Assembly: GCF_028649655.1 (NCBI RefSeq)
Contig: NZ_JAQSLN010000006.1
Coordinates: forward strand, 1 to 56,478
DNA: 56,478 nt
Reading direction: 5' to 3'
DNA from: Halobacteriovorax sp. GB3
GTDB taxonomy: Bacteria; Bdellovibrionota; Bacteriovoracia; Bacteriovoracales; Bacteriovoracaceae
Shown in pieces: positions 1 through 56,478 of this stretch. A program made the translations under genes and the position numbers. Each line of letters opens with the position of its first letter. The first letter of the stretch is position 1. The notes beneath the pieces are model-generated. The model searched no databases. It saw only the letters and a list, made by a program, of their open reading frames with translations, and had not been told where the DNA came from.

Positions 1-120
1 GGGGGGTTCTCCAATGCAGCAAAATACAAAAGTATTTTGATGAATTGGGGCTTACGCTGCGTAAAGCGAACGAAAAACGTTAGTGCTGAGAGAGCGTTGT
101 CTGCTTTTGAAGAAAGGTAA
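1..120 (+). CDS. possible 3' end of a truncated CDS
   Basis: Reading from base 1 in frame 1 gives 39 codons without a stop, ending at TAA (118-120). The last residues read ALSAFEER. This could be the C-terminal tail of a gene that begins outside the window. Frame 3 is also open for about 27 codons, so the reading frame is not certain. No family is recognisable. Confidence 0.3.
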   Translation, partial: GGFSNAAKYKSILMNWGLRCVKRTKNVSAERALSAFEER

Positions 121-132
121 TCTTTGAATAAC

Positions 133-218
133 TGGTGCCTCGGGGGGGACTTGAACCCCCACGACCTTGCGGTCAACGGATTTTGAATCCGTCGTGTCTA
201 CCATTCCACCACCAAGGC
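133..218 (-). tRNA. tRNA-Leu (anticodon CAA)
   Basis: Read on the minus strand, the 7-bp acceptor stem is GCCTTGG/CCGAGGC, with discriminator A and an encoded CCA (133-135). The anticodon arm is ACGGA-TTCAAAA-TCCGT, giving anticodon CAA for UUG codons. A long variable arm typical of class II tRNA-Leu is present, and the total is 86 nt with CCA. A good promoter lies just upstream. Confidence 0.95.
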
Positions 219-231
219 ATATTGAGAGTAG

Positions 232-260
232 AGAATAAAAAAGAGCAGGGAATGTGTCAA
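232..260 (-). promoter_or_regulatory. sigma-70-type promoter of tRNA-Leu
   Basis: On the minus strand, TTGACA (255-260) is followed by a 17-bp spacer and TATTCT (232-237). The predicted start is about 7-8 nt upstream of the mature tRNA 5' end at 218. Confidence 0.7.
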
Positions 261-323
261 TTGAATTAGTGGGCCATCCTATTGAATTTACCTAAGACCG
301 TCTTCTAAGTATCCAAAAATACA

Positions 324-1286
324 CTATTGCAACTTCAAAAGCTCTAGTGATTCTCGCGTTGAAAAGCGGAAGCCGTCATCTTTTAAATACTTTTTGATCT
401 CACTATTATCGATAATGCATGAGTATTTAATATAGTCTAAAAGATAGTCTGGAAAAGACCAAAGCTTCTTGATTACTTTTGCCATTGGCTCAAGGCCGAC
501 GATAGGAGCATTGAGAATGGGCATGCCAATGATTTCTTTTGCAGCTCTAAGAGAGATACTTTCGTCGGGTGCAATATTATAAATTCCTGTTGGGATTTTT
601 CTCATACTCTTAACAAGAATTCTCGCCATATCAAACTCATGGATGAATTGAAACATGGGATTAAAATCTATTCCGACCGGAGCATAAGGTGTTTTAAGAT
701 ATTGAGAAATAGAGTTATTTATCTGAGGACCAATAATATTGCATGGCCTTAAAATAACTGTTTCGATTTGACCTTGGTTTTTCCACATCCAATTAGCACA
801 GAGCTGATCCATTTCTGTTACATCTCGAAGTTCTGGATACTTTATACTCGCCCTAAGAGGAGAGTCTTCTTTTATGTAGACAGGATTATCATTTAAGGCC
901 CCATAGACATGGTGAGTGCTTAAGATGATCACGCGCTTAACTTTGTAGCGCAAGCAGAGATCGAGGATTCTTCCTGTTCCCATTACATTGAGATCAAGTC
1001 TTTGGGCAACTGATGCGTGAGTAGTTCCTTTTGAATGACTGAGTCTTCCTAGGTGAAGGACGATATCGAAATCCTGTTCGCGAAAAAGAGCTTCAAAATT
1101 TCCTCGTGTATACTTGATTCTCTTAAAGGTGAAATTTTCTCTTTTCATTGGGTCCGAATCATTGCGATTATCAATTCCAATGACTTTTGCATTGGGATAT
1201 TTTTTGCAAATGAGACCACAAGTGATTCTTGCTAAACCGCCTGCGGCACCAACGATGAGTATATTCTTTATTTCATTGTTTTTCAT
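324..1286 (-). CDS. NAD-dependent epimerase/dehydratase (extended SDR) family protein
   Basis: 320 residues with an extended short-chain dehydrogenase fold. The N-terminal Rossmann motif is G13-AA-G16-GL-A19 after a hydrophobic strand, an acidic residue follows the second strand (IGIDN), and a STHHVYG strand sits at about 123-129. The expected catalytic YxxxK appears as Y150-P-E-L-R154, with E158 eight residues after the Tyr as in relatives, so the Lys is replaced by Arg. The gene follows the acyltransferase at 1286-2143 with a one-base stop/start overlap, so the two are almost certainly co-translated. Epimerase-like SDR plus PlsC-like acyltransferase pairs suggest lipid or envelope glycolipid metabolism, but the substrate is unknown. 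Confidence 0.8.
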   Translation of the reverse strand: MKNNEIKNILIVGAAGGLARITCGLICKKYPNAKVIGIDNRNDSDPMKRENFTFKRIKYTRGNFEALFREQDFDIVLHLGRLSHSKGTTHASVAQRLDLNVMGTGRILDLCLRYKVKRVIILSTHHVYGALNDNPVYIKEDSPLRASIKYPELRDVTEMDQLCANWMWKNQGQIETVILRPCNIIGPQINNSISQYLKTPYAPVGIDFNPMFQFIHEFDMARILVKSMRKIPTGIYNIAPDESISLRAAKEIIGMPILNAPIVGLEPMAKVIKKLWSFPDYLLDYIKYSCIIDNSEIKKYLKDDGFRFSTRESLELLKLQ

Positions 1287-2143
1287 TATTCACTCTTTTG
1301 GTTCGCCCAGAATTCTCTACGCTGTTTCAGTCCTGATTCAACAAGTTTTTTAATTTCACTTTCGATCTTATAAATATGTTCATCAATAACTTTATCAGGA
1401 GAGTCAAAACTAACGTCCTGTGGAACTTGATATTCTTTACCGATATGTATGTCGATAGGAGAAGGAAGAGGGAAGTAGTTGGCACTGATTGGAAGCGCTG
1501 GAAGACCTAATTTCTTTGCGAGATCTTTTGCTTGATAAACATAAGGGAAAACTTCTTCAGCTCCAACAACGGCAACAGGAAGAATGGGCGTCTTTGTTTG
1601 AAGAGACATTCTAAAAAATCCGCGAGTGAACTTTTGTAACTTATAAAAGTCAGGCGTACTCTTTGAGACACCTCTCACTCCCTCTGGGAAAACTAAAACA
1701 GAATGGCCCTTATTTAAAAGATTGATACAGTTTTGGCGGTCACCTAAAACAGCTCCACCTTCTTGTGCCCACATTCCAAGGAAGGGAAGGCCAGTGAAGA
1801 ATCTCTCGACCATTGCTCTTAGAATTCTTTGGGGCTTAATTTCTGTGGCAAATGCAGTTGCTATTAACATTCCATCGATCGCAATTTGTCCGGTATGATT
1901 AGAGGTCACTATATAGGGCCTATCTTCCACATGCTCCTGGCCAAAAACTCTGACTTTGAAGTACTTCTTATAGATTGGGTAGATAAACTCTAAGTTTTTA
2001 CGGGCCTTCTTAAGGTTTAGGCCCCAAGGGTCTTCACCTGTTGGAAGCATTTCATAAAAGTGCTCAAAGGCGGCATCTATTTGCACCTGATCTTCTTTTG
2101 AAATTTTTGTTTTATCAATGATTTTAGATAGTTGTTCAATCAT
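1286..2143 (-). CDS. PlsC-like lysophospholipid/glycerolipid acyltransferase
   Basis: 285 residues. The acyltransferase block I is NHTGQIAID (H83, D90), the His-x6-Asp variant seen in one branch of PlsC-like proteins rather than the common Hx4D. Block III is FPEGVRG (152-158), followed by the block IV-like strand PILPVAVVG. There is no clear transmembrane segment, so a peripheral membrane enzyme is likely. The ATG start begins a two-gene operon whose stop overlaps the start of the SDR gene. The acyl acceptor cannot be told from sequence. Confidence 0.85.
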   Translation of the reverse strand: MIEQLSKIIDKTKISKEDQVQIDAAFEHFYEMLPTGEDPWGLNLKKARKNLEFIYPIYKKYFKVRVFGQEHVEDRPYIVTSNHTGQIAIDGMLIATAFATEIKPQRILRAMVERFFTGLPFLGMWAQEGGAVLGDRQNCINLLNKGHSVLVFPEGVRGVSKSTPDFYKLQKFTRGFFRMSLQTKTPILPVAVVGAEEVFPYVYQAKDLAKKLGLPALPISANYFPLPSPIDIHIGKEYQVPQDVSFDSPDKVIDEHIYKIESEIKKLVESGLKQRREFWANQKSE

Positions 2144-2227
2144 TTTTGACCTATTTTATCAAATGTCCGTACTTTTTATTTAATGGCTTCATTTTAACAG
2201 AATGCGAATTCTTCACAACAATCACCT

Positions 2228-2257
2228 TTGGCCATATACTTTTACCTAGTAGATAAT
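2228..2257 (+). promoter_or_regulatory. candidate sigma-70 promoter for the 2299 gene
   Basis: TTGGCC (2228-2233) and GATAAT (2252-2257) are separated by 18 bp, about 40 bp upstream of the ATG at 2299. The -10 is a 5/6 match and the -35 a 4/6 match. Confidence 0.45.
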
Positions 2258-2298
2258 TAACTCAGTAAAGTATCTTCATTAGAGAGATTGGAGTTCAT

Positions 2299-2643
2299 AT
2301 GCAAAAGAGTCCACAATGGCGTTCCAAATTTAACGATATCCTCAACACTTGTCAGGAGGAATTGAAAAAAACGACCGAGATTGGAAAGAAAATGTTGAGT
2401 GCCTCAAAGACAAATACTTGTCTGCATGAGTCGCTTGAGGAACTTGGAAGCTTAGCTTTTCAAGCGTTAGAAAATGGAACTTTGAAGTGGGAAGATCCCG
2501 ATGTTAGAGAGCTTGTTTGTAAGATCAGAAATTGTGAAACTGAATTAGTGAGCATTGAAAAAGATGTGAATAAGATCAAATTTTATACAGACGATACGGC
2601 CCAAGAAAATAACGAAGAAAATAAAAACCAAGATCACAAATAA
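2299..2643 (+). CDS. hypothetical small helical protein
   Basis: 114 residues with no signal peptide or membrane segment. The composition is strongly helical and charged, with four Cys (including NTCLHE and RNCETE), and the C terminus is acidic and hydrophilic. The ATG follows a good TTGGAG ribosome-binding site and a plausible promoter. It is a single-gene unit ending in a bidirectional terminator shared with convergent engB. I do not recognise the family. Confidence 0.75.
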   Translation: MQKSPQWRSKFNDILNTCQEELKKTTEIGKKMLSASKTNTCLHESLEELGSLAFQALENGTLKWEDPDVRELVCKIRNCETELVSIEKDVNKIKFYTDDTAQENNEENKNQDHK

Positions 2644-2669
2644 AAAAGAGAGGATTAATCCTCTCTTTT
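2644..2669. terminator. bidirectional intrinsic terminator
   Basis: A perfect 26-bp palindrome (AAAAGAGAGGATT and its complement) with A-rich and T-rich arms. The engB stop codon (2655-2657, minus) lies at its centre, and the plus-strand gene stops at 2643, so both convergent genes can end here. Confidence 0.8.
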
Positions 2670-3362
2670 ATCTATTTCCATTCTTTCTAAAAGACCAATA
2701 CGATCAAAAAGATAACTGATTAAAGCTTGTTCCAGAACTTGAAGCCCATCACCACGTTCTGCTGAAGTGAAGTGGATTTGCTTAACCCATTTAAACTCAC
2801 TAAAAAGCTTTGGCTTTAGCTTATTAAGGGCAGCGCGCTCTTTCTGTTTTTTTAGTTTATCAAGTTTATTGAAAACAACAAAAGTCTCATAACCATATCC
2901 CTTAAGAAATGATTGAAACTCCTGATCAGTTTTTTGATTTGGATGTCTGGCATCTTGAATATTTACCATGAGTGTATGCTCTGTTGCTCCTGTGAAAAAA
3001 TTCCCCATGAGCGCTTCCCAGTTTCTCGACATTTCACGAGAAACTTCTGCGTGACCATAACCAGGTAAATCGTAGAGATAGAGTGGCGGAAGACTTTCTT
3101 CAACCTTTCCTTTTTCTCCTACATTGAAAGTAAAAATATTGATCTCACGAGTACGACCTGGCGTCTTAGAAACTCTTGCCGTGCTCTTTCCAAAGAGAGA
3201 GTTAATCGTTGAAGACTTACCAACATTTGAGCGTCCAACAAAGCTAATCCCAATTGCATCGGGGTTTTCTTGAAGCCACTGGGCCATTTGCTCTGGGTTA
3301 CTCATTCCGTAACAGAATTTTGTTGAGCCCTTGATAATTTCCATCCACTCTTCCTTTTTCAT
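2655..3362 (-). CDS. engB: ribosome biogenesis GTP-binding protein EngB/YsxC/YihA
   Basis: 235 residues of the TrmE-Era-EngA-YihA GTPase class, which acts in 50S subunit assembly. The G1 P-loop is GRSNVGKS (43-50), the G2-region Thr lies in KTPGRT, G3 is DLPGYG (98-103) and G4 is NKLD (165-168). The length is slightly above the usual 195-210 residues. Met1 has no clear ribosome-binding site. Met7 (start at 3344) sits 7-8 nt after AAGGA and may be the true start. The gene is convergent with the 2299 gene and shares its terminator. Confidence 0.93.
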   Translation of the reverse strand: MKKEEWMEIIKGSTKFCYGMSNPEQMAQWLQENPDAIGISFVGRSNVGKSSTINSLFGKSTARVSKTPGRTREINIFTFNVGEKGKVEESLPPLYLYDLPGYGHAEVSREMSRNWEALMGNFFTGATEHTLMVNIQDARHPNQKTDQEFQSFLKGYGYETFVVFNKLDKLKKQKERAALNKLKPKLFSEFKWVKQIHFTSAERGDGLQVLEQALISYLFDRIGLLERMEIDKRED

Positions 3363-3492
3363 TTAGTTCAATATTCATACTGAATAGAGGTGTTTTTCCC
3401 ATGAGTTTGGAAAAAGTGCAAGAAAGATGATCGAAATTTTAGGCATAGAAGTTGAATAAGTAGAGAAAATGACTCTAACAGGAGAATGAAGA

Positions 3493-4797
3493 GTGAAAAA
3501 TCTTGAGAAACTAGATCTAGAAAAGAATAGGGAGCTCACAAGCCGTAGTGTTCGCTTCGATGATCTTGTTGAAATTTACCCCGCTTTTGGTCGAAAAAAA
3601 GAGATTGAACTTAAGAGAACGAGATTTTCTTTCTCAATGAAAAGAGGGGCCGACTTTGAGATGGAGAATCAGAACTTCATTTTCAATCAAGTAAATGAAA
3701 AGAAATATGAATTTCAAATTGAACTTGTTAAAGGTGTTTCAAATAGAAATGCTGAAGATGTCGGAAGATTTTTTTTAAGAGTTCTTGGATGCGATCCCGT
3801 AAAATTAAATGGCCTTCCGGTTTATCAGGCATTTCTTTCAAGAGGGGATGAATTAAGTTTTGGTTATAATAAATTAGTTTTCAAAGCGCGTTCGGTAAAG
3901 ATTTTGGAAGAGGAGAAAATTCCCTTTGAAAAAAATATTGTTGAAAGCAATCTTCCTCTCTTACTTGAGGGAGAAACAGGCTGTGGAAAAACTTATAATG
4001 CTAAATTGATTCATGAAAAAAGTAATGTCGTTGGTCACTTCATTCACATCAATCTTTCCTCCTTCTCTGAATCTCTAATTGAAAGTGAGCTTTTTGGCCA
4101 TGTGAAAGGCTCTTTCACTGGAGCAAGTCAAGATAAGCTAGGAGCTTTGAGAGAGGCGAATGGTGGAACTCTTTTTCTCGATGAAATCGATTCATTACCA
4201 ATGGACATACAAACGAAACTTCTTCTCTTTCTCGATAGTGGTGTCATTCGTCCGGTTGGGTCAACTCGTGAATATAAAAGTCGTGTCCGCTTGATCTGTG
4301 CCTCTGGACGTTCTTTAAGAGATCTTGTTGATCAAAAGAAGATGAGAAAAGATTTCTATTTTCGCATCTCGTCGGGCTTTTCTTTTTCAATGAAATCTCT
4401 TCGAGAAAGTCCCGATAAAATAGAAGGCCTATGCTATAAATTTTCTCATGATCATTCTGTCTTCATTCCTCCAAAATTGATTAAATTTTATCAATCTCAG
4501 TCTTGGCCTGGAAATATTAGACAATTCATTTCGCATTTAGAGAAAAAGAGGATCCTATCGCAATCTTCTCAATTCTCATTCGACTCTGTGGATGAGGGGC
4601 TTTTAAATCGTGATGTCTTTATTGATGAATCAATTAGAAAAGAGGGCTATCAATCTCTTGAGAATGTGAAAGAAGATTATTGTATAAAAGTTTATATTGA
4701 AAGCAGTGGTCGCATTAATGACTGCTCAAAAATATTGGGAATTAGTCCCAATACGATACGATCGATTCTTAGAAAGAGAAAGTTAATTGGCAAGTAG
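3493..4797 (+). CDS. sigma-54-dependent transcriptional activator with FHA-like N-terminal domain
   Basis: 434 residues. Residues about 20-137 look FHA-like (a beta-rich stretch ending in a NGLPVYQAF...GDELSFGYNKLVF pattern), which would sense phosphothreonine rather than carry a receiver Asp. The AAA+ domain has Walker A GETGCGKT (160-167), the sigma-54 contact loop GSFTGA (206-211, canonical GAFTGA), and Walker B LFLDE (227-231). A Fis-type HTH ends the protein (SKILGISPNTIRSILRK). The start is GTG with an AGGAG site upstream. The last 15 bp overlap tail-to-tail with the gene at 4783. The targets are unknown. Confidence 0.88.
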   Translation: MKNLEKLDLEKNRELTSRSVRFDDLVEIYPAFGRKKEIELKRTRFSFSMKRGADFEMENQNFIFNQVNEKKYEFQIELVKGVSNRNAEDVGRFFLRVLGCDPVKLNGLPVYQAFLSRGDELSFGYNKLVFKARSVKILEEEKIPFEKNIVESNLPLLLEGETGCGKTYNAKLIHEKSNVVGHFIHINLSSFSESLIESELFGHVKGSFTGASQDKLGALREANGGTLFLDEIDSLPMDIQTKLLLFLDSGVIRPVGSTREYKSRVRLICASGRSLRDLVDQKKMRKDFYFRISSGFSFSMKSLRESPDKIEGLCYKFSHDHSVFIPPKLIKFYQSQSWPGNIRQFISHLEKKRILSQSSQFSFDSVDEGLLNRDVFIDESIRKEGYQSLENVKEDYCIKVYIESSGRINDCSKILGISPNTIRSILRKRKLIGK

Positions 4798-5649
4798 GGA
4801 ATGAATGTAAACTTCTTGAACTTCACCTTTTATTTGAAGCTCTTTGATAAGAGCGTTTGCCTCTTCTTTGATCTTTTTTCTAATAATATCTTTTCCTTCT
4901 TTTTCTAGTGAAAAATCAGAAGTGAAAGGATGTACTTTTGTGCTGAGCTTATCTCTTAAAAGCGTTTCATTTTCGATTTCGTAAAAATATTCTTTGATAT
5001 ATCGATTTGATGAAACAATTGTAAATTCCATAAGAAGGGTATTGAGATGTTTTCTCGACTCTACATAGACAGGCATTTTTACATTTGAAAGTCGAAGGCT
5101 TCTCTCATCAATAAGATGGAGCCTTCCTCTTTTAGATTTTTCAAGAAGCTCTGCTGGAAGACTTGCTGGTTCTCTTCCTTGGGTCTTATCGATAATTTCT
5201 TTCGTTTGGGTATAGATCGTTACACCTGTTAAACCTGTAGCGGCTCCCGTTATGATAATTCCGGCCATCGTTGCTGGTTTCAAAGAAAGATACCATAATT
5301 TAATTTTGTTAGTTAAAGGACTAAAGAAAGCGAGAATTGCAATGATGACTTTTTGAAAAGTAAGAGCTTTCCAATTATAGCTTTTAACATCTTGAACTTT
5401 TCCCTTCGTCTTCTCAATTTTTTTCAGTGCAGTATCTTTGGAAGTCAGAACCTTTTTGGCGGCCTTAACTTTAGCTTGCTCAATATTGCTTTTTATATCT
5501 TTTTTACTCTTATCGAAAATTTCTGAGCTTTGAGAGAGAGTTCTTTTGATTTTAGAAGGGGTAAGCTTCTTAATAAATGAATCCACCAATGAGAAAAAAC
5601 TCATTAAAAGATCATTTATTAATTTCTCTATTTTTACCCAAATTTTCAA
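4783..5649 (-). CDS. membrane protein with FliL-like C-terminal domain
   Basis: 288 residues. The N-terminal ~90 residues are Lys-rich and probably helical or coiled. Two hydrophobic segments lie at about 100-112 and 127-146. The C-terminal ~100 residues resemble the FliL periplasmic domain: a strand (LLMEFTIVSS), a charged helix region, a KEGKDIIRKKIKEEAN block, and a final strand GEVQEVYIHSLLAN. Classical FliL is shorter with one membrane helix, so this is a FliL-like relative. A role at the flagellar motor is only a guess, since no flagellar genes are nearby. Confidence 0.55.
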   Translation of the reverse strand: MKIWVKIEKLINDLLMSFFSLVDSFIKKLTPSKIKRTLSQSSEIFDKSKKDIKSNIEQAKVKAAKKVLTSKDTALKKIEKTKGKVQDVKSYNWKALTFQKVIIAILAFFSPLTNKIKLWYLSLKPATMAGIIITGAATGLTGVTIYTQTKEIIDKTQGREPASLPAELLEKSKRGRLHLIDERSLRLSNVKMPVYVESRKHLNTLLMEFTIVSSNRYIKEYFYEIENETLLRDKLSTKVHPFTSDFSLEKEGKDIIRKKIKEEANALIKELQIKGEVQEVYIHSLLAN

Positions 5650-5866
5650 AAGCGACTCCTTCTCTCTACTTTTCGGCTTAAATTTGAGATTTATTACCTT
5701 TTTCTATCATAGCTTAGATAAATAAAACTGATGATTTTGCTCTCCTTAAGCTCTACTAAAGGCAAATATGACCGCGTTTTGACCAATTTTTATGCCAGCC
5801 TAAGGAGATCTTGCCCAATTTCGAGAAGAGTGTGTGTATGGCCTGAAAAAGGGCCAAGGAGTTATG

Positions 5867-6511
5867 ATGAAAATGAAATTTGTTTTATTACTGTTTTTAG
5901 CTACTCAATTTGTAGGATGTGCTGAACTTTTGGCACAAAGAACATTTATTGATGAAATGGACCGCGAAACAGATGGCCTCTTTGTTGCCGGAAGGGATTT
6001 TAATCAAGTTCCAGGAGACAGTGGACAGGCCTTTAGAACAAGAAATGAAATTAATGACAGAACTCCCGCTTCGATTGGAGAGTATGAATCGAGGGAGAGA
6101 AGAAATTCTTTAAAATTAGAACTTAGAAGAAAATTGAGAGGACTCTCTCAAAAAGACTATCAAGATTATAGCCGTATCGCATCTACACTAGAAAACGATT
6201 CAGAGAGAATTTACTACCTCTCTTTAGATCCACAATCGCGAAGAGAATACCTTTTTGATAAGGGAATTATCGAGCGTTCATATGGCGAAACCAGAGGAAT
6301 GCAATTTCTAGGGTCACGTTCAATTAGAAAAAGTGCACTCCATCTTGGTATGGGAAAAAATGATGTCGTTCAATACTGGGGAAGACCTGTTAGAGTTGAT
6401 GTTGCTGGAAATCCAAGCAATGAAAATGAAAGATGGGCCTTTTACGAAAACGGAAGACTCCAATACGTTTATTTCGAGAGTGGAGTCGTTCAAGGATGGG
6501 CCTTGGAATAA
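5867..6511 (+). CDS. lipoprotein with SmpA/OmlA (BamE-like) C-terminal domain
   Basis: 214 residues from ATG 5867. This start has AAGGAG (5856-5861) 5 nt upstream, whereas the longer GTG frame at 5834 lacks a site. The signal sequence is hydrophobic and ends at a lipidation Cys (C18 in QFVGC). The middle is charged and helical. The last ~55 residues carry the BamE/SmpA pattern LGMGKNDVVQYWGRP, then WAFYENGRLQYVYFESGVVQGW. It is larger than BamE, so it is probably a relative that interacts with the envelope or outer membrane assembly rather than BamE itself. It is a single gene with no clear terminator. Confidence 0.72.
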   Translation: MKMKFVLLLFLATQFVGCAELLAQRTFIDEMDRETDGLFVAGRDFNQVPGDSGQAFRTRNEINDRTPASIGEYESRERRNSLKLELRRKLRGLSQKDYQDYSRIASTLENDSERIYYLSLDPQSRREYLFDKGIIERSYGETRGMQFLGSRSIRKSALHLGMGKNDVVQYWGRPVRVDVAGNPSNENERWAFYENGRLQYVYFESGVVQGWALE

Positions 6512-6652
6512 GGCCTGTCATAGCTATTTTTCGCTCTAAAATATAGCCAAAAGACCTCTTTTTCGCTGCGTCATCCATTGAGTTATGCCTCCATTCGTAC
6601 TATTCTCGTTTAAATTTAGAACATACTTTCAAGGTATTAACAGGAGCGGATT

Positions 6653-7627
6653 ATGAGCGACCTACTCAATAACTACACCCTTGAGTTTGAAAAGCCAGTT
6701 AAAGAGCTCGAAGATCAAATTAAAGAACTTAAAGAAGCGACAAAAAAGTCTGAAATTGATATCTCGAATGAGGTAAAGGCCCTGCAAAATAAGGTCTCAA
6801 CTCTTATGACTGAGATTTATGAAAACCTTACTCCATGGGAGAGAGTTCAGCTTTCACGTCACCCTAATAGACCACACTCAGTAGATTATATTGAAAAGAT
6901 TGTTGATGAATTTCACGAAGTTTCAGGTGATCGATTCTTTGCTAACGACCAGGCAATTATCACTGGTTTTGGAAAAATTGGTGGAGAAAAAGTTGCTGTT
7001 GTGGCCATTGAGAAAGGGCGCAAAACAAAAGAAAAAGTAACTCATAACTTTGGTATGCCAAGACCTGAAGGTTATAGAAAGGCCTTGAGAGTAATTCAAA
7101 TGGCAGGACGTTTTAATATTCCTGTTGTGACATTTGTTGATACTCCGGGTGCTTATCCAGGAATTGGTGCCGAGGAAAGAGGTCAGGCGAGTGCTATTGC
7201 TGAGAACCTCGTAGAGCTTTTTGATATTAAAACACCTATGCTCTCTGTTGTTATTGGAGAAGGTGGATCTGGTGGAGCTCTTGGGATCGCAATTGCTGAT
7301 CGCGTTCTTATGATGGAGTACTCTGTGTACTCAGTTATTTCTCCTGAGTCATGTGCTTCAATTCTTTGGGCCGATCCAAAGAAAGCAGAGACTGCGGCAA
7401 ATGCACTTAATCTTGGTCCAGCAAAAGCTCTTGAACTTAAGATTGTTGATGACATGATTAAAGAACCAATTGGTGGTGCCCACAAAAACCCTGAGCTTGC
7501 GGCAGATTTAGTTAAGAGTGCTATTGTAAAAGAAATCACTAATTTAAAGAAAAATGATATCGATACTCTACTTACAAAGAGATTCGAAAAATTCCGCGCT
7601 ATGGGGAATACAACTATTACAGAATAA
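6653..7627 (+). CDS. accA: acetyl-CoA carboxylase carboxyltransferase subunit alpha
   Basis: 324 residues, close to E. coli AccA (319). With AccD it transfers the carboxyl group from carboxybiotin-BCCP to acetyl-CoA, the first step of fatty-acid synthesis. Visible signatures are the N-terminal coiled helix, the SRHPNRPHSVDYI block, GRKTKEKVTHNFGM, TFVDTPGAYPG, GEGGSGGALGI and VISPESCASILW. CAGGAG precedes the ATG. It is the first gene of an apparent operon, with yicC starting 10 nt after its stop. accD is not in the window. Confidence 0.97.
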   Translation: MSDLLNNYTLEFEKPVKELEDQIKELKEATKKSEIDISNEVKALQNKVSTLMTEIYENLTPWERVQLSRHPNRPHSVDYIEKIVDEFHEVSGDRFFANDQAIITGFGKIGGEKVAVVAIEKGRKTKEKVTHNFGMPRPEGYRKALRVIQMAGRFNIPVVTFVDTPGAYPGIGAEERGQASAIAENLVELFDIKTPMLSVVIGEGGSGGALGIAIADRVLMMEYSVYSVISPESCASILWADPKKAETAANALNLGPAKALELKIVDDMIKEPIGGAHKNPELAADLVKSAIVKEITNLKKNDIDTLLTKRFEKFRAMGNTTITE

Positions 7628-7637
7628 GGAGTAATGA

Positions 7638-8513
7638 GTGGCCATTCAGTCAATGACAGGTTTTGGAAGTGGAGAAGCTAGTAACGATGAATATACAGTT
7701 ACTGTTGAAATTAAATCAGTAAATCATCGTTTCAAAGATGTACGCTTCAAAATGTCATCGCTGTTCTCTTCGATTGAATTGGACCTCAAGAAAATGCTTC
7801 TTAATGTCTTTAAGAGAGGAAGTTTTGATATTTATCTCTCTTATAAAAGAGTTGATACAAAGACTCGCTTTGACGATATTGACGAAACAAAAGTTGAGGC
7901 CTTTTTAAGCAAGGCCAAGTCTATGGCCCAAGCTTCAGGGGTTGAGCTTCAAATCTCAGCGACTGACTTTCTTAGGTCCGAATTTTTTAAAGATGTGGAC
8001 GAGACGAGAAATGAAACAACTTTAGGGCTTGCAAAAGAAGCTTTTGCTGCTGCTATTGAAGGTTTAAAGGAATCTCGTTTACAAGAAGGTTCTAAGATGG
8101 TGGATGTTATTAAAAAACACCGTCAAACCTATGAAGAAAACTATAAAACGATCAGTGGTCTTACTGAAACGTTCCAAAATCACGTAGAAGATAAACTTAA
8201 AAAAAGAATTGCCGATATGGGTAAGGAACTCTCAGTTGATGAACCTCGATTTCTGCAGGAAGTGGTCTATTACATGGAAAAACTTGATGTCCATGAAGAG
8301 ATCAATAGAATTGATTCGCACCTGCAAAAATTGGATAGTCTCTTGTCGTCTAACAAAGAGGTTGGTAGACAAATAGACTTCTTAGTTCAAGAACTGAATA
8401 GAGAAACTAATACTATTGGCTCTAAGTCTGGCCTGCAGGAAATTTCTGAAGCTGTTGTTCAAATGAAAGTACAACTTGAGAAAATCAGAGAGCAGGGACT
8501 CAACTTGGAGTAA
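7638..8513 (+). CDS. yicC: YicC/YloC family endoribonuclease-like protein
   Basis: 291 residues, the usual length. The diagnostic N terminus is SMTGFGSGE, followed by KSVNHRFKD, and the C-terminal block is LDVHEEINRIDSHL...GRQIDFLVQELNRETNTIGSKS. YicC proteins are known as Mn-dependent endoribonucleases affecting RNA turnover. The start is GTG at 7638, placed by AAGGAG at 7626-7631. It sits between accA and gmk; yicC-gmk adjacency is very common and supports the call. Confidence 0.93.
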   Translation: MAIQSMTGFGSGEASNDEYTVTVEIKSVNHRFKDVRFKMSSLFSSIELDLKKMLLNVFKRGSFDIYLSYKRVDTKTRFDDIDETKVEAFLSKAKSMAQASGVELQISATDFLRSEFFKDVDETRNETTLGLAKEAFAAAIEGLKESRLQEGSKMVDVIKKHRQTYEENYKTISGLTETFQNHVEDKLKKRIADMGKELSVDEPRFLQEVVYYMEKLDVHEEINRIDSHLQKLDSLLSSNKEVGRQIDFLVQELNRETNTIGSKSGLQEISEAVVQMKVQLEKIREQGLNLE

Positions 8514-8530
8514 CAAGGAAGAGTTTATCC

Positions 8531-9106
8531 ATGGGTGATGATTGCACCGGTAAAATTGTCGTAATTATCGGTCCCTCTGGGACTGGTAAATCTACTTTGA
8601 TTCAAAGAGTGAAGGAACAATTTCCTCAGCTAATTGAATCAATTTCTTATACTACACGTCCTAGAAGGCCTAGTGAGACCGATGGTGTCCACTATTTCTT
8701 TATTTCTAAAACAGAATTTGAAGAAATGATTGAGGCCGGAGAATTTTTAGAGTGGGCCAAGGTTCACGACGATTACAAAGGAACTGGAAAAGGTTTTGTT
8801 CAAAAGAAACTTGAGGAAGGGAAGTACCTTCTTTTTGATCTCGATGTACAAGGAGCTGATTCCATTAAAGAAGCTTTTCCTGAAAAGGCCGAAGCAATTT
8901 TCATTGCTCCTCCAAGCTTAGAAGAACTTGAAAAACGTCTCAAAAATCGTGGGACGGAATCTGAAAAATCATTAGAAATTCGTTTGTCTAACTCTAAGAA
9001 AGAGATTTTACGCAAAGATGACTATGATTATTGTATAATAAATGATGAGTTAGAAAGGGCCTACACGGAGCTTGAAGCGACGGTACGTTCAATTTTAGAC
9101 AGCTAA
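8531..9106 (+). CDS. gmk: guanylate kinase
   Basis: 191 residues. It phosphorylates GMP to GDP with ATP. The P-loop is GPSGTGKST (near residue 14), the GMP-binding segment is SYTTRPRRPSETDGVHYFF, and the middle contains DLDVQGADSIKE. It lies 17 nt after yicC and 12 nt before rel, in the same direction, so it is probably in the accA-yicC-gmk-rel operon, linking GMP phosphorylation with ppGpp metabolism. rpoZ, often found between gmk and spoT, is absent here. Confidence 0.97.
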   Translation: MGDDCTGKIVVIIGPSGTGKSTLIQRVKEQFPQLIESISYTTRPRRPSETDGVHYFFISKTEFEEMIEAGEFLEWAKVHDDYKGTGKGFVQKKLEEGKYLLFDLDVQGADSIKEAFPEKAEAIFIAPPSLEELEKRLKNRGTESEKSLEIRLSNSKKEILRKDDYDYCIINDELERAYTELEATVRSILDS

Positions 9107-9118
9107 GCGAGGCATTGC

Positions 9119-11305
9119 GTGTTTCAGCAATTAGACTTTTCACACGAAAGAAACCTGACAATTGATGAGTTAATTAAAAGAGTAGAATCTTATTATCCAG
9201 ATGCGGACTTCGCACTGTTGAGAAAGGCGTATCTTTTTGCTGAGCGCTCACACAAAGGTCAAATGAGAAGTTCTGGTGAAGAATACATTATTCACCCAAT
9301 GAACGTTGCGGCAACTCTCATTAAACTTCGCATGGACATCGATAGTATTTGTGCAGGTTTTCTTCATGATGTTGTTGAAGACTGTGATGTTACTCCTGAA
9401 GAAATTGAACAAGAATTTGGAACAGCGATTGCACAAATCGTAGTTGGTCTAACAAAAATTTCAAAAATCAAATTTAAGACTAAAGAAGAGTCACAAGCAG
9501 AGAACTTTCGTAAGATGGTTGTCGCAATGGCTAAAGACCTTCGTGTTATTATCGTAAAACTCTCAGATCGTATGCACAACATGCGAACACTTCAATATGT
9601 TAACGATGACAAGCAAAAGAAGATCGCCCAAGAGACTCTTGATATTTATGTACCTCTTGCTTCGAGACTGGGGATTAACTCTGTCAAAACGGAACTAGAG
9701 GATCTGTGCCTTAGATTCCTCCACCCTGATATCTATTATCGCTTGGCCGAGAAAATCGCCATGAAGAAATCAGAGCGTGAAGATTATATTAAAGAAACTC
9801 TTGAAAACGTTGAAGAAAAACTTTTAGAGTACTCTCTTAAGGCCTTTGTTAAAGGTCGTTCCAAGCACTTCTTTTCTATCTATAAAAAGATGAAAGCAAG
9901 AGGAGTAGACTTTGAACAGATTCACGATATTCTTGCTTTTAGAGTAATCGTTAACAATATTACTGAATGTTATAAAACATTAGGTATTATTCATTCTCAC
10001 TTCACACCTATCCCAGGTAGGTTTAAAGACTATATTGCCATTCCAAAGGTTAACAACTACCAGTCTCTTCACACAACAGTTATTGGTCCTAAGGCCGAGA
10101 GAATTGAAATTCAAATTAGAACTCATGACATGGATGAAGTTGCTGAAAGAGGGGTTGCCGCTCACTGGAAATATAAAGAGGGAATGGTTAGTGGTACTAG
10201 AAAGCTAGACTGGGTTGAAGAGCTTCTCGAATTTAACCAAAACGTTGAAAACAACTCTGAGTTCATGGATGTTGTTAAAAACGACCTCGATATTGGTGGT
10301 GTCTTTGTCTTTACTCCAACTGGAGATGTCAGAGAATTGCGCTATGGTGCCACACCTCTTGATTTTGCTTACTCTATTCACACTGATGTTGGAAACAAAT
10401 GTGTTGGTGCTAAAGTAAATGGCAAGATGGTTCCACTTCGTTACACGTTAAAATCCGGTGATACTGTTGAAGTGTTAACAAGTAAAACTCAAACACCATC
10501 TAAAGACTGGATGAATATTGTTAAGTCTTCAAAGGCCAAAGCAAAAATTCGTCAATGGTTATTAAAAACTGAAAGAGATAGAAATAGAGAGCTAGGTCAT
10601 CAAATGCTTGATAAAGCGTTGAAACTTTTCTCTGTTAATATTAAGCACCTTTTGAAATCTCACGAGATGAAACAAGTTCTTAAAGAATTCAAATGTAAGG
10701 ATGAGAATGAGCTCTTTCAATTCATTGGTGCTGGTAAGTACACGCCTAAGCAGGTTATTGAAAAAGTTCCAAGTATTGAAGTAGAGGATAAAGAGGAAGC
10801 TACAACTAAGATCGAAGAAATTGATACTCTTTCTAAAAAGCTTTCGAAATCAGCTCGTAGAAAATCCAATAAAGATAATGCTGTTATCGTAGATGGTATG
10901 GAAGATGTTCTTGTTCGTATGGCAAGATGTTGTAACCCTATTCCAGGTGATCCTATTGTAGGTTATATTACAAGAGGTCGTGGAATTACTGTCCACAAAG
11001 CTGACTGTAATAGAATGGAAGGTGAGCTTTCAAGAAGGATTCATATTGAATGGAACCCTGATTTTAGCTTTAAGCATCCTGTAAATATTCGAATTATTAC
11101 TCATGATAAGCCAGGAATTCTATCTCAGATTTCTAAGCAAATTAATAATATCGGAGTAAATATTCGATCGGCGCTTGCTAAGTCTCTACACGATAGAAAG
11201 GGTTCTTTTATCTTTGAAATCGAAGTTAAGGACTATTCGGAATTGCTAAAAGCTATCAGCTCTATTGAAGCGCTTGAAGAAGTTATCTCCGTAACAAGGG
11301 CTTAA
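9119..11305 (+). CDS. rel: bifunctional (p)ppGpp synthetase/hydrolase RelA/SpoT family
   Basis: 728 residues. The HD hydrolase domain has an intact His-Asp pair (H83-D84 in FLHDVVED). The synthetase domain carries R301-F-K-D304 in the PIPGRFKDYIAIPK block, the RxKD type of bifunctional enzymes rather than the ExDD of RelA, and EIQIRT. A TGS domain follows (GGVFVFTPTGDVRELRYGA), then a Cys-containing zinc-finger-like segment (MARCCNPIPGD...HKADC) and a C-terminal ACT domain. The start is GTG at 9119. It is the only long Rel in the window and probably both makes and degrades ppGpp. Its 3' end overlaps the convergent DUF218 gene by 4 nt. Confidence 0.95.
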   Translation: MFQQLDFSHERNLTIDELIKRVESYYPDADFALLRKAYLFAERSHKGQMRSSGEEYIIHPMNVAATLIKLRMDIDSICAGFLHDVVEDCDVTPEEIEQEFGTAIAQIVVGLTKISKIKFKTKEESQAENFRKMVVAMAKDLRVIIVKLSDRMHNMRTLQYVNDDKQKKIAQETLDIYVPLASRLGINSVKTELEDLCLRFLHPDIYYRLAEKIAMKKSEREDYIKETLENVEEKLLEYSLKAFVKGRSKHFFSIYKKMKARGVDFEQIHDILAFRVIVNNITECYKTLGIIHSHFTPIPGRFKDYIAIPKVNNYQSLHTTVIGPKAERIEIQIRTHDMDEVAERGVAAHWKYKEGMVSGTRKLDWVEELLEFNQNVENNSEFMDVVKNDLDIGGVFVFTPTGDVRELRYGATPLDFAYSIHTDVGNKCVGAKVNGKMVPLRYTLKSGDTVEVLTSKTQTPSKDWMNIVKSSKAKAKIRQWLLKTERDRNRELGHQMLDKALKLFSVNIKHLLKSHEMKQVLKEFKCKDENELFQFIGAGKYTPKQVIEKVPSIEVEDKEEATTKIEEIDTLSKKLSKSARRKSNKDNAVIVDGMEDVLVRMARCCNPIPGDPIVGYITRGRGITVHKADCNRMEGELSRRIHIEWNPDFSFKHPVNIRIITHDKPGILSQISKQINNIGVNIRSALAKSLHDRKGSFIFEIEVKDYSELLKAISSIEALEEVISVTRA

Positions 11306-11952
11306 TAACTCGTCATATCGCTATCCCATAAGAGTAGGAAGAGATATGTCCTGATGTATTTAAAGACTTCCTTATAGAGGATCTTTACACTTCTCATGGA
11401 TTTGTATTGTGTCTTAACACCAGCAAAGTAAAAACGATAGCGATCATCATGTGTTCTAAGCTTATCCATAATATGTTTGATTCTCATGATGTGATAATCA
11501 TGGGAGACAATCAATATGGTTTCTAATCCTGGTTTCTTTCTTAGAAACTGAAGAGTTGAAAGAACATTTTCAACGGTATTTCTTGCTAGATAATCAATGT
11601 GAAGTAGGTCTGGATTTATTTTTCCATCTAAATTCATTGGAGCGATAAGTGTGTCGACTGTATTTTTCGAATGCACTCCAGAGATAAAGAGACTGTTTTG
11701 TTTGTACTTCTTAGCCAGGCTAACAGCGTAGGGAATTCTTCCCTTATGGCCAGTAAAGACAACAATCAAATCAGGAGGCCTTTTATAAAAGACCTCCTGA
11801 GTTAATGTATTTTCATTTTTAGATACGAGTAGAAAGAGAAGCGTCGAGATTGAATAGCAAACAAACGAGAAAAATAAGATAAAAGAAGCATTCTTAATAT
11901 AGCGAATGGTTCTCGTTTTCTTAGTTTCAAAAATGTATTTGCTTTTAAACAT
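11302..11952 (-). CDS. DUF218 (SanA/ElyC/YdcF-like) membrane protein
   Basis: 216 residues. There is one N-terminal membrane helix (about residues 24-45), then the DUF218 core: PDLIVVFTGHKGRIPYAV, SLFISG, NTVENVLSTLQFL and ILIVSHDYHIMR. The family is linked to envelope functions (ElyC in peptidoglycan and lipid-carrier balance, SanA in the vancomycin barrier), but the chemistry is not settled. It lies 7 nt downstream of ridA and is the last gene of maeB-ridA-DUF218, ending tail-to-tail with rel. Confidence 0.85.
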   Translation of the reverse strand: MFKSKYIFETKKTRTIRYIKNASFILFFSFVCYSISTLLFLLVSKNENTLTQEVFYKRPPDLIVVFTGHKGRIPYAVSLAKKYKQNSLFISGVHSKNTVDTLIAPMNLDGKINPDLLHIDYLARNTVENVLSTLQFLRKKPGLETILIVSHDYHIMRIKHIMDKLRTHDDRYRFYFAGVKTQYKSMRSVKILYKEVFKYIRTYLFLLLWDSDMTSY

Positions 11953-11959
11953 TCATACT

Positions 11960-12343
11960 CTACTTTGCCGCGATAACCTCGATTTCAACAAGGGCATCTT
12001 TTGGTAGACGAGGAACTTGGACACAAGATCTCGCCGGGTATGGCTCTTGAAAATATTTTACATAAGCTTCATTAACCAGACCAAAGTTTTCTAGGTCAGT
12101 TACGAAAATAGAAGTCTTAATAATATTCTCTCTCGTAAGTCCTTGAGACTCAAGTAATCCGTCAATATTTTTTAGAATTTGGTCCATTTGAGACTGAAAA
12201 TCATCTTTCATTGTCATCGTTTCTGGCTCTAGACCAATTTGACCCGAAAAATAATAAGTTCCGTTATGCTCAACACCTTGAGAATAAGTCCCGACTGCTG
12301 CCGGGGCCTTATCTGTTTTAATAATATTCTTTTTAAAAGTCAT
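11960..12343 (-). CDS. ridA: RidA (YjgF/YER057c/UK114) reactive enamine/imine deaminase
   Basis: 127 residues, exactly the family size. RidA hydrolyses 2-aminoacrylate-type enamines released by PLP enzymes. Visible signatures are AVGTYSQGVEHNGTYYFSGQIGL near the N terminus, the conserved Arg in the PARSCVQVPRLP segment, and the final strand VEIEVIAAK. It lies 11 nt downstream of maeB and 7 nt upstream of the DUF218 gene, so it is probably in one operon. Confidence 0.96.
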   Translation of the reverse strand: MTFKKNIIKTDKAPAAVGTYSQGVEHNGTYYFSGQIGLEPETMTMKDDFQSQMDQILKNIDGLLESQGLTRENIIKTSIFVTDLENFGLVNEAYVKYFQEPYPARSCVQVPRLPKDALVEIEVIAAK

Positions 12344-12354
12344 AATACCCTCAA

Positions 12355-14652
12355 TTACTTCTTTGTTGCTTCCATCTCACAAGCTTGAAGAGCTGTAAGA
12401 ATAGCAATGTTAATTACTTCAGAAATCGGAGCTGTACGTTGAATAATGTTAACCGCTGATTTCATCGGAACTAGGATTGGCCCAATCGCATCGGCATCAG
12501 TTAATTGCTGTAGAAGCTTGTAGCTGATGTTTGCTGAGTTAAGCTCTGGGAAGATAAGGATGTCTGCACCTTTATCTAATTCACAGAAGTTGAATAGTTT
12601 ATCCATGATATTGTGATTAACAGCAATATCAGCTTGAACTTCACCGTCAACGATTAGCTTAGGGTATTTCTCTTTTGTTAGTTCTGTTGCTTTTTTCATT
12701 TTCTTAGCACTTGGATGAGAGTTCGATCCAAAACTTGAAAAGCTTAGGAAAGCAATTCTTGGCTCTTTTCTCATTAAGTCTCTATAGAGTTCTGCAGTAG
12801 AGTTTGCGATTTCACAAAGTGATTCAGCACTTGGATCAATCTGAGCAGTACAGTCTGCAAAGAATAGGACTCGGTTTTTGAAAACCATAACGTAAACACC
12901 TGCGGCGTTTTTATCGTTAACTGTTCCAATTGTTCTCATCACAGGCTTAAAGCATTCAGGATAAGAAAGAGTTGGACCTGCAAGGAATGAATCTGCTAGC
13001 CCTTCTTTAACCATCATTGAACCAAAGTAGTTTTCTTGCATCATCATATCTTCTGCGTGATAGATTGATACACCTTCTCTTTGTTTTTGCTTGCTATACT
13101 CTGTATAGAATTCACGGAATTTTGGATGCGTTTTTGGCTTGATGATTTCAATTGATTTAAGAGATTCAAGTCCCAGTTCATCCATTTTTCTGTTAATGAT
13201 TTCTGGATCACCAAGAAGGATTGGCTCAATTTTATCATCTTCAAGAATTGATCTAACTGCTTGTAGAACACGAGTGTTAGCACCTTCAGCGAAAACTGTC
13301 TTAACTTTCTTACCACGCTTTTGAACGTGTGAAGAAAGTCTATCTCTGATTGACTTCATGAAAGCGGCACTTGAACCAAGTCTATCTTCAAGTTGAGCAG
13401 CATATTCTTTAAGATCATAGATTTTATGTTTTGCTACACCTGATTCCATCGCAGCTTTAGCAACAGCAGGAGCTAGACGAGTTAGAACCCTTGTATCAAA
13501 TGGTTTTGGAATTAGGTATTCACGACCAAATGTGAACTCTTCATTTCCATAAGCAATTTTTACTTCGTCAGGAACTTCTTCTTTCGCAAGATCCGCTAGA
13601 GCGTGAACGGCAGCAAGCTTCATTTCATCATTGATCTTTGTCGCTCTCACATCAAGAGCTCCACGGAAGATAAATGGGAAACCAAGAACGTTGTTAACTT
13701 GGTTAGGGAAGTCTGAACGTCCCGTTGCCATGATAACGTCGCTTCTTACTTCATGCGCTTCATGTGGATAAATTTCTGGCTCAGGGTTTGCCATAGCAAA
13801 GATAATTGGATCTTTTGCCATTGTTGCAACCATTTCTTTTGTTAGAACTCCACGTGCCGAACAACCAATGAATGCATCAGCATCTTTCATTGCATCAGCC
13901 AGAGTTCTTGCATCAGTATCAACTGCAAACTTTTCTTTGTACTTATTCATTCCAGACTCACGACCTTTGTAGATAACTCCTTTCGAGTCAGTCATAAGTA
14001 GGTTTTCTCTTTTTACACCCATTTTAAAGAAAAGGTCTGCACATGCCATTGAAGCGGCACCAGCACCAGAGAAAACAACTTTAAGGTCGGAAATGTTTTT
14101 CTTAGTGATTTCTACAGCGTTGATAAAACCGGCTGAAGCGATGATCGCTGTTCCGTGTTGGTCATCGTGGAAAACTGGAATATTCATTTTTTCCACAAGT
14201 TGCTTTTCAATTTCAAAACATTCTGGAGCTTTGATATCTTCTAGGTTGATTCCCCCAAAAGTAGGCTCAAGAGCACTAACAACTTTAACCATTCCTTCAA
14301 CAGTGTCTTCATTAACTTCAATATCAAAAACATCAATATCAGCGAAGCGCTTAAAAAGGATCCCTTTTCCTTCCATTACTGGTTTACCTGCGAGGGCCCC
14401 AATATTTCCAAGTCCAAGAACAGCTGAACCATTTGAAACAACACCAACAAGGTTACCCTTTGCTGTGTACTTATAAGCCGCTTCAGGATCTTTTGCGATC
14501 TCTAAACATGGAGAGGCTACTCCTGGAGAATAGGCCTTTGAAAGGTCATTTGCCGTAAGGCAAGGCTTGGTTGCTATAACTTCTAGTTTTCCTGGTCTAC
14601 CGTTTGAGTGGTAATCCAGAGCTTGTTGCGTTTTTTCATCATGAGTTGCCAT
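12355..14652 (-). CDS. maeB: NADP-dependent malic enzyme with phosphotransacetylase-like C-terminal domain (MaeB type)
   Basis: 765 residues from ATG 14652. This start is 8 nt after AAAGGA, and an ATG 9 nt further upstream (14661) overlaps that site. Residues about 1-420 form the malic enzyme (YSPGVASPC, then the DIKAPECFEIE and FHDDQHGTA metal/malate segment, then the GAGAASMACADL nucleotide fold). Residues about 430-765 form a PTA_PTB-like domain typical of MaeB, which is regulatory rather than catalytic in known cases. It oxidatively decarboxylates malate to pyruvate, giving NADPH. It heads the maeB-ridA-DUF218 operon. Confidence 0.95.
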   Translation of the reverse strand: MATHDEKTQQALDYHSNGRPGKLEVIATKPCLTANDLSKAYSPGVASPCLEIAKDPEAAYKYTAKGNLVGVVSNGSAVLGLGNIGALAGKPVMEGKGILFKRFADIDVFDIEVNEDTVEGMVKVVSALEPTFGGINLEDIKAPECFEIEKQLVEKMNIPVFHDDQHGTAIIASAGFINAVEITKKNISDLKVVFSGAGAASMACADLFFKMGVKRENLLMTDSKGVIYKGRESGMNKYKEKFAVDTDARTLADAMKDADAFIGCSARGVLTKEMVATMAKDPIIFAMANPEPEIYPHEAHEVRSDVIMATGRSDFPNQVNNVLGFPFIFRGALDVRATKINDEMKLAAVHALADLAKEEVPDEVKIAYGNEEFTFGREYLIPKPFDTRVLTRLAPAVAKAAMESGVAKHKIYDLKEYAAQLEDRLGSSAAFMKSIRDRLSSHVQKRGKKVKTVFAEGANTRVLQAVRSILEDDKIEPILLGDPEIINRKMDELGLESLKSIEIIKPKTHPKFREFYTEYSKQKQREGVSIYHAEDMMMQENYFGSMMVKEGLADSFLAGPTLSYPECFKPVMRTIGTVNDKNAAGVYVMVFKNRVLFFADCTAQIDPSAESLCEIANSTAELYRDLMRKEPRIAFLSFSSFGSNSHPSAKKMKKATELTKEKYPKLIVDGEVQADIAVNHNIMDKLFNFCELDKGADILIFPELNSANISYKLLQQLTDADAIGPILVPMKSAVNIIQRTAPISEVINIAILTALQACEMEATKK

Positions 14653-14753
14653 AAAAAGCATCCTTTTTTTGATTTAAGAATTTGCTTAATAGGATACGCC
14701 AACTGAATCAGAATTTCATGTTATGTAGAGGATTTTTCAATATTTGCCCTGTG

Positions 14754-16172
14754 TTAATTTGATCGAAAATTCGCTAAAGTTCGACAAATGATGAGACCCA
14801 TTGAAGTTGCAACAATTCCAGCGTAAAGTTCGTCGATTTGGGCGTAAAATCCGGGCAGTGGCGCGTTGCGCCAGTAAGTCGTAAAGACAATTCCTAGAAT
14901 TGAAGAAAAGAGAAATTGTTTGTCTGAAATCTTTCCAGGAAAGAGATATCCAAAAAGAACAGGAAGAAGTAAGCAAGCCGCCGAGTAACTTCCTAAGGTT
15001 TTCCAAACAAGTTTAATATTTCCATCAAAGTGATAGGCTAAAATAAGTGAAATGAAGGCCGTTGAGAGAACCCCTAAATGGTGAATGCTGACTTTTTCTC
15101 TCCACTTAATTGGAAGGAGATCAAATGTGATAGTTGTTCCAGCTAAAAAGAGATAAGAGTCGAGAGTTGAAAGAATTGTCGCAAGTATTCCTGCTAAGAA
15201 AAGGCCTCGAAGACCATCGGGAAGCAGTTGAACTGCATAAGTTAAATAAGCCGTTGATGATTCTGCCTCTGGAAGAACTGCCCTTGCATACATGGCCCCA
15301 AAAGTCGTACAAATATCGAAGAGAAACCAAATTCCCGTTGATATAATAATCCCTTTTTTAGCCGTTTTTTCTGATTCCGCAGCAAAACATCGCTGATAGA
15401 AATTTGGATCAACAAGAGTTGATAGAGCAATGAGTCCCCAGACAAGTGTTGTTGCTAATCCATGACCTCCAAGAGGTTCAAAGTGAGTGGTAGGTAAGTT
15501 GGCCTTAAGAAAATCTAGTCCACCAAATGTTGAGATGGATGTTGAGAAGACAAGAAAAACACCAAGGCACATGACAAAAAATTGAATGATATCAGAGAAG
15601 ACAACAGAACGAAGTCCGCCCCACATTGAATAGAGAACAACAAAGATTAGACCTATACTCATATTAAAGAGTAGCTCGCCACCAAAGAGAGTTTGTAGAA
15701 AGAGCCCTAGACTGATCGTGTAAGCGATTGGCAAAACATTAAAAAGGTTGAATAGAGCACTTAGCTTAGCCGAATTTGGACCGAACATTTTACCTATCAG
15801 ATCCGGCAAAGTAACGGCCTGATAGCTTTTAATTTTGTGAATGATAAAGAAAGCAAAGATTAAATAGGCGACATACCAGAATGCTCCCTGAGTGATAAAA
15901 TTGTAGATACCATTATTAAAAGCAATTTCAGTTACGCCAAATATTCCTCCATACCATGTGGCAACGAGAGTTGAGACAAAGAGTGGGAGAGTTAGTTTCC
16001 TTCCCATTAATAAGAGGTCGAGAAAATTGTCTTTCTCATTAGTCGTTTTCTTTTTTAAGGAATTCCCATAGAGAACACTGGCCGCGGTAAGTGCGATAGT
16101 AAAAGCAAAGACGACCCAGTCTAACGGGGAAATAAGTGATTGAATATCAACGGATTGTTGGAAGCCTTGCAT
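14754..16172 (-). CDS. sodium:solute symporter family transporter, predicted thiamine or thiamine-precursor uptake
   Basis: 472 residues with about 13 hydrophobic membrane segments, characteristic of the SSS (SLC5) family. It includes the GGIFGVTE, VLYSMWGGLRSVVFSDIIQFFVM and STLDSYLFLAGTTI-type blocks of sodium-coupled carriers. The gene is directly preceded by a TPP riboswitch (16183-16265) whose 3' end contains the AGGAGA ribosome-binding site. The likely cargo is therefore thiamine, HMP or another precursor; SSS carriers under TPP control have been predicted before by comparative genomics. No thiamine biosynthesis gene is nearby. The family call is firm, the substrate inferred. Confidence 0.85.
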   Translation of the reverse strand: MQGFQQSVDIQSLISPLDWVVFAFTIALTAASVLYGNSLKKKTTNEKDNFLDLLLMGRKLTLPLFVSTLVATWYGGIFGVTEIAFNNGIYNFITQGAFWYVAYLIFAFFIIHKIKSYQAVTLPDLIGKMFGPNSAKLSALFNLFNVLPIAYTISLGLFLQTLFGGELLFNMSIGLIFVVLYSMWGGLRSVVFSDIIQFFVMCLGVFLVFSTSISTFGGLDFLKANLPTTHFEPLGGHGLATTLVWGLIALSTLVDPNFYQRCFAAESEKTAKKGIIISTGIWFLFDICTTFGAMYARAVLPEAESSTAYLTYAVQLLPDGLRGLFLAGILATILSTLDSYLFLAGTTITFDLLPIKWREKVSIHHLGVLSTAFISLILAYHFDGNIKLVWKTLGSYSAACLLLPVLFGYLFPGKISDKQFLFSSILGIVFTTYWRNAPLPGFYAQIDELYAGIVATSMGLIICRTLANFRSN

Positions 16173-16182
16173 CTGGAAAATC

Positions 16183-16265
16183 TCCTTTCGACAGTATGAA
16201 CTGTATCAAGTTCTTAGGGTCGAAGACGCCTCTTCCTCTCAGCTAATGATCGCTTAGCTCCCCTG
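16183..16265 (-). promoter_or_regulatory. TPP (thiamine pyrophosphate) riboswitch, THI element
   Basis: The minus strand shows the THI-box landmarks in order: TCAGGGGAGC, then AGCTGAGAGG, then GACCCTAAGAACTTGAT, a short CAG/CTG helix around TTCATA, and TCGAAAGGAGA. Only the usual GAACCTGAT is altered (CC to CT). The final GGAGA is also the Shine-Dalgarno of the SSS gene (8 nt before ATG 16172), so control is probably at translation initiation. Confidence 0.92.
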
Positions 16266-16312
16266 ATTTTTTATGACTCTAACAATGCTTTGAAAATAAG
16301 AAAAGAGCAATG

Positions 16313-16337
16313 AAAAAACTCCCCAGAAGGGGAGTTT
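16313..16337 (-). terminator. intrinsic terminator of the 16339 gene
   Basis: A 9-bp stem AAACTCCCC/GGGGAGTTT (16316-16324 and 16329-16337) with an AGAA loop, followed on the minus strand by a run of T (A run 16313-16318). Confidence 0.8.
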
Positions 16338-16338
16338 G

Positions 16339-16656
16339 TTAGGAAGCTTTTTTGGATACTTTTTTCTTGGTGAGAAAAATCATATAGGCGGCACCTCCGG
16401 CACCTGTATGGTCGCCACCTTCATAATGACCAATGATGTGATGATGTCCATCATAGATTTCACCATCATCAAAATAGGCCATAACGCTATCTCTTAGATT
16501 GACTATAGTATTGCCTACTACGTAACCAAGAATTTGATCATTTGCATCTGTTACCTGATTGTTGGCAACGTGACCAATGACTCGGCTACCTACCTTAATA
16601 TCGTTGCCATCAACGGTTCCGATATCAAAATAACTTGTATCTTTGAAAGACGACAT
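16339..16656 (-). CDS. small beta-repeat (beta-flower-like) protein of unknown function
   Basis: 105 residues with no signal peptide or transmembrane helix. It has repeated short beta-hairpin units of the form GxxVxxxxIxD (VGSRVIGHV, DQILGYVVGN, GEIYDGHHHIIGHY), a pattern of proteins described as 4- or 5-fold beta-flower. A His-rich DGHHHIIGH segment and a Lys-rich tail follow. It is monocistronic, with AGGAG before the ATG and its own terminator. No enzymatic motif is visible. Confidence 0.7.
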   Translation of the reverse strand: MSSFKDTSYFDIGTVDGNDIKVGSRVIGHVANNQVTDANDQILGYVVGNTIVNLRDSVMAYFDDGEIYDGHHHIIGHYEGGDHTGAGGAAYMIFLTKKKVSKKAS

Positions 16657-16867
16657 AGGAGAACTCCTTTTGTGATAAGCCTTACGCCATTATATCACTG
16701 ATTGGACTTGAAGTGAGCTTGAGAGAAAAATCAATAAGAGTTTGAAATATGTGCTAAGTTAAAAGTCCAAAAAAAACGATAAGGAAGATTAATATCTTTA
16801 AAATTTGTAAGCTGGTCGAAGAAATTATAAAATTAATTAGAGTACAATATCATTTCTGAGGAAATAA

Positions 16868-17821
16868 ATGACAATTACACAATTAGAATACGTTCTCGCT
16901 GTTGATAAATTCCGTCACTTCGGAAAAGCTTCTAAGGCATGTCATGTAACACAGCCAACATTAAGTATGCAGTTACAAAAGCTTGAAGATGAACTTGGAA
17001 TCATTATTTTTGATCGTTCTAAAAGTCCTACTCTTCCTACAATGGAAGGAGCAAAATTGATTGAACAAGCAAGAATTGTTCTTCGAGAGTTCAATAAAAT
17101 CTCTGACATTATTCAAGACGACGGAGAAAGTATCACTGGTGACTTTAAGTTAGCAGTCATCCCAACTTTAGCTCCTTATTTATTACCACTTTTTCTTGAA
17201 CCATTTACTCGGAAATATCCTGATCTTAATTTAAAGATAGAAGAGGCCAAGACCGAAGATATTATTCAGATGTTAGATAAGGATGAAATTGATGGTGGTC
17301 TTCTCGTCACACCTCTTCACGAAGACCGTTTGATTGAAAGAGTTCTTTTTTATGAACCGTTCTATGTCTTTGCTTCAAAAGAAAATGATCTTTATAAGAA
17401 AAAGAAAGTTAAAGAATCTGATTTGAATCTAGATGAGATTTGGCTTTTAAATGAAGGAAATTGTCTTCGAACTCAAGTTTTGAATCTTTGTTCTCGTGAA
17501 AAAGAAGGACTTGGTAAAGAAAAAAATATTCACTTTGAAAGTGGAAATCTAGAGACATTGAAGAATATTGTTTCTTCTGGAGATGGTTTTACATTACTTC
17601 CAGAACTAGCTACGAGAAATCTAAATTCTAACGAAATCAAAATGCTAAGAAAGTTCTCTGGAAATACACCTTCAAGGGAAGTGTCTCTTGTGCACGGAAG
17701 AAGCTTTTTGAAAGAAAGAATTATTAATGCTCTTGTTGACGAGATTATTCATTCACTACCTGATGAAGTGAGATCTCTAAAGAGTAATAAGTTAGAAATT
17801 GTTGAAATTTTTCAACGCTAG
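16868..17821 (+). CDS. oxyR: OxyR-type LysR family peroxide-sensing regulator
   Basis: 317 residues. The LysR HTH at the N terminus (LEYVLAVDKFRHFGKASKACHVTQPTLS) is followed by a substrate-binding-like sensor domain. The two redox-active Cys of OxyR fall at C199 and C208 in EGNCLRTQVLNLC, the same spacing and numbering as in E. coli, so peroxide sensing by disulfide formation is likely. GAGGA sits upstream of the ATG. The antiporter gene begins 15 nt after its stop. No catalase or peroxiredoxin gene is adjacent; any regulon lies elsewhere. Confidence 0.92.
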   Translation: MTITQLEYVLAVDKFRHFGKASKACHVTQPTLSMQLQKLEDELGIIIFDRSKSPTLPTMEGAKLIEQARIVLREFNKISDIIQDDGESITGDFKLAVIPTLAPYLLPLFLEPFTRKYPDLNLKIEEAKTEDIIQMLDKDEIDGGLLVTPLHEDRLIERVLFYEPFYVFASKENDLYKKKKVKESDLNLDEIWLLNEGNCLRTQVLNLCSREKEGLGKEKNIHFESGNLETLKNIVSSGDGFTLLPELATRNLNSNEIKMLRKFSGNTPSREVSLVHGRSFLKERIINALVDEIIHSLPDEVRSLKSNKLEIVEIFQR

Positions 17822-17836
17822 AGACAAGGGAAAGAG

Positions 17837-19309
17837 TTGTTACAATCTATTGATGTTTGGCTCATTATTGCAGCAAGCTTAGTTTTTGTTGCCGTTCTTT
17901 TTAGTAAGGCCTCTAAGTTAGGTCTTCCAATTCTAATCCTCTTTATTGCTCTCGGAATGATTGCTGGTAGTGAAGGGATTGGAGGAATTGATTTTGAAAA
18001 TTATGAATTGTCTTACACCATATCTATTGTCGCTCTCTGTTTAATTCTTTTTTCTGGTGCAATTGAGACTAATGTTAAAGATATAAAACCTATTATCGGC
18101 AGAGGGCTATCCCTTGCAAATGTTGGTGTTCTCTTAACCGCCGGACTTGTGAGTTTATTTTCTCATTACTTTATTGGTATTACTTGGGAGAAGTCTCTCT
18201 TACTCGGAGCGGTTCTTTCTTCGACTGATGCCGCCGCTGTTTTTAATATCTTTAAATCGCTTAACCTTCATATATCTAAAAAAGTAAAAAGTGTTATTGA
18301 GTTTGAAAGTGGGAGTAACGATCCCATGGCCTATTTTTTAGTTGTCTTACTTTCAAGTACATTTATCTTTTCTCCTTTGGAGGGAGTAGGTCAATTTGTT
18401 TGGAGTATGGCGATTGGCGCAGTCGGGGGTTATCTCTTTTCAAAGATGTTTATCTTCTTTGTAAGTAAAGTTACTTTGGGATTTCCTGGGCTTTATATGA
18501 CGCTCACTATTTCAACGCTTTTTCTAACCTATTCTGTAACGAATTACTTTAATGGAAATGGTTTCTTGGCCGTGTATATTTTAGGCCTCATGCTTAGTTC
18601 AAGTCGTTTTCCTCATAAGAGGGCCTCTTTGAATTTCATCGATGGAACTTCATGGCTAATGCAGATTGGGCTTTTCATTCTTTTGGGAGTTCTCGTCTTT
18701 CCAAGTAGACTTTATATGGCGTCTTCTAAAGGTATTTTCATCGCCATCTTTTTGATTTTTGTTGCAAGACCATTAAGTGTCTTTATTTCGCTGGCCTTTA
18801 GCTCTTTTAACTTCAAAGAAAAACTATTCATCTCTTGGGCAGGATTAAAAGGAGCCGTTCCTATTGTTTTTGCTTGTTTAGTTGCTGTTAAAAAGGGACA
18901 GGCCGCTTACTTTCTCTTTGATATTGTCTTCTTCGTCGTACTTGTCTCGGCCTTGACTCAAGGATGGACGTTGAAACCGATGGCAAAATTCTTAGGGCTT
19001 ACTGAGTCCCCACTTCCTGAAACTCTTCCTGAGATTGATGATGTTTCTCTAATAAGGGATTCCTATAAAATAGTAACCATTCATATTAATCACTACGCTG
19101 TTGGTAAGAATGTCTTTGAATTAAGACTTCCATCGGGAACTCTTATCGTTTGCATAAAGAGGGCCGGGAAGTACTTTACTCCTCATGGGGCGACTATTTT
19201 AGAAGAGCTTGATGAATGTCATATTCTTTGCCTAAATTCTGACGATCTAGAACTTGTGAATAGAATATTTACTGTCGGTATTCCTGAAAATAAATTAGCC
19301 AACGGCTAG
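17837..19309 (+). CDS. potassium(sodium)/proton antiporter, CPA1 type with C-terminal TrkA-C-like domain
   Basis: 490 residues. Residues about 1-390 form a 12-13 helix cation/proton antiporter core, with the conserved SSTDAAAVFNIF and FESGSNDPMAYFLV blocks containing ion-pathway Asp residues, and AGLKGAVPIVFA. The C-terminal ~90 residues form a soluble TrkA-C (RCK-C) domain (VFELRLPSGTLIVCIKRAGK). This is the architecture of NhaP2/CvrA-type proteins. The start is TTG at 17837 after AAGGGA, 15 nt downstream of oxyR, so it is probably co-transcribed. The ion preference (K or Na) cannot be settled from sequence. Confidence 0.88.
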   Translation: MLQSIDVWLIIAASLVFVAVLFSKASKLGLPILILFIALGMIAGSEGIGGIDFENYELSYTISIVALCLILFSGAIETNVKDIKPIIGRGLSLANVGVLLTAGLVSLFSHYFIGITWEKSLLLGAVLSSTDAAAVFNIFKSLNLHISKKVKSVIEFESGSNDPMAYFLVVLLSSTFIFSPLEGVGQFVWSMAIGAVGGYLFSKMFIFFVSKVTLGFPGLYMTLTISTLFLTYSVTNYFNGNGFLAVYILGLMLSSSRFPHKRASLNFIDGTSWLMQIGLFILLGVLVFPSRLYMASSKGIFIAIFLIFVARPLSVFISLAFSSFNFKEKLFISWAGLKGAVPIVFACLVAVKKGQAAYFLFDIVFFVVLVSALTQGWTLKPMAKFLGLTESPLPETLPEIDDVSLIRDSYKIVTIHINHYAVGKNVFELRLPSGTLIVCIKRAGKYFTPHGATILEELDECHILCLNSDDLELVNRIFTVGIPENKLANG

Positions 19310-20290
19310 ATCAAAACCTTTTTTATCTCTATGAAGTAGAAAGCGCTCGGCCCTAAGTTCTGTCCAGTATTGTTGTTCCTTAAAAGTAACAAATCCAATA
19401 TGTCCACCGGAGTTTGGAATTTCTAAAAAGAGATTCTTATTACGGTGCGCTTCTTTTATCGGGTAACACTCTTTTGATAGAAAAGGGTCATTCTTGGCAT
19501 TAATGATGAGAGTTGGAACTTTAATTCTATGGAGAACTGGTTTACAACTTGCTTTATCGTAGTAGTCAAAAGCATCTTTAAATCCGTGAAGAGGAGCCGT
19601 GAAGTGTGTATCAAATTCGAAAAAGGACTTAACATCATCAATCTTTTTTATATCAACCATTGAAAGATCCATGACTTTACTTTTTTCAAGCAATTTCTTC
19701 TTCATTGTTCCCATGAAGTCTTGAAGATAGATCTTTTGCATTGGCTTTTGTAAAACTGAGGCCGAGCCTTTGAGACAACAGGGAGCTGAAAATACTGTTG
19801 AGCCCTTAATGAGAGGATCGTGAGCTTCTCCCATGTCTCCTAAGTATCTTGCCGTAAGGTTCGCTCCGAGGCTAAAGCCGATAAGATAAATCTCTTCATA
19901 TTGCTTGAGTGTCTTTGCATATTTAATAACACAATCGAGCTCTTCAACATCTCCAGCGTGATAGAAGCGAGAGGTATTATTCATTTCCCCACTACAACTT
20001 CTCATATTCCAAGCAAGGGCATCGACACCAATATTATTAAAATGTCTCGCCATTCCTAGAACATATTGACGAGAAGAATTCCCTTCTAAGCCATGCGAAA
20101 GAATAACAAGCTTATTAGAATTTACTGGAGAATAGTCAATGTCGAGAAAGTCACCGTCGTGAGTTTTTATTCTTGTTCGCTTGTAATTGAGATCATCTAT
20201 TTTTCTAAAGAAGTAGGGATAGAGAGTCTGAATATGACCGTTTTTAAATAGCTTTGGTGCTTTGTATGTCGAACTATCTACTAATGGCAT
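19295..20290 (-). CDS. alpha/beta hydrolase, YheT/ABHD1-3 family
   Basis: 331 residues. The family N terminus is LFKNGHIQTLYPYFFR, followed by the oxyanion segment SHGLEGNSS, nucleophile elbow GFSLGAN, acid in NAKNDPFL and His in NSGGHIGF, so the catalytic triad is complete. YheT-type proteins are esterase-like hydrolases with unclear natural substrates. It is monocistronic, with AGGAG upstream of the ATG. The final 15 bp overlap tail-to-tail with the antiporter gene. Confidence 0.88.
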   Translation of the reverse strand: MPLVDSSTYKAPKLFKNGHIQTLYPYFFRKIDDLNYKRTRIKTHDGDFLDIDYSPVNSNKLVILSHGLEGNSSRQYVLGMARHFNNIGVDALAWNMRSCSGEMNNTSRFYHAGDVEELDCVIKYAKTLKQYEEIYLIGFSLGANLTARYLGDMGEAHDPLIKGSTVFSAPCCLKGSASVLQKPMQKIYLQDFMGTMKKKLLEKSKVMDLSMVDIKKIDDVKSFFEFDTHFTAPLHGFKDAFDYYDKASCKPVLHRIKVPTLIINAKNDPFLSKECYPIKEAHRNKNLFLEIPNSGGHIGFVTFKEQQYWTELRAERFLLHRDKKGFDLAVG

Positions 20291-20372
20291 TTCACAACTC
20301 CTCCTGTGGTGTACTCTTTATTATCTCTTAAAATGAGCCGTGAATCTAGATGATAATTTTGTCGTAGTAAGG

Positions 20373-20401
20373 AAAAAAAAAGAGCTCCATTTGGAGCTCT
20401 T
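20373..20401 (-). terminator. intrinsic terminator of the ABC ATPase gene
   Basis: A 10-bp stem AAGAGCTCCA/TGGAGCTCTT (20380-20389 and 20392-20401) with a TT loop, followed on the minus strand by eight T residues (A run 20373-20380). Confidence 0.85.
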
Positions 20402-20409
20402 ATTCGAAA

Positions 20410-22134
20410 TTAATTTTGTCTTTCAGCAAGTAATTCCTTAGGAACACCTTTTGGAATCGCGCTAAGAAGTTTTTTCGTATAGTCATCTTTTGGAGACTTG
20501 TAGATTTCTTCTGCACTTGCAAACTCAACAATCTGACCTTTATTCATTACACCGATTTCATCAGAGATGTACTTAACAACTGAGAGGTCGTGAGAAATGA
20601 AAATATAAGTGAGGTTAAACTCATCTTGGAGGTCTTGAAGAAGGTTTAGAACCTGTGCTTGTACCGACACATCAAGTGCTGAAACAGACTCATCACAGAT
20701 AATGAATTCTGGCTTAAGACCTAAAGCTCTTGCGATACAGATACGTTGTCTTTGTCCACCTGAGAACTCGTGTGGGTATCTATTTAGGTGGTCACCTTTA
20801 AGTCCTACTTTTTCGAGTAGTTCTTGTGCCATTTCATATCTTTCTTTCTTATCTTTTCCAATTCCGTGAATAACCATTGGCTCTGTTACGATATCACCAA
20901 TTGTCATTCTTGGGTTTAGAGATGAGTATGGGTCTTGGAAGATGATTTGCATTTTTTCACGCATATCTCTCATTTCTGGAGCACTGATATTTGTGATGTC
21001 TCTTCCGTTATAAACGATTTTTCCACCTGTTGGTTCAATTAGTCTAAGGATTGCGCGACCAAGAGTCGTTTTTCCACATCCTGACTCACCAACGAGACCA
21101 AGTGTTCTTCCTTTTCTAACTTTAAGGTTTACACCATCAACAGCTTTGAACCAATCAACAGTTCTTCCAAAGATTCCACCCTTGATAGGGAAGTGCTTTT
21201 GAAAATCTGAGATTTCAAGAAGAACAGGATTTTTCTCTTCATCAACAGCTCTTGGTTGCTTATCTTGTGTCTTACTTGGATCAGTGATGTTTCCGTCATT
21301 TTCTAGGAAGTCATCAACAGTAAGAAGTCTCTTAGGGTTAGAGTCTAAACTTGGACGACAAGCTAGAAGCCCTTTTGTATATGGGTGTTGTGGATTTTCA
21401 AAAATCTTTCTTGTCGTATTTTGTTCAACAAGATCACCACGGAACATTACAGCTACTTCATCAGCGATGTCTGCAATAACGGCGAGGTCGTGAGTAATGA
21501 AAAGCATACTCATTCCGTGTTTCTTTTGAAGTTCAAGCATAAGGTCAAGAACTTGCTTTTGAATTGTAACGTCTAGAGCTGTCGTTGGCTCATCACAAAT
21601 GAGAAGTTCTGGTTCGCAGGCCATGGCCATTGCGATCATAACTCTTTGCTTTTGCCCACCAGACATTTGGTGAGGATATTTATTTACACTTTCAGAAGGC
21701 GTTGGGATTCCAACTTCTTCGAAAAGTTCAATCGTTCTTTTTCTCGATTGTTTCTTATCCATACCTTGGTGAAGCATAAGAACTTCATCAATCTGATTAC
21801 CAACAGTGTAAACTGGGTTTAGTGAAGTCATTGGCTCCTGGAAAATCATAGCGATTTTGTTACCACGTAACTTTCTCATTTTTTCGACTGATACTTTTGT
21901 TAAGTCTTCTCCGTGGAATAGTATTTCTCCGCTTGAGATTTTTCCTGGAGGGTTAGGGATAAGTCCCATAACAGCAAGTGATGTAACAGATTTTCCCGAA
22001 CCTGATTCACCAACAAGTCCTACTGTTTTACCTTTAGGAATTTCAAGGTTTAAACTTTTAACTGCGTGAACAGTTTTTCCTTCCGATTGGAAGTCGATAC
22101 ATAGATTCTTGATACTAAGTAGTGATTCTGACAT
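20410..22134 (-). CDS. peptide/dipeptide-type ABC transporter, fused double ATP-binding subunit
   Basis: 574 residues with two complete Dpp/Opp-type nucleotide-binding domains in one chain (about 1-260 and 305-560), as in YejF and GsiA. Each has a Walker A (GESGSGKS and GESGCGKT), a signature (MSGGQKQR and FSGGQRQR) and a Walker B with catalytic Glu ([12 protein letters not shown] and [12 protein letters not shown]). A C-terminal oligopeptide-transporter tail is present after the first NBD ([12 protein letters not shown]). The permease and binding-protein genes are not adjacent. It should import oligopeptides or similar, at the inner membrane. Confidence 0.93.
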
Positions 22135-22359
22135 AAATAATTCTAACCCTGCTTTGCGTTAATAATGTCGCATGTGAATAAAATTCTTACCAAATTAATC
22201 AAGATAACGCATGTTGATCTGCGTTATAAAATTACCACCATAGAAAAATTTATGAAAGCAGTTTATTATGATGTAAGTATTTAATATTCCCGTGTTCTTA
22301 CTAAATATTATTGAATAATTTAATAAGAATGTCTGCAAAAATAGTGTATAAAGGAACAA

Positions 22360-22716
22360 ATGAGTAAGAAAATACTAGTAGTTGATGACGAAGAATTAAT
22401 CCGCGAAGCACTTGTCGACCTTCTTTTAGGTAAAGGCTACGAGGCTTATCCGTCTTCATCTGGAAATCAGGCATTCACTCTAACTGAAAACGAGTCTTTT
22501 GACTTGGTGATTAGTGACCTTCGTATGGACGATGGAGATGGCCTTGAATTATCAAGAAAACTCTATGATAAATTTGGAGAGTCTCTACCAGTGATCATTC
22601 TTACGGGTTATATCGATTCAGCTGGAAGCGATCTTCCAAGCAACGTAAAAGAAGTTGTGAAGAAACCTATTCGATTCAAGAAATTAATAGTTCAAATTGA
22701 AGAGCTTTTGGCCTAA
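22360..22716 (+). CDS. single-domain response regulator (CheY-like receiver)
   Basis: 118 residues, one receiver domain only. Acidic residues D9/D10, phosphoacceptor D53 (VISDLRMD), switch T82 (ILTGY) and K102 (VKKPI) are all present, so it should be phosphorylated. There is no output domain. The ATG follows AAAGGA. It lies 47 nt upstream of the 22764 gene in the same direction. The partner kinase is unknown; the PAS kinase at 26300 is a possible but untested partner. Confidence 0.9.
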   Translation: MSKKILVVDDEELIREALVDLLLGKGYEAYPSSSGNQAFTLTENESFDLVISDLRMDDGDGLELSRKLYDKFGESLPVIILTGYIDSAGSDLPSNVKEVVKKPIRFKKLIVQIEELLA

Positions 22717-22763
22717 TCCGAATTTCCTTGTCTTATTGAAATGAGATCGATAATTATCACATT

Positions 22764-23657
22764 GTGAAAATACTATTCGTTCTACTTTTTGTTTCAGTAA
22801 GTGCAAATGCATCCCTCTATAATTTCTATTTTCCAAGCGAAGGAAAACAACAATTTTCCATATCAGCTTTTGGCTATGAAGAAGAGAGAGAGTTTGAAAG
22901 AGATTCTGCCGTCGTTGAAGAGTTAAACTATGAAGGTGGCGGAATAAAAATTGGTTATGGTTACTTCATCAAGGGAAAATATTTTCTTGGGCTCGAGTTT
23001 GATTACCTTATAAAAGGTGAATACCAAGAGCGATTTTCTGAGGATCTTGAAAGTTTACCTGATGGCACGATCAACGTGCATGGATTTCGTGAACCAACTC
23101 TTATTTTTAGAAATTACTTTGAACATTCAATGGATCAACATTATTTTCATGGTCTCCACTTTACTTACAATCCTAAAATTTTTAATGCTCATCAAAGTAA
23201 TTATGCCTCAGGGCGCCACGAGGCCTCTCTAGGATATTGGTTCTCTTATCGTCGTCCCTCTTTTGAATTTGCCGGAGAAATTTATACTAAAGTTTATGGA
23301 AGAAAGAGAGTTGATCGCAGGCTTGGTGGACAAGAAATTACTGGTAACTTTAGTGAAGTTGGAATTGATTTAAAGCCGGGGTTTATTACTAAACACTTTG
23401 CTTTTCATCTTCTTGGTGGGACAAGCAATACGACTGACTATAATACGCGAAATAAGGATTTTGCGAGATTAAGTGACAAGGGATTTACTATCTATGGTGG
23501 CCTTTCTCTCACATATGGAAACCCTCAGTTTAAAATTGTCTTAGAATCGATTGCGAAGTCTTATGTATTCAACTCGATTGAAGAGGATCTATCTCGTGAG
23601 GTGGATTTTGAATATGAAACAAAATATACGACATTAAAGCTGGAGTGGTTGTTTTGA
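22764..23657 (+). CDS. secreted or outer-membrane hypothetical protein
   Basis: 297 residues with a signal peptide (residues 1-16, SVSANA). The rest is rich in alternating aromatic and polar strands and ends in a hydrophobic pattern with a terminal Phe (TLKLEWLF), as expected of an outer-membrane beta-barrel. The start is GTG. Its TGA overlaps the TTG start of the PAP2 gene by 3 of 4 bases (TTGA), so the two are translationally coupled. The family is not recognised. Confidence 0.7.
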   Translation: MKILFVLLFVSVSANASLYNFYFPSEGKQQFSISAFGYEEEREFERDSAVVEELNYEGGGIKIGYGYFIKGKYFLGLEFDYLIKGEYQERFSEDLESLPDGTINVHGFREPTLIFRNYFEHSMDQHYFHGLHFTYNPKIFNAHQSNYASGRHEASLGYWFSYRRPSFEFAGEIYTKVYGRKRVDRRLGGQEITGNFSEVGIDLKPGFITKHFAFHLLGGTSNTTDYNTRNKDFARLSDKGFTIYGGLSLTYGNPQFKIVLESIAKSYVFNSIEEDLSREVDFEYETKYTTLKLEWLF

Positions 23658-24379
23658 AGATTTTAGTTTTATCACTCTTTTTATTTTCCCAAGGGCTTTT
23701 TGCCATGGAGAGTTCTCAGACGAAAAGCTTTAGTCTACTTGATGATCTCTCAAGTCCATTTACAACCGATGCGAAGTACATCACGCTTGGTGGTTTAAGT
23801 GCAGCGACGATTGTTTATTTAAATAAAAATGCAAGAACATATCGCAAGAGGGAGTCTTTTAAAGATGCTCAACCTTTTGGCAACTATGGGTTTATTGGTG
23901 AAACTTTAGGGTGGGGCTTTTTAAATGTTATCTACACCGTTTCTGCTTATTCTTATGGGAAGTATTATAATGATGTCGAAAGCTTAAAAGCTGCAGAACA
24001 TATGGCCAAGGCATCTTTTTATTCTTCTGCTGTAACTATAACCCTTAAGAAAATGATTGATGAGAAAAGACCAGGCTATCCAGACGATCCTGATTCATTT
24101 CCTTCTGGACACTCTTCGGCATCCTTTGCCTTTGCCTCTGTTGTAGCTGCAAGGCATGGCTGGTACTGGGGTGGACTTGCATATACGACAGCGGCTTTTG
24201 TGTCATTAAGTCGCATTAACGATGATTTTCATTATCTTCATGATGTCCTATTTGGGATGACTATTGGTGCTTCTTATGGATGGGGACTATATCATCAGTA
24301 TGAGAATGGTAGCCCGTACTTTTTAACGGTAATACCAACTCCTAAGGGAGTGGGAGCAACGTTTGCGATGGAGTTTTAA
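23654..24379 (+). CDS. PAP2-superfamily phosphatase, exported
   Basis: 241 residues from TTG 23654. This start is 8 nt after TGGAG and overlaps the previous stop as TTGA; a GTG at 23645 is a less likely alternative. The signal peptide is MKILVLSLFLFSQGLFA. The three-part acid phosphatase signature is complete: KKMIDEKRP, PSGHSSAS, and SRINDDFHYLHD with catalytic His. PAP2 enzymes dephosphorylate lipid phosphates such as undecaprenyl-PP, lipid A or phosphatidate. The neighbours are secreted proteins, which suggests envelope lipid work. The substrate is not determined. Confidence 0.88.
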   Translation: MKILVLSLFLFSQGLFAMESSQTKSFSLLDDLSSPFTTDAKYITLGGLSAATIVYLNKNARTYRKRESFKDAQPFGNYGFIGETLGWGFLNVIYTVSAYSYGKYYNDVESLKAAEHMAKASFYSSAVTITLKKMIDEKRPGYPDDPDSFPSGHSSASFAFASVVAARHGWYWGGLAYTTAAFVSLSRINDDFHYLHDVLFGMTIGASYGWGLYHQYENGSPYFLTVIPTPKGVGATFAMEF

Positions 24380-25369
24380 TTGAAGTTTATCTTTTTTATT
24401 TTGCTTCTATTTTCTCAAATGAGTTTTGCAAAAGATTATCTTCTCTATAAGCCAGATCGACCAAATATTGACCCGCTAGAATATTATGTGAATGGCGCTT
24501 ACGATGTCATTCAGAACCCATACTACTTTTCTCAAGAAAATTTTTTCAAAAAGCATGAGACCTTATTTAAGCGGATTGGTTCGCCCATTCATTCTATTGA
24601 AAAGGATGGAGGCTTTAAGAAGTTCTTTCAAGATGAGTTTACGACGACTAGGGTTGTGCCCAATTTAACTCTTCATCTCATTGGTGGAGGTTATGATGTT
24701 AGGCTTATGCAAGAGTACTTTGAATATAAGGGAGCTGAATTTCCACTGGCCTATGCTATAACCTTTTCTTATCTAGCACACTTTGGAAATGAAGCACTTG
24801 AATTAACGAATCATAATATCACGAGCCACGATAATATTGCGGATCTCTTTGTTTTTGATATTGCGGCAATTTATCTTTTTCAAAATGATGATGTTGTTAA
24901 GTTTTTTAGAGATACACTTTCGATGAATCACTGGCACTCTCAGCCGATATTAGAGCTCGACCAATTTAATGTCACAAATGCTGGTTTGAATTATATTTTT
25001 AGACCTAACGTTTTTAAAACAAATTTTCGCCCTTTTCTATTTCTCGGTATGCAAACTCTTGCCGGAGTTAGTTATGAAGTGGAAGAAAAGAAGTTTTATA
25101 CACTTGCTGCGGGAATGGCGCTTACTGATCCTTTGAAACAAAAAGGTCGTTTTGTCGTTGGAATGTTTTATGACAAGGATGACTTTCTAAACGCCTCACT
25201 CTTTATCAATGGAGGTGAGGATTATCGCTATCGCTTGAATTTGCATCCAGAATTTTTAAAGACAAAGAGACTCGGTCAGTATGGTCTTTTAATAGGTCAA
25301 AAAAAAGACCGAGACTTAGTGCTCGGTCTTAAATGGAAACTTCCTATTGGTATTGGAGTTAAATTCTAA
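24380..25369 (+). CDS. secreted hypothetical protein
   Basis: 329 residues with a signal peptide (residues 1-17, FSQMSFA). The start is TTG immediately after the PAP2 stop (TAA then TTG), suggesting re-initiation. The mature part has aromatic-rich strands, and the C-terminal third looks beta-barrel-like, ending in a Phe. It is the third gene of a GTG/TTG/TTG-start set with the 22764 gene and PAP2. Unusually, its 3' coding end contains the terminator hairpin of the convergent gene (25299-25330) and the stops overlap by 4 nt. No family recognised. Confidence 0.7.
   Translation: MKFIFFILLLFSQMSFAKDYLLYKPDRPNIDPLEYYVNGAYDVIQNPYYFSQENFFKKHETLFKRIGSPIHSIEKDGGFKKFFQDEFTTTRVVPNLTLHLIGGGYDVRLMQEYFEYKGAEFPLAYAITFSYLAHFGNEALELTNHNITSHDNIADLFVFDIAAIYLFQNDDVVKFFRDTLSMNHWHSQPILELDQFNVTNAGLNYIFRPNVFKTNFRPFLFLGMQTLAGVSYEVEEKKFYTLAAGMALTDPLKQKGRFVVGMFYDKDDFLNASLFINGGEDYRYRLNLHPEFLKTKRLGQYGLLIGQKKDRDLVLGLKWKLPIGIGVKF
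25299..25330 (-). terminator. minus-strand intrinsic terminator inside an opposing CDS
   Basis: A 9-bp stem AAGACCGAG/CTCGGTCTT (25305-25313 and 25322-25330) with an 8-nt loop and eight T on the minus strand (A run 25299-25306). It sits within the coding end of the plus-strand 24380 gene, about 36 nt beyond the stop of the minus-strand hydrolase. Confidence 0.8.
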
Positions 25370-26148
25370 TAGAGTTCATCAAAAAGCATTTTCATTTGTT
25401 CCCAAGACTTTTCGTCTGCATCTTTATCGTAGGCGAGTGGGAGTCCATACTTCTTACCAAGTTCTGTTGCCATTGGATTTGTAAATGCGTGCTTTGCATT
25501 CTCATAGTTAAAAAATTTGTATTCAACTTTTGCTTTTTTCATTTCTTTCATGAAGTTCTTAATATCTTTCTTTTTAACCATCGGGTCTGCCTTACCATTA
25601 AGAACTAAGACTTTTGATTTAATCATCCCTGGTTTTGTTTTAATTGGTGAACCAAGAGAACCGTGAAAACTAACAACTGCATCGAGATCAAGACCTAGTC
25701 TTGCCATATTCAATACGATTCCACCGCCAAAACAATATCCAATAGCAGAAATGTTATCAGGATTAATTGTGCTATTTTCTTTTAGTGTTTCAATGGCCTT
25801 TTTAAATCTCTTCTTAGCTGAGTTGAGATCTTTGAATACGGCACCCGCAAAAGCACCCGCTTCTTTTGGGTGATTTGCAACTTTACCTTCACCATACATA
25901 TCGAGTGCTAAAGCCGTATAACCAAGTTCTGCCAGCTTGTCGGCCCTCTTCCTTGCATATTCGTTATGACCCCACCATTCGTGAACGACAATGATACCTA
26001 CTTTTTTATCGTTCTCTTTTTTCGGCTTTGCTATGTAGGCCTTATAAGATGTTCCATCTACCTCATAATTAAGATCCTGATGTCTTTTGTCAGATGTTGA
26101 GCATGAACTTAAAAACATGGCCAATACTGATAATATGATAATCCTCAT
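25366..26148 (-). CDS. dienelactone hydrolase family lipoprotein
   Basis: 260 residues. The N-terminal lipoprotein signal is MRIIILSVLAMFLSSC, with lipidated Cys at about residue 16. The alpha/beta hydrolase fold has the DLH-type nucleophile Cys in IGYCFGGG, the acid in NGKADPMV and the His in YENAKHAFTN. Most DLH family members are cytoplasmic; this one is predicted to be anchored in the envelope, and the substrate is unknown. It is monocistronic, with its terminator inside the convergent gene. Confidence 0.88.
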   Translation of the reverse strand: MRIIILSVLAMFLSSCSTSDKRHQDLNYEVDGTSYKAYIAKPKKENDKKVGIIVVHEWWGHNEYARKRADKLAELGYTALALDMYGEGKVANHPKEAGAFAGAVFKDLNSAKKRFKKAIETLKENSTINPDNISAIGYCFGGGIVLNMARLGLDLDAVVSFHGSLGSPIKTKPGMIKSKVLVLNGKADPMVKKKDIKNFMKEMKKAKVEYKFFNYENAKHAFTNPMATELGKKYGLPLAYDKDADEKSWEQMKMLFDELY

Positions 26149-26299
26149 AATTGGACTCCAAAGTTAAAGTTAAATTAATGTTGTTTTGGAATTTTAATAT
26201 AAAAAGAGTTGAAAATGTAGAGGGAAGGTATCAACTTAAATAGTTGAAAGGACGATAAATAATAAGAAACAAAAAGAAAATTAAGATTGAGAACTGCCT

Positions 26300-27439
26300 A
26301 TGTATTACAACAATGACTTCCAAAATTTCAAAGAACTATTAGAGCTAACGGCCAAGACAATTGGAGATGCTCTTATTTCAGTAGATACAAAAGGGAATTG
26401 TTTATTCTTTAATGATGCGAGTGAAGAGATTTTTGGTTCTCGACTTAAAAGTTTTCTTATTGCTTCGGATCCCCACTTTGACTACATCACTTATATGGGC
26501 GATGGGGTCACCGTTTATGAAGATGAAGATTTACCAGCAAAACGTGTTTTTAAAGGTGAGCTTGTTACGAATGAAAAGTTATATGTCGTTCACTCGGGTA
26601 GATCGCAAGGAACATGGCTACTTTGTAGTGGTTGGCCAATGTATGATGATAAGAAAAATATTGTCGGTGCAAGTTTAATTTATCACGATCAAACAGCGAT
26701 AATTAAAAATCAATTAAATGAAAGATTAATGCTTGAGAAGTTAAGACAAGCAAACGTTAGCAAAGAGTCTCTCTTAAAAATGCTAGGTCATGATCTTGTG
26801 AATCCTATTGCCGCGATTCGCTCGCTTTCTGATATTTTACTCGAAGAAGATGATATTGATGAAACTGAACTAAAAGACTTGTTAAGAGTTATTCATACGA
26901 GTTCAATTGCTGTTCAAGAAATTATCGGAGAGACAGTAAAAGAGGCCGTTGATTCGAATGAAACGGGAATGAGTTATGAAGTTGTCACAGTCGCCGAGGC
27001 CTATGAGAGTGCCTTTAGTGTTTTAGATGTTATCGCCAAAGCAAAGAACATTGAAATTAAAAGTTCTATTGATGAAAGAGTACAGGTCATGGGAAATTTT
27101 CGCGCTCTTAAAAGAGTCGTCGAAAATCTAATGACTAATGCCATTAAATTTTCACAGAAAGGATCTCACATTGATGTTGAGATCTCAAAAGAGGCGAGAA
27201 AGATTGTTATCTCTGTGAAAGACTATGGTGTCGGCATGAAGTCTGAAGATGTTGAAAAGGTGATGATGGAGCAAAAAGTTGATGCTAGAATTGGAACCGG
27301 TGGAGAAGCTAGTACTGGTTTAGGACTTCCATTTATCTTTAAAACAGTAAGAAATCATTACGGTCAAATAAAGGTTGTTTCTGAGCCTGAAAAAGGTACT
27401 GAGTTTAGGATTACCTTACCTGCCTACACTGCAGCATAA
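26300..27439 (+). CDS. PAS-domain sensor histidine kinase, soluble
   Basis: 379 residues with no membrane segment. The N-terminal PAS domain (about 12-130) has the opening ALISVDTKGNCLFFNDASEEIFG. HisKA carries H164 in LGHDLVNP, and the HATPase has N box NLMTNAIKFS, G1 DYGVGM and G2 GLGLPF. The kinase is complete but lacks a receiver, so it should phosphorylate a separate regulator in the cytoplasm. No response regulator is adjacent; the closest is the receiver at 22360. Confidence 0.93.
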   Translation: MYYNNDFQNFKELLELTAKTIGDALISVDTKGNCLFFNDASEEIFGSRLKSFLIASDPHFDYITYMGDGVTVYEDEDLPAKRVFKGELVTNEKLYVVHSGRSQGTWLLCSGWPMYDDKKNIVGASLIYHDQTAIIKNQLNERLMLEKLRQANVSKESLLKMLGHDLVNPIAAIRSLSDILLEEDDIDETELKDLLRVIHTSSIAVQEIIGETVKEAVDSNETGMSYEVVTVAEAYESAFSVLDVIAKAKNIEIKSSIDERVQVMGNFRALKRVVENLMTNAIKFSQKGSHIDVEISKEARKIVISVKDYGVGMKSEDVEKVMMEQKVDARIGTGGEASTGLGLPFIFKTVRNHYGQIKVVSEPEKGTEFRITLPAYTAA

Positions 27440-27487
27440 TGTTGCACTTTAATAGTCATATTGGGCGAAAGAGTCTAAGATAGCGGC

Positions 27488-27925
27488 ATGAAAGCTTATT
27501 TGCCCTTTATCTTTCTATTCTTGGCCGTTCTTTCTGGAACTCTTTGGTATTTAACACCAAAGGAAATCTTCATTAAACATGAATGCGATATTACACAACA
27601 AGTATGTCAGCTTGAGCAAGATGGCGTTCAGTTACGTTTTTCTACTGGAGCCTCTCCAATTGAACAAAGAACACCAGTCTTTTATGAGGTTGATGTTAAA
27701 GGTCTTAAAAATCCAAATGCCATTATTTATCTCCACGGGCAGAGTATGCTTATGAATAATGAGATTATTGAAATGGAGCAAATTGCGCCTGGTTCATTTA
27801 GAGCAAAGAGAGACTTTCCAATTTGCACGGAGAGGGCCATGACATGGCGAGTACACCTTAGTGTAAAAGGGGAGAAGCAGTTGTTGAAAACTAATTTTGA
27901 CTTTGAGGTAAAACGTGAAAAATAA
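27488..27925 (+). CDS. membrane-anchored periplasmic protein, first gene of a copper-delivery operon
   Basis: 145 residues with an N-terminal signal-anchor (residues 5-22). The periplasmic domain is beta-rich, with three Cys (HECDITQQVCQ and PICTER) and a Met/His-bearing LHGQSMLMNNE segment, residues that could bind copper. The last 11 bases overlap the start of the Sco gene, so it is translationally linked to Sco1 and PCuAC. This context suggests a role in copper handling or cytochrome oxidase assembly, but the family is not recognised. Confidence 0.7.
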   Translation: MKAYLPFIFLFLAVLSGTLWYLTPKEIFIKHECDITQQVCQLEQDGVQLRFSTGASPIEQRTPVFYEVDVKGLKNPNAIIYLHGQSMLMNNEIIEMEQIAPGSFRAKRDFPICTERAMTWRVHLSVKGEKQLLKTNFDFEVKREK

Positions 27926-28508
27926 AATTGTCTTTGCCATACTTATAAGTGTTTTTGCGATTGTTGTTGCTTATCTTGCTAATACAGCGTTGAAAATGAA
28001 ACCTATCTCAGACCTTTCTCATCTTGGAGGAGATTTTTCTCTACAGGGTAATAAGGGAGAAGTGAAGTTATCAGACTTTAAGGGGAAAGTTTCTATACTT
28101 TATTTTGGATTTACGACTTGTCCTGATGTTTGTCCAATGGCCCTTTCTCACTTGAGATCAAAGTTAAGCTCTCTCAATGAAGAAAAGCAAAATAAAATAC
28201 AGACGATCTTTGTAAGTGTTGATTGGAAACGTGATACACCAGAAAAGACTCAAGAATACGCTAGCTTCTTTGGTCGAAACATTGTTGGTTTGACGGGAAA
28301 TCGTGATGAAATTGATAAAGTGACAAGGCTCTATTCCGTTTACTATAGCTTTGTTGATTTAGAGGACTCAGAACTTGGCTATACTGTTGATCATACGAGT
28401 CGATACTTTGTTATTGATGGTGACTCTAAGCTTGTCGGTATGTTTAGCGATATTCAAAATGATCCAAAATTTATGAAAGTTTTAGAAAATTCAATCGGGA
28501 GATTATAA
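27915..28508 (+). CDS. SCO1/SenC/PrrC family copper chaperone
   Basis: 197 residues. One N-terminal membrane anchor precedes a thioredoxin-like fold with the metal-binding C69-x3-C73 (FTTCPDVCP) and the distant ligand His at about 160 (VDHTSRYF). SCO proteins deliver copper to the CuA centre of cytochrome c oxidase. The start is GTG, overlapping the preceding gene by 11 bases, and its stop overlaps the PCuAC start (TAATG). It forms a three-gene unit for periplasmic copper delivery. Confidence 0.93.
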   Translation: MKNKIVFAILISVFAIVVAYLANTALKMKPISDLSHLGGDFSLQGNKGEVKLSDFKGKVSILYFGFTTCPDVCPMALSHLRSKLSSLNEEKQNKIQTIFVSVDWKRDTPEKTQEYASFFGRNIVGLTGNRDEIDKVTRLYSVYYSFVDLEDSELGYTVDHTSRYFVIDGDSKLVGMFSDIQNDPKFMKVLENSIGRL

Positions 28509-28963
28509 TGAAAAAAATTGTTTTCGCACTATTCTTTGTCTCAAATATGACTTTAGCTTCTGGACTCTCTACTATGGCCGAATGGGTAAAGGCAGTTCCT
28601 GCAAGTTCTAAAATGAGTGCCGCTTATTTTCATATTCATAATGAAACTGATAAGTCGGTTGATCTTGTTAAAGCGAGTTCTTCTTATTCAAAAGTTGTTG
28701 AAATTCACACTCATGTAAATGATAAAGGTGTCATGAAAATGAGAAAAGTTTCAAAATTACCAGTTCCTTCAAAGGGAATGGTGATGTTAGAGCCTAAGGG
28801 AAATCACTTAATGCTTATCGGATTGAAAAAGAAAATTGGAAAAGAAGATAAGGTGGATATAACTCTTGAATTTTCTAATGGGGAGAAGTTGAAAGTTATG
28901 GCCCCTGTAAAAAAGCTTGGTGGCCACGGATCACATGATCACGACCACTCTCATCATCATTAA
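28508..28963 (+). CDS. PCuAC copper chaperone with His-rich tail
   Basis: 151 residues with a signal peptide (cleavage near LAS). The PCuAC core has AYFHIHNETD, VEIHTHV, MKMRKV and GNHLMLIGL, containing the HxM-type Cu(I) ligands. The last ~14 residues are His/Asp-rich (SHDHDHSHHH), which may bind extra Cu(II). PCuAC works with Sco1 to load CuA of cytochrome oxidase, and this gene is directly coupled to the Sco gene by a TAATG overlap. It converges with the 2OG oxygenase gene, with 4 bp overlap. Confidence 0.9.
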   Translation: MKKIVFALFFVSNMTLASGLSTMAEWVKAVPASSKMSAAYFHIHNETDKSVDLVKASSSYSKVVEIHTHVNDKGVMKMRKVSKLPVPSKGMVMLEPKGNHLMLIGLKKKIGKEDKVDITLEFSNGEKLKVMAPVKKLGGHGSHDHDHSHHH

Positions 28964-29571
28964 AATAATTCCATGTCGTCACGAAACCAAAACGTGACGG
29001 CAGATCTCTTTTTGTAACTTGCTTTTACCTCATGATAAAATTGTTCACTTCGAAAAAGAACAAGTCTTCCTGTCTTAGGATATATAATCTTCTCAACTTC
29101 CTGTTTATTCTCTCTCTTATAAAGAACCAATTCACCCTGATCTTCGAGATCATTTAAATAGAGAATTCCAGTAATCTTTCTGTGCCTTTGATTTCTGTGA
29201 ACATCTAGATGCTTCTTGTAAAAGGCACCATCTTCATAAACTGAGAAATGACCTTCAAATCGCCTTAAAGACAGATAGTAGAGTTGATTGAACTCTTCTT
29301 TCAAAGATTCAAGTGTTTGATTAAGTTCATTTAAGAGTAGATTCTTATTCCAATCATCAATCCAAAAGATTTGATCACTTCTAATCTCTGGGCGATGTTT
29401 CTCAAAAACATCTTGTCCTGTTTTAGCAGATCTAAACTGATCTCTTTCAAATAGAGTGAGAGCATAGTCTCTAAGTGAGCTTGCAAATTGATCTTGAAAG
29501 AGAGTGTCGCAAACGAGATAGCCGTTTTCAATTAATGCGAGTCCTTGAGTTTCAGATAGAGTTTGATCCAT
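28960..29571 (-). CDS. 2OG-Fe(II) oxygenase family protein
   Basis: 203 residues. The double-stranded beta-helix core has the iron motif H-x-D in KKHLDVHRN, a distal His in EQFYHEVK, and the 2-oxoglutarate-binding Arg in KRSAVTFWF. This matches the prolyl-4-hydroxylase/SM-20-like branch (hydroxylation of a protein or small molecule). No partner is identifiable. The ATG start is preceded by a possible weak site. It converges with the PCuAC gene. Confidence 0.87.
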   Translation of the reverse strand: MDQTLSETQGLALIENGYLVCDTLFQDQFASSLRDYALTLFERDQFRSAKTGQDVFEKHRPEIRSDQIFWIDDWNKNLLLNELNQTLESLKEEFNQLYYLSLRRFEGHFSVYEDGAFYKKHLDVHRNQRHRKITGILYLNDLEDQGELVLYKRENKQEVEKIIYPKTGRLVLFRSEQFYHEVKASYKKRSAVTFWFRDDMELF

Positions 29572-29640
29572 CTAAATTGAATATCCGTCTTTTAAATAAA
29601 AGAATAATCGTTATTTCTCTTGAATCGCTTAGTTTTTTAC

Positions 29641-29754
29641 TAAGGTTTGCAGGCCAAAGGCGCGGCAGACCGAGCATCAAATCAAAACGTCTATATAAAT
29701 GGAATTAAAAGGCAAAAAAAAAGCCTAATCCGAAGATCAGGCTTTTTATAAAAT
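29641..29754 (-). repeat. partial second copy of the tRNA-Glu-associated repeat (locus 1)
   Basis: Bases 29641-29754 match 29825-29938 at an offset of 184 with very few differences. The copy includes the repeat body and the TTCG-loop hairpin (29714-29747) and is truncated at its distal end. Confidence 0.85.
29714..29747 (-). terminator. terminator-like hairpin, distal copy
   Basis: On the minus strand, AGCCTGATC-TTCG-GATTAGGCT is followed by nine T residues. One G-U pair is present; the plus strand would instead have an A-C mismatch. Confidence 0.7.
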
Positions 29755-29938
29755 TGGTACTCCCAAGGGGCATCCCGCGGCAATGGTTGCCAGTGGCAAG
29801 CATTGAAGTGGAGATGTTTGATATTAAGGTATGCAAGCCAAAGGCGCGGCAGACCGAGCATCAAATCAAAACGTCTATATAAATGGAATTAAAAGGCAAA
29901 AAAAAAGCCTAATCCGAAGATCAGGCTTTTTATAAAAT
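29755..29938 (-). repeat. 184-bp repeat unit ending in a tRNA-Glu 3' fragment (locus 1)
   Basis: Downstream of tRNA-Glu on the minus strand comes a terminator hairpin (29898-29931), the repeat body (29805-29872), then a second 16-nt copy of the tRNA-Glu 3' end including CCA (29755-29770). The same arrangement recurs at 42380-42562. Confidence 0.85.
29898..29931 (-). terminator. intrinsic terminator directly after tRNA-Glu (locus 1)
   Basis: The same hairpin as 29714-29747, 184 bp away: a 9-bp stem with a TTCG tetraloop and nine T on the minus strand, starting about 8 nt after the tRNA CCA. Confidence 0.85.
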
Positions 29939-30016
29939 TGGTACTCCCAAGGGGATTCGAACCCCTGTTACCGCCGTGAAAAGGCGGTGTCCTAGACCGG
30001 GCTAGACGATGGGAGC
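29939..30016 (-). tRNA. tRNA-Glu (anticodon TTC), locus 1
   Basis: The minus strand starts GCTCCCATCGTCTAG. The anticodon arm is CCGCC-TTTTCAC-GGCGG and the T arm AGGGG-TTCGAAT-CCCCT. The acceptor 3' strand TGGGAGT closes with G1-U72, followed by discriminator A and encoded CCA; 78 nt. It is identical to the copy at 42563-42640. Confidence 0.96.
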
Positions 30017-30050
30017 ATTATCTAGATTAAATTATGCTCATGTCAAAAAA

Positions 30051-30127
30051 TGGTGATCTCGCTGTGACTCGAACACAGGACCCTCTCCTTAAAAGGGAGA
30101 TGCTCTAACCAACTGAGCTACGAGACC
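30051..30127 (-). tRNA. tRNA-Lys (anticodon TTT), locus 1
   Basis: The minus strand starts GGTCTCGTAGCTCAG. The anticodon arm is TCTCC-CTTTTAA-GGAGA, the acceptor pairs GGTCTCG with CGAGATC, and discriminator A plus encoded CCA follow; 77 nt. It lies upstream of tRNA-Glu in one transcript, driven by the promoter at 30147-30175. Confidence 0.96.
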
Positions 30128-30146
30128 ACTTCTTAAGACAGGATCG

Positions 30147-30175
30147 AATATAAATGTGGAAACCATTACTGTCAA
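30147..30175 (-). promoter_or_regulatory. strong sigma-70 promoter of tRNA-Lys/Glu locus 1
   Basis: On the minus strand, TTGACA (30170-30175) is followed by a 17-bp spacer and TATATT (30147-30152), about 20 bp before the mature tRNA-Lys. Confidence 0.85.
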
Positions 30176-30275
30176 GATTAATTTTTAATAAAAGTGATAA
30201 ACAAGTCCTGTTTTATTATGGGTTTAGCTAGGAAAACTCTTCGGGGCTTAGGTTTCATGGTACTTTGACTTATGT

Positions 30276-30281
30276 GATAAT
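30276..30281 (+). promoter_or_regulatory. extended -10 promoter element for the 30305 gene
   Basis: TGTGATAAT (30273-30281) matches an extended -10 (TGN plus GATAAT). The predicted transcript start near 30288 lies after the ATG at 30287, which favours the start at 30305. Confidence 0.45.
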
Positions 30282-30304
30282 CTGAGATGTCGATGAGAGA
30301 GATG

Positions 30305-31699
30305 ATGAAAAAATTAGCATTACTTCTTACATTAATACTTTCTGGATGTTCACTTATTGAAAAGACTTCCTTTAGAGCTCCTTCGAGCACTGGAAGTTCG
30401 TGTTTTCAGAAGGTGGGGATCTTTCACTCTGAACTTTCGAGGGATGAACTAGAGGGCCGTGTGTTAGCTCTTCGAGAGAATTTAGGTGTTCGCAATCTTT
30501 TGATTGATCAAAATGCTAGAGTCTTTGACCGCGCTAGTCAGGTTGCTGTTCCTAACTCTGAAGGAGAGTATGACTTAATTGAAATCTACGGTCGGCCAGT
30601 TAAGCAAGACGGGCAGTTCTATATCAATTTCAAAGAATCTCCTGATGATCTTATCTTAAGTCGTTATCCTGTGGAGCTTTTAAAAGAGAAGTATATTGAG
30701 AATTTCTCTTATGAGTTTAATCGCGGTGATTTTATTTTAATGCCTTCCGTATCTAAGAGTGTCACTTTAGATAGTTATTATACTCCTTGGAAGATCATGG
30801 ATATTGAAGGCGATAAAATCAATATTCGTCACAGAAAAGGGAAAAAGAGAGTTGTCAGTTGGGGAGAGATTTTCGATCACAACTTCTTTTTAACTAATGA
30901 TGAACAAAATCTTGTGCAAAGCTTTTTTTCTAACGGAGGAAAAGGGGAGCTCTTCTACTATGAGCCTCGTGTAGAGAATGAATTAAGTTATCGTGGACTT
31001 TATATCTATGTCGAAGATTTACCTGATTTTGAGAGAATGGGTGAAGACTTTGATTTTGTATTCAATGACCACAGAAGTTATAAAAAATCAAAAGAGCTTC
31101 TTGATAAGGATCTCTCTCTTTTTTGGACGACTAACCAAAAGGGATTCTATGGCTTTCATGCCAATGCAAATTCGCACTATAATCAAGCTCTGATTGTTGA
31201 AAGAACGAAATATGCTAAAAAGGCGACCATTACTCTAACGCCGAATGCTGATACGGCGACGATCATTCATGAGCAAAGACATTTCGAAGATAATGTAACT
31301 AAAGCAATTAATGAAACTATGAGTAAAACGAGTGCCATTCTTCATGAAAAAGACCTGTTTGATGAAGAGTTCTATTTGATCCTTCATAAGTTTCTTCTCG
31401 AACAAAGGGCCTATTCTACGGAGTTTCGTTTTGTAGATGAAGCGACTTTTGATGATAAGCAGATGAAACTCTTTAAGGGACCAGGTTTTGAGATGGAACT
31501 TGGTGAGAGCAGTTATTATGGAATCAAAAGGCAGCATTCAAGCGATGTCTTTCGTTCTCTCTATTTTGCTGGTCTTAATCAGAAGTTAAAAGACTTTGAT
31601 CCAGATGTTGCTAAAGCATTAGTGTTAGAATTTTCTAAAGCTTGTATTGATCATGAACTCACTCGTTGTTCGGATCTTTTTCGCAAGTATCTTGAATAA
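30305..31699 (+). CDS. lipoprotein with HEXXH zinc-metallopeptidase motif
   Basis: 464 residues from ATG 30305. In-frame ATGs at 30287, 30293 and 30302 are possible, but the likely promoter places the transcript start after 30287. The lipoprotein signal is MKKLALLLTLILSGC, with lipidated C15. A zincin motif HEQRH lies at about 322-326 (IIHEQRHFEDN), preceded by a predicted strand (ATITLTPNADTAT). No third metal ligand can be assigned with certainty. The remainder is not recognised. A surface or periplasmic protease or peptidoglycan enzyme is possible. Confidence 0.65.
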   Translation: MKKLALLLTLILSGCSLIEKTSFRAPSSTGSSCFQKVGIFHSELSRDELEGRVLALRENLGVRNLLIDQNARVFDRASQVAVPNSEGEYDLIEIYGRPVKQDGQFYINFKESPDDLILSRYPVELLKEKYIENFSYEFNRGDFILMPSVSKSVTLDSYYTPWKIMDIEGDKINIRHRKGKKRVVSWGEIFDHNFFLTNDEQNLVQSFFSNGGKGELFYYEPRVENELSYRGLYIYVEDLPDFERMGEDFDFVFNDHRSYKKSKELLDKDLSLFWTTNQKGFYGFHANANSHYNQALIVERTKYAKKATITLTPNADTATIIHEQRHFEDNVTKAINETMSKTSAILHEKDLFDEEFYLILHKFLLEQRAYSTEFRFVDEATFDDKQMKLFKGPGFEMELGESSYYGIKRQHSSDVFRSLYFAGLNQKLKDFDPDVAKALVLEFSKACIDHELTRCSDLFRKYLE

Positions 31700-31766
31700 A
31701 GAAAATAAATAGACAAGACTTTACGCTTTCAATAAAATCTTACTCTCAAAGAGATGAGGTTTGTTA

Positions 31767-32168
31767 ATGAAATTAATTACTTTATGGATGATGTTGTTAG
31801 CTTTTAGTGCAAACGCAAAAATGATCGAGTTTGATCTCGATGTTCAATATACTGAAAATGGAAAGACAAAAGAGAGTATCTCTCAGATAACAAGTAAGCT
31901 TGGAGAGTCTTTTGTTTTTGAAAACAATAATATTCTCACAGAAGTTTCTCCGACCGACTTTAAATCATCGACGATCGATATCGAGTCCAAAGATTTAATC
32001 ATGCTCACGACTCGCGTTTTCCAATTGAATAACGGAAAGAAAACGTTAATTGGTAAACCTAAAGTTATTACAGCACTCGGTGTTCCTGCAACAATATCTA
32101 TTGAGCAGGATGATGGAATGAAACTTGTAATGAAAGTTTTGGCCAAAGATAAGTCCCGAAAACTGTAA
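31767..32168 (+). CDS. small secreted hypothetical protein
   Basis: 133 residues from ATG 31767. This start is 7 nt after GAGG and gives a clean signal peptide (MKLITLWMMLLAFSANA); a TTG at 31761 is less likely. The mature protein is beta-rich with no Cys (IEFDLDVQYTENG, GVPATISIEQDDG). The VITALGVPATISI segment faintly resembles strands in secretion-system proteins, which is not enough for a call. It may belong with the neighbouring secreted genes. Confidence 0.7.
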   Translation: MKLITLWMMLLAFSANAKMIEFDLDVQYTENGKTKESISQITSKLGESFVFENNNILTEVSPTDFKSSTIDIESKDLIMLTTRVFQLNNGKKTLIGKPKVITALGVPATISIEQDDGMKLVMKVLAKDKSRKL

Positions 32169-32238
32169 AGAATTCAGATCTTGTTGAGATATCTTTCTAG
32201 GATGTTATGAATAGAACCTCATTATAGGGGGGGGTTCT

Positions 32239-32850
32239 ATGAGATTAATTTTTGTTCTCTTACAGGGGTTTTTCGCATTATCAGCACTTTCAGCACCATT
32301 TGAATATGTTGTGGTTGGAATTAGTGGCTTTGGAACTCGACGTGCGACTGAAAATTATTGGCAACCAAGTGGAGCTCACGAAAATCTTCCTAACAGCTAT
32401 CGAATTGTAGAAACTCATAAACTCGTTCACTATTCTAAGAAAAAAGAACTCTTAAATGCTCTCTCTCTTTTTGATTGTAAAGATGGGAGACAGCTTAATG
32501 ATGATCTCGGACTCATTATCATCGGAAATAGCTGGGGTGCTTCAAATACATATAAACTCTCTAAGCTCTATAAAGAAGAGTGTGGGAGAGTTGCTCGACT
32601 TGTCGTTATGGTCGATGGAGTAAGAAAACCAATTGGATCTTATAAAAAGAGGCCTTTCGCTAAACAATGTATCAACTACTATCAAACAACAGGCTTTGCT
32701 CACGGTCGTAAACTCGAAGATTGCGAGAATATTGATCTAACATCTTACTGTAAAAAGCGAGGCAAAGAGTGTCACATCGAAGTTGAGTGGCTTGGAACTC
32801 GTGATGCTAAAAGGTTTATTGAAAGAGCATTAAAGCTTGAGAAGCTCTAA
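32239..32850 (+). CDS. secreted alpha/beta-hydrolase-like protein
   Basis: 203 residues with a signal peptide (residues 1-18, SALSA). The fold is suggested by a strand FEYVVVGISGFG, then a nucleophile elbow IIIGNSWGAS (Gly-x-Ser-x-Gly) followed by a helix, and VVMVDG as the next strand, where the acid could be the Asp. Six Cys in the mature part (DCKDG, EECGR, KQCIN, EDCEN, SYCKK, KECHI) suggest disulfides. A strong G-run Shine-Dalgarno precedes the ATG. It looks like a small lipase or acyl hydrolase, but the catalytic His is unclear. Confidence 0.6.
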   Translation: MRLIFVLLQGFFALSALSAPFEYVVVGISGFGTRRATENYWQPSGAHENLPNSYRIVETHKLVHYSKKKELLNALSLFDCKDGRQLNDDLGLIIIGNSWGASNTYKLSKLYKEECGRVARLVVMVDGVRKPIGSYKKRPFAKQCINYYQTTGFAHGRKLEDCENIDLTSYCKKRGKECHIEVEWLGTRDAKRFIERALKLEKL

Positions 32851-33480
32851 GGCCTTTTCCTTTTGTTCTTTAGAAAATTTATCAGATTCTAAAATATGTT
32901 GAACGGTTACTTCAATTTCTAATAATGTTCTCGTTCGAAGATCAATTCTATCATCTAGTAATTGTTGACTCGCACTTAGATTAAAAAATTCACAAAGTGA
33001 CATATCGACAACTCTTGCAAAATCGTTTTCAGGGTGAGCATAGAAGTCGATTCTCTTTTCACAGGTGCTGAATAAGGATTGTGTGTACTTCATTGATTGA
33101 TTGAAGATATAACGTTTAAGTTCAACCGTTGTAGGGAGAATTTTGAATGAATCGATATAAAGCATTTTATACTCATAAAGAGCCTGAAAGATGATCCATG
33201 ATAAATACTCATCCGCTGAATCTTGAAAATGACCATTAATTTGAATTTCATTTTCACTTACTTGATAACTTTTCTTACAAACGGGAAGGTCTTTACTATC
33301 ATCAGTGAGACAATTGAAAAGAAAGAGAGGAGACTTCTCTTGCACTTGACTGGATAGCTTCTGTCCCAGGCTTGTAAGCTCTAGTTGATTTTCAATAACC
33401 GCATGAATGCGCTCATGTGGATTTTCTCCGGCACTTGCAAAATGAATAGAGCATAGAAAAAATAGTAAAAATAGACGCAT
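32830..33480 (-). CDS. secreted hypothetical protein
   Basis: 216 residues from ATG 33480. This start is 5 nt after GAGGAGA and leads a signal peptide MRLFLLFFLCSIHFASA; the longer frame from 33513 lacks a site. The mature part is alpha-helical with four Cys (FNCLTDD, VCKKS, STCEKR, LCEFF). It overlaps tail-to-tail by 21 bp with the hydrolase-like gene. An Asp/His-containing helix (NPHERIHAVIEN) is seen near the N terminus. No family recognised. Confidence 0.7.
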   Translation of the reverse strand: MRLFLLFFLCSIHFASAGENPHERIHAVIENQLELTSLGQKLSSQVQEKSPLFLFNCLTDDSKDLPVCKKSYQVSENEIQINGHFQDSADEYLSWIIFQALYEYKMLYIDSFKILPTTVELKRYIFNQSMKYTQSLFSTCEKRIDFYAHPENDFARVVDMSLCEFFNLSASQQLLDDRIDLRTRTLLEIEVTVQHILESDKFSKEQKEKALELLKL

Positions 33481-33620
33481 TGTTTTCTCCTCTAAGAACA
33501 ATGAGAGCAGCATGGTACGTTATTTTACTTTGCGCAAGCGAAATGCAAAGAAAGAACATTTATAATCTTTTTACATTACGAGGGTTTAGTAGGTTAGGTC
33601 TTATATCTTAAGGAAAATGA

Positions 33621-33643
33621 CAGGGATTCTAGTTGAATCCCTG
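33621..33643 (-). terminator. hairpin at the 3' end of the giant gene
   Basis: A 9-bp stem CAGGGATTC/GAATCCCTG with a 5-nt loop, spanning the TAG stop (33629-33631). The U run on the minus strand is weak (TCATTTT). Confidence 0.45.
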
Positions 33644-36600
33644 ATTAATTAAGATATTAAGCTTTTTAGGTGTCGGCATTTGAATTTGACCAGGAGTATT
33701 CGTTCCCGTTGGTGGAAGAAATCCTGGTAGAGCTTGGTCTTGGAATAGACAAGCTTCTGAATCACATTTTCTGATATCTTTCGTAAGTGACCTAGGTTCT
33801 TTGTCTCCAGGGAAAAGCTGTGACACTTTTACTCGATAAGTTTTTTCTTTTCTTGGGAATTTTAATTTCTTCTTCCCTTTATTTTCTTTGCATAACTTTT
33901 CTGGAACACAAGACCATACGTGATCTTCTTTTAGTTCCTTTGATTTTACAACTTCGAGTTCATAGTACTTATCAGTTGTTTTAGTAACTTTTAATGAGAA
34001 TTTTAGAGTATTCTTTTCCCCATCATCATTCGACGGAGTGTTATCTTCTTCTCTAGATGGCTTACCTTCCATCGGTTCTACAATCACTTCACTTACAATA
34101 GCATCAGCAGCTGAATTTAATGAATAATTCATTGAAGCTGTAGCTACAACTTTTCCACCTTTAATCGCTCTAGCAAAGATTGTCCCTTTCAATTCGTTAA
34201 CAGCATCAAGAGGGATGAGTTTAATTCCTGACTCACATTGTGCATCTTTATCTGGATGGCAACCAATATAGAAAACAGGAGTTGAACCTTCTGGTTTTTT
34301 TATGGCCGTGGCCACAACTCTTCCAAATCCTAAATTTGAATAATCAACAGCATAGTCAATTTCAAAATCATTTGCATCTGGTTTCTCTGAACGAAATCCT
34401 TCTTTTAAAGGAGCTCGAACAGGGTATTGAGCTTGCTGTGCATTCGCTGCTCCTGTGAAGCCTAGTCTCAAGGCCGCTGCTGTTCTCTGTTGATATCCTT
34501 TTACAGTAGAAGATGGCTTTGTCGGCTTAACTGGTGCAGAAATCTCTCTTATCTTTTTTGGTGCAGAAGCCGTTGTTCTTGTAAGAGAGAGAGCCTTCTT
34601 ATTTGTTGGAGTTGGTGTATTTTCAATTTTAGGAACAGGTGCTGAAATCTTATTATCATCAACGCGAGTAAACTTTCCTTCAATTGGAGCTTTTTCTATT
34701 GCTTCTCTTTTAACACCTATTTTCACTTGTTCAGGCATAAGCTCACCTGTGAGTACTTTCTTAGGCACAACATCTGTTGAAGTAGCCTTCACTAATTCTT
34801 TTGATTGAGCTGGAACAATCTGTGTACCTTTTTGACTGATTAAGGCATCATCGTCAATACGTTTAAACTGTCCCTCAATTGGAGCTTTTTCAATGCCTTC
34901 TCTTTTTAAACCAATTTTTACTTGCTCAGGCATAAGCTCTCCAGTGACAGTTCTCGATGTGGAAACATCTTTGGATAAGGTCGCTGGAAGTTTCTTCGTA
35001 TCTACTGGTATTACTGCCGTGCCTTTTGGACTCTCTAGTAAAAGGGGCTTTCTAATATCGTAGGCACCTTCAACTGGTGTTTTTCCTATTTGTCGCCTTT
35101 CTTGGACAACTTTTGCTTCCCCTTGAATAGGACTTAACTCAATTCCTTCCTTCTGCTTGTAAATAGCTGGGGTATCAGTAACTATCTCTCCCGTTTTCGC
35201 TTCGGCTTTTGGAGAGACTGAAGTCGTCTCGACTTTTGCAGGAGGCTTAGGATCAGTTTTTACTGCTGGAAGTTTAGTCGTAGAAGCTTTTATTTCTTTT
35301 CCGGCTCCATTTACAATTCCTTTAGTTGCTTGATCAGTAATTAAAGGAACTTCACTTTTTCTTGTCGCAACTTTTGCAACATCAGTAAATGTATCAACAT
35401 CTAAAAGTTTAAATCCTGAAATCGCTACTGGAGCACCAATCGCGGCAGTTAGGATTGCACTTGAAGAACAGCGATTAAGATTTGTTGCTGCAATAGATTG
35501 TTTTTTTCTTTCATCACAACTAAGTGATCTTTGTGATTGCGTTGTTGTTGTTTGTAAGTAATTTGCCTGTGAATTTTGACAAGCTTTGTAAACTTGGCTT
35601 GTCTGGTCAGCTGTATAAGCAACATCGGCTGAAAGAGTTGCCGCTTTTGTTGCAACTGAAGCTGTTCTAGCTGTTGTTGCTAAGAGTTTACCCGCCGTTG
35701 CAGCAACTCGAATAGCATTGAGAGCGGCAAAAGGAGTAAAACTTAAAGCAATACTGGCGCCAATATCGATGATGAGATCATCGGCATCATCTCTTTTATG
35801 TTTTTCTTCTTGTGAACATTCATGGAAATTAATTAACTTTGAAAGTTGCGAATTTTCATCAATTTCATCTTTAAACTTTGATCTATAGTCAGTTCTTCTA
35901 ACAATATCTTCTACTTCATCACAATCGTCATCTGAGTCGCCTTGGAGACAAGCAAGGGCATTTTGATAGTCTGAAACCATATCGTTAATGTGACTTCTTG
36001 TGTCTTTCATTTGTTTTTTAAGGGCAATTCTCATGTCCTCTCTATTTGGTAGAGGTGTTTTGTATGAATACCCACCATAAGATTTCTTTTTATTGGCATT
36101 AATTATAGAGTTGAAGTGTTTCCCTCTAAGAATAGGATTGTTATCGAGAATATTTTGAATGTTTTTTGCGAGTTCTCTTCTTTTAGCTTCTTTTTTATAG
36201 TTATTTGTATTGTATGAGAGCCTACTAGATGAATACGATGATGCAAGAGTATTAATTTCTTCTTGAAGCTGTTGAATCGACTTAATGGCCATTTCAATAT
36301 CAGTTAATTTTCTATCGAATAGCTCATTTTGATTACCTAGAGAGCAACCTTTAATTTCTAAGCATCTCTCAGCATTTCTCTTTGTTGTTTGATCTTCACA
36401 ATTCATTGATTGATCACCAAGAGTTGCATTAATGACATCTTTTGAGTCGAGAAGGTCATTGATAGCATTTTGAATTTTATCGGCCTTAACATTGTAATCG
36501 ACCATCATATAACTTGGAGCTAGTTCTTTATCCGTTTTTTCGTAGTCAGAGTCAACTTCATCATGCGCCTTAGATAAACAGCTTTTAGCAAAGTCAGTTA

Positions 36601-37519
36601 AGACAAAATCATGTGGATATCGCTCTTTCAGTTCTTTTAATAATTTCTTTTGATCAATACCTTTTGGAAGTTTATCAGAACATTTCTTTCTAGGAGTATC
36701 TCCTGTGAAAAAACCGATAATCCCTGAAGCATAAAGGCTATCAAGTGAATCAGTATTAGCTTCTGGGCAATACTTTTTATCAGTCGTTGCAAAACACCCT
36801 TTTGGAACTTCTGTTGAACTTTGAACTTTTTCAAGGCTCGAAGTCACTTCTTGCATGACTTTCTTTTGATCAACAGGCTCTTCTTTTTCTTTTTTGATCT
36901 TACTTAATGAGTCTTTTAGAATTTGGCACTCTTCAGTTCCATCTATCGACAATTGAGAACAGTATTGATCGACTTCTCTCATGAAATCACTGAATTTGTT
37001 ATCTTTTTCTCTTTCTATAAGTTCTTCAGGGCTTAGCTTTCCCCTCTTAAGGCATTGACCTGCAATATTTGAATAACTATTGATTCCACTAATACAAGTA
37101 TTCTCTTTATAAAGAGTAGGATTACAGTGAAATTGCCAAGCTGAGCAAGTACCTCTTTTGTATCCTGAAACTCTAGAAGAAATTGGACTTACACATTCAC
37201 CCTTTGAAATTATACTTTTGTATCCACCATAGTAACAAGGAGCTCCATCGAAAGCGTAAGCACTGTCAATAAGTGTAAAGACTTCTGAGAACTTCTTTAA
37301 AAGGTCTTTCTTACTTGGAATTTGTTTTGGATAACCTGAGTTTCTTTCGGCCCTAATGAGAAATTTTTGATACTCATTGTAGATGGACTTAAGTTTTAGG
37401 GGCGACATATTTTGCAATTCCTTCTTAGTAAAAGAAGGAAAGCTCTTGTTAGCTGCAACTGAGCTAAATGAGATAAAAGAAAATAGAGTAATTATTAATA
37501 TTTTTAACATCTCTGCCAT
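33629..37519 (-). CDS. very large secreted Cys-rich protein with tandem 65-residue repeats
   Basis: About 1296 residues. The start is uncertain: GTG 37525, or ATG 37519 or 37510; AGGTGA lies next to 37519. A signal peptide (ending SSVAANK) is followed by a Cys-rich region (residues about 90-165: APCYYGGYKS, KGECVSP, GTCSAWQFHCNPTL, NTCISG, GQCLKRG), then long helical and coiled stretches with further Cys. A hydrophobic block of about 50 residues near 582-635 could span a membrane. A Lys/Pro-rich linker contains three 65-residue repeats (about 800-960) with TGELMPEQVKIG cores, and the C terminus is beta-rich (750-1298 overall). It is transcribed alone. The function is unknown. Confidence 0.75.
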   Translation of the reverse strand: MAEMLKILIITLFSFISFSSVAANKSFPSFTKKELQNMSPLKLKSIYNEYQKFLIRAERNSGYPKQIPSKKDLLKKFSEVFTLIDSAYAFDGAPCYYGGYKSIISKGECVSPISSRVSGYKRGTCSAWQFHCNPTLYKENTCISGINSYSNIAGQCLKRGKLSPEELIEREKDNKFSDFMREVDQYCSQLSIDGTEECQILKDSLSKIKKEKEEPVDQKKVMQEVTSSLEKVQSSTEVPKGCFATTDKKYCPEANTDSLDSLYASGIIGFFTGDTPRKKCSDKLPKGIDQKKLLKELKERYPHDFVLTDFAKSCLSKAHDEVDSDYEKTDKELAPSYMMVDYNVKADKIQNAINDLLDSKDVINATLGDQSMNCEDQTTKRNAERCLEIKGCSLGNQNELFDRKLTDIEMAIKSIQQLQEEINTLASSYSSSRLSYNTNNYKKEAKRRELAKNIQNILDNNPILRGKHFNSIINANKKKSYGGYSYKTPLPNREDMRIALKKQMKDTRSHINDMVSDYQNALACLQGDSDDDCDEVEDIVRRTDYRSKFKDEIDENSQLSKLINFHECSQEEKHKRDDADDLIIDIGASIALSFTPFAALNAIRVAATAGKLLATTARTASVATKAATLSADVAYTADQTSQVYKACQNSQANYLQTTTTQSQRSLSCDERKKQSIAATNLNRCSSSAILTAAIGAPVAISGFKLLDVDTFTDVAKVATRKSEVPLITDQATKGIVNGAGKEIKASTTKLPAVKTDPKPPAKVETTSVSPKAEAKTGEIVTDTPAIYKQKEGIELSPIQGEAKVVQERRQIGKTPVEGAYDIRKPLLLESPKGTAVIPVDTKKLPATLSKDVSTSRTVTGELMPEQVKIGLKREGIEKAPIEGQFKRIDDDALISQKGTQIVPAQSKELVKATSTDVVPKKVLTGELMPEQVKIGVKREAIEKAPIEGKFTRVDDNKISAPVPKIENTPTPTNKKALSLTRTTASAPKKIREISAPVKPTKPSSTVKGYQQRTAAALRLGFTGAANAQQAQYPVRAPLKEGFRSEKPDANDFEIDYAVDYSNLGFGRVVATAIKKPEGSTPVFYIGCHPDKDAQCESGIKLIPLDAVNELKGTIFARAIKGGKVVATASMNYSLNSAADAIVSEVIVEPMEGKPSREEDNTPSNDDGEKNTLKFSLKVTKTTDKYYELEVVKSKELKEDHVWSCVPEKLCKENKGKKKLKFPRKEKTYRVKVSQLFPGDKEPRSLTKDIRKCDSEACLFQDQALPGFLPPTGTNTPGQIQMPTPKKLNILINQGFN

Positions 37520-37525
37520 TTTCAC

Positions 37526-37832
37526 CTAGGAACTTAATATTCTGATAATATTTATCGGTTTAATTGCTAATATAATGAAATTATTTATCCAATTTTTTTT
37601 GATGAGTGCCTTAATAAAGTGGCAAGGTGCTGTTTTTTTGGAATTTTGACTTTGAAAAAAATAGAAATTGAGAAAAGTTTAAAGAAATCGCCAAATACGT
37701 AAACTTCTGAATAATCGTACTATCTTATATTTTGGACTTTAAATTTAATTCCACCTTAATTTCGTTTTTATAAACAAAAATAAGAACGATTTAGTGGGAA
37801 AATGAACTTACAAAATGAAAGAGGTGATGTGT
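37526..37832. other. AT-rich divergent intergenic region
   Basis: About 300 bp of very AT-rich DNA between the divergent giant gene (minus) and the receiver gene (plus), probably holding both promoters. I see no confident promoter, RNA gene or repeat. A TGGCA...TGC string at about 37619 does not match sigma-54 spacing. Confidence 0.5.
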
Positions 37833-38234
37833 ATGTTTGATTTTTTTAAGAAGAAAGAAGAAAGCTTTGATGAGCTGGATAAGAATATCAAAGATATCTC
37901 TGTCTATTTAGTCGATGATGACCCTGACATTATTACCTTTTTAAAGCGCCACATTGAAAAGAGATGGGGCTTCGCTGTTTCTACCTTTAAGTCTGTACAA
38001 GAAGTAACAGACGAGATCAATTCTACTAAGGTTTTACCAAACCTTGTTATTTCCGATGTGAGAATGCCTGATAAAAGTGGGTTAAGTCTCCATTTTGCTT
38101 TAAAAGACACGCCAATCATCTTTATCACTGCTCTTGGTGGTGATGATATCGAAGATTCTGAATATACAATTATCGGCAAACCTATCTCTAAGAATCACCT
38201 CGATGAACTTATTGTGGAAAAATTACAGCTTTAA
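37833..38234 (+). CDS. single-domain response regulator receiver protein
   Basis: 133 residues from ATG 37833 (GAGGTG 6 nt upstream; ATG 37815 is a longer, less supported alternative). The N-terminal basic/acidic extension is followed by a receiver domain with acidic pocket D28-D30, phosphoacceptor D75 (VISDVRMPD), the ITALGG switch region and Lys in IGKPI. There is no output domain. It is followed by a terminator-like hairpin that overlaps the start of the next gene. Confidence 0.88.
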   Translation: MFDFFKKKEESFDELDKNIKDISVYLVDDDPDIITFLKRHIEKRWGFAVSTFKSVQEVTDEINSTKVLPNLVISDVRMPDKSGLSLHFALKDTPIIFITALGGDDIEDSEYTIIGKPISKNHLDELIVEKLQL

Positions 38235-38280
38235 GAAACTTGTTCACTTTTGTTCATTGAGAACAACTCTATCCTAAATT

Positions 38281-38318
38281 AAATCTCTCTTATCAACTCA
38301 ATAAGGGAGATTTTTTTT
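38281..38318 (+). terminator. terminator/attenuator-like hairpin overlapping the next gene's RBS and start
   Basis: A 12-bp stem AAATCTCTCTTA/TAAGGGAGATTT (38281-38292 and 38302-38313, one G-U pair) with a 9-nt loop, followed by eight T (38311-38318). The GGGAGA of the 3' arm is the Shine-Dalgarno, and the last T residues form the TTG start (38317) of the next gene. Confidence 0.75.
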
Positions 38319-39201
38319 GAAAACATTAAAAGCTTTAACATTATTTTCAATACTTGCTAATCCAACATTAGCTTATGCCATCAATTTAAATACAGATTTT
38401 TTAGGCTCTGTCATAGAAGGACGAGTGGCCGATGGTGTTCGCAATTTCAATAAACCATGGTTTTGCCAAACATTAGATCAGGGCTTTGGACCATATACTG
38501 GAATCGGTAGAACAAAGGCCGAAGCAAAGAGTGATGCACTCAATGAATGTGGTATTTTTTGTAGCAATGATAAAAATGTTGAGTGCGAAAAGAGAAATTC
38601 GAATGTTATTGAGCAGGCTGTGAACGGTGAACAAAATCGCGATGAGACTGAGAGAGAGTATATTGAGCGATTGAAAAAGAAAATTTCAGTCTTAAAACAA
38701 AGATTGAAAAAGAAAAAAGAAGAAATTGTTTATTTAAGAGAGAAAGTAAAAGATTTAGAAGATAGAGGACCAATTGGTAATTGTGAGGAAACTGTTCGAG
38801 AGCTTAAAATTGATCTCTACAACATTACTGTTGAAAACAAAGGTCTTGAAAAATCTAATAAGTCTTGTCTTAAAAACTTAAATCAAGCGAAGAAGAGAAT
38901 TGAAGAGTTGGAAAATCCAAACCCTGGTCCAAGAGAATTGTCTTCAGATCAAGTTCGAGCTTGTAGTCGTAGAACGACTTCACAGCATTCTCTTGTTTCA
39001 TGTTTGAAAGTCGTAAAATTTTATAACACAAATGTCTCGCTGATTAATGCCTGTGGCAGGGCTGTTCTTGGTAGTGAAGTCGTTGGTTGCATTGAAGCGG
39101 TCGAAACTAGAAAATTTTCAAATCCTGTTTCTGTTGTCAAAGCTTGTCGTTATGCAACGGTCGGATACAAGGATTTTATAAGTTGTATAAATACATTGTA
39201 A
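38317..39201 (+). CDS. secreted coiled-coil protein with C-terminal Cys repeats
   Basis: 294 residues. The start is TTG 38317, the only start that keeps the signal peptide (LKTLKALTLFSILANPTLAYA). An N-terminal Cys-containing domain (WFCQTLDQGFGPYTGIGRTKAEAKSDAL...CGIFC) resembles short DUF4189-like modules. A Lys/Glu coiled coil runs over about 105-145. The C terminus has three repeats of C-x(11-12)-C: C216-C229, C246-C258 and C277-C290, each within a VxAC...CIxxV frame. The gene's RBS and start lie in a hairpin, so expression may be regulated. Confidence 0.75.
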   Translation: MKTLKALTLFSILANPTLAYAINLNTDFLGSVIEGRVADGVRNFNKPWFCQTLDQGFGPYTGIGRTKAEAKSDALNECGIFCSNDKNVECEKRNSNVIEQAVNGEQNRDETEREYIERLKKKISVLKQRLKKKKEEIVYLREKVKDLEDRGPIGNCEETVRELKIDLYNITVENKGLEKSNKSCLKNLNQAKKRIEELENPNPGPRELSSDQVRACSRRTTSQHSLVSCLKVVKFYNTNVSLINACGRAVLGSEVVGCIEAVETRKFSNPVSVVKACRYATVGYKDFISCINTL

Positions 39202-39238
39202 TGAATTTCAACATACTAAAAGTAGATAGGAGATAAAA

Positions 39239-39514
39239 ATGAAGAATTTTTTACTGGTTTTAATTTTACTCAGCTCAATGCCAAGTTTTGCCACGATTAT
39301 TATGAAAAAAGATATTCACGTTTCGAGTAAGGTAAGCTGTAAAGAGGCAAATGCCGAGCTCTCTTTGAAGATTGATGAATTGAGAAAAGAATTATCTATT
39401 GCAACAATTCGACTCGGAAAATGTAACGAATTGACGTTTATAGGAGATGAACCGACTTACCCTCAATCGGCTACAGTTGAGTACGTTGTCGATCAAATCT
39501 TAGGTAACTTCTAA
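39239..39514 (+). CDS. small secreted hypothetical protein
   Basis: 91 residues. The signal peptide is MKNFLLVLILLSSMPSFA, then a short helical mature part with two Cys (KVSCKEAN and LGKCNEL), compatible with one disulfide, and a C-terminal VEYVVDQILGNF. GGAGA lies upstream of the ATG. It follows the Cys-repeat gene by 37 nt and may share its transcript. No family recognised. Confidence 0.65.
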   Translation: MKNFLLVLILLSSMPSFATIIMKKDIHVSSKVSCKEANAELSLKIDELRKELSIATIRLGKCNELTFIGDEPTYPQSATVEYVVDQILGNF

Positions 39515-39608
39515 AAAAAATGAGAGATGTTGTAAGATAATTTAGGAACAAATTTGTTGGCTTCTTTTGCAAATAAAGTAATCTATCCTTTTGTAAAGGA
39601 GCCTTCTT

Positions 39609-40646
39609 ATGTGGATGCCACCAACATTAGAAACAAAGAGATTAATTTTAAGAGAACTTCATATTGATGATGCTGAAGATATCTTTGCTTATGCAAAAAA
39701 GAAGCATATTTCTGAGTATACTCTTTGGGAACCACATCAAACGATAAAGGACAGTGAAGACTTTATCTCTGAATATGTTCAATCTTCTTATGAAGAAGGT
39801 GCGCCTGAACCATTCGCAATCGTAGAGAAAAAGTCGAGAAGAGTAATAGGAACTGTTGGTTGTTTTTGGGTTTCTAAAACCAATCGCCATATGGAATTGG
39901 CCTACGCTTTAAATGATGAGTTTTGGGGGCAAGGTCTAATTGTTGAAGCTGCACAAAAAGTCATCGATTATTGCTTTAGTTTTTTTGAAGTCGATAGAAT
40001 TCAATGTCGATGCAAAGTTCAAAATATTGCATCTTTTCGTGTGATGGAAAAATTAAACTTCACCTATGAAGGAATTCTTCGAAATGCTATTTATCACAGA
40101 GAGCGTTCTTGGGATTTAAAAGTAACTTCTCTTCTTTTAGAAGAATGGAAGTCTACTAAAAAGGGTCCATACATTAGAAGAGCACGAATTGGAGATGAAG
40201 AAGGAATCCATCAAGCCCATATGAAATCCATTCAACAAGTTAATGCTAAAGACTATCGCCCTGATCAAATTGAAGCTTGGGGAAATAGAGAGTTTCATAG
40301 TGAAAAAAGAAAAAAGGCCATTTTGAATCATCATTTGTGGGTTGTTGAACAAGATAATTCAATTGAAGGTTACGCTCTTATTTTCGATTCAAAAAAAGAT
40401 TCTACCGTTGAAATTTACGGATTATATCTAACTCCTGAAGTTTTATCTAAGGGATTAGGTTCAACATTAATGGATTATATGATTGATATGTCCATACTTC
40501 TTAATAAGAAAAAAATTAAAGCAACTTCAACTCTGACGGCCATTGGTTTCTACGAAAGAATGGGATTTAAGCGAGTCGGTAATATTGAACTAAGTCCAAT
40601 AAATGGTGCTGATATTGAGGGGCAGCCGATGGAGTTGATTCTTTAA
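39609..40646 (+). CDS. two-domain GNAT acetyltransferase
   Basis: 345 residues with two GNAT domains. The N-terminal half (1-175) is RimJ/RimL-like (LETKRLILRELHIDDAEDIF, MELAYALNDEFWGQGLIVEAAQKVIDYCF, VQNIASFRVMEKLNFTYEG). The C-terminal half (180-345) is a shorter GNAT (IRRARIGDEEGIHQAH, IYGLYLTPEVLSKGLGSTLMDYMI, ATSTLTAIGFYERMGFKRVG). Both have recognisable acetyl-CoA-binding (Q/R-x-x-G-x-G/A) regions, though the second is degenerate. AAAGGAG precedes the ATG. Its stop overlaps the cupin start by one base (TAATG). The substrates are unknown. Confidence 0.82.
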   Translation: MWMPPTLETKRLILRELHIDDAEDIFAYAKKKHISEYTLWEPHQTIKDSEDFISEYVQSSYEEGAPEPFAIVEKKSRRVIGTVGCFWVSKTNRHMELAYALNDEFWGQGLIVEAAQKVIDYCFSFFEVDRIQCRCKVQNIASFRVMEKLNFTYEGILRNAIYHRERSWDLKVTSLLLEEWKSTKKGPYIRRARIGDEEGIHQAHMKSIQQVNAKDYRPDQIEAWGNREFHSEKRKKAILNHHLWVVEQDNSIEGYALIFDSKKDSTVEIYGLYLTPEVLSKGLGSTLMDYMIDMSILLNKKKIKATSTLTAIGFYERMGFKRVGNIELSPINGADIEGQPMELIL

Positions 40647-41014
40647 TGGATATTAAACGAAAAACGGAAATTCAGCACAAGTTACCTGAAGGGAGAACTG
40701 AGGAAGATTATCCATATGCACTATCGGATAAAATTTTTCATACGAATCAATTATTTATCTATTCAGAGAAAGTAAGGCCAGGCACTAAGGCCTCAGCTCC
40801 TCATATCCACTCGGCCATTGATGAAGTCGCTTATATTACAAAAGGTGAGTTGTACGCATATGAAGGCGAGAAGTGCGTTGTGCTAAGAGAAGGTGATAGT
40901 ATTTGTTTTCATGCTAAATCCGAGGAAAAACACTATTTAGAAAATAGGTCAAATTTAGATGCTGAGTTTTTTATTATCAGGCGTTCGACAAAAAAAAGTG
41001 ATGTTCATTATTAG
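40646..41014 (+). CDS. cupin-domain protein
   Basis: 122 residues, a single cupin barrel. The metal-binding motif is ASAPHIHSAIDEVAYITKGELYAYEG, with His ligands, and the second motif is LREGDSICFHAKSEEKHYLEN. It is coupled to the double-GNAT gene by a one-base overlap (TAATG), so the two are probably expressed together, perhaps acting on the same small molecule. A dispersed repeat begins 5 nt after its stop. The specific function is unknown. Confidence 0.8.
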   Translation: MDIKRKTEIQHKLPEGRTEEDYPYALSDKIFHTNQLFIYSEKVRPGTKASAPHIHSAIDEVAYITKGELYAYEGEKCVVLREGDSICFHAKSEEKHYLENRSNLDAEFFIIRRSTKKSDVHY

Positions 41015-41019
41015 AGTTT

Positions 41020-41087
41020 GAAGTGGAGATGTTTGAGACTTAGGTATGCAAGCCAAAGGCGCGGCAGAGCGAGCATTAAATCAAAGA
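41020..41087 (+). repeat. solitary copy of the tRNA-associated repeat body
   Basis: A 68-bp segment closely matching 29805-29872 and the body at 42429 onwards, including GTATGCAAGCC and GGCGCGGCAGA. Unlike the others it is not next to a tRNA and lacks the tRNA 3' fragment and hairpin. Confidence 0.8.
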
Positions 41088-41461
41088 CTTACCACTTCTC
41101 CTTTTTCGCTGAATTTTCCACGTATTCAAATTCAGTTTCATCATTTTTCATGTTAATTCATCGCTATCGACGTGCAAAAGCGAGCAGAATTTACTGTGAT
41201 CGATCGGGACTTATTTAAAAAAAATCAAATACGCTCTTTCAAAGAAACTCACAAAATTATACTCTGCTACACTATATCCCTAGGTTTCGTATAAAGTTTA
41301 AACACCAGCCAAAACGCTCAACAATCACTGTTATATAACTACTAGATATTTAGTTTTAACAACCGGCATTTGTATTGCATGTATATAGTCAAACTTTTAA
41401 ATAAAGAAATTATGAGTAATGGTATTTAGAAAAACATTACTTAAATGAGTGGAGAAACTTA
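41088..41461. other. intergenic region without recognised gene
   Basis: About 370 bp between the solitary repeat and the 41462 gene. It is AT-rich with only short open frames, including one that runs through the repeat. No confident promoter, terminator or RNA was found. Confidence 0.4.
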
Positions 41462-42124
41462 ATGAAAAACATCTTACTTGGAATTATTGTTCTAACGTCT
41501 ATTTCATCTTATGCATCTTTAGAAGTTGCAGAGAACGACTCTGTTTTTTTAGTAGAAAACAAAATAATTAAAGAAGATTTAAGTTTTGCACACAAGATTA
41601 GTCGTTATATGCATGGGAGAAATGAAGAGCAAAGTGTAGCTATAAAATCCTTGAATGAATATGAAGTAGTGAGAAAAGATAGAAGTGAATTGCAGCTCCA
41701 AAACCAACAAGGAGACATAAAGGAAGTTGACCTTGAAGAATTAGACCCTTTTAAAGTTTATAAGAAAGTATTAAGAAAATCACCTGTTTGGTATTACAAG
41801 GGTCTCTTGTCTGGAAGAACATATTTCAAGGCTAGTCAGGTAGGTATAAATCTAAAAGACGAAGACTTGGCCATATTTGAAGATGATAAAGATCAAAAGG
41901 TTGTTGGCCGCCTTGTCGTTGCAGTGGATAATCAAGGGTTTTGTTTTGGAGAATCTCTATGTATTGGAGATGAATTTGAAACAAAATATGGGAGGAAAAA
42001 GCTCGTCGCTTTTATTCCAAAGACACAGAACAGAGTAGAGGATGAATATATTTTTGAGACAGAAAAGGGACTAATGAGTAACTATACACTTTCACAAGTT
42101 GAGAGAATAATTTTTAATAAATAG
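41462..42124 (+). CDS. secreted hypothetical protein
   Basis: 220 residues. The signal peptide is MKNILLGIIVLTSISSYA, and the mature part is hydrophilic and beta-rich with repeated charged segments. Two Cys (GFCFGESLCIGD) are close together near residue 160 and could be disulfide-bonded or bind metal. GGAGAAACTTA precedes the ATG. It stands alone between the repeat and the second tRNA locus. The family is not recognised. Confidence 0.65.
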   Translation: MKNILLGIIVLTSISSYASLEVAENDSVFLVENKIIKEDLSFAHKISRYMHGRNEEQSVAIKSLNEYEVVRKDRSELQLQNQQGDIKEVDLEELDPFKVYKKVLRKSPVWYYKGLLSGRTYFKASQVGINLKDEDLAIFEDDKDQKVVGRLVVAVDNQGFCFGESLCIGDEFETKYGRKKLVAFIPKTQNRVEDEYIFETEKGLMSNYTLSQVERIIFNK

Positions 42125-42134
42125 GAATATGAAC

Positions 42135-42208
42135 TAAGTCTGCGCGAAAAGGCTCAGACTTAAAATACAAAAAATAAATTTTGATCGAAAAAGCGAGTTT
42201 TTCGATCA
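42135..42208. other. two hairpins downstream of the 41462 gene
   Basis: TAAGTCTG/CAGACTTA (42135-42142 and 42155-42162) and an 11-bp TGATCGAAAAA/TTTTTCGATCA (42182-42192 and 42198-42208). Neither has a clear following U run on the plus strand, so whether they terminate transcription is unclear. Confidence 0.4.
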
Positions 42209-42342
42209 GTGAATAGAAAGACAAAGAATTAAAATATAAACGGTTTTAGAAATAGTCTGTCGCTTTTATCGATAGTGAATTTGAGATTCTTTCCACTGCC
42301 GACCGAGGACTTCCCGAATAACGAGCAAACGTTTTTAGAAAT

Positions 42343-42368
42343 AAAAAAAGCCAGTCATAGACTGGCTT
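42343..42368 (-). terminator. distal terminator of tRNA locus 2
   Basis: A 9-bp stem AAGCCAGTC/GACTGGCTT with an ATA loop and a run of T on the minus strand (A run 42343-42349), placed just after the second tRNA-Glu 3' fragment. Confidence 0.75.
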
Positions 42369-42379
42369 CTTTTATAAAT

Positions 42380-42562
42380 TGGTACTCCCAAGGGGCATCC
42401 CGCGGCAATGGTTGCCAGTGGCAAGCATTGAAGTGGAGATGTTTGAGACTAAGGTATGCAAGCCAAGGGCGCGGCAGACCGAGCATCAAGTCAAAACTTC
42501 TATATTAATGGAATTATAAGGCAAAAAAAAGCCTAATCCGAAGATTAGGCTTTTTATAAACT
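42380..42562 (-). repeat. 183-bp repeat unit ending in a tRNA-Glu 3' fragment (locus 2)
   Basis: The counterpart of 29755-29938: terminator hairpin, repeat body, then a 16-nt copy of the tRNA-Glu 3' end with CCA (42380-42395). Here the hairpin stem has A-U where locus 1 has G-U. Confidence 0.85.
42523..42555 (-). terminator. intrinsic terminator directly after tRNA-Glu (locus 2)
   Basis: A perfect 9-bp stem AGCCTAATC/GATTAGGCT with a TTCG loop on the minus strand, followed by eight T (A run 42523-42530). Confidence 0.85.
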
Positions 42563-42640
42563 TGGTACTCCCAAGGGGATTCGAACCCCTGTTACCGCCG
42601 TGAAAAGGCGGTGTCCTAGACCGGGCTAGACGATGGGAGC
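42563..42640 (-). tRNA. tRNA-Glu (anticodon TTC), locus 2
   Basis: Identical in sequence to the locus 1 tRNA-Glu (29939-30016): anticodon loop TTTTCAC, encoded CCA, 78 nt. Confidence 0.96.
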
Positions 42641-42678
42641 ATTATCTGAAATTTGTTTAGATTATACTCAAATCGAAA

Positions 42679-42755
42679 TGGTGATCTCGCTGTGACTCGA
42701 ACACAGGACCCTCTCCTTAAAAGGGAGATGCTCTAACCAACTGAGCTACGAGACC
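42679..42755 (-). tRNA. tRNA-Lys (anticodon TTT), locus 2
   Basis: Identical in sequence to the locus 1 tRNA-Lys (30051-30127): loop CTTTTAA, encoded CCA, 77 nt. The spacer to tRNA-Glu differs between the loci. Confidence 0.96.
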
Positions 42756-42779
42756 ACATCCGTCATTTCGGTGAAAGAG

Positions 42780-42808
42780 ATACTAAGAAATTGATGGATA
42801 AAAGTCAA
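42780..42808 (-). promoter_or_regulatory. strong sigma-70 promoter of tRNA-Lys/Glu locus 2
   Basis: On the minus strand, TTGACT (42803-42808) is followed by a 17-bp spacer and TAGTAT (42780-42785), 25 bp before tRNA-Lys. Confidence 0.8.
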
Positions 42809-42949
42809 TGGACTTTTTTAGCTTCTGTATATTTTTTTCTAAAAACTGCATGATTTTCTTGAAAATTGGGCACTTCGTGTTAAATTTCAGTCAGTTCAAA
42901 ATACGTATTTTTTAGCCTCTTATTTAGCTTGGGCATAGGTCTAATAGAA

Positions 42950-44257
42950 ATGACAACTGAAACAGAATTAACAAATGAATCATTGAAAAAAGTTAGCTTT
43001 CACACGCTTGGGTGTCGCCTGAATTTTTCAGAAACAGGATCAATCGCTCAAGGGTTTGTTGATCGTGGTTATAAAGTTGTTGATTTCGGTGAGAGTTCTG
43101 ATGTTACTTTTATTAATACTTGTACGGTAACTGATGGTGCGGACTCTACTTGTCGTAACCTTATTCGTAAGGCGCATAAAGCAAGTCCTGAAGGAAAGAT
43201 TGTCGTTGCTGGTTGTTACGCACAAATGGATGCTCCACGTATTGCTCAAATGCAAGGAGTTGATCTTGTATTAGGGACGACTGAAAAATATAAAGTTTTT
43301 GATTACCTTAGTGAAGAAGGTGATGATGTTATTCATATCGATAAGACTCACGAGTTTTACGGGGCCGCGACAACTTCTGCCGAAGGACATACGAGAGCTT
43401 TTTTAAAGATTCAAGATGGGTGTAACTATGTTTGCTCATTTTGCATTATTCCTTTTGCAAGAGGGCGCTCAAGGGCCATCAGTGTTGCAGAAGCAGTGAC
43501 TAATGCAAAAGCACTTCTTGAAAGAGGCTTTAAAGAAATTGTTTTAACTGGTGTTAATATTGGTGAATATGAGGCCAATAGTGGTGAGAAGCTCACTGAT
43601 CTTATCAAAGAACTTCTATCTCTTGAGGGTCTTGAAAGGCTACGACTCTCTTCAGTTGAACCAAATACGATTACAGATGAACTTTTAGAAGTATTTAAAT
43701 CTTCTCCTAAATTTATGGATCATTTTCATATTCCACTTCAAAGTGGTGATGATGAGATTCTTAAGAATATGAGAAGAAAGTATGATGTTTCTTATTATAG
43801 AGATGTTATTAATAAAATCATTACAGCTTTTCCAAATGCTGGAATTGGTGCTGATATAATTTGTGGCTTCCCTGGTGAGACAGAGGAGCAGTTTCAAAAT
43901 ACGTTTAAGCTTTTAAAAGAGCTACCTATTACCCATTTTCACGTCTTTCCTTATTCAAAGAGAAAGAACACAACGGCTGCAAAAATGGATAACCACATCC
44001 AGCACGGACCAAAGAAAGAAAGAGTTCGTGCCTTGAATATGTTTGGTGAAGCTAAGCTTAATATGTTTGCTGAGGATCAGGTAGGTAGCACGAGTGAAGT
44101 TCTTTTTGAAAGAAAGAATAAGGCCGGTCTGTGGGAAGGTTATACGACAAATTATGTTCGCGTCTTTGTTGATAGCAAAGATGATCTAAAGAATCAGATT
44201 AAAGAAGTTTATTTAAAAGAGTTTAAAGAGAATAAACTCTATGGTGAAATTCTTTAA
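42950..44257 (+). CDS. mtaB: tRNA t6A37 methylthiotransferase MtaB
   Basis: 435 residues from ATG 42950; an upstream TTG at 42929 has no ribosome-binding site. It is a MiaB-family radical-SAM enzyme that adds 2-methylthio to t6A at position 37 of ANN-decoding tRNAs. The UPF0004 domain has HTLGCRLN, INTCTVTDGADSTCR and VVAGCYAQ. The radical-SAM motif CxxxCxxC appears as GCNYVCSFC near residue 160, and the TRAM region lies at the C terminus. The LGCRLN and TCTVT sequences fit the MtaB branch rather than MiaB. It is not obviously in an operon. Confidence 0.9.
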   Translation: MTTETELTNESLKKVSFHTLGCRLNFSETGSIAQGFVDRGYKVVDFGESSDVTFINTCTVTDGADSTCRNLIRKAHKASPEGKIVVAGCYAQMDAPRIAQMQGVDLVLGTTEKYKVFDYLSEEGDDVIHIDKTHEFYGAATTSAEGHTRAFLKIQDGCNYVCSFCIIPFARGRSRAISVAEAVTNAKALLERGFKEIVLTGVNIGEYEANSGEKLTDLIKELLSLEGLERLRLSSVEPNTITDELLEVFKSSPKFMDHFHIPLQSGDDEILKNMRRKYDVSYYRDVINKIITAFPNAGIGADIICGFPGETEEQFQNTFKLLKELPITHFHVFPYSKRKNTTAAKMDNHIQHGPKKERVRALNMFGEAKLNMFAEDQVGSTSEVLFERKNKAGLWEGYTTNYVRVFVDSKDDLKNQIKEVYLKEFKENKLYGEIL

Positions 44258-44913
44258 TTCTTCGCTCTAAAATAGCGCATTTTAATCGTTCCACGTTTAA
44301 TTTGAGGTCTAGAGTTAAGACCTTTCTCATAAGCGTGTATTGAGCTTGAAAGCGGAGCTAGAGAGAATATCTTGTTGAAGACATTCTCCTTTTGCAAAAT
44401 AAACCCATTTCCAATATAGGTTGCACTATGGGCAGGTCTCGGTGGTAGGTTTCTGTAGTAATTCTTTCCATTTTCTGTATAGCGAGACTTCGAGTGTTCT
44501 TCAAAGTAAATAAGATCGCCTTTTTTTAGATCTTCTCTTTTAACTTTCGTTAAGTTTGAGACATAGTCTTCAAGGATAACGGCCGACTGATAATTTGGAT
44601 TAAGATAGCTTGTTGACTCATTCATATATAAAGAAAGCCAATGGCAATTAGGGTAGGCTCCAGCAGGGTGAATTTCATCATCAATTTCTTTTTGTGCCCT
44701 TTGAATTGTTTCAACTAATTCATTTGATAATTGATTATCAATTATATCCTTACATTGTTTTTGATTTTAGAGTTCTTTACAGCAAGAGATTCCCTTGTGG
44801 ATGAAACGATTTTCATCTTCACAGAAAAGAGAATTCCCTAGTGCGCACTTTATTTGCAGCAGTAGGGAAATCATTATTAATAGGGGGATTGTTTTATTGT
44901 AGTTTTTGATCAT
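44254..44913 (-). pseudogene. NlpC/P60-like secreted protein gene interrupted by an in-frame TAA
   Basis: The minus-strand frame from ATG 44913 to the stop at 44254 is continuous except for one TAA at 44767-44769. It begins with a signal-peptide-like MIKNYNKTIPLLIMISLLLQ, and after the stop continues with NQKQCKDIID, AYPNCHWLSLYMN, LKKGDLIYFEEHS and HSATYIGNGF. The candidate catalytic Cys (AYPNCHW) and His (HSATYIG) resemble NlpC/P60 or CHAP amidases. The start overlaps the upstream stop as ATGA. The part from 44625 (ATG) is an open 123-residue frame, but it lacks the Cys and the signal peptide. Confidence 0.7.
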
Positions 44914-45467
44914 TCAAACTTTATGTATAAGCTATAATCGTTAGCACAGTAGACTTGGTAATAAATCATGGAAGGGTCTTCTGGTGTGGTAAAGCGAACT
45001 TCACGACAAAGTTTCCCATCAATTTGCTTAACTTGAACTTCTTCTTCAAAGAAGTCTGAACATGTTGTTCGAGCATGAGGAAATCTTGGTTTTCCAAGGA
45101 TTGAGTAAGTATCTTTTAATCTATTTGTACCTCTGATATTTGTTTTCAAATGAGGATGTTTCTCTTCCATATTGAGGATTTCATCTAGTGTAAAGGGCCT
45201 AGAAATTCCACCTTGTTGAACAAGTTGAGTTTGTCCCTCTTGTTTTTGAACTTCTTTTTCCCAAACTTCTTTTTGAGATAAGAAAATTCCATAGCAGTAG
45301 GTATAAGGGTCAATTTTCCCCTTTGATTTAGTTGAATCATCTGATTTTATCGTTTGGTTTCTATAAATAAGTGATTGAAGGTAGCTTGTTTTAAAGCTTC
45401 CAATCCCAAACGAATAAGAATGAAATGATACGGCCAAGATGGTCAGCGCCGTGACTTTCTTAAGCAT
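44910..45467 (-). CDS. secreted hypothetical protein upstream of the interrupted NlpC-like gene
   Basis: 185 residues with a signal peptide (residues 1-20). The mature part has Cys residues (YTYCYGIF, TTCSDFF, KLCREVR, VYCANDY), suggesting two disulfides, and ends in beta strands. AGGAG precedes the ATG. Its TGA overlaps the ATG of the next gene in ATGA (44910-44913), so the two are a coupled pair. No family recognised. Confidence 0.75.
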   Translation of the reverse strand: MLKKVTALTILAVSFHSYSFGIGSFKTSYLQSLIYRNQTIKSDDSTKSKGKIDPYTYCYGIFLSQKEVWEKEVQKQEGQTQLVQQGGISRPFTLDEILNMEEKHPHLKTNIRGTNRLKDTYSILGKPRFPHARTTCSDFFEEEVQVKQIDGKLCREVRFTTPEDPSMIYYQVYCANDYSLYIKFE

Positions 45468-45577
45468 AAAAAACTCCTTTGTGTTTATAAAGCAAGATCG
45501 TTGCCATATCTATTTTCTTAATTTCAGCACTTTATAAAGAAGGAATTGTCTAAACTTTAAACAAAAACGTTCAACTT

Positions 45578-45605
45578 TTGACATTTCTTTGACACAATTT
45601 ACATT
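45578..45605 (+). promoter_or_regulatory. candidate promoter of the 45659 gene
   Basis: TTGACA (45578-45583) is followed by a 16-bp spacer and TACATT (45600-45605). A second TTGACA begins 11 bp downstream. Confidence 0.45.
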
Positions 45606-45658
45606 TGGAAAGTTCATCATGGAATACGTAGCAAGATCATCACAAACAAGGAGTTTAG

Positions 45659-46270
45659 ATGAAAAAACAAGCAATTCTTTTAGGATCATTTGTACTTTTG
45701 GCCTCAATCTTCCCATTAAATAGTAGCGCAGCTGAAAGTTGTAATGAAGTGAAAGAGTGCTTAGATCTTGCGAGTAAATTAACAGGTAAATCGTATACAA
45801 CGACGATTAAACTACAAGGAGGTGTTACAAATTCTGATGATTTAAAATGGAATCAAAGTAATGCAGACAAATTAATTACAAGTTTACTATTTGAAAGTAA
45901 CTTGATTCGAGTACCTATTGATGAAAAGACGTACAAGATTGTTGAGTCACGAGATGTTCGCTATCAATCTCTCCCAATAATGAACGTGAACACAAAGAGT
46001 GACTCAACGGGGATTCCTAAGACCCATGACTTCTTCATGGCATCCTACACACTCACACATCCTAATAGCGGAGCGCTAATAGCAAGGGCCCTCCGTCCTT
46101 TCATAAGTCGATACGGACGTATTATCGAAAGCAAGCTTGCTAGTACGTTAATTATTCAAGATACGGGACTCAATATAAACCGCCTACACACCTTAATTGG
46201 CAAGCTAGATGTGAAGCCAAGTAAAGAGGCATTAAGAGAGTTAAAAGAGAAAAAAAATAAGGAGAAATAA
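45659..46270 (+). CDS. secreted protein with secretin N1/NolW-like domain, no pore domain
   Basis: 203 residues. The signal peptide (MKKQAILLGSFVLLASIFPLNSSA) precedes a small Cys-containing region (ESCNEVKECLDL). The last ~80 residues match the N-domain of secretins: a YTLTHPNSGALIARALRPFIS helix, GRIIESKLASTLIIQDT, then a helix to LDV, as in GspD, PilQ and YscC N1/N2. There is no secretin beta-pore. It could bind a secretin or its substrate. The C terminus is Lys/Glu-rich. It is monocistronic with its own terminator. Confidence 0.72.
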   Translation: MKKQAILLGSFVLLASIFPLNSSAAESCNEVKECLDLASKLTGKSYTTTIKLQGGVTNSDDLKWNQSNADKLITSLLFESNLIRVPIDEKTYKIVESRDVRYQSLPIMNVNTKSDSTGIPKTHDFFMASYTLTHPNSGALIARALRPFISRYGRIIESKLASTLIIQDTGLNINRLHTLIGKLDVKPSKEALRELKEKKNKEK

Positions 46271-46272
46271 AA

Positions 46273-46294
46273 AAGGGGAGTGAATACTCCCCTT
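46273..46294. terminator. bidirectional intrinsic terminator
   Basis: A 9-bp stem AAGGGGAGT/ACTCCCCTT with a GAAT loop, with A and T runs on both sides. It lies between the stops of the convergent 45659 gene and purA. Confidence 0.8.
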
Positions 46295-46300
46295 CTTTTT

Positions 46301-47572
46301 CTAGAAGTAGTCTTTTCTGAATTTAATTTCACTTCTCTCAGGCCCGTAAGCAATAATTCCAACGGGGATTTCAATGAATTGTTCAACCTCTTTAATATAG
46401 TCTTCCAATTCTTTTGAGAGAGTGTCTGACTTAAAGTCATCACTGAAGCATTTCATTTTTTTATAAAGTGGTTTCACTTTAGAGAGATCGATACCAGGAT
46501 AAGCACAGTCAATTGTTTCACCTTCGTATTCATAGGCATAACAAACTTTAAGAGTATCCATTCCACTTAAAACATCGACTTTTGTCAGCGCGATAGATGT
46601 TAGATTAGATGCTTTTACCGTGTACTTGAGAAGTGGAAGATCTAGCCAGCCACATCGTCTTTTTCGGCCAGTCGTTGCTCCAAATTCTCCACCTTTTGTT
46701 TGAATAAATTCACCAACATCATCAAATAACTCAGTTGGAAAAGGTCCCTCGCCAACTCTTGTCGTATAGGCCTTTGTGATACCCAAGACTTCTGAAATCG
46801 ATTTTCCTGGAAGACCTGCTCCTGTGTAGATCCCACCACAAGATGTATTTGAAGAAGTAACAAAAGGATAAGAACCATAGTCAATATCCAAGAGTACTCC
46901 TTGTGCACCTTCATAGAGAAGTTTCTTATTTTCACGAATTGATTGATCGAGAAAACTGAATGTGTCAGTTGCAAATGGTTTAATCTTTTTACCTAGTTCA
47001 TAGAGTCTTTTCGCTTCTTCTTGTGCGCTAGGGTAGTCACATCTATAGAGATTTTTAAAAAGAGCTTCTTTTTCAATGAGATTTGCTTCAAGCTTTGTTG
47101 TTAGTATGTCTAAATCAAAAAGATCTCGAAGCTTAATTCCTTTTCTTGAAATTTTATCTTCATAAGTTGGTCCAATACCTTTTCCGGTTGTTCCAATCTT
47201 AACTGGACCCTTGGCTTCTCTTTGACCATCTAAAAGCTTATTGTAGTAAGTAATGATTGAACAATTTGATGAGATCTTTAGATTCTCACTCGTGAGATTG
47301 ATTCCAGAGTTTGAAACATTCTCCATTTCAACCATAAAGGCTTCAGGGTCGAAGACAACACCATGACCAATCACTGAAGTACAGTGAGAGTGGAGTACTC
47401 CTGAAGGAATAAGGTGAAGAACGATTTTCTTGTCGCCTACAATAATAGTGTGTCCAGCATTGTTTCCGCCTTGATAGCGTACGACAACATCGCATTTTGC
47501 ACCAAGTAGATCTGTAATCTTGCCTTTTCCCTCATCTCCCCATTGGGAGCCAATAATTGCTAGCGATTGCAT
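46301..47572 (-). CDS. purA: adenylosuccinate synthetase
   Basis: 423 residues, normal length (about 430). It makes adenylosuccinate from IMP, aspartate and GTP, in AMP synthesis. The GTP-binding motif is GDEGKGK (12-18), followed by GNNAGHTIIVGDKKIVLHLIPSG, TTGKGIGPTYEDK, EGAQGVLLDIDYGSYPFVTSS and ATTGRKRRCGWLD. The start is ATG; serA ends 1 nt upstream, so serA-purA is an operon. The terminator at 46273-46294 ends it. Confidence 0.97.
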   Translation of the reverse strand: MQSLAIIGSQWGDEGKGKITDLLGAKCDVVVRYQGGNNAGHTIIVGDKKIVLHLIPSGVLHSHCTSVIGHGVVFDPEAFMVEMENVSNSGINLTSENLKISSNCSIITYYNKLLDGQREAKGPVKIGTTGKGIGPTYEDKISRKGIKLRDLFDLDILTTKLEANLIEKEALFKNLYRCDYPSAQEEAKRLYELGKKIKPFATDTFSFLDQSIRENKKLLYEGAQGVLLDIDYGSYPFVTSSNTSCGGIYTGAGLPGKSISEVLGITKAYTTRVGEGPFPTELFDDVGEFIQTKGGEFGATTGRKRRCGWLDLPLLKYTVKASNLTSIALTKVDVLSGMDTLKVCYAYEYEGETIDCAYPGIDLSKVKPLYKKMKCFSDDFKSDTLSKELEDYIKEVEQFIEIPVGIIAYGPERSEIKFRKDYF

Positions 47573-47573
47573 A

Positions 47574-48521
47574 TTAGGCCTTTACTTCGTTAACGAGGTT
47601 TTCGTTAAGGAAGAATTCTTTTAATTGATCAAAGGCCATGGCCCCAACTCTAATTTGCGCCTCTTCTGTTGCAGCACCTAAATGCGGAGTCATAACAAGG
47701 TTTTCTAGAGTTCTAAGTTTAGAGTTTTCTTCAAGTGGCTCTGTTGCATAAACATCAAATCCAGCACCTCTGATTTTTCCTTCATTCAGAATGTTAAAGA
47801 GAGCTTCTTCATTAACAATTCCACCACGAGAGGCGTTCACAAGGACTGAATCTGGTTTCATTAGTCCTAGAAGTTTTTCATCAACTAGTCCTCTCGTACT
47901 ATCCATTAAAGGAGTGTGAAGAGTAATCACATCACAAGTTGAGAAGATTTCTTCAAGGTCTTTTGCTTTTGTCGCATAAGGAATATCTGATTTTTCAAGG
48001 AACGGGTCGAAGAAAAGAACTTCTGGCTCAAACCCAGAAAGTCTCTTCGCCACGATCTGACCAATACGACCAAATCCAACGACACCAATTTTCTTATTGG
48101 CCAATTCTAAACCTGTATATTTTGATTTATCCCATCCACCATTTTTCATCGTAGAGTGGGCATAGGCCGTCTTTCTTAAAACTGTCATCATAAGAGCAAT
48201 GGCGTGCTCTGCGGCTGAGTTGTTATTAGCACCTGGAGTATTTGAAACTTTAACTCCTAATTCTTCACATTTCACTTTATCGATATTATCAGTTCCTTCT
48301 CCAGCACGGATAACATACTTGAGGTTAGGTGCACTTTTCAGTAATTCTGCATCAACTGTTGTCGCTGAACGAATGACGAGAGCATTTACTTTAGGAAGCA
48401 GTTCTTTTAATTCGTCTTGTGTGAGTTTTGCTTTTGGATGAACTTCAAATTCAGCTTGTTCTTGTAAATTAGCAAAAACATCTTTGTCCATTCCATCTGA
48501 TACAACGATAAACGGTTTCAT
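47574..48521 (-). CDS. serA: D-3-phosphoglycerate dehydrogenase, short form without ACT domain
   Basis: 315 residues, so it lacks the ACT/ASB domains of longer SerA. It oxidises 3-phosphoglycerate, the first step of serine synthesis. The D-isomer 2-hydroxyacid dehydrogenase fold has NAD motif VVGFGRIGQIVAKRL, catalytic Arg in NASRGGIVNEEAL, Glu in YATEPLEEN and His in TPHLGAATEEA. The specificity is inferred from similarity and from the operon with purA; another 2-hydroxyacid dehydrogenase is possible. The start follows CGGAG. Confidence 0.88.
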   Translation of the reverse strand: MKPFIVVSDGMDKDVFANLQEQAEFEVHPKAKLTQDELKELLPKVNALVIRSATTVDAELLKSAPNLKYVIRAGEGTDNIDKVKCEELGVKVSNTPGANNNSAAEHAIALMMTVLRKTAYAHSTMKNGGWDKSKYTGLELANKKIGVVGFGRIGQIVAKRLSGFEPEVLFFDPFLEKSDIPYATKAKDLEEIFSTCDVITLHTPLMDSTRGLVDEKLLGLMKPDSVLVNASRGGIVNEEALFNILNEGKIRGAGFDVYATEPLEENSKLRTLENLVMTPHLGAATEEAQIRVGAMAFDQLKEFFLNENLVNEVKA

Positions 48522-48644
48522 GTATTTCTCCGTATGGTGTAGGTGTTAAAGTCATTAAAGATTATAGGGGGGAACTGACTTTTTGTCTTGGTGTAATTGG
48601 GAAGAAATTAGAGGATAAATAATAGGATTTTGTTAAGATTAGAA

Positions 48645-48675
48645 AATAAAAAGGGTGGAGAAATTCCACCCTTTT
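48645..48675 (-). terminator. intrinsic terminator of feoB
   Basis: An 11-bp stem AAAAGGGTGGA/TCCACCCTTTT (48649-48659 and 48665-48675) with a 5-nt loop and a T run on the minus strand (A run 48645-48652). Confidence 0.85.
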
Positions 48676-48687
48676 TTAGTAAGCTAT

Positions 48688-50664
48688 TTAAATGAGTAAT
48701 TGATAGGTCAGAAAGGCTCCGCCGTAAGCAAGAAGAGTTAGGTATGCAGTCATTCCTAATACACTTTTCCATGATTCTGTTTCTCTTTTTACAATGGCCA
48801 GAGTTGAAATACACTGAGCTGCAAAAGCAAAGAAAATTAATAGAGACCAAGCAACGGCAAAATTAAATACTGGCTTACCAGTCACTGGATTAATTTCTGA
48901 TTGCAATCGCTCTCTTAGTGTCGTTGATTCTTCATCAACATCTCCAAGAGCATAAATTGTTCCAAGTGTTGAAACGAAAAGTTCTCTCGCACCAAAGGCA
49001 ACAAGAATTCCGATTCCCATTTTCCAATTATAACCAAGTGGTTCGATAACAGGCTCGATTGTTTTACCAAGGCGACCCATCGTTGAATATTCAAGACTGT
49101 AAGACGCTTGTTGTGCTTCTGTCATGCCCTCAAGCTTTGAATCATCGACTTTAGGGAAAGTTGAGAGAACCCAGATCACCATTGATAGGGCAAGTATGAT
49201 TGTTCCTGCTTTCTTTAAGAAAACCTTTCCTTTTAAGACAGAGGATTTCATTGCCGTTTTAAATGAAGGTCTATTATAAAGAGGAAGCTCAATGATAAAT
49301 GAATTCGTCTTCCCTTTATAAAGAGTCAATCTGAAAATCTTTGCCATAATTAAAGCAACGATACTTCCTAGAAAGTATAGAAAGAAAAAAGAAAGGGCCT
49401 GAAGATTAAAGACTCCAAGTACAGTTTTTTCTGGAATAAAAGTACCAATGAGAAGAATGTAAACTGGAAGTCTTGCAGAACATGTAATGAGTGGAATCGT
49501 CATTAACGTTGCAAGTCTCTCTTTCTTGTCGGCAATTGTTCTTGTGGCCATGATTGCTGGAACTGAACAAGCAAAACCCGACATATACGGAAGGAAGGCC
49601 TTTCCGTTAAGACCAAAGTAACTCATGATCTTGTCTGTTAGGATTGATGCTCTTGCAATATATCCTGATTGCTCAAGAAGGCTTAAAAGAAAGAAGAGAA
49701 TCATAATTTGTGGAAGGAAGATAACGACTCCTCCTACACCCGCAATAACTCCATCTACGAGAAAGCTATTGAGCATTCCCTCTGGAAGAGTTGCAGCGAC
49801 AAATTCTCCAAGAGCTCCAATATTCTCATCAATAAAGTCCATGATAGGACCTGAAAATGTATAAAGAGCGTGAAAGATGAAGTAAAAGATACCGAGGAAA
49901 ACTACTCCTCCAAAGAATGGATGGAGAATTAGATTGTCGATTCTATTTGTCGTTTTAATATAATTATCGTGATTGGCAATTGTGTAATTGGCCTTAAGAT
50001 CACGAGACTTTCGTTGGTAAGATTCAACAATGGCCAGAGTATCAACTTCGTTATGTCCTAGGTCAATAAATTCGTTGCTGTTATAGTCAGTATCAAATGG
50101 GTTATAGCTACTAGACTCTTCAGAAAGAATAATCTTTTTAGATAGAGAAACTGGTTTATCTGCAAGATTATTTCTTAGAAAGGCGTCGAGTTCTTTTTCG
50201 TTTCCTTTGATCGTACTTGTAATGATAAAAGGAACATTTAAGTTTTTTCCAAGTCCTTCTAGGTCGAGGTTTTTAGCAACTTCAATATCTGATTTATTAA
50301 AGATAACTTTGATATTACCTTCGTAGAAGTCCTTTAGGGCCAGGGCTAAAGCGAGAGAAGCTTCAAGTCTTGTTAAGTCAATAACAACGACAACTTCATC
50401 ATATTCTTTTAGTCTTGGGTTTTCTTTGACAAGAGTCGAGACCGTAACAGCTTCATCAATTGATGAGGGAACTAAACTATAAATTCCTGGTAGGTCAACA
50501 ATGTTGATTTGCTTTTCATTCTTCTTATTACTTCTTAATGCAGCAGTTGCTGTGTCGACTGTAATTCCTGAATAATTGGCAACTTTTCTGTTTGCTCCTG
50601 AGAGCATGTTAAAGAGAGCTGTCTTCCCAGAGTTTGGGCAGCCCAGTAGTAAAACTGTACTCAT
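48688..50664 (-). CDS. feoB: ferrous iron transport protein B
   Basis: 658 residues. The N-terminal G domain has G1 GCPNSGKT (8-15), G3 DLPGIYSL and G4 NKSD, with a helical region to about residue 240. Then come 8-10 membrane helices with the Nucleoside-recognition-like GATE segments (FLPYMSGFACSVPAIMATRT) and the cysteine in the ITCSARLPVY block. It is shorter than E. coli FeoB (773) but complete. It takes up Fe(II) at the inner membrane. It lies 6 nt downstream of feoA. No feoC is present. Confidence 0.95.
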   Translation of the reverse strand: MSTVLLLGCPNSGKTALFNMLSGANRKVANYSGITVDTATAALRSNKKNEKQINIVDLPGIYSLVPSSIDEAVTVSTLVKENPRLKEYDEVVVVIDLTRLEASLALALALKDFYEGNIKVIFNKSDIEVAKNLDLEGLGKNLNVPFIITSTIKGNEKELDAFLRNNLADKPVSLSKKIILSEESSSYNPFDTDYNSNEFIDLGHNEVDTLAIVESYQRKSRDLKANYTIANHDNYIKTTNRIDNLILHPFFGGVVFLGIFYFIFHALYTFSGPIMDFIDENIGALGEFVAATLPEGMLNSFLVDGVIAGVGGVVIFLPQIMILFFLLSLLEQSGYIARASILTDKIMSYFGLNGKAFLPYMSGFACSVPAIMATRTIADKKERLATLMTIPLITCSARLPVYILLIGTFIPEKTVLGVFNLQALSFFFLYFLGSIVALIMAKIFRLTLYKGKTNSFIIELPLYNRPSFKTAMKSSVLKGKVFLKKAGTIILALSMVIWVLSTFPKVDDSKLEGMTEAQQASYSLEYSTMGRLGKTIEPVIEPLGYNWKMGIGILVAFGARELFVSTLGTIYALGDVDEESTTLRERLQSEINPVTGKPVFNFAVAWSLLIFFAFAAQCISTLAIVKRETESWKSVLGMTAYLTLLAYGGAFLTYQLLI

Positions 50665-50670
50665 AATAAT

Positions 50671-50904
50671 TTATCCTGCAATCACTTCAACGTTAATTAG
50701 TTCAGCTTGTTTCGTTCTCATCGCAATGAGTTCACCATGTTTCAATCGAATGGTAAGTGGAGAGCCTAAGAAAGATTGGCTAATGATAGTAACTTCGTCA
50801 CCAGGTAAAAGACCAACTCCAACCATAAGTGCTTTGGCATCGAAAGCATCGTTGAATGATTTGATTTTTACAATCTGACCTTTTTTGATTTTGGAAAGGA
50901 CCAT
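50671..50904 (-). CDS. feoA: ferrous iron transport protein A (SH3-like)
   Basis: 77 residues from ATG 50904. An upstream ATG at 50982 would add 26 residues but lies before the predicted promoter start, and family members are about 75 residues. The fold is the FeoA beta-barrel (KGQIVKIKSF, LMVGVGLLPGDEVTII, LTIRLKHGELIAMRTKQAELINVEVI). It assists FeoB, which begins 6 nt after its stop. Confidence 0.93.
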   Translation of the reverse strand: MVLSKIKKGQIVKIKSFNDAFDAKALMVGVGLLPGDEVTIISQSFLGSPLTIRLKHGELIAMRTKQAELINVEVIAG

Positions 50905-50942
50905 AACGTTCTTCTTTGTTAGATTTTGTCTGCTTACTACTG

Positions 50943-50971
50943 GTATTACTACAGTTTTATTATTCAAACAA
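50943..50971 (-). promoter_or_regulatory. sigma-70 promoter of feoAB
   Basis: On the minus strand, TTGTTT (50966-50971) is followed by a 17-bp spacer and TAATAC (50943-50948), with the start predicted about 32 nt before ATG 50904. No convincing Fur box was seen over it. Confidence 0.6.
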
Positions 50972-51014
50972 TAGTATACCATACAAAATATATGAAACTT
51001 ATAGTGAGCTTAGG

Positions 51015-51575
51015 TTAGCTTTGGACGAGGGCCTGTAAATGTTGACTTAGCTCAACTAGGACTCTGTCTTGTAGCTCAAGGCGTCGATATTGAATTCCAC
51101 ATAACTCAAAAATTCTTTTTGAGATGCGGTTGGACTCAGTCCCAACATGTTTGTCTGAAAGATAGATAACTTCTTTAACTTTTGAGCTGGCAAGAAGCTT
51201 AGCGCACTCGTGGCAAGGAAAAAGTGTTACATAACATCTTGAATTTGATAGGCCTCTTGTTGAGTGAAGGATGGCGTTCGCCTCAGCGTGCACGACATAT
51301 CCATATTTTTGATACTCTAAAGGGGCAGTCTTATCTTTGCCCCAAGGAAGGCTCGATTCGTCAATACCAGCGACAAAGCCGTTATAGCCAAAGGTGATTT
51401 GATGATTGTTTTCGTCAACGAAGACGCATCCAACTTTAGTTGCAGGATCTTTGGATTTGAAACTTGCCATCATTGCTTGAAGCATGAAGTATTCGTCCCA
51501 GTTCAGAGCACTTGAGGGTTCGATAAAGTTGAATTCATATTCTTTTTTATTTTCAAAGCTTTCTAATTGATCCAT
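51015..51575 (-). CDS. deoxycytidylate (dCMP) deaminase family protein
   Basis: 186 residues. The zinc deaminase signature is HAEANAIL (His ligand and catalytic Glu) with PCHECAKLL (two Cys ligands), and the N-terminal block DPATKVGCVFVDENNHQITFGYNG is typical of dCMP deaminase and ComEB. It converts dCMP to dUMP for dTMP synthesis. It is transcribed divergently from the 51639 gene. Allosteric dCTP-site residues were not assigned. Confidence 0.92.
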   Translation of the reverse strand: MDQLESFENKKEYEFNFIEPSSALNWDEYFMLQAMMASFKSKDPATKVGCVFVDENNHQITFGYNGFVAGIDESSLPWGKDKTAPLEYQKYGYVVHAEANAILHSTRGLSNSRCYVTLFPCHECAKLLASSKVKEVIYLSDKHVGTESNRISKRIFELCGIQYRRLELQDRVLVELSQHLQALVQS

Positions 51576-51638
51576 GCTAAATTACTAGCTTAGACAACTG
51601 TGTTTGAAAAGCTGTTTTATCGATATTGAAAATTGTAA

Positions 51639-52334
51639 ATGGTTAAAATTATGAAGAATGTTGTAAGAAAAGTAATTGCGGTCCTCTTTCTCATTGGTGT
51701 TTATGGTGCCTATACTTTGGTGATCATGAAAGAGAGAAAAGATGATGTGGGCAATGGAATTGTGGAAAGTTCAAATAGTGTTGAAAGGTCTAATTCTAAT
51801 GGTCTTACTCCCAGTGGAAATCGCTCGGCAATTTCGGAGATAAAAAACCTTAAGCACCATGAAATGAGTGTTATCGAGTCGGTTTTAGATAGTTGTTATG
51901 AAGTAAACCAAGATGTGAATAGTGGCTTTGAAGATCTTGTTACTTTTAAAACCTTCATGGCCAAACAGCTTGGTGCTTACGAAGAGAGCTCTTTTTCTTG
52001 GCAAAATATTCACTTTGAAAGTGAGCAGGGGGATGTCTTTCGCTTGAGAGTTTTTATGGACGATGCAGAAAATGGTGAAGTAAAGAGGTTAGTTCTCTAT
52101 AAAGAAGATACAGATACTTTTCCAGTTCCTGTTAAAATTGACCCTAAAGATGTCTATAATCCAACCCCTGAAGTCATTCAAAAATATGTGAATGGCGGTA
52201 AGGTCTTATATGATGAACTTGCAGAATCTCTTAAATTTGATGGAGGCGAGGTCTTCATTAAAAAGATTGGTGGTAAAATAAAAGAGGCACAAATTACAAC
52301 TCCAAATGGAGTTACTCAATGTGTTTTTAATTAG
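51639..52334 (+). CDS. membrane-anchored hypothetical protein
   Basis: 231 residues. An N-terminal signal-anchor (residues about 10-28) is followed by a Ser/Asn-rich linker (30-65) and a periplasmic domain of mixed helix and strand (residues 70-230), with two Cys (DSCYEVN and TQCVFN). In-frame ATGs are at 51639 and 51651; neither has a strong ribosome-binding site. The next gene starts 9 nt after its stop, so it probably leads an operon with the CoA-binding protein and murJ. Function unknown. Confidence 0.65.
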   Translation: MVKIMKNVVRKVIAVLFLIGVYGAYTLVIMKERKDDVGNGIVESSNSVERSNSNGLTPSGNRSAISEIKNLKHHEMSVIESVLDSCYEVNQDVNSGFEDLVTFKTFMAKQLGAYEESSFSWQNIHFESEQGDVFRLRVFMDDAENGEVKRLVLYKEDTDTFPVPVKIDPKDVYNPTPEVIQKYVNGGKVLYDELAESLKFDGGEVFIKKIGGKIKEAQITTPNGVTQCVFN

Positions 52335-52343
52335 GGAGTTCAT

Positions 52344-52712
52344 GTGAGTAGTGAAAAAGTTATTATTCTTGGTGCTTCGGACTGTGTTGATCGCTATTCT
52401 TATAAAGCGATGAAGATGCTTGAAGACCATGGGCATGAGACGATTTTAGTCCATCCAAAACTCAGTGAGATTGAAGGGAGAAAAGTATTCTCTTCTCTGA
52501 GTGAACTGAAAGGAAAGTACGACACTCTTACTGTTTATGTAAATTCTAAAATTAGCTCGCAGTTAAAAGATGAAATATTAAAGTTGGATGTAGGAAGAGT
52601 TATTTTTAATCCAGGCACTGAAAATGATTTTTTAGAAAGTGAACTCACTAAGAATAATATTTCTACTGAAAGAGCTTGTACTCTCGTTCTTCTATCGACA
52701 GACCAGTTTTAA
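52344..52712 (+). CDS. CoA-binding domain protein (YccU-like)
   Basis: 122 residues, a single Rossmann-type CoA-binding domain (PF13380-like): VIILGASDCVDRYSYKAMKML, HETILVHPKLSEIEGRKVFSSL, a YDTLTVYV strand, and VIFNPGTENDF near the C terminus. The start is GTG 52344, 5 nt after GGAG. Proteins of this type bind CoA, but their roles are mostly unknown. It is in an apparent operon with the 51639 gene and murJ. Confidence 0.88.
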   Translation: MSSEKVIILGASDCVDRYSYKAMKMLEDHGHETILVHPKLSEIEGRKVFSSLSELKGKYDTLTVYVNSKISSQLKDEILKLDVGRVIFNPGTENDFLESELTKNNISTERACTLVLLSTDQF

Positions 52713-52732
52713 GAGCTTTATGATAGAGCTCT

Positions 52733-54295
52733 ATGAGTAAAGATAAAAAGTCATTCATTCTTTCGGCCTTAAAAATGGCCCTGGCTACATTTTCATCTAG
52801 AGTTCTTGGACTTGTTCGAGAAAAAGCCCTTGCCCATGTCTTTGGTGCCTCTGGTATCACTGATGCTTATTCCATCGCTTATCGATTGCCCAATATGCTG
52901 AGAGACCTTTTTGCTGAAGGTGCCTTTTCATCGGCATTTGTTCCCGTCTTTACAGAAATTCGTACGATTAGTGACGAGGAAGCAAGAAGACTTCTATGGT
53001 CGATGTTTCTCCTTCTTGGAACAGTTACTGGGTTCATCTCTCTCTTTATTATGGGTTTTGCCAGTGAAATTCTTCATCTTATGACTGATGAGAAATTTAC
53101 ATCAGACCCTCAGAGGGTAGAGGTTACAGTGATGCTCATTCGCATCATGGCTCCTTTTCTTACATTTGTTTCTCTTGCGGCACTTTTTATGGGTGCGCTC
53201 AATACACTTAAAGTATTTTTCATTCCAGCAATGGCCCCGGCTTTCTTCAATGTAGTGATGATTCTTGCCATCCTCTTTGGTCCAAGTGTTATGGAGAACT
53301 TTGGAATGAATGGAGCTTATGCTCTAGGTTTCGGTGTATTAATCGGTGGTGCTGTTCAAATGCTTATTCAGCTTCCGATTTTATTTAAAAAGGCCTATGG
53401 ACCACTAGGTCCAGTGAAGCTCTTTAGCAAAGCAACGACTAAGATCATGAACCGAATTAGTATTGGTACGATCGGTATTGCTGCAACTCAGATCAACATT
53501 TTAATCACGACAATGCTTGCTACTTCAACAATGGTTGGAGCAGTGACGTGGCTAAATTATGCTTTTCGCCTTTTTCAATTTCCTGTTGGAATTTTGAGCG
53601 TTTCGATTGCTAACTCGAATCTTGTCCATTTTTCTGAAACCTGGAAAAAGGGCGATCGCATCGGAAGTATTGAGCATTTGAAAACGGGTTACTTCTTTTC
53701 TTTTCTCACTGTGATGCCTGCCTTTGCTCTTTTATTTGCACTTGCAAGTGAAACGGTTCAATTGATTTTTGAAGGTGGTCGTTTTGGTGGTCAAGATACG
53801 GCCATGGTTACGAGTGCTCTGAATTACTATTTAGTTGGACTTCCTTTTTATGGACTTTATAAAATCTTTTCTCCAACGTTTTTTACTTTAGATAAACCAA
53901 AAGTTCCGGTTCTTATTTCTGTGCTGGCCATCTTTTGCAATATCATCTTTTGTGTGAGTTTAACTCCTGTTTACGGTTTTAAGATTCTTGCTCTAGGGAC
54001 AAGTCTTTCGATGCTTGTCATCACTCTTTTACAATCGATCTTTTTAAATAAGTATCTCGACATAGGGATTCGCTTCTTTCTCTATCCAAGAATTTTTAAA
54101 ATCTTCATTGCTGCGATTGGATGCTATCTAGCAGCTGAGAATGTTTCTCAACTATTTTATGATAGAGAGGCAATTTATTTAGAAAGGGCCCTTTATTTCT
54201 GTTTAAGTGGGATCTCTGGTGTTTTGGCTTATGCGTTAATTCTAGGGGTTCTAGGAGAATTTAAAAGCCTTTTAAAATTAATTAAGCGTAAATAG
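52733..54295 (+). CDS. murJ: lipid II flippase MurJ
   Basis: 520 residues with about 14 membrane helices, matching E. coli MurJ (511). Visible family blocks are SSRVLGLVREKALAHVFGAS, DAYSIAYRLPNMLRDLFAEGAFSSAFVPVF (with the essential Arg and Asp region), and VGAVTWLNYAFRLFQFPVGILSV. It moves lipid II across the inner membrane for peptidoglycan synthesis. It begins 20 nt after the CoA-binding gene, so it is probably co-transcribed. Confidence 0.95.
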   Translation: MSKDKKSFILSALKMALATFSSRVLGLVREKALAHVFGASGITDAYSIAYRLPNMLRDLFAEGAFSSAFVPVFTEIRTISDEEARRLLWSMFLLLGTVTGFISLFIMGFASEILHLMTDEKFTSDPQRVEVTVMLIRIMAPFLTFVSLAALFMGALNTLKVFFIPAMAPAFFNVVMILAILFGPSVMENFGMNGAYALGFGVLIGGAVQMLIQLPILFKKAYGPLGPVKLFSKATTKIMNRISIGTIGIAATQINILITTMLATSTMVGAVTWLNYAFRLFQFPVGILSVSIANSNLVHFSETWKKGDRIGSIEHLKTGYFFSFLTVMPAFALLFALASETVQLIFEGGRFGGQDTAMVTSALNYYLVGLPFYGLYKIFSPTFFTLDKPKVPVLISVLAIFCNIIFCVSLTPVYGFKILALGTSLSMLVITLLQSIFLNKYLDIGIRFFLYPRIFKIFIAAIGCYLAAENVSQLFYDREAIYLERALYFCLSGISGVLAYALILGVLGEFKSLLKLIKRK

Positions 54296-54316
54296 TGAGG
54301 AATTCTGTAAAGTTAC

Positions 54317-54346
54317 TTGTTAGATGCAAGATTTATGGGGTACACT
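54317..54346 (+). promoter_or_regulatory. candidate promoter of the DUF507-like gene
   Basis: TTGTTA (54317-54322) is followed by an 18-bp spacer and TACACT (54341-54346). The predicted start near 54353 lies beyond ATG 54324 and supports ATG 54384. Confidence 0.45.
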
Positions 54347-54383
54347 AAAAGACAGATTTTACAAGTATTTGGAGTTTTTCAAT

Positions 54384-54830
54384 ATGAGAACTGATTTTGA
54401 AACACTAAAAACTCTTGCGAGTTACACAATTGATAATCTTAAGGCCAAAGGGATGATCGAATTCGACATTGCTAACCGTGAAGCTTTAATTGATTCAATG
54501 GCCACTGAATATGGTGTTAGTTTTGCTACTGATGAAGATATTCGTGAGCAAGCTGTAGAAGAAGTGCAAGAGAAAATGGGAGATGATTATCTTCCTGAAG
54601 ACATTACTGAAACTGAAATGTTCAACCACGCCAGAAAAGAAATTATTAAGTCTTTCAGTGGTGAGAATATTAGTGGACTTTACCTTGTAGAGTCTCTTAA
54701 TCAGATTTCTAAAAGAATGAATGATTTCGTTTTGAGTAGCGATTTTATTGATGATGTTTTTGGAAGTGATGAAGAGCTTCAAGCTTTTCTCATTAGAAAG
54801 ATTCGTCAATTCTCTTCTAAAAAGAATTAA
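54384..54830 (+). CDS. DUF507 family protein
   Basis: 148 residues from ATG 54384. GGAG lies 9 nt upstream and a promoter just before; an ATG at 54324 would add 20 residues but lies before the predicted transcript start. The sequence is all-helical and acidic, with no signal peptide, and the pattern (LASYTIDNLKAKGMIEFD, VQEKMGDDYLPEDITETEMFNHARKEI, LRKIRQFSSKKN-type ending) fits DUF507. The family is found in Bdellovibrio and other deltaproteobacteria-like groups; its role is unknown. Confidence 0.75.
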   Translation: MRTDFETLKTLASYTIDNLKAKGMIEFDIANREALIDSMATEYGVSFATDEDIREQAVEEVQEKMGDDYLPEDITETEMFNHARKEIIKSFSGENISGLYLVESLNQISKRMNDFVLSSDFIDDVFGSDEELQAFLIRKIRQFSSKKN

Positions 54831-54832
54831 TT

Positions 54833-54858
54833 AAAGGCCACCTTCTTAGGTGGCTTTT
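54833..54858 (+). terminator. intrinsic terminator of the DUF507-like gene
   Basis: An 11-bp stem (54833-54843 and 54848-54858, one G-U pair) with a TCTT loop and a run of T. The stop of the convergent 54846 gene lies within the loop side. Confidence 0.8.
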
Positions 54859-55439
54859 TTTATGTCTAGTCTTAAAATTGCCTCTTCAAAATAGGGCCCT
54901 TCTACGAGGCCATTCAAAATAGAACTTCTCGATTCACACAATAGAAAAGCTTTTTGCTCTTTATCTTTAAGAAGGAAGGCGTCGTAGTAGATTCTATCAA
55001 CTTGTTCCTGAGTTGCCATGCCTTCTATTCGTACCATTTCTGTTGAGGGGCTACTCGTGCTTAGAGGGTGATCGCAAAAGTCAGCCGGGTTAAGGATGTC
55101 TCCTGTATCGGGATCAAAGAGGATTTCTCTCTCTTTCATAAGAGATTTGAATTTATCTTCAATGAGCATTCCTTCACCTTCAAATGGCATCCATGTAAAG
55201 GTGGCCTTCCAGTCGTAGCGAGTGTCAGTTCTTTCAAATGTAAGCGTGTCTACTTCATCTAAAGTTTTATCCCACCAAGAGGGGATGAGAAAACGGTAGC
55301 CATGAAAATCTATCGGCAATGCCGTTTCTAAAAACGTATTTTTTTCATTTTTTATAATGAAGCTCGTGTAAATAAGAGCGAGGATAACCCCAATTACGAT
55401 AAGCCATTCAAATAGTGTTCCATATCCATTCATAGGCAT
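54846..55439 (-). CDS. membrane-anchored hypothetical protein
   Basis: 197 residues. One N-terminal membrane helix (about 8-28) is followed by a soluble domain with Trp/Tyr-rich segments (FLIPSWWDKTL, YDWKATFTWMPFEGEG). A second ATG (Met3) is possible. No signal cleavage is apparent, so it is probably an inner-membrane protein facing the periplasm. The family is not recognised. It converges with the DUF507-like gene. Confidence 0.65.
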   Translation of the reverse strand: MPMNGYGTLFEWLIVIGVILALIYTSFIIKNEKNTFLETALPIDFHGYRFLIPSWWDKTLDEVDTLTFERTDTRYDWKATFTWMPFEGEGMLIEDKFKSLMKEREILFDPDTGDILNPADFCDHPLSTSSPSTEMVRIEGMATQEQVDRIYYDAFLLKDKEQKAFLLCESRSSILNGLVEGPYFEEAILRLDIKKAT

Positions 55440-55530
55440 GAAGATAGCTTTAAAGTACTTTCCAGTAAATACTCATTCTGATCATGTTTGACGTAATTTC
55501 AAGAGTTTAAGGATTTTCATCAAATAAAGT

Positions 55531-55558
55531 TAAAGTTTTATCAAGTAATCACCGTAAA
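55531..55558 (+). promoter_or_regulatory. candidate sigma-28 (FliA-type) promoter upstream of the glycine-rich gene
   Basis: TAAAGTTT (55531-55538) is an exact match to the FliA -35. A 12-bp spacer follows, then ACCGTAAA (55551-55558), which shares CCG and AA with GCCGATAA. The ATG is about 70 nt after the predicted start. Confidence 0.4.
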
Positions 55559-55636
55559 GCGAATGAGATAAAAAATCTTGGCCTGTTTAAAATATTTAAT
55601 GAACTCGGGTTAAGATACATAAGATGAGAGGACCTT

Positions 55637-56478
55637 ATGCAATTTGGTACTAAAAAGCTTTTATTTGTTGTCTGGTTGATGACGTCACTTGTGGGAGGAA
55701 CTCTTGCAAATGATCCATACTCGGACTCTAGCTTTGAAGACTATTATAATGATTCGGGATCGAGTGCTCCAAACGCACAAGCATCAAACGACTGTCAGTT
55801 TATCGCAGACTCAGATAGTAGAGATCGTTGTTATCTGCTAAGACAATCTGCTTCGATTGGTGGGGAAGTTTGCGTGGAATGTTTGATGATGCAGCCACCG
55901 AAGAATGACGTTTGGTCTGAACGATTAAATGCAGTCATGCCTGTAGTTGGTTTACTTGGATCAGCTTATCTCGGATACAAGTCAAATAAAGCATGGGCCA
56001 ATGCCTACGAGGGTTACTACAACTCTGGTTACGAAGCATGTAAATCAAATTTTAACTCATATCTTGATTATTCTATCGAAAGAGGAGCCACTCCAATTGT
56101 TGCTGAAGATGCTCAGAGCATGATGCAATGTAATGGTAACTTTGTTGGCGGCGGAGACTTCGCTGGCTTTGGTGGAATCTATGGAAGTGGTTTTGGTGGA
56201 CTGGGTGGAAATCCTTTTCTTAGCGCCGGCTACACTCCTGGATTCTTAGGTGGAATGATGGGGCCATATTTCTCTGGCTCAGGTGGAATGTATCCTGGAC
56301 TTGGAATTGGAATCGGTGGATCTCTTGGAGGTCTTGGTGGTTACGGTAATGGTATTGGAATCTCTGGCGGTATTACTATCGGTGGAGGTTTAGGTGGATA
56401 TCCTGGAATCGGAATCGGCGGTTACCCTGGTGGAATCGGTGGTGGATATCCTGGAATTGGAATCGGAATCGGCGGTGG
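55637..56478 (+). CDS. secreted glycine-rich repeat protein, 5' part (runs off the window)
   Basis: At least 280 residues, open to the end of the window with no stop. The start is ATG 55637; a weak GAGGACC site precedes it. The signal peptide is MQFGTKKLLFVVWLMTSLVGGTLA. Residues 25-165 hold Cys pairs (DCQFIAD, RCYLL, VCVECLMM, EACKSN, MQCNGN) and one hydrophobic helix (VMPVVGLLGSAYLGY). From about residue 170 the chain is mainly Gly with GGYPGIGIGG-type repeats. It is probably surface-exposed or structural. Function unknown. Confidence 0.75.
   Translation, partial: MQFGTKKLLFVVWLMTSLVGGTLANDPYSDSSFEDYYNDSGSSAPNAQASNDCQFIADSDSRDRCYLLRQSASIGGEVCVECLMMQPPKNDVWSERLNAVMPVVGLLGSAYLGYKSNKAWANAYEGYYNSGYEACKSNFNSYLDYSIERGATPIVAEDAQSMMQCNGNFVGGGDFAGFGGIYGSGFGGLGGNPFLSAGYTPGFLGGMMGPYFSGSGGMYPGLGIGIGGSLGGLGGYGNGIGISGGITIGGGLGGYPGIGIGGYPGGIGGGYPGIGIGIGG

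Follow-up and report, generated by a model that had tools for sequence, protein, structure and literature searches.

Direct translation attenuation is common for TPP riboswitches, and it has already been described that the conserved, purine-rich stretch at the 3' end of the TPP aptamer core can serve as the Shine-Dalgarno sequence (Barrick and Breaker 2007, PMC2258182). SSS symporters that are controlled by a TPP riboswitch are known as ThiV/SSSP from Methylobacillus flagellatus, SAR11, and algae (Rodionov 2002, as cited in PMC4260697), and TPP-riboswitch-controlled SSS transporters are also reported in PMC2211319. In SAR11, ThiV is an SSS symporter encoded behind a TPP riboswitch, for which HMP-specific uptake was measured in cells, and it probably imports HMP for an organism unable to use thiamine (PMC11452348). 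Signature residues of ThiV/SSSP are Tyr78, Asp139, and Phe254 in SiaT numbering (PMC11452348). In a metabolic model of Bdellovibrio bacteriovorus, thiamine synthesis was found to be incomplete (PMC7529429); in the literature collection searched, no paper joined Bacteriovorax, thiamine, and auxotroph.

Here, we analyzed a 56,478-nt stretch of DNA from Halobacteriovorax sp. GB3 (contig NZ_JAQSLN010000006.1; referred to as the window). Our data make it highly likely that, at this locus, an SSS-family Na+/thiamine symporter is under the control of a TPP riboswitch that acts by direct translation attenuation.

A TPP riboswitch aptamer overlaps the start of a transporter gene

Based on inspection of the sequence, a TPP riboswitch was originally predicted at 16172-16265, and a scan with the Rfam model was proposed as a check. 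Using cmscan, we identified a match to the RF00059 covariance model at 16274-16166 on the minus strand with a score of 72.5 bits (gathering score, 54.3 bits) and an E-value of 2.2e-12 for the window. The match is full length, i.e., it covers model positions 1 to 105 of 105, and represents the predicted element together with its outer flanks, which the original span had missed. In a genome-wide search, it had an E-value of 3.3e-14 and was the only RF00059 match in the 3.62-Mb, 99.8%-complete genome. The THI-box landmarks expected on the minus strand are all present, and the aptamer core can be read in the sequence as AGGGG, CUGAGA, ACCCU, GAACUUGAU, and a purine-rich 3' end (GGAGA), while P1 is formed by 5' AAAUC with 3' GAUUU.

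With a score above the gathering score and the E-values given above for the window and the genome, chance can be excluded as the source of the match. That the element only resembles a TPP riboswitch, or is a degenerate and non-functional one, would fit a P1 that is short and AU-rich and a P4 that contains one non-standard pair; nevertheless, we consider this explanation extremely improbable given the E-value, the complete set of core motifs, and a same-genus relative that shares 72% transporter identity and retains the riboswitch at the corresponding place. From the covariance model and the motifs, we conclude that the element at 16166-16274 is a genuine TPP riboswitch, which is predicted to bind TPP.

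The riboswitch is preceded on the same strand by a gene for a 105-aa protein (16339-16656, minus strand) with a profile match to PF21785 (Bflower_2), a neighbor outside the riboswitch-transporter system. This small gene is followed by a terminator-like hairpin at 16316-16337 on the minus strand (AAACTCCCC TTCT GGGGAGTTT plus a T tail), which was identified as a pattern match in a consensus scan, and the riboswitch transcript therefore probably starts past this hairpin. Downstream of the transporter gene, a gene for a malic enzyme/PTA fusion follows after a gap of ~90 nt. Divergent from the Bflower_2 gene, the window encodes a LysR-type regulator (16868-17821, plus strand) that is closest to OxyR (NF008361, E 1.3e-66, with a score below the cut-off of this model). 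Elsewhere in the window, a pair of tRNA genes with its flanks is present twice (29567-30132 and 42376-42760; 95-99% identical, ~12.6 kb apart), and a related 68-nt repeat lies at 41018-41085; these copies look like a duplicated tRNA cassette that perhaps bounds an inserted segment.

The Shine-Dalgarno sequence of the transporter gene lies within the aptamer

The ribosome-binding site had been predicted to lie inside the aptamer, and the Rfam structure line bears this out. The Shine-Dalgarno sequence AAGGAG at 16187-16182 on the minus strand is composed of the 3' strand of P4 (AAG), the unpaired core junction (GA), and the first base of the 3' strand of P1 (G). The transporter ATG (16172-16170, minus strand) is located 9 nt past AAGGAG; counted from GGAGA, which ends at 16181, the spacing is 8 nt, exactly as predicted, and the RF00059 match overlaps the start of the transporter ORF by 7 nt. 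In an alignment of gene starts, a Shine-Dalgarno sequence inside the aptamer was also found in 14 sampled loci of the family, in 10 Cloacimonadota loci, and in a gammaproteobacterial locus (L167), and in most cases it reads AAGGAG.

Because the Shine-Dalgarno sequence is inside the conserved aptamer core and the ATG follows at a distance of 9 nt, a terminator cannot fit before the ATG, and none is present between aptamer and gene. It is therefore most likely that the TPP-bound aptamer directly blocks ribosome access, i.e., that the element acts by direct translation attenuation. Compared with the described TPP riboswitches of this class, it has the same full aptamer and derives its Shine-Dalgarno sequence from the same 3' end, and it differs in organism and gene only.

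Folding of the 109-nt RNA gave -22.0 kcal/mol with the aptamer pairs enforced and -24.6 kcal/mol for the free minimum, and TPP binding could plausibly bridge this modeled gap of 2.6 kcal/mol to reach the aptamer fold. Ligand-free folding, which we had considered as a way to prove that the Shine-Dalgarno sequence is open, was dropped as uninformative, since the ligand-free fold of a longer RNA did not reveal a clearly open Shine-Dalgarno sequence; for this reason, an ON state with an accessible Shine-Dalgarno sequence is something that we infer. In the mechanism that we propose, AAGGAG at the 3' edge of the aptamer would be reachable when TPP is scarce, and the transporter would be made. Upon TPP binding, P1, P4, and the core junction would lock, the Shine-Dalgarno sequence would be buried, and translation would be repressed. 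Thiamine imported by the transporter would be pyrophosphorylated by the thiamine pyrophosphokinase (TPK) of the cell.

The gene behind the riboswitch encodes a LeuT-fold transporter of the SSS family

The gene at 14754-16172 on the minus strand encodes a 472-aa protein that matches PF00474 with an E-value of 2.7e-30, in agreement with its original assignment to the SSS family. An AlphaFold model (mean pLDDT 89) had its best structural matches (Z 34-37) among SLC5-type transporters with the LeuT fold, i.e., CHT1 (Z 36.9; rmsd 2.9 over 451 residues, ~15% identity over the structure alignment), SiaT (Z 35.5), and SGLT1 (Z 35.4), which are nearly tied. Based on the family match and the fold, the protein is an SSS/SLC5 transporter and would be coupled to Na+.

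In a profile search of solved structures, choline transporters also came first (E 5.6e-32), and SiaT (5nv9) was a further profile relative; the high-affinity choline transporters CHT1/sfCHT (SLC5A7) are thus the best solved relatives by profile and rank at the top by structure. In these proteins, choline is contacted by a Trp residue (W99 in sfCHT and W62 in CHT1; PMC13220886). This residue, which is part of an ATW.GG motif, aligns with W73 (ATWYGG) of the transporter, whereas the remaining pocket tryptophans are not conserved in the alignment examined. Thiamine carries a quaternary nitrogen, and an aromatic cation contact via W73 is therefore possible in the transporter. We know of no link of CHT1/sfCHT to TPP riboswitches. 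Conserved Asp255 was considered as a thiamine-specific pocket residue and rejected, since an Asp is also found at the corresponding position of SGLT1.

The riboswitch-transporter pair recurs within the order and in other phyla

To place the locus among its relatives, we drew on 116 genomes from its order; those listed all belong to the same family. A TPP riboswitch match is present in 55 of these genomes and a close homologue of the transporter in 79; comparing the coordinates of both searches by hand, we found the riboswitch at the transporter start in 30 of the 79 homologue-bearing genomes. The link between riboswitch and transporter is not universal, because ~40 homologues in the order (e.g., loci L117 to L138) have no riboswitch; many of their genomes have TPK. 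We rejected hidden riboswitches ahead of these homologues because no TPP match was detected upstream at E 1 in 40 loci. It seems that TPP regulation of the transporter was lost or gained repeatedly.

Other TPP riboswitches of the group precede genes for TonB-dependent receptors and a YkoE-type ECF system (PF09819, E 1.7e-30) as well as thiC or thiG operons, with the thiG assignment resting on reading of the sequence. Two more (L102, G010:C63; L089, G093:C104) lie directly before small ORFs of 121 and 154 aa, respectively, that look secreted and have no obvious role related to thiamine. Two weak TPP matches (L098 in G096 and L099 in G055; 36.5 and 34.2 bits, respectively) are located upstream of ORFs sized like the YkoE-type ECF operon and are possibly diverged riboswitches.

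Named relatives of the transporter include those from Bacteriovorax sp. BSW11_IV (71% identity), many Cloacimonadota (64-67%), and a gammaproteobacterial metagenome-assembled genome (MAG) (49%). In ten Cloacimonadota loci and the gammaproteobacterial locus L167, a riboswitch is likewise present at the transporter start. As for TPP riboswitches in the 5' leaders of thiamine genes, the element overlaps the start of its gene, here one for a putative thiamine importer, and the pairing occurs in several phyla. Most of the ten Cloacimonadota loci contain a second, divergent TPP riboswitch facing a gene on the opposite strand; in the single locus for which this gene was identified, it encodes a TonB receptor. 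In a quick tree, the Cloacimonadota proteins were nested inside those of the Bacteriovoracaceae; we dropped the reading of a transfer from Bacteriovoracaceae to Cloacimonadota, because a tree that holds the Bacteriovoracaceae together fits at least as well (p-AU 0.794), and we claim no direction.

Gene content points to thiamine as the probable substrate

ThiC, ThiE, and ThiL had zero matches in the 99.8%-complete genome, and a single TPK match was obtained at C1:966537-966818, on a contig other than that of the window. The corresponding 205-aa protein scores over the Pfam cut-off for PF04263, matches TIGR01378 with an E-value of 2.9e-13 (49.7 bits, below the strict NCBIfam cut-off of 76.4), and has a TPK (3lm8, E 0.0014) as its closest solved relative; it is a probable thiamine pyrophosphokinase. 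This gene content fits a thiamine auxotroph with salvage. In the absence of ThiE, HMP and thiazole cannot be joined, while TPK makes TPP from thiamine; because ThiE is absent, the cell is expected to be able to use thiamine and not HMP or thiazole. We therefore predict that the organism needs thiamine itself and not the precursor HMP.

Because a TPP riboswitch is present at the gene start and B1 synthesis is apparently lost, the transporter very probably imports thiamine. Import of "thiamine or a precursor" and dependence on external thiamine had been proposed originally; the gene content strengthens the case for dependence and for thiamine as the predicted substrate, and argues against a precursor, which a cell without ThiE could not use. 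The thiamine may come from prey or the environment. Among named relatives, Bacteriovorax sp. BSW11_IV, whose family includes predators, is the nearest. A ThiC match is missing from 109 of the 116 genomes of the order, which indicates that vitamin B1 auxotrophy is nearly general in the sampled Bacteriovoracaceae. Counting against the proposed explanation, the transporter co-occurs with ThiC and ThiE in three genomes (G045, G082, and G111).

A search of the window genome that covered some of the thiamine transporter families gave no match to YkoE-type or PnuC/PnuT-type transporters. A companion TonB thiamine receptor was considered and rejected because an orthologue of the riboswitch-linked TonB receptor of the family was not found in the genome, the only match being partial with 25% identity.

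The transporter shares with ThiV/SSSP the SSS family and the upstream TPP riboswitch, and as an SSS protein encoded behind a TPP riboswitch, it belongs to this described kind. It could, as ThiV of SAR11 with its HMP-specific uptake (PMC11452348), supply the pyrimidine precursor, but we regard this as improbable. With ThiE and ThiL unmatched in the genome, HMP would be neither joined to thiazole nor finished to TPP. ThiE, which a genome needs in order to use imported HMP, is also absent from 15 of 15 genomes to which the named loci led. These are Bacteriovorax BSW11_IV, 12 Cloacimonadota, one Bacteroidetes MAG, and the gammaproteobacterial MAG, and most of them are MAGs of unstated completeness. 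Moreover, in Bacteroidetes, the homologue adjoins TPK, which acts on thiamine: at positions 1-2877 of L169 and L170, genes for a TonB receptor, TPK (TIGR01378, E about 1e-42), and an SSS homologue with 35-37% identity to the transporter follow each other in a row. This arrangement suggests that the SSS protein may be the inner-membrane thiamine importer in these Bacteroidetes, too. The window genome has the SSS homologue and TPK in common with this run, whereas its TPK gene is on another contig and a receptor orthologue was not found. Genome content thus sets the two systems apart: SAR11 ThiV serves an HMP auxotroph, whereas a genome without ThiE and with a probable TPK fits a thiamine auxotroph. 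A search of 369 genomes from the same class as the gammaproteobacterial MAG yielded no ThiV reference sequence, with only this MAG itself (G127) matching at E 1e-35 or better, and neither did plasmids, where the matches listed are 24-30% identical.

We also assign a low probability to a different substrate, either a TPP-linked compound other than thiamine (TPP itself, thiamine monophosphate, or a degradation product) or a solute that is unrelated and under TPP control by coincidence. In favor of this reading, the closest solved structures belong to transporters of choline, sialic acid, and sugars, the fold does not tell the substrate, and ~40 homologues have no riboswitch. This reading is countered by the recurrence of the riboswitch-transporter pair across phyla, by TPK, which is present in the genome and adjacent to the SSS homologue in Bacteroidetes, and by the TonB receptors, YkoE-type ECF system, and thiC/thiG genes controlled by the other TPP riboswitches of the family.

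Implications for the SSS family

Switch and transporter are both of a known kind, to which the locus adds a well-supported new case, and thiamine is the more likely substrate. More tentatively, and as a proposal that we do not yet favor, Bacteriovoracaceae, Cloacimonadota, and some others might have in common a clade of SSS transporters that is specific for thiamine and separate from the HMP-importing ThiV/SSSP, together with its riboswitch, which would couple TPP sensing to TPK-dependent salvage in thiamine auxotrophs. If so, this would, to our knowledge, be the first bacterial SSS transporter for which transport of thiamine itself is shown.

In a family that has many uncharacterized members, the analysis turns the vague annotation "sodium:solute symporter" into the testable one of thiamine importer. 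If thiamine transport holds true, there would be a thiamine-carrying SSS branch separate from the HMP-carrying ThiV of SAR11, and the existence of the two branches would be relevant to the marine circulation of B1 and its precursors.
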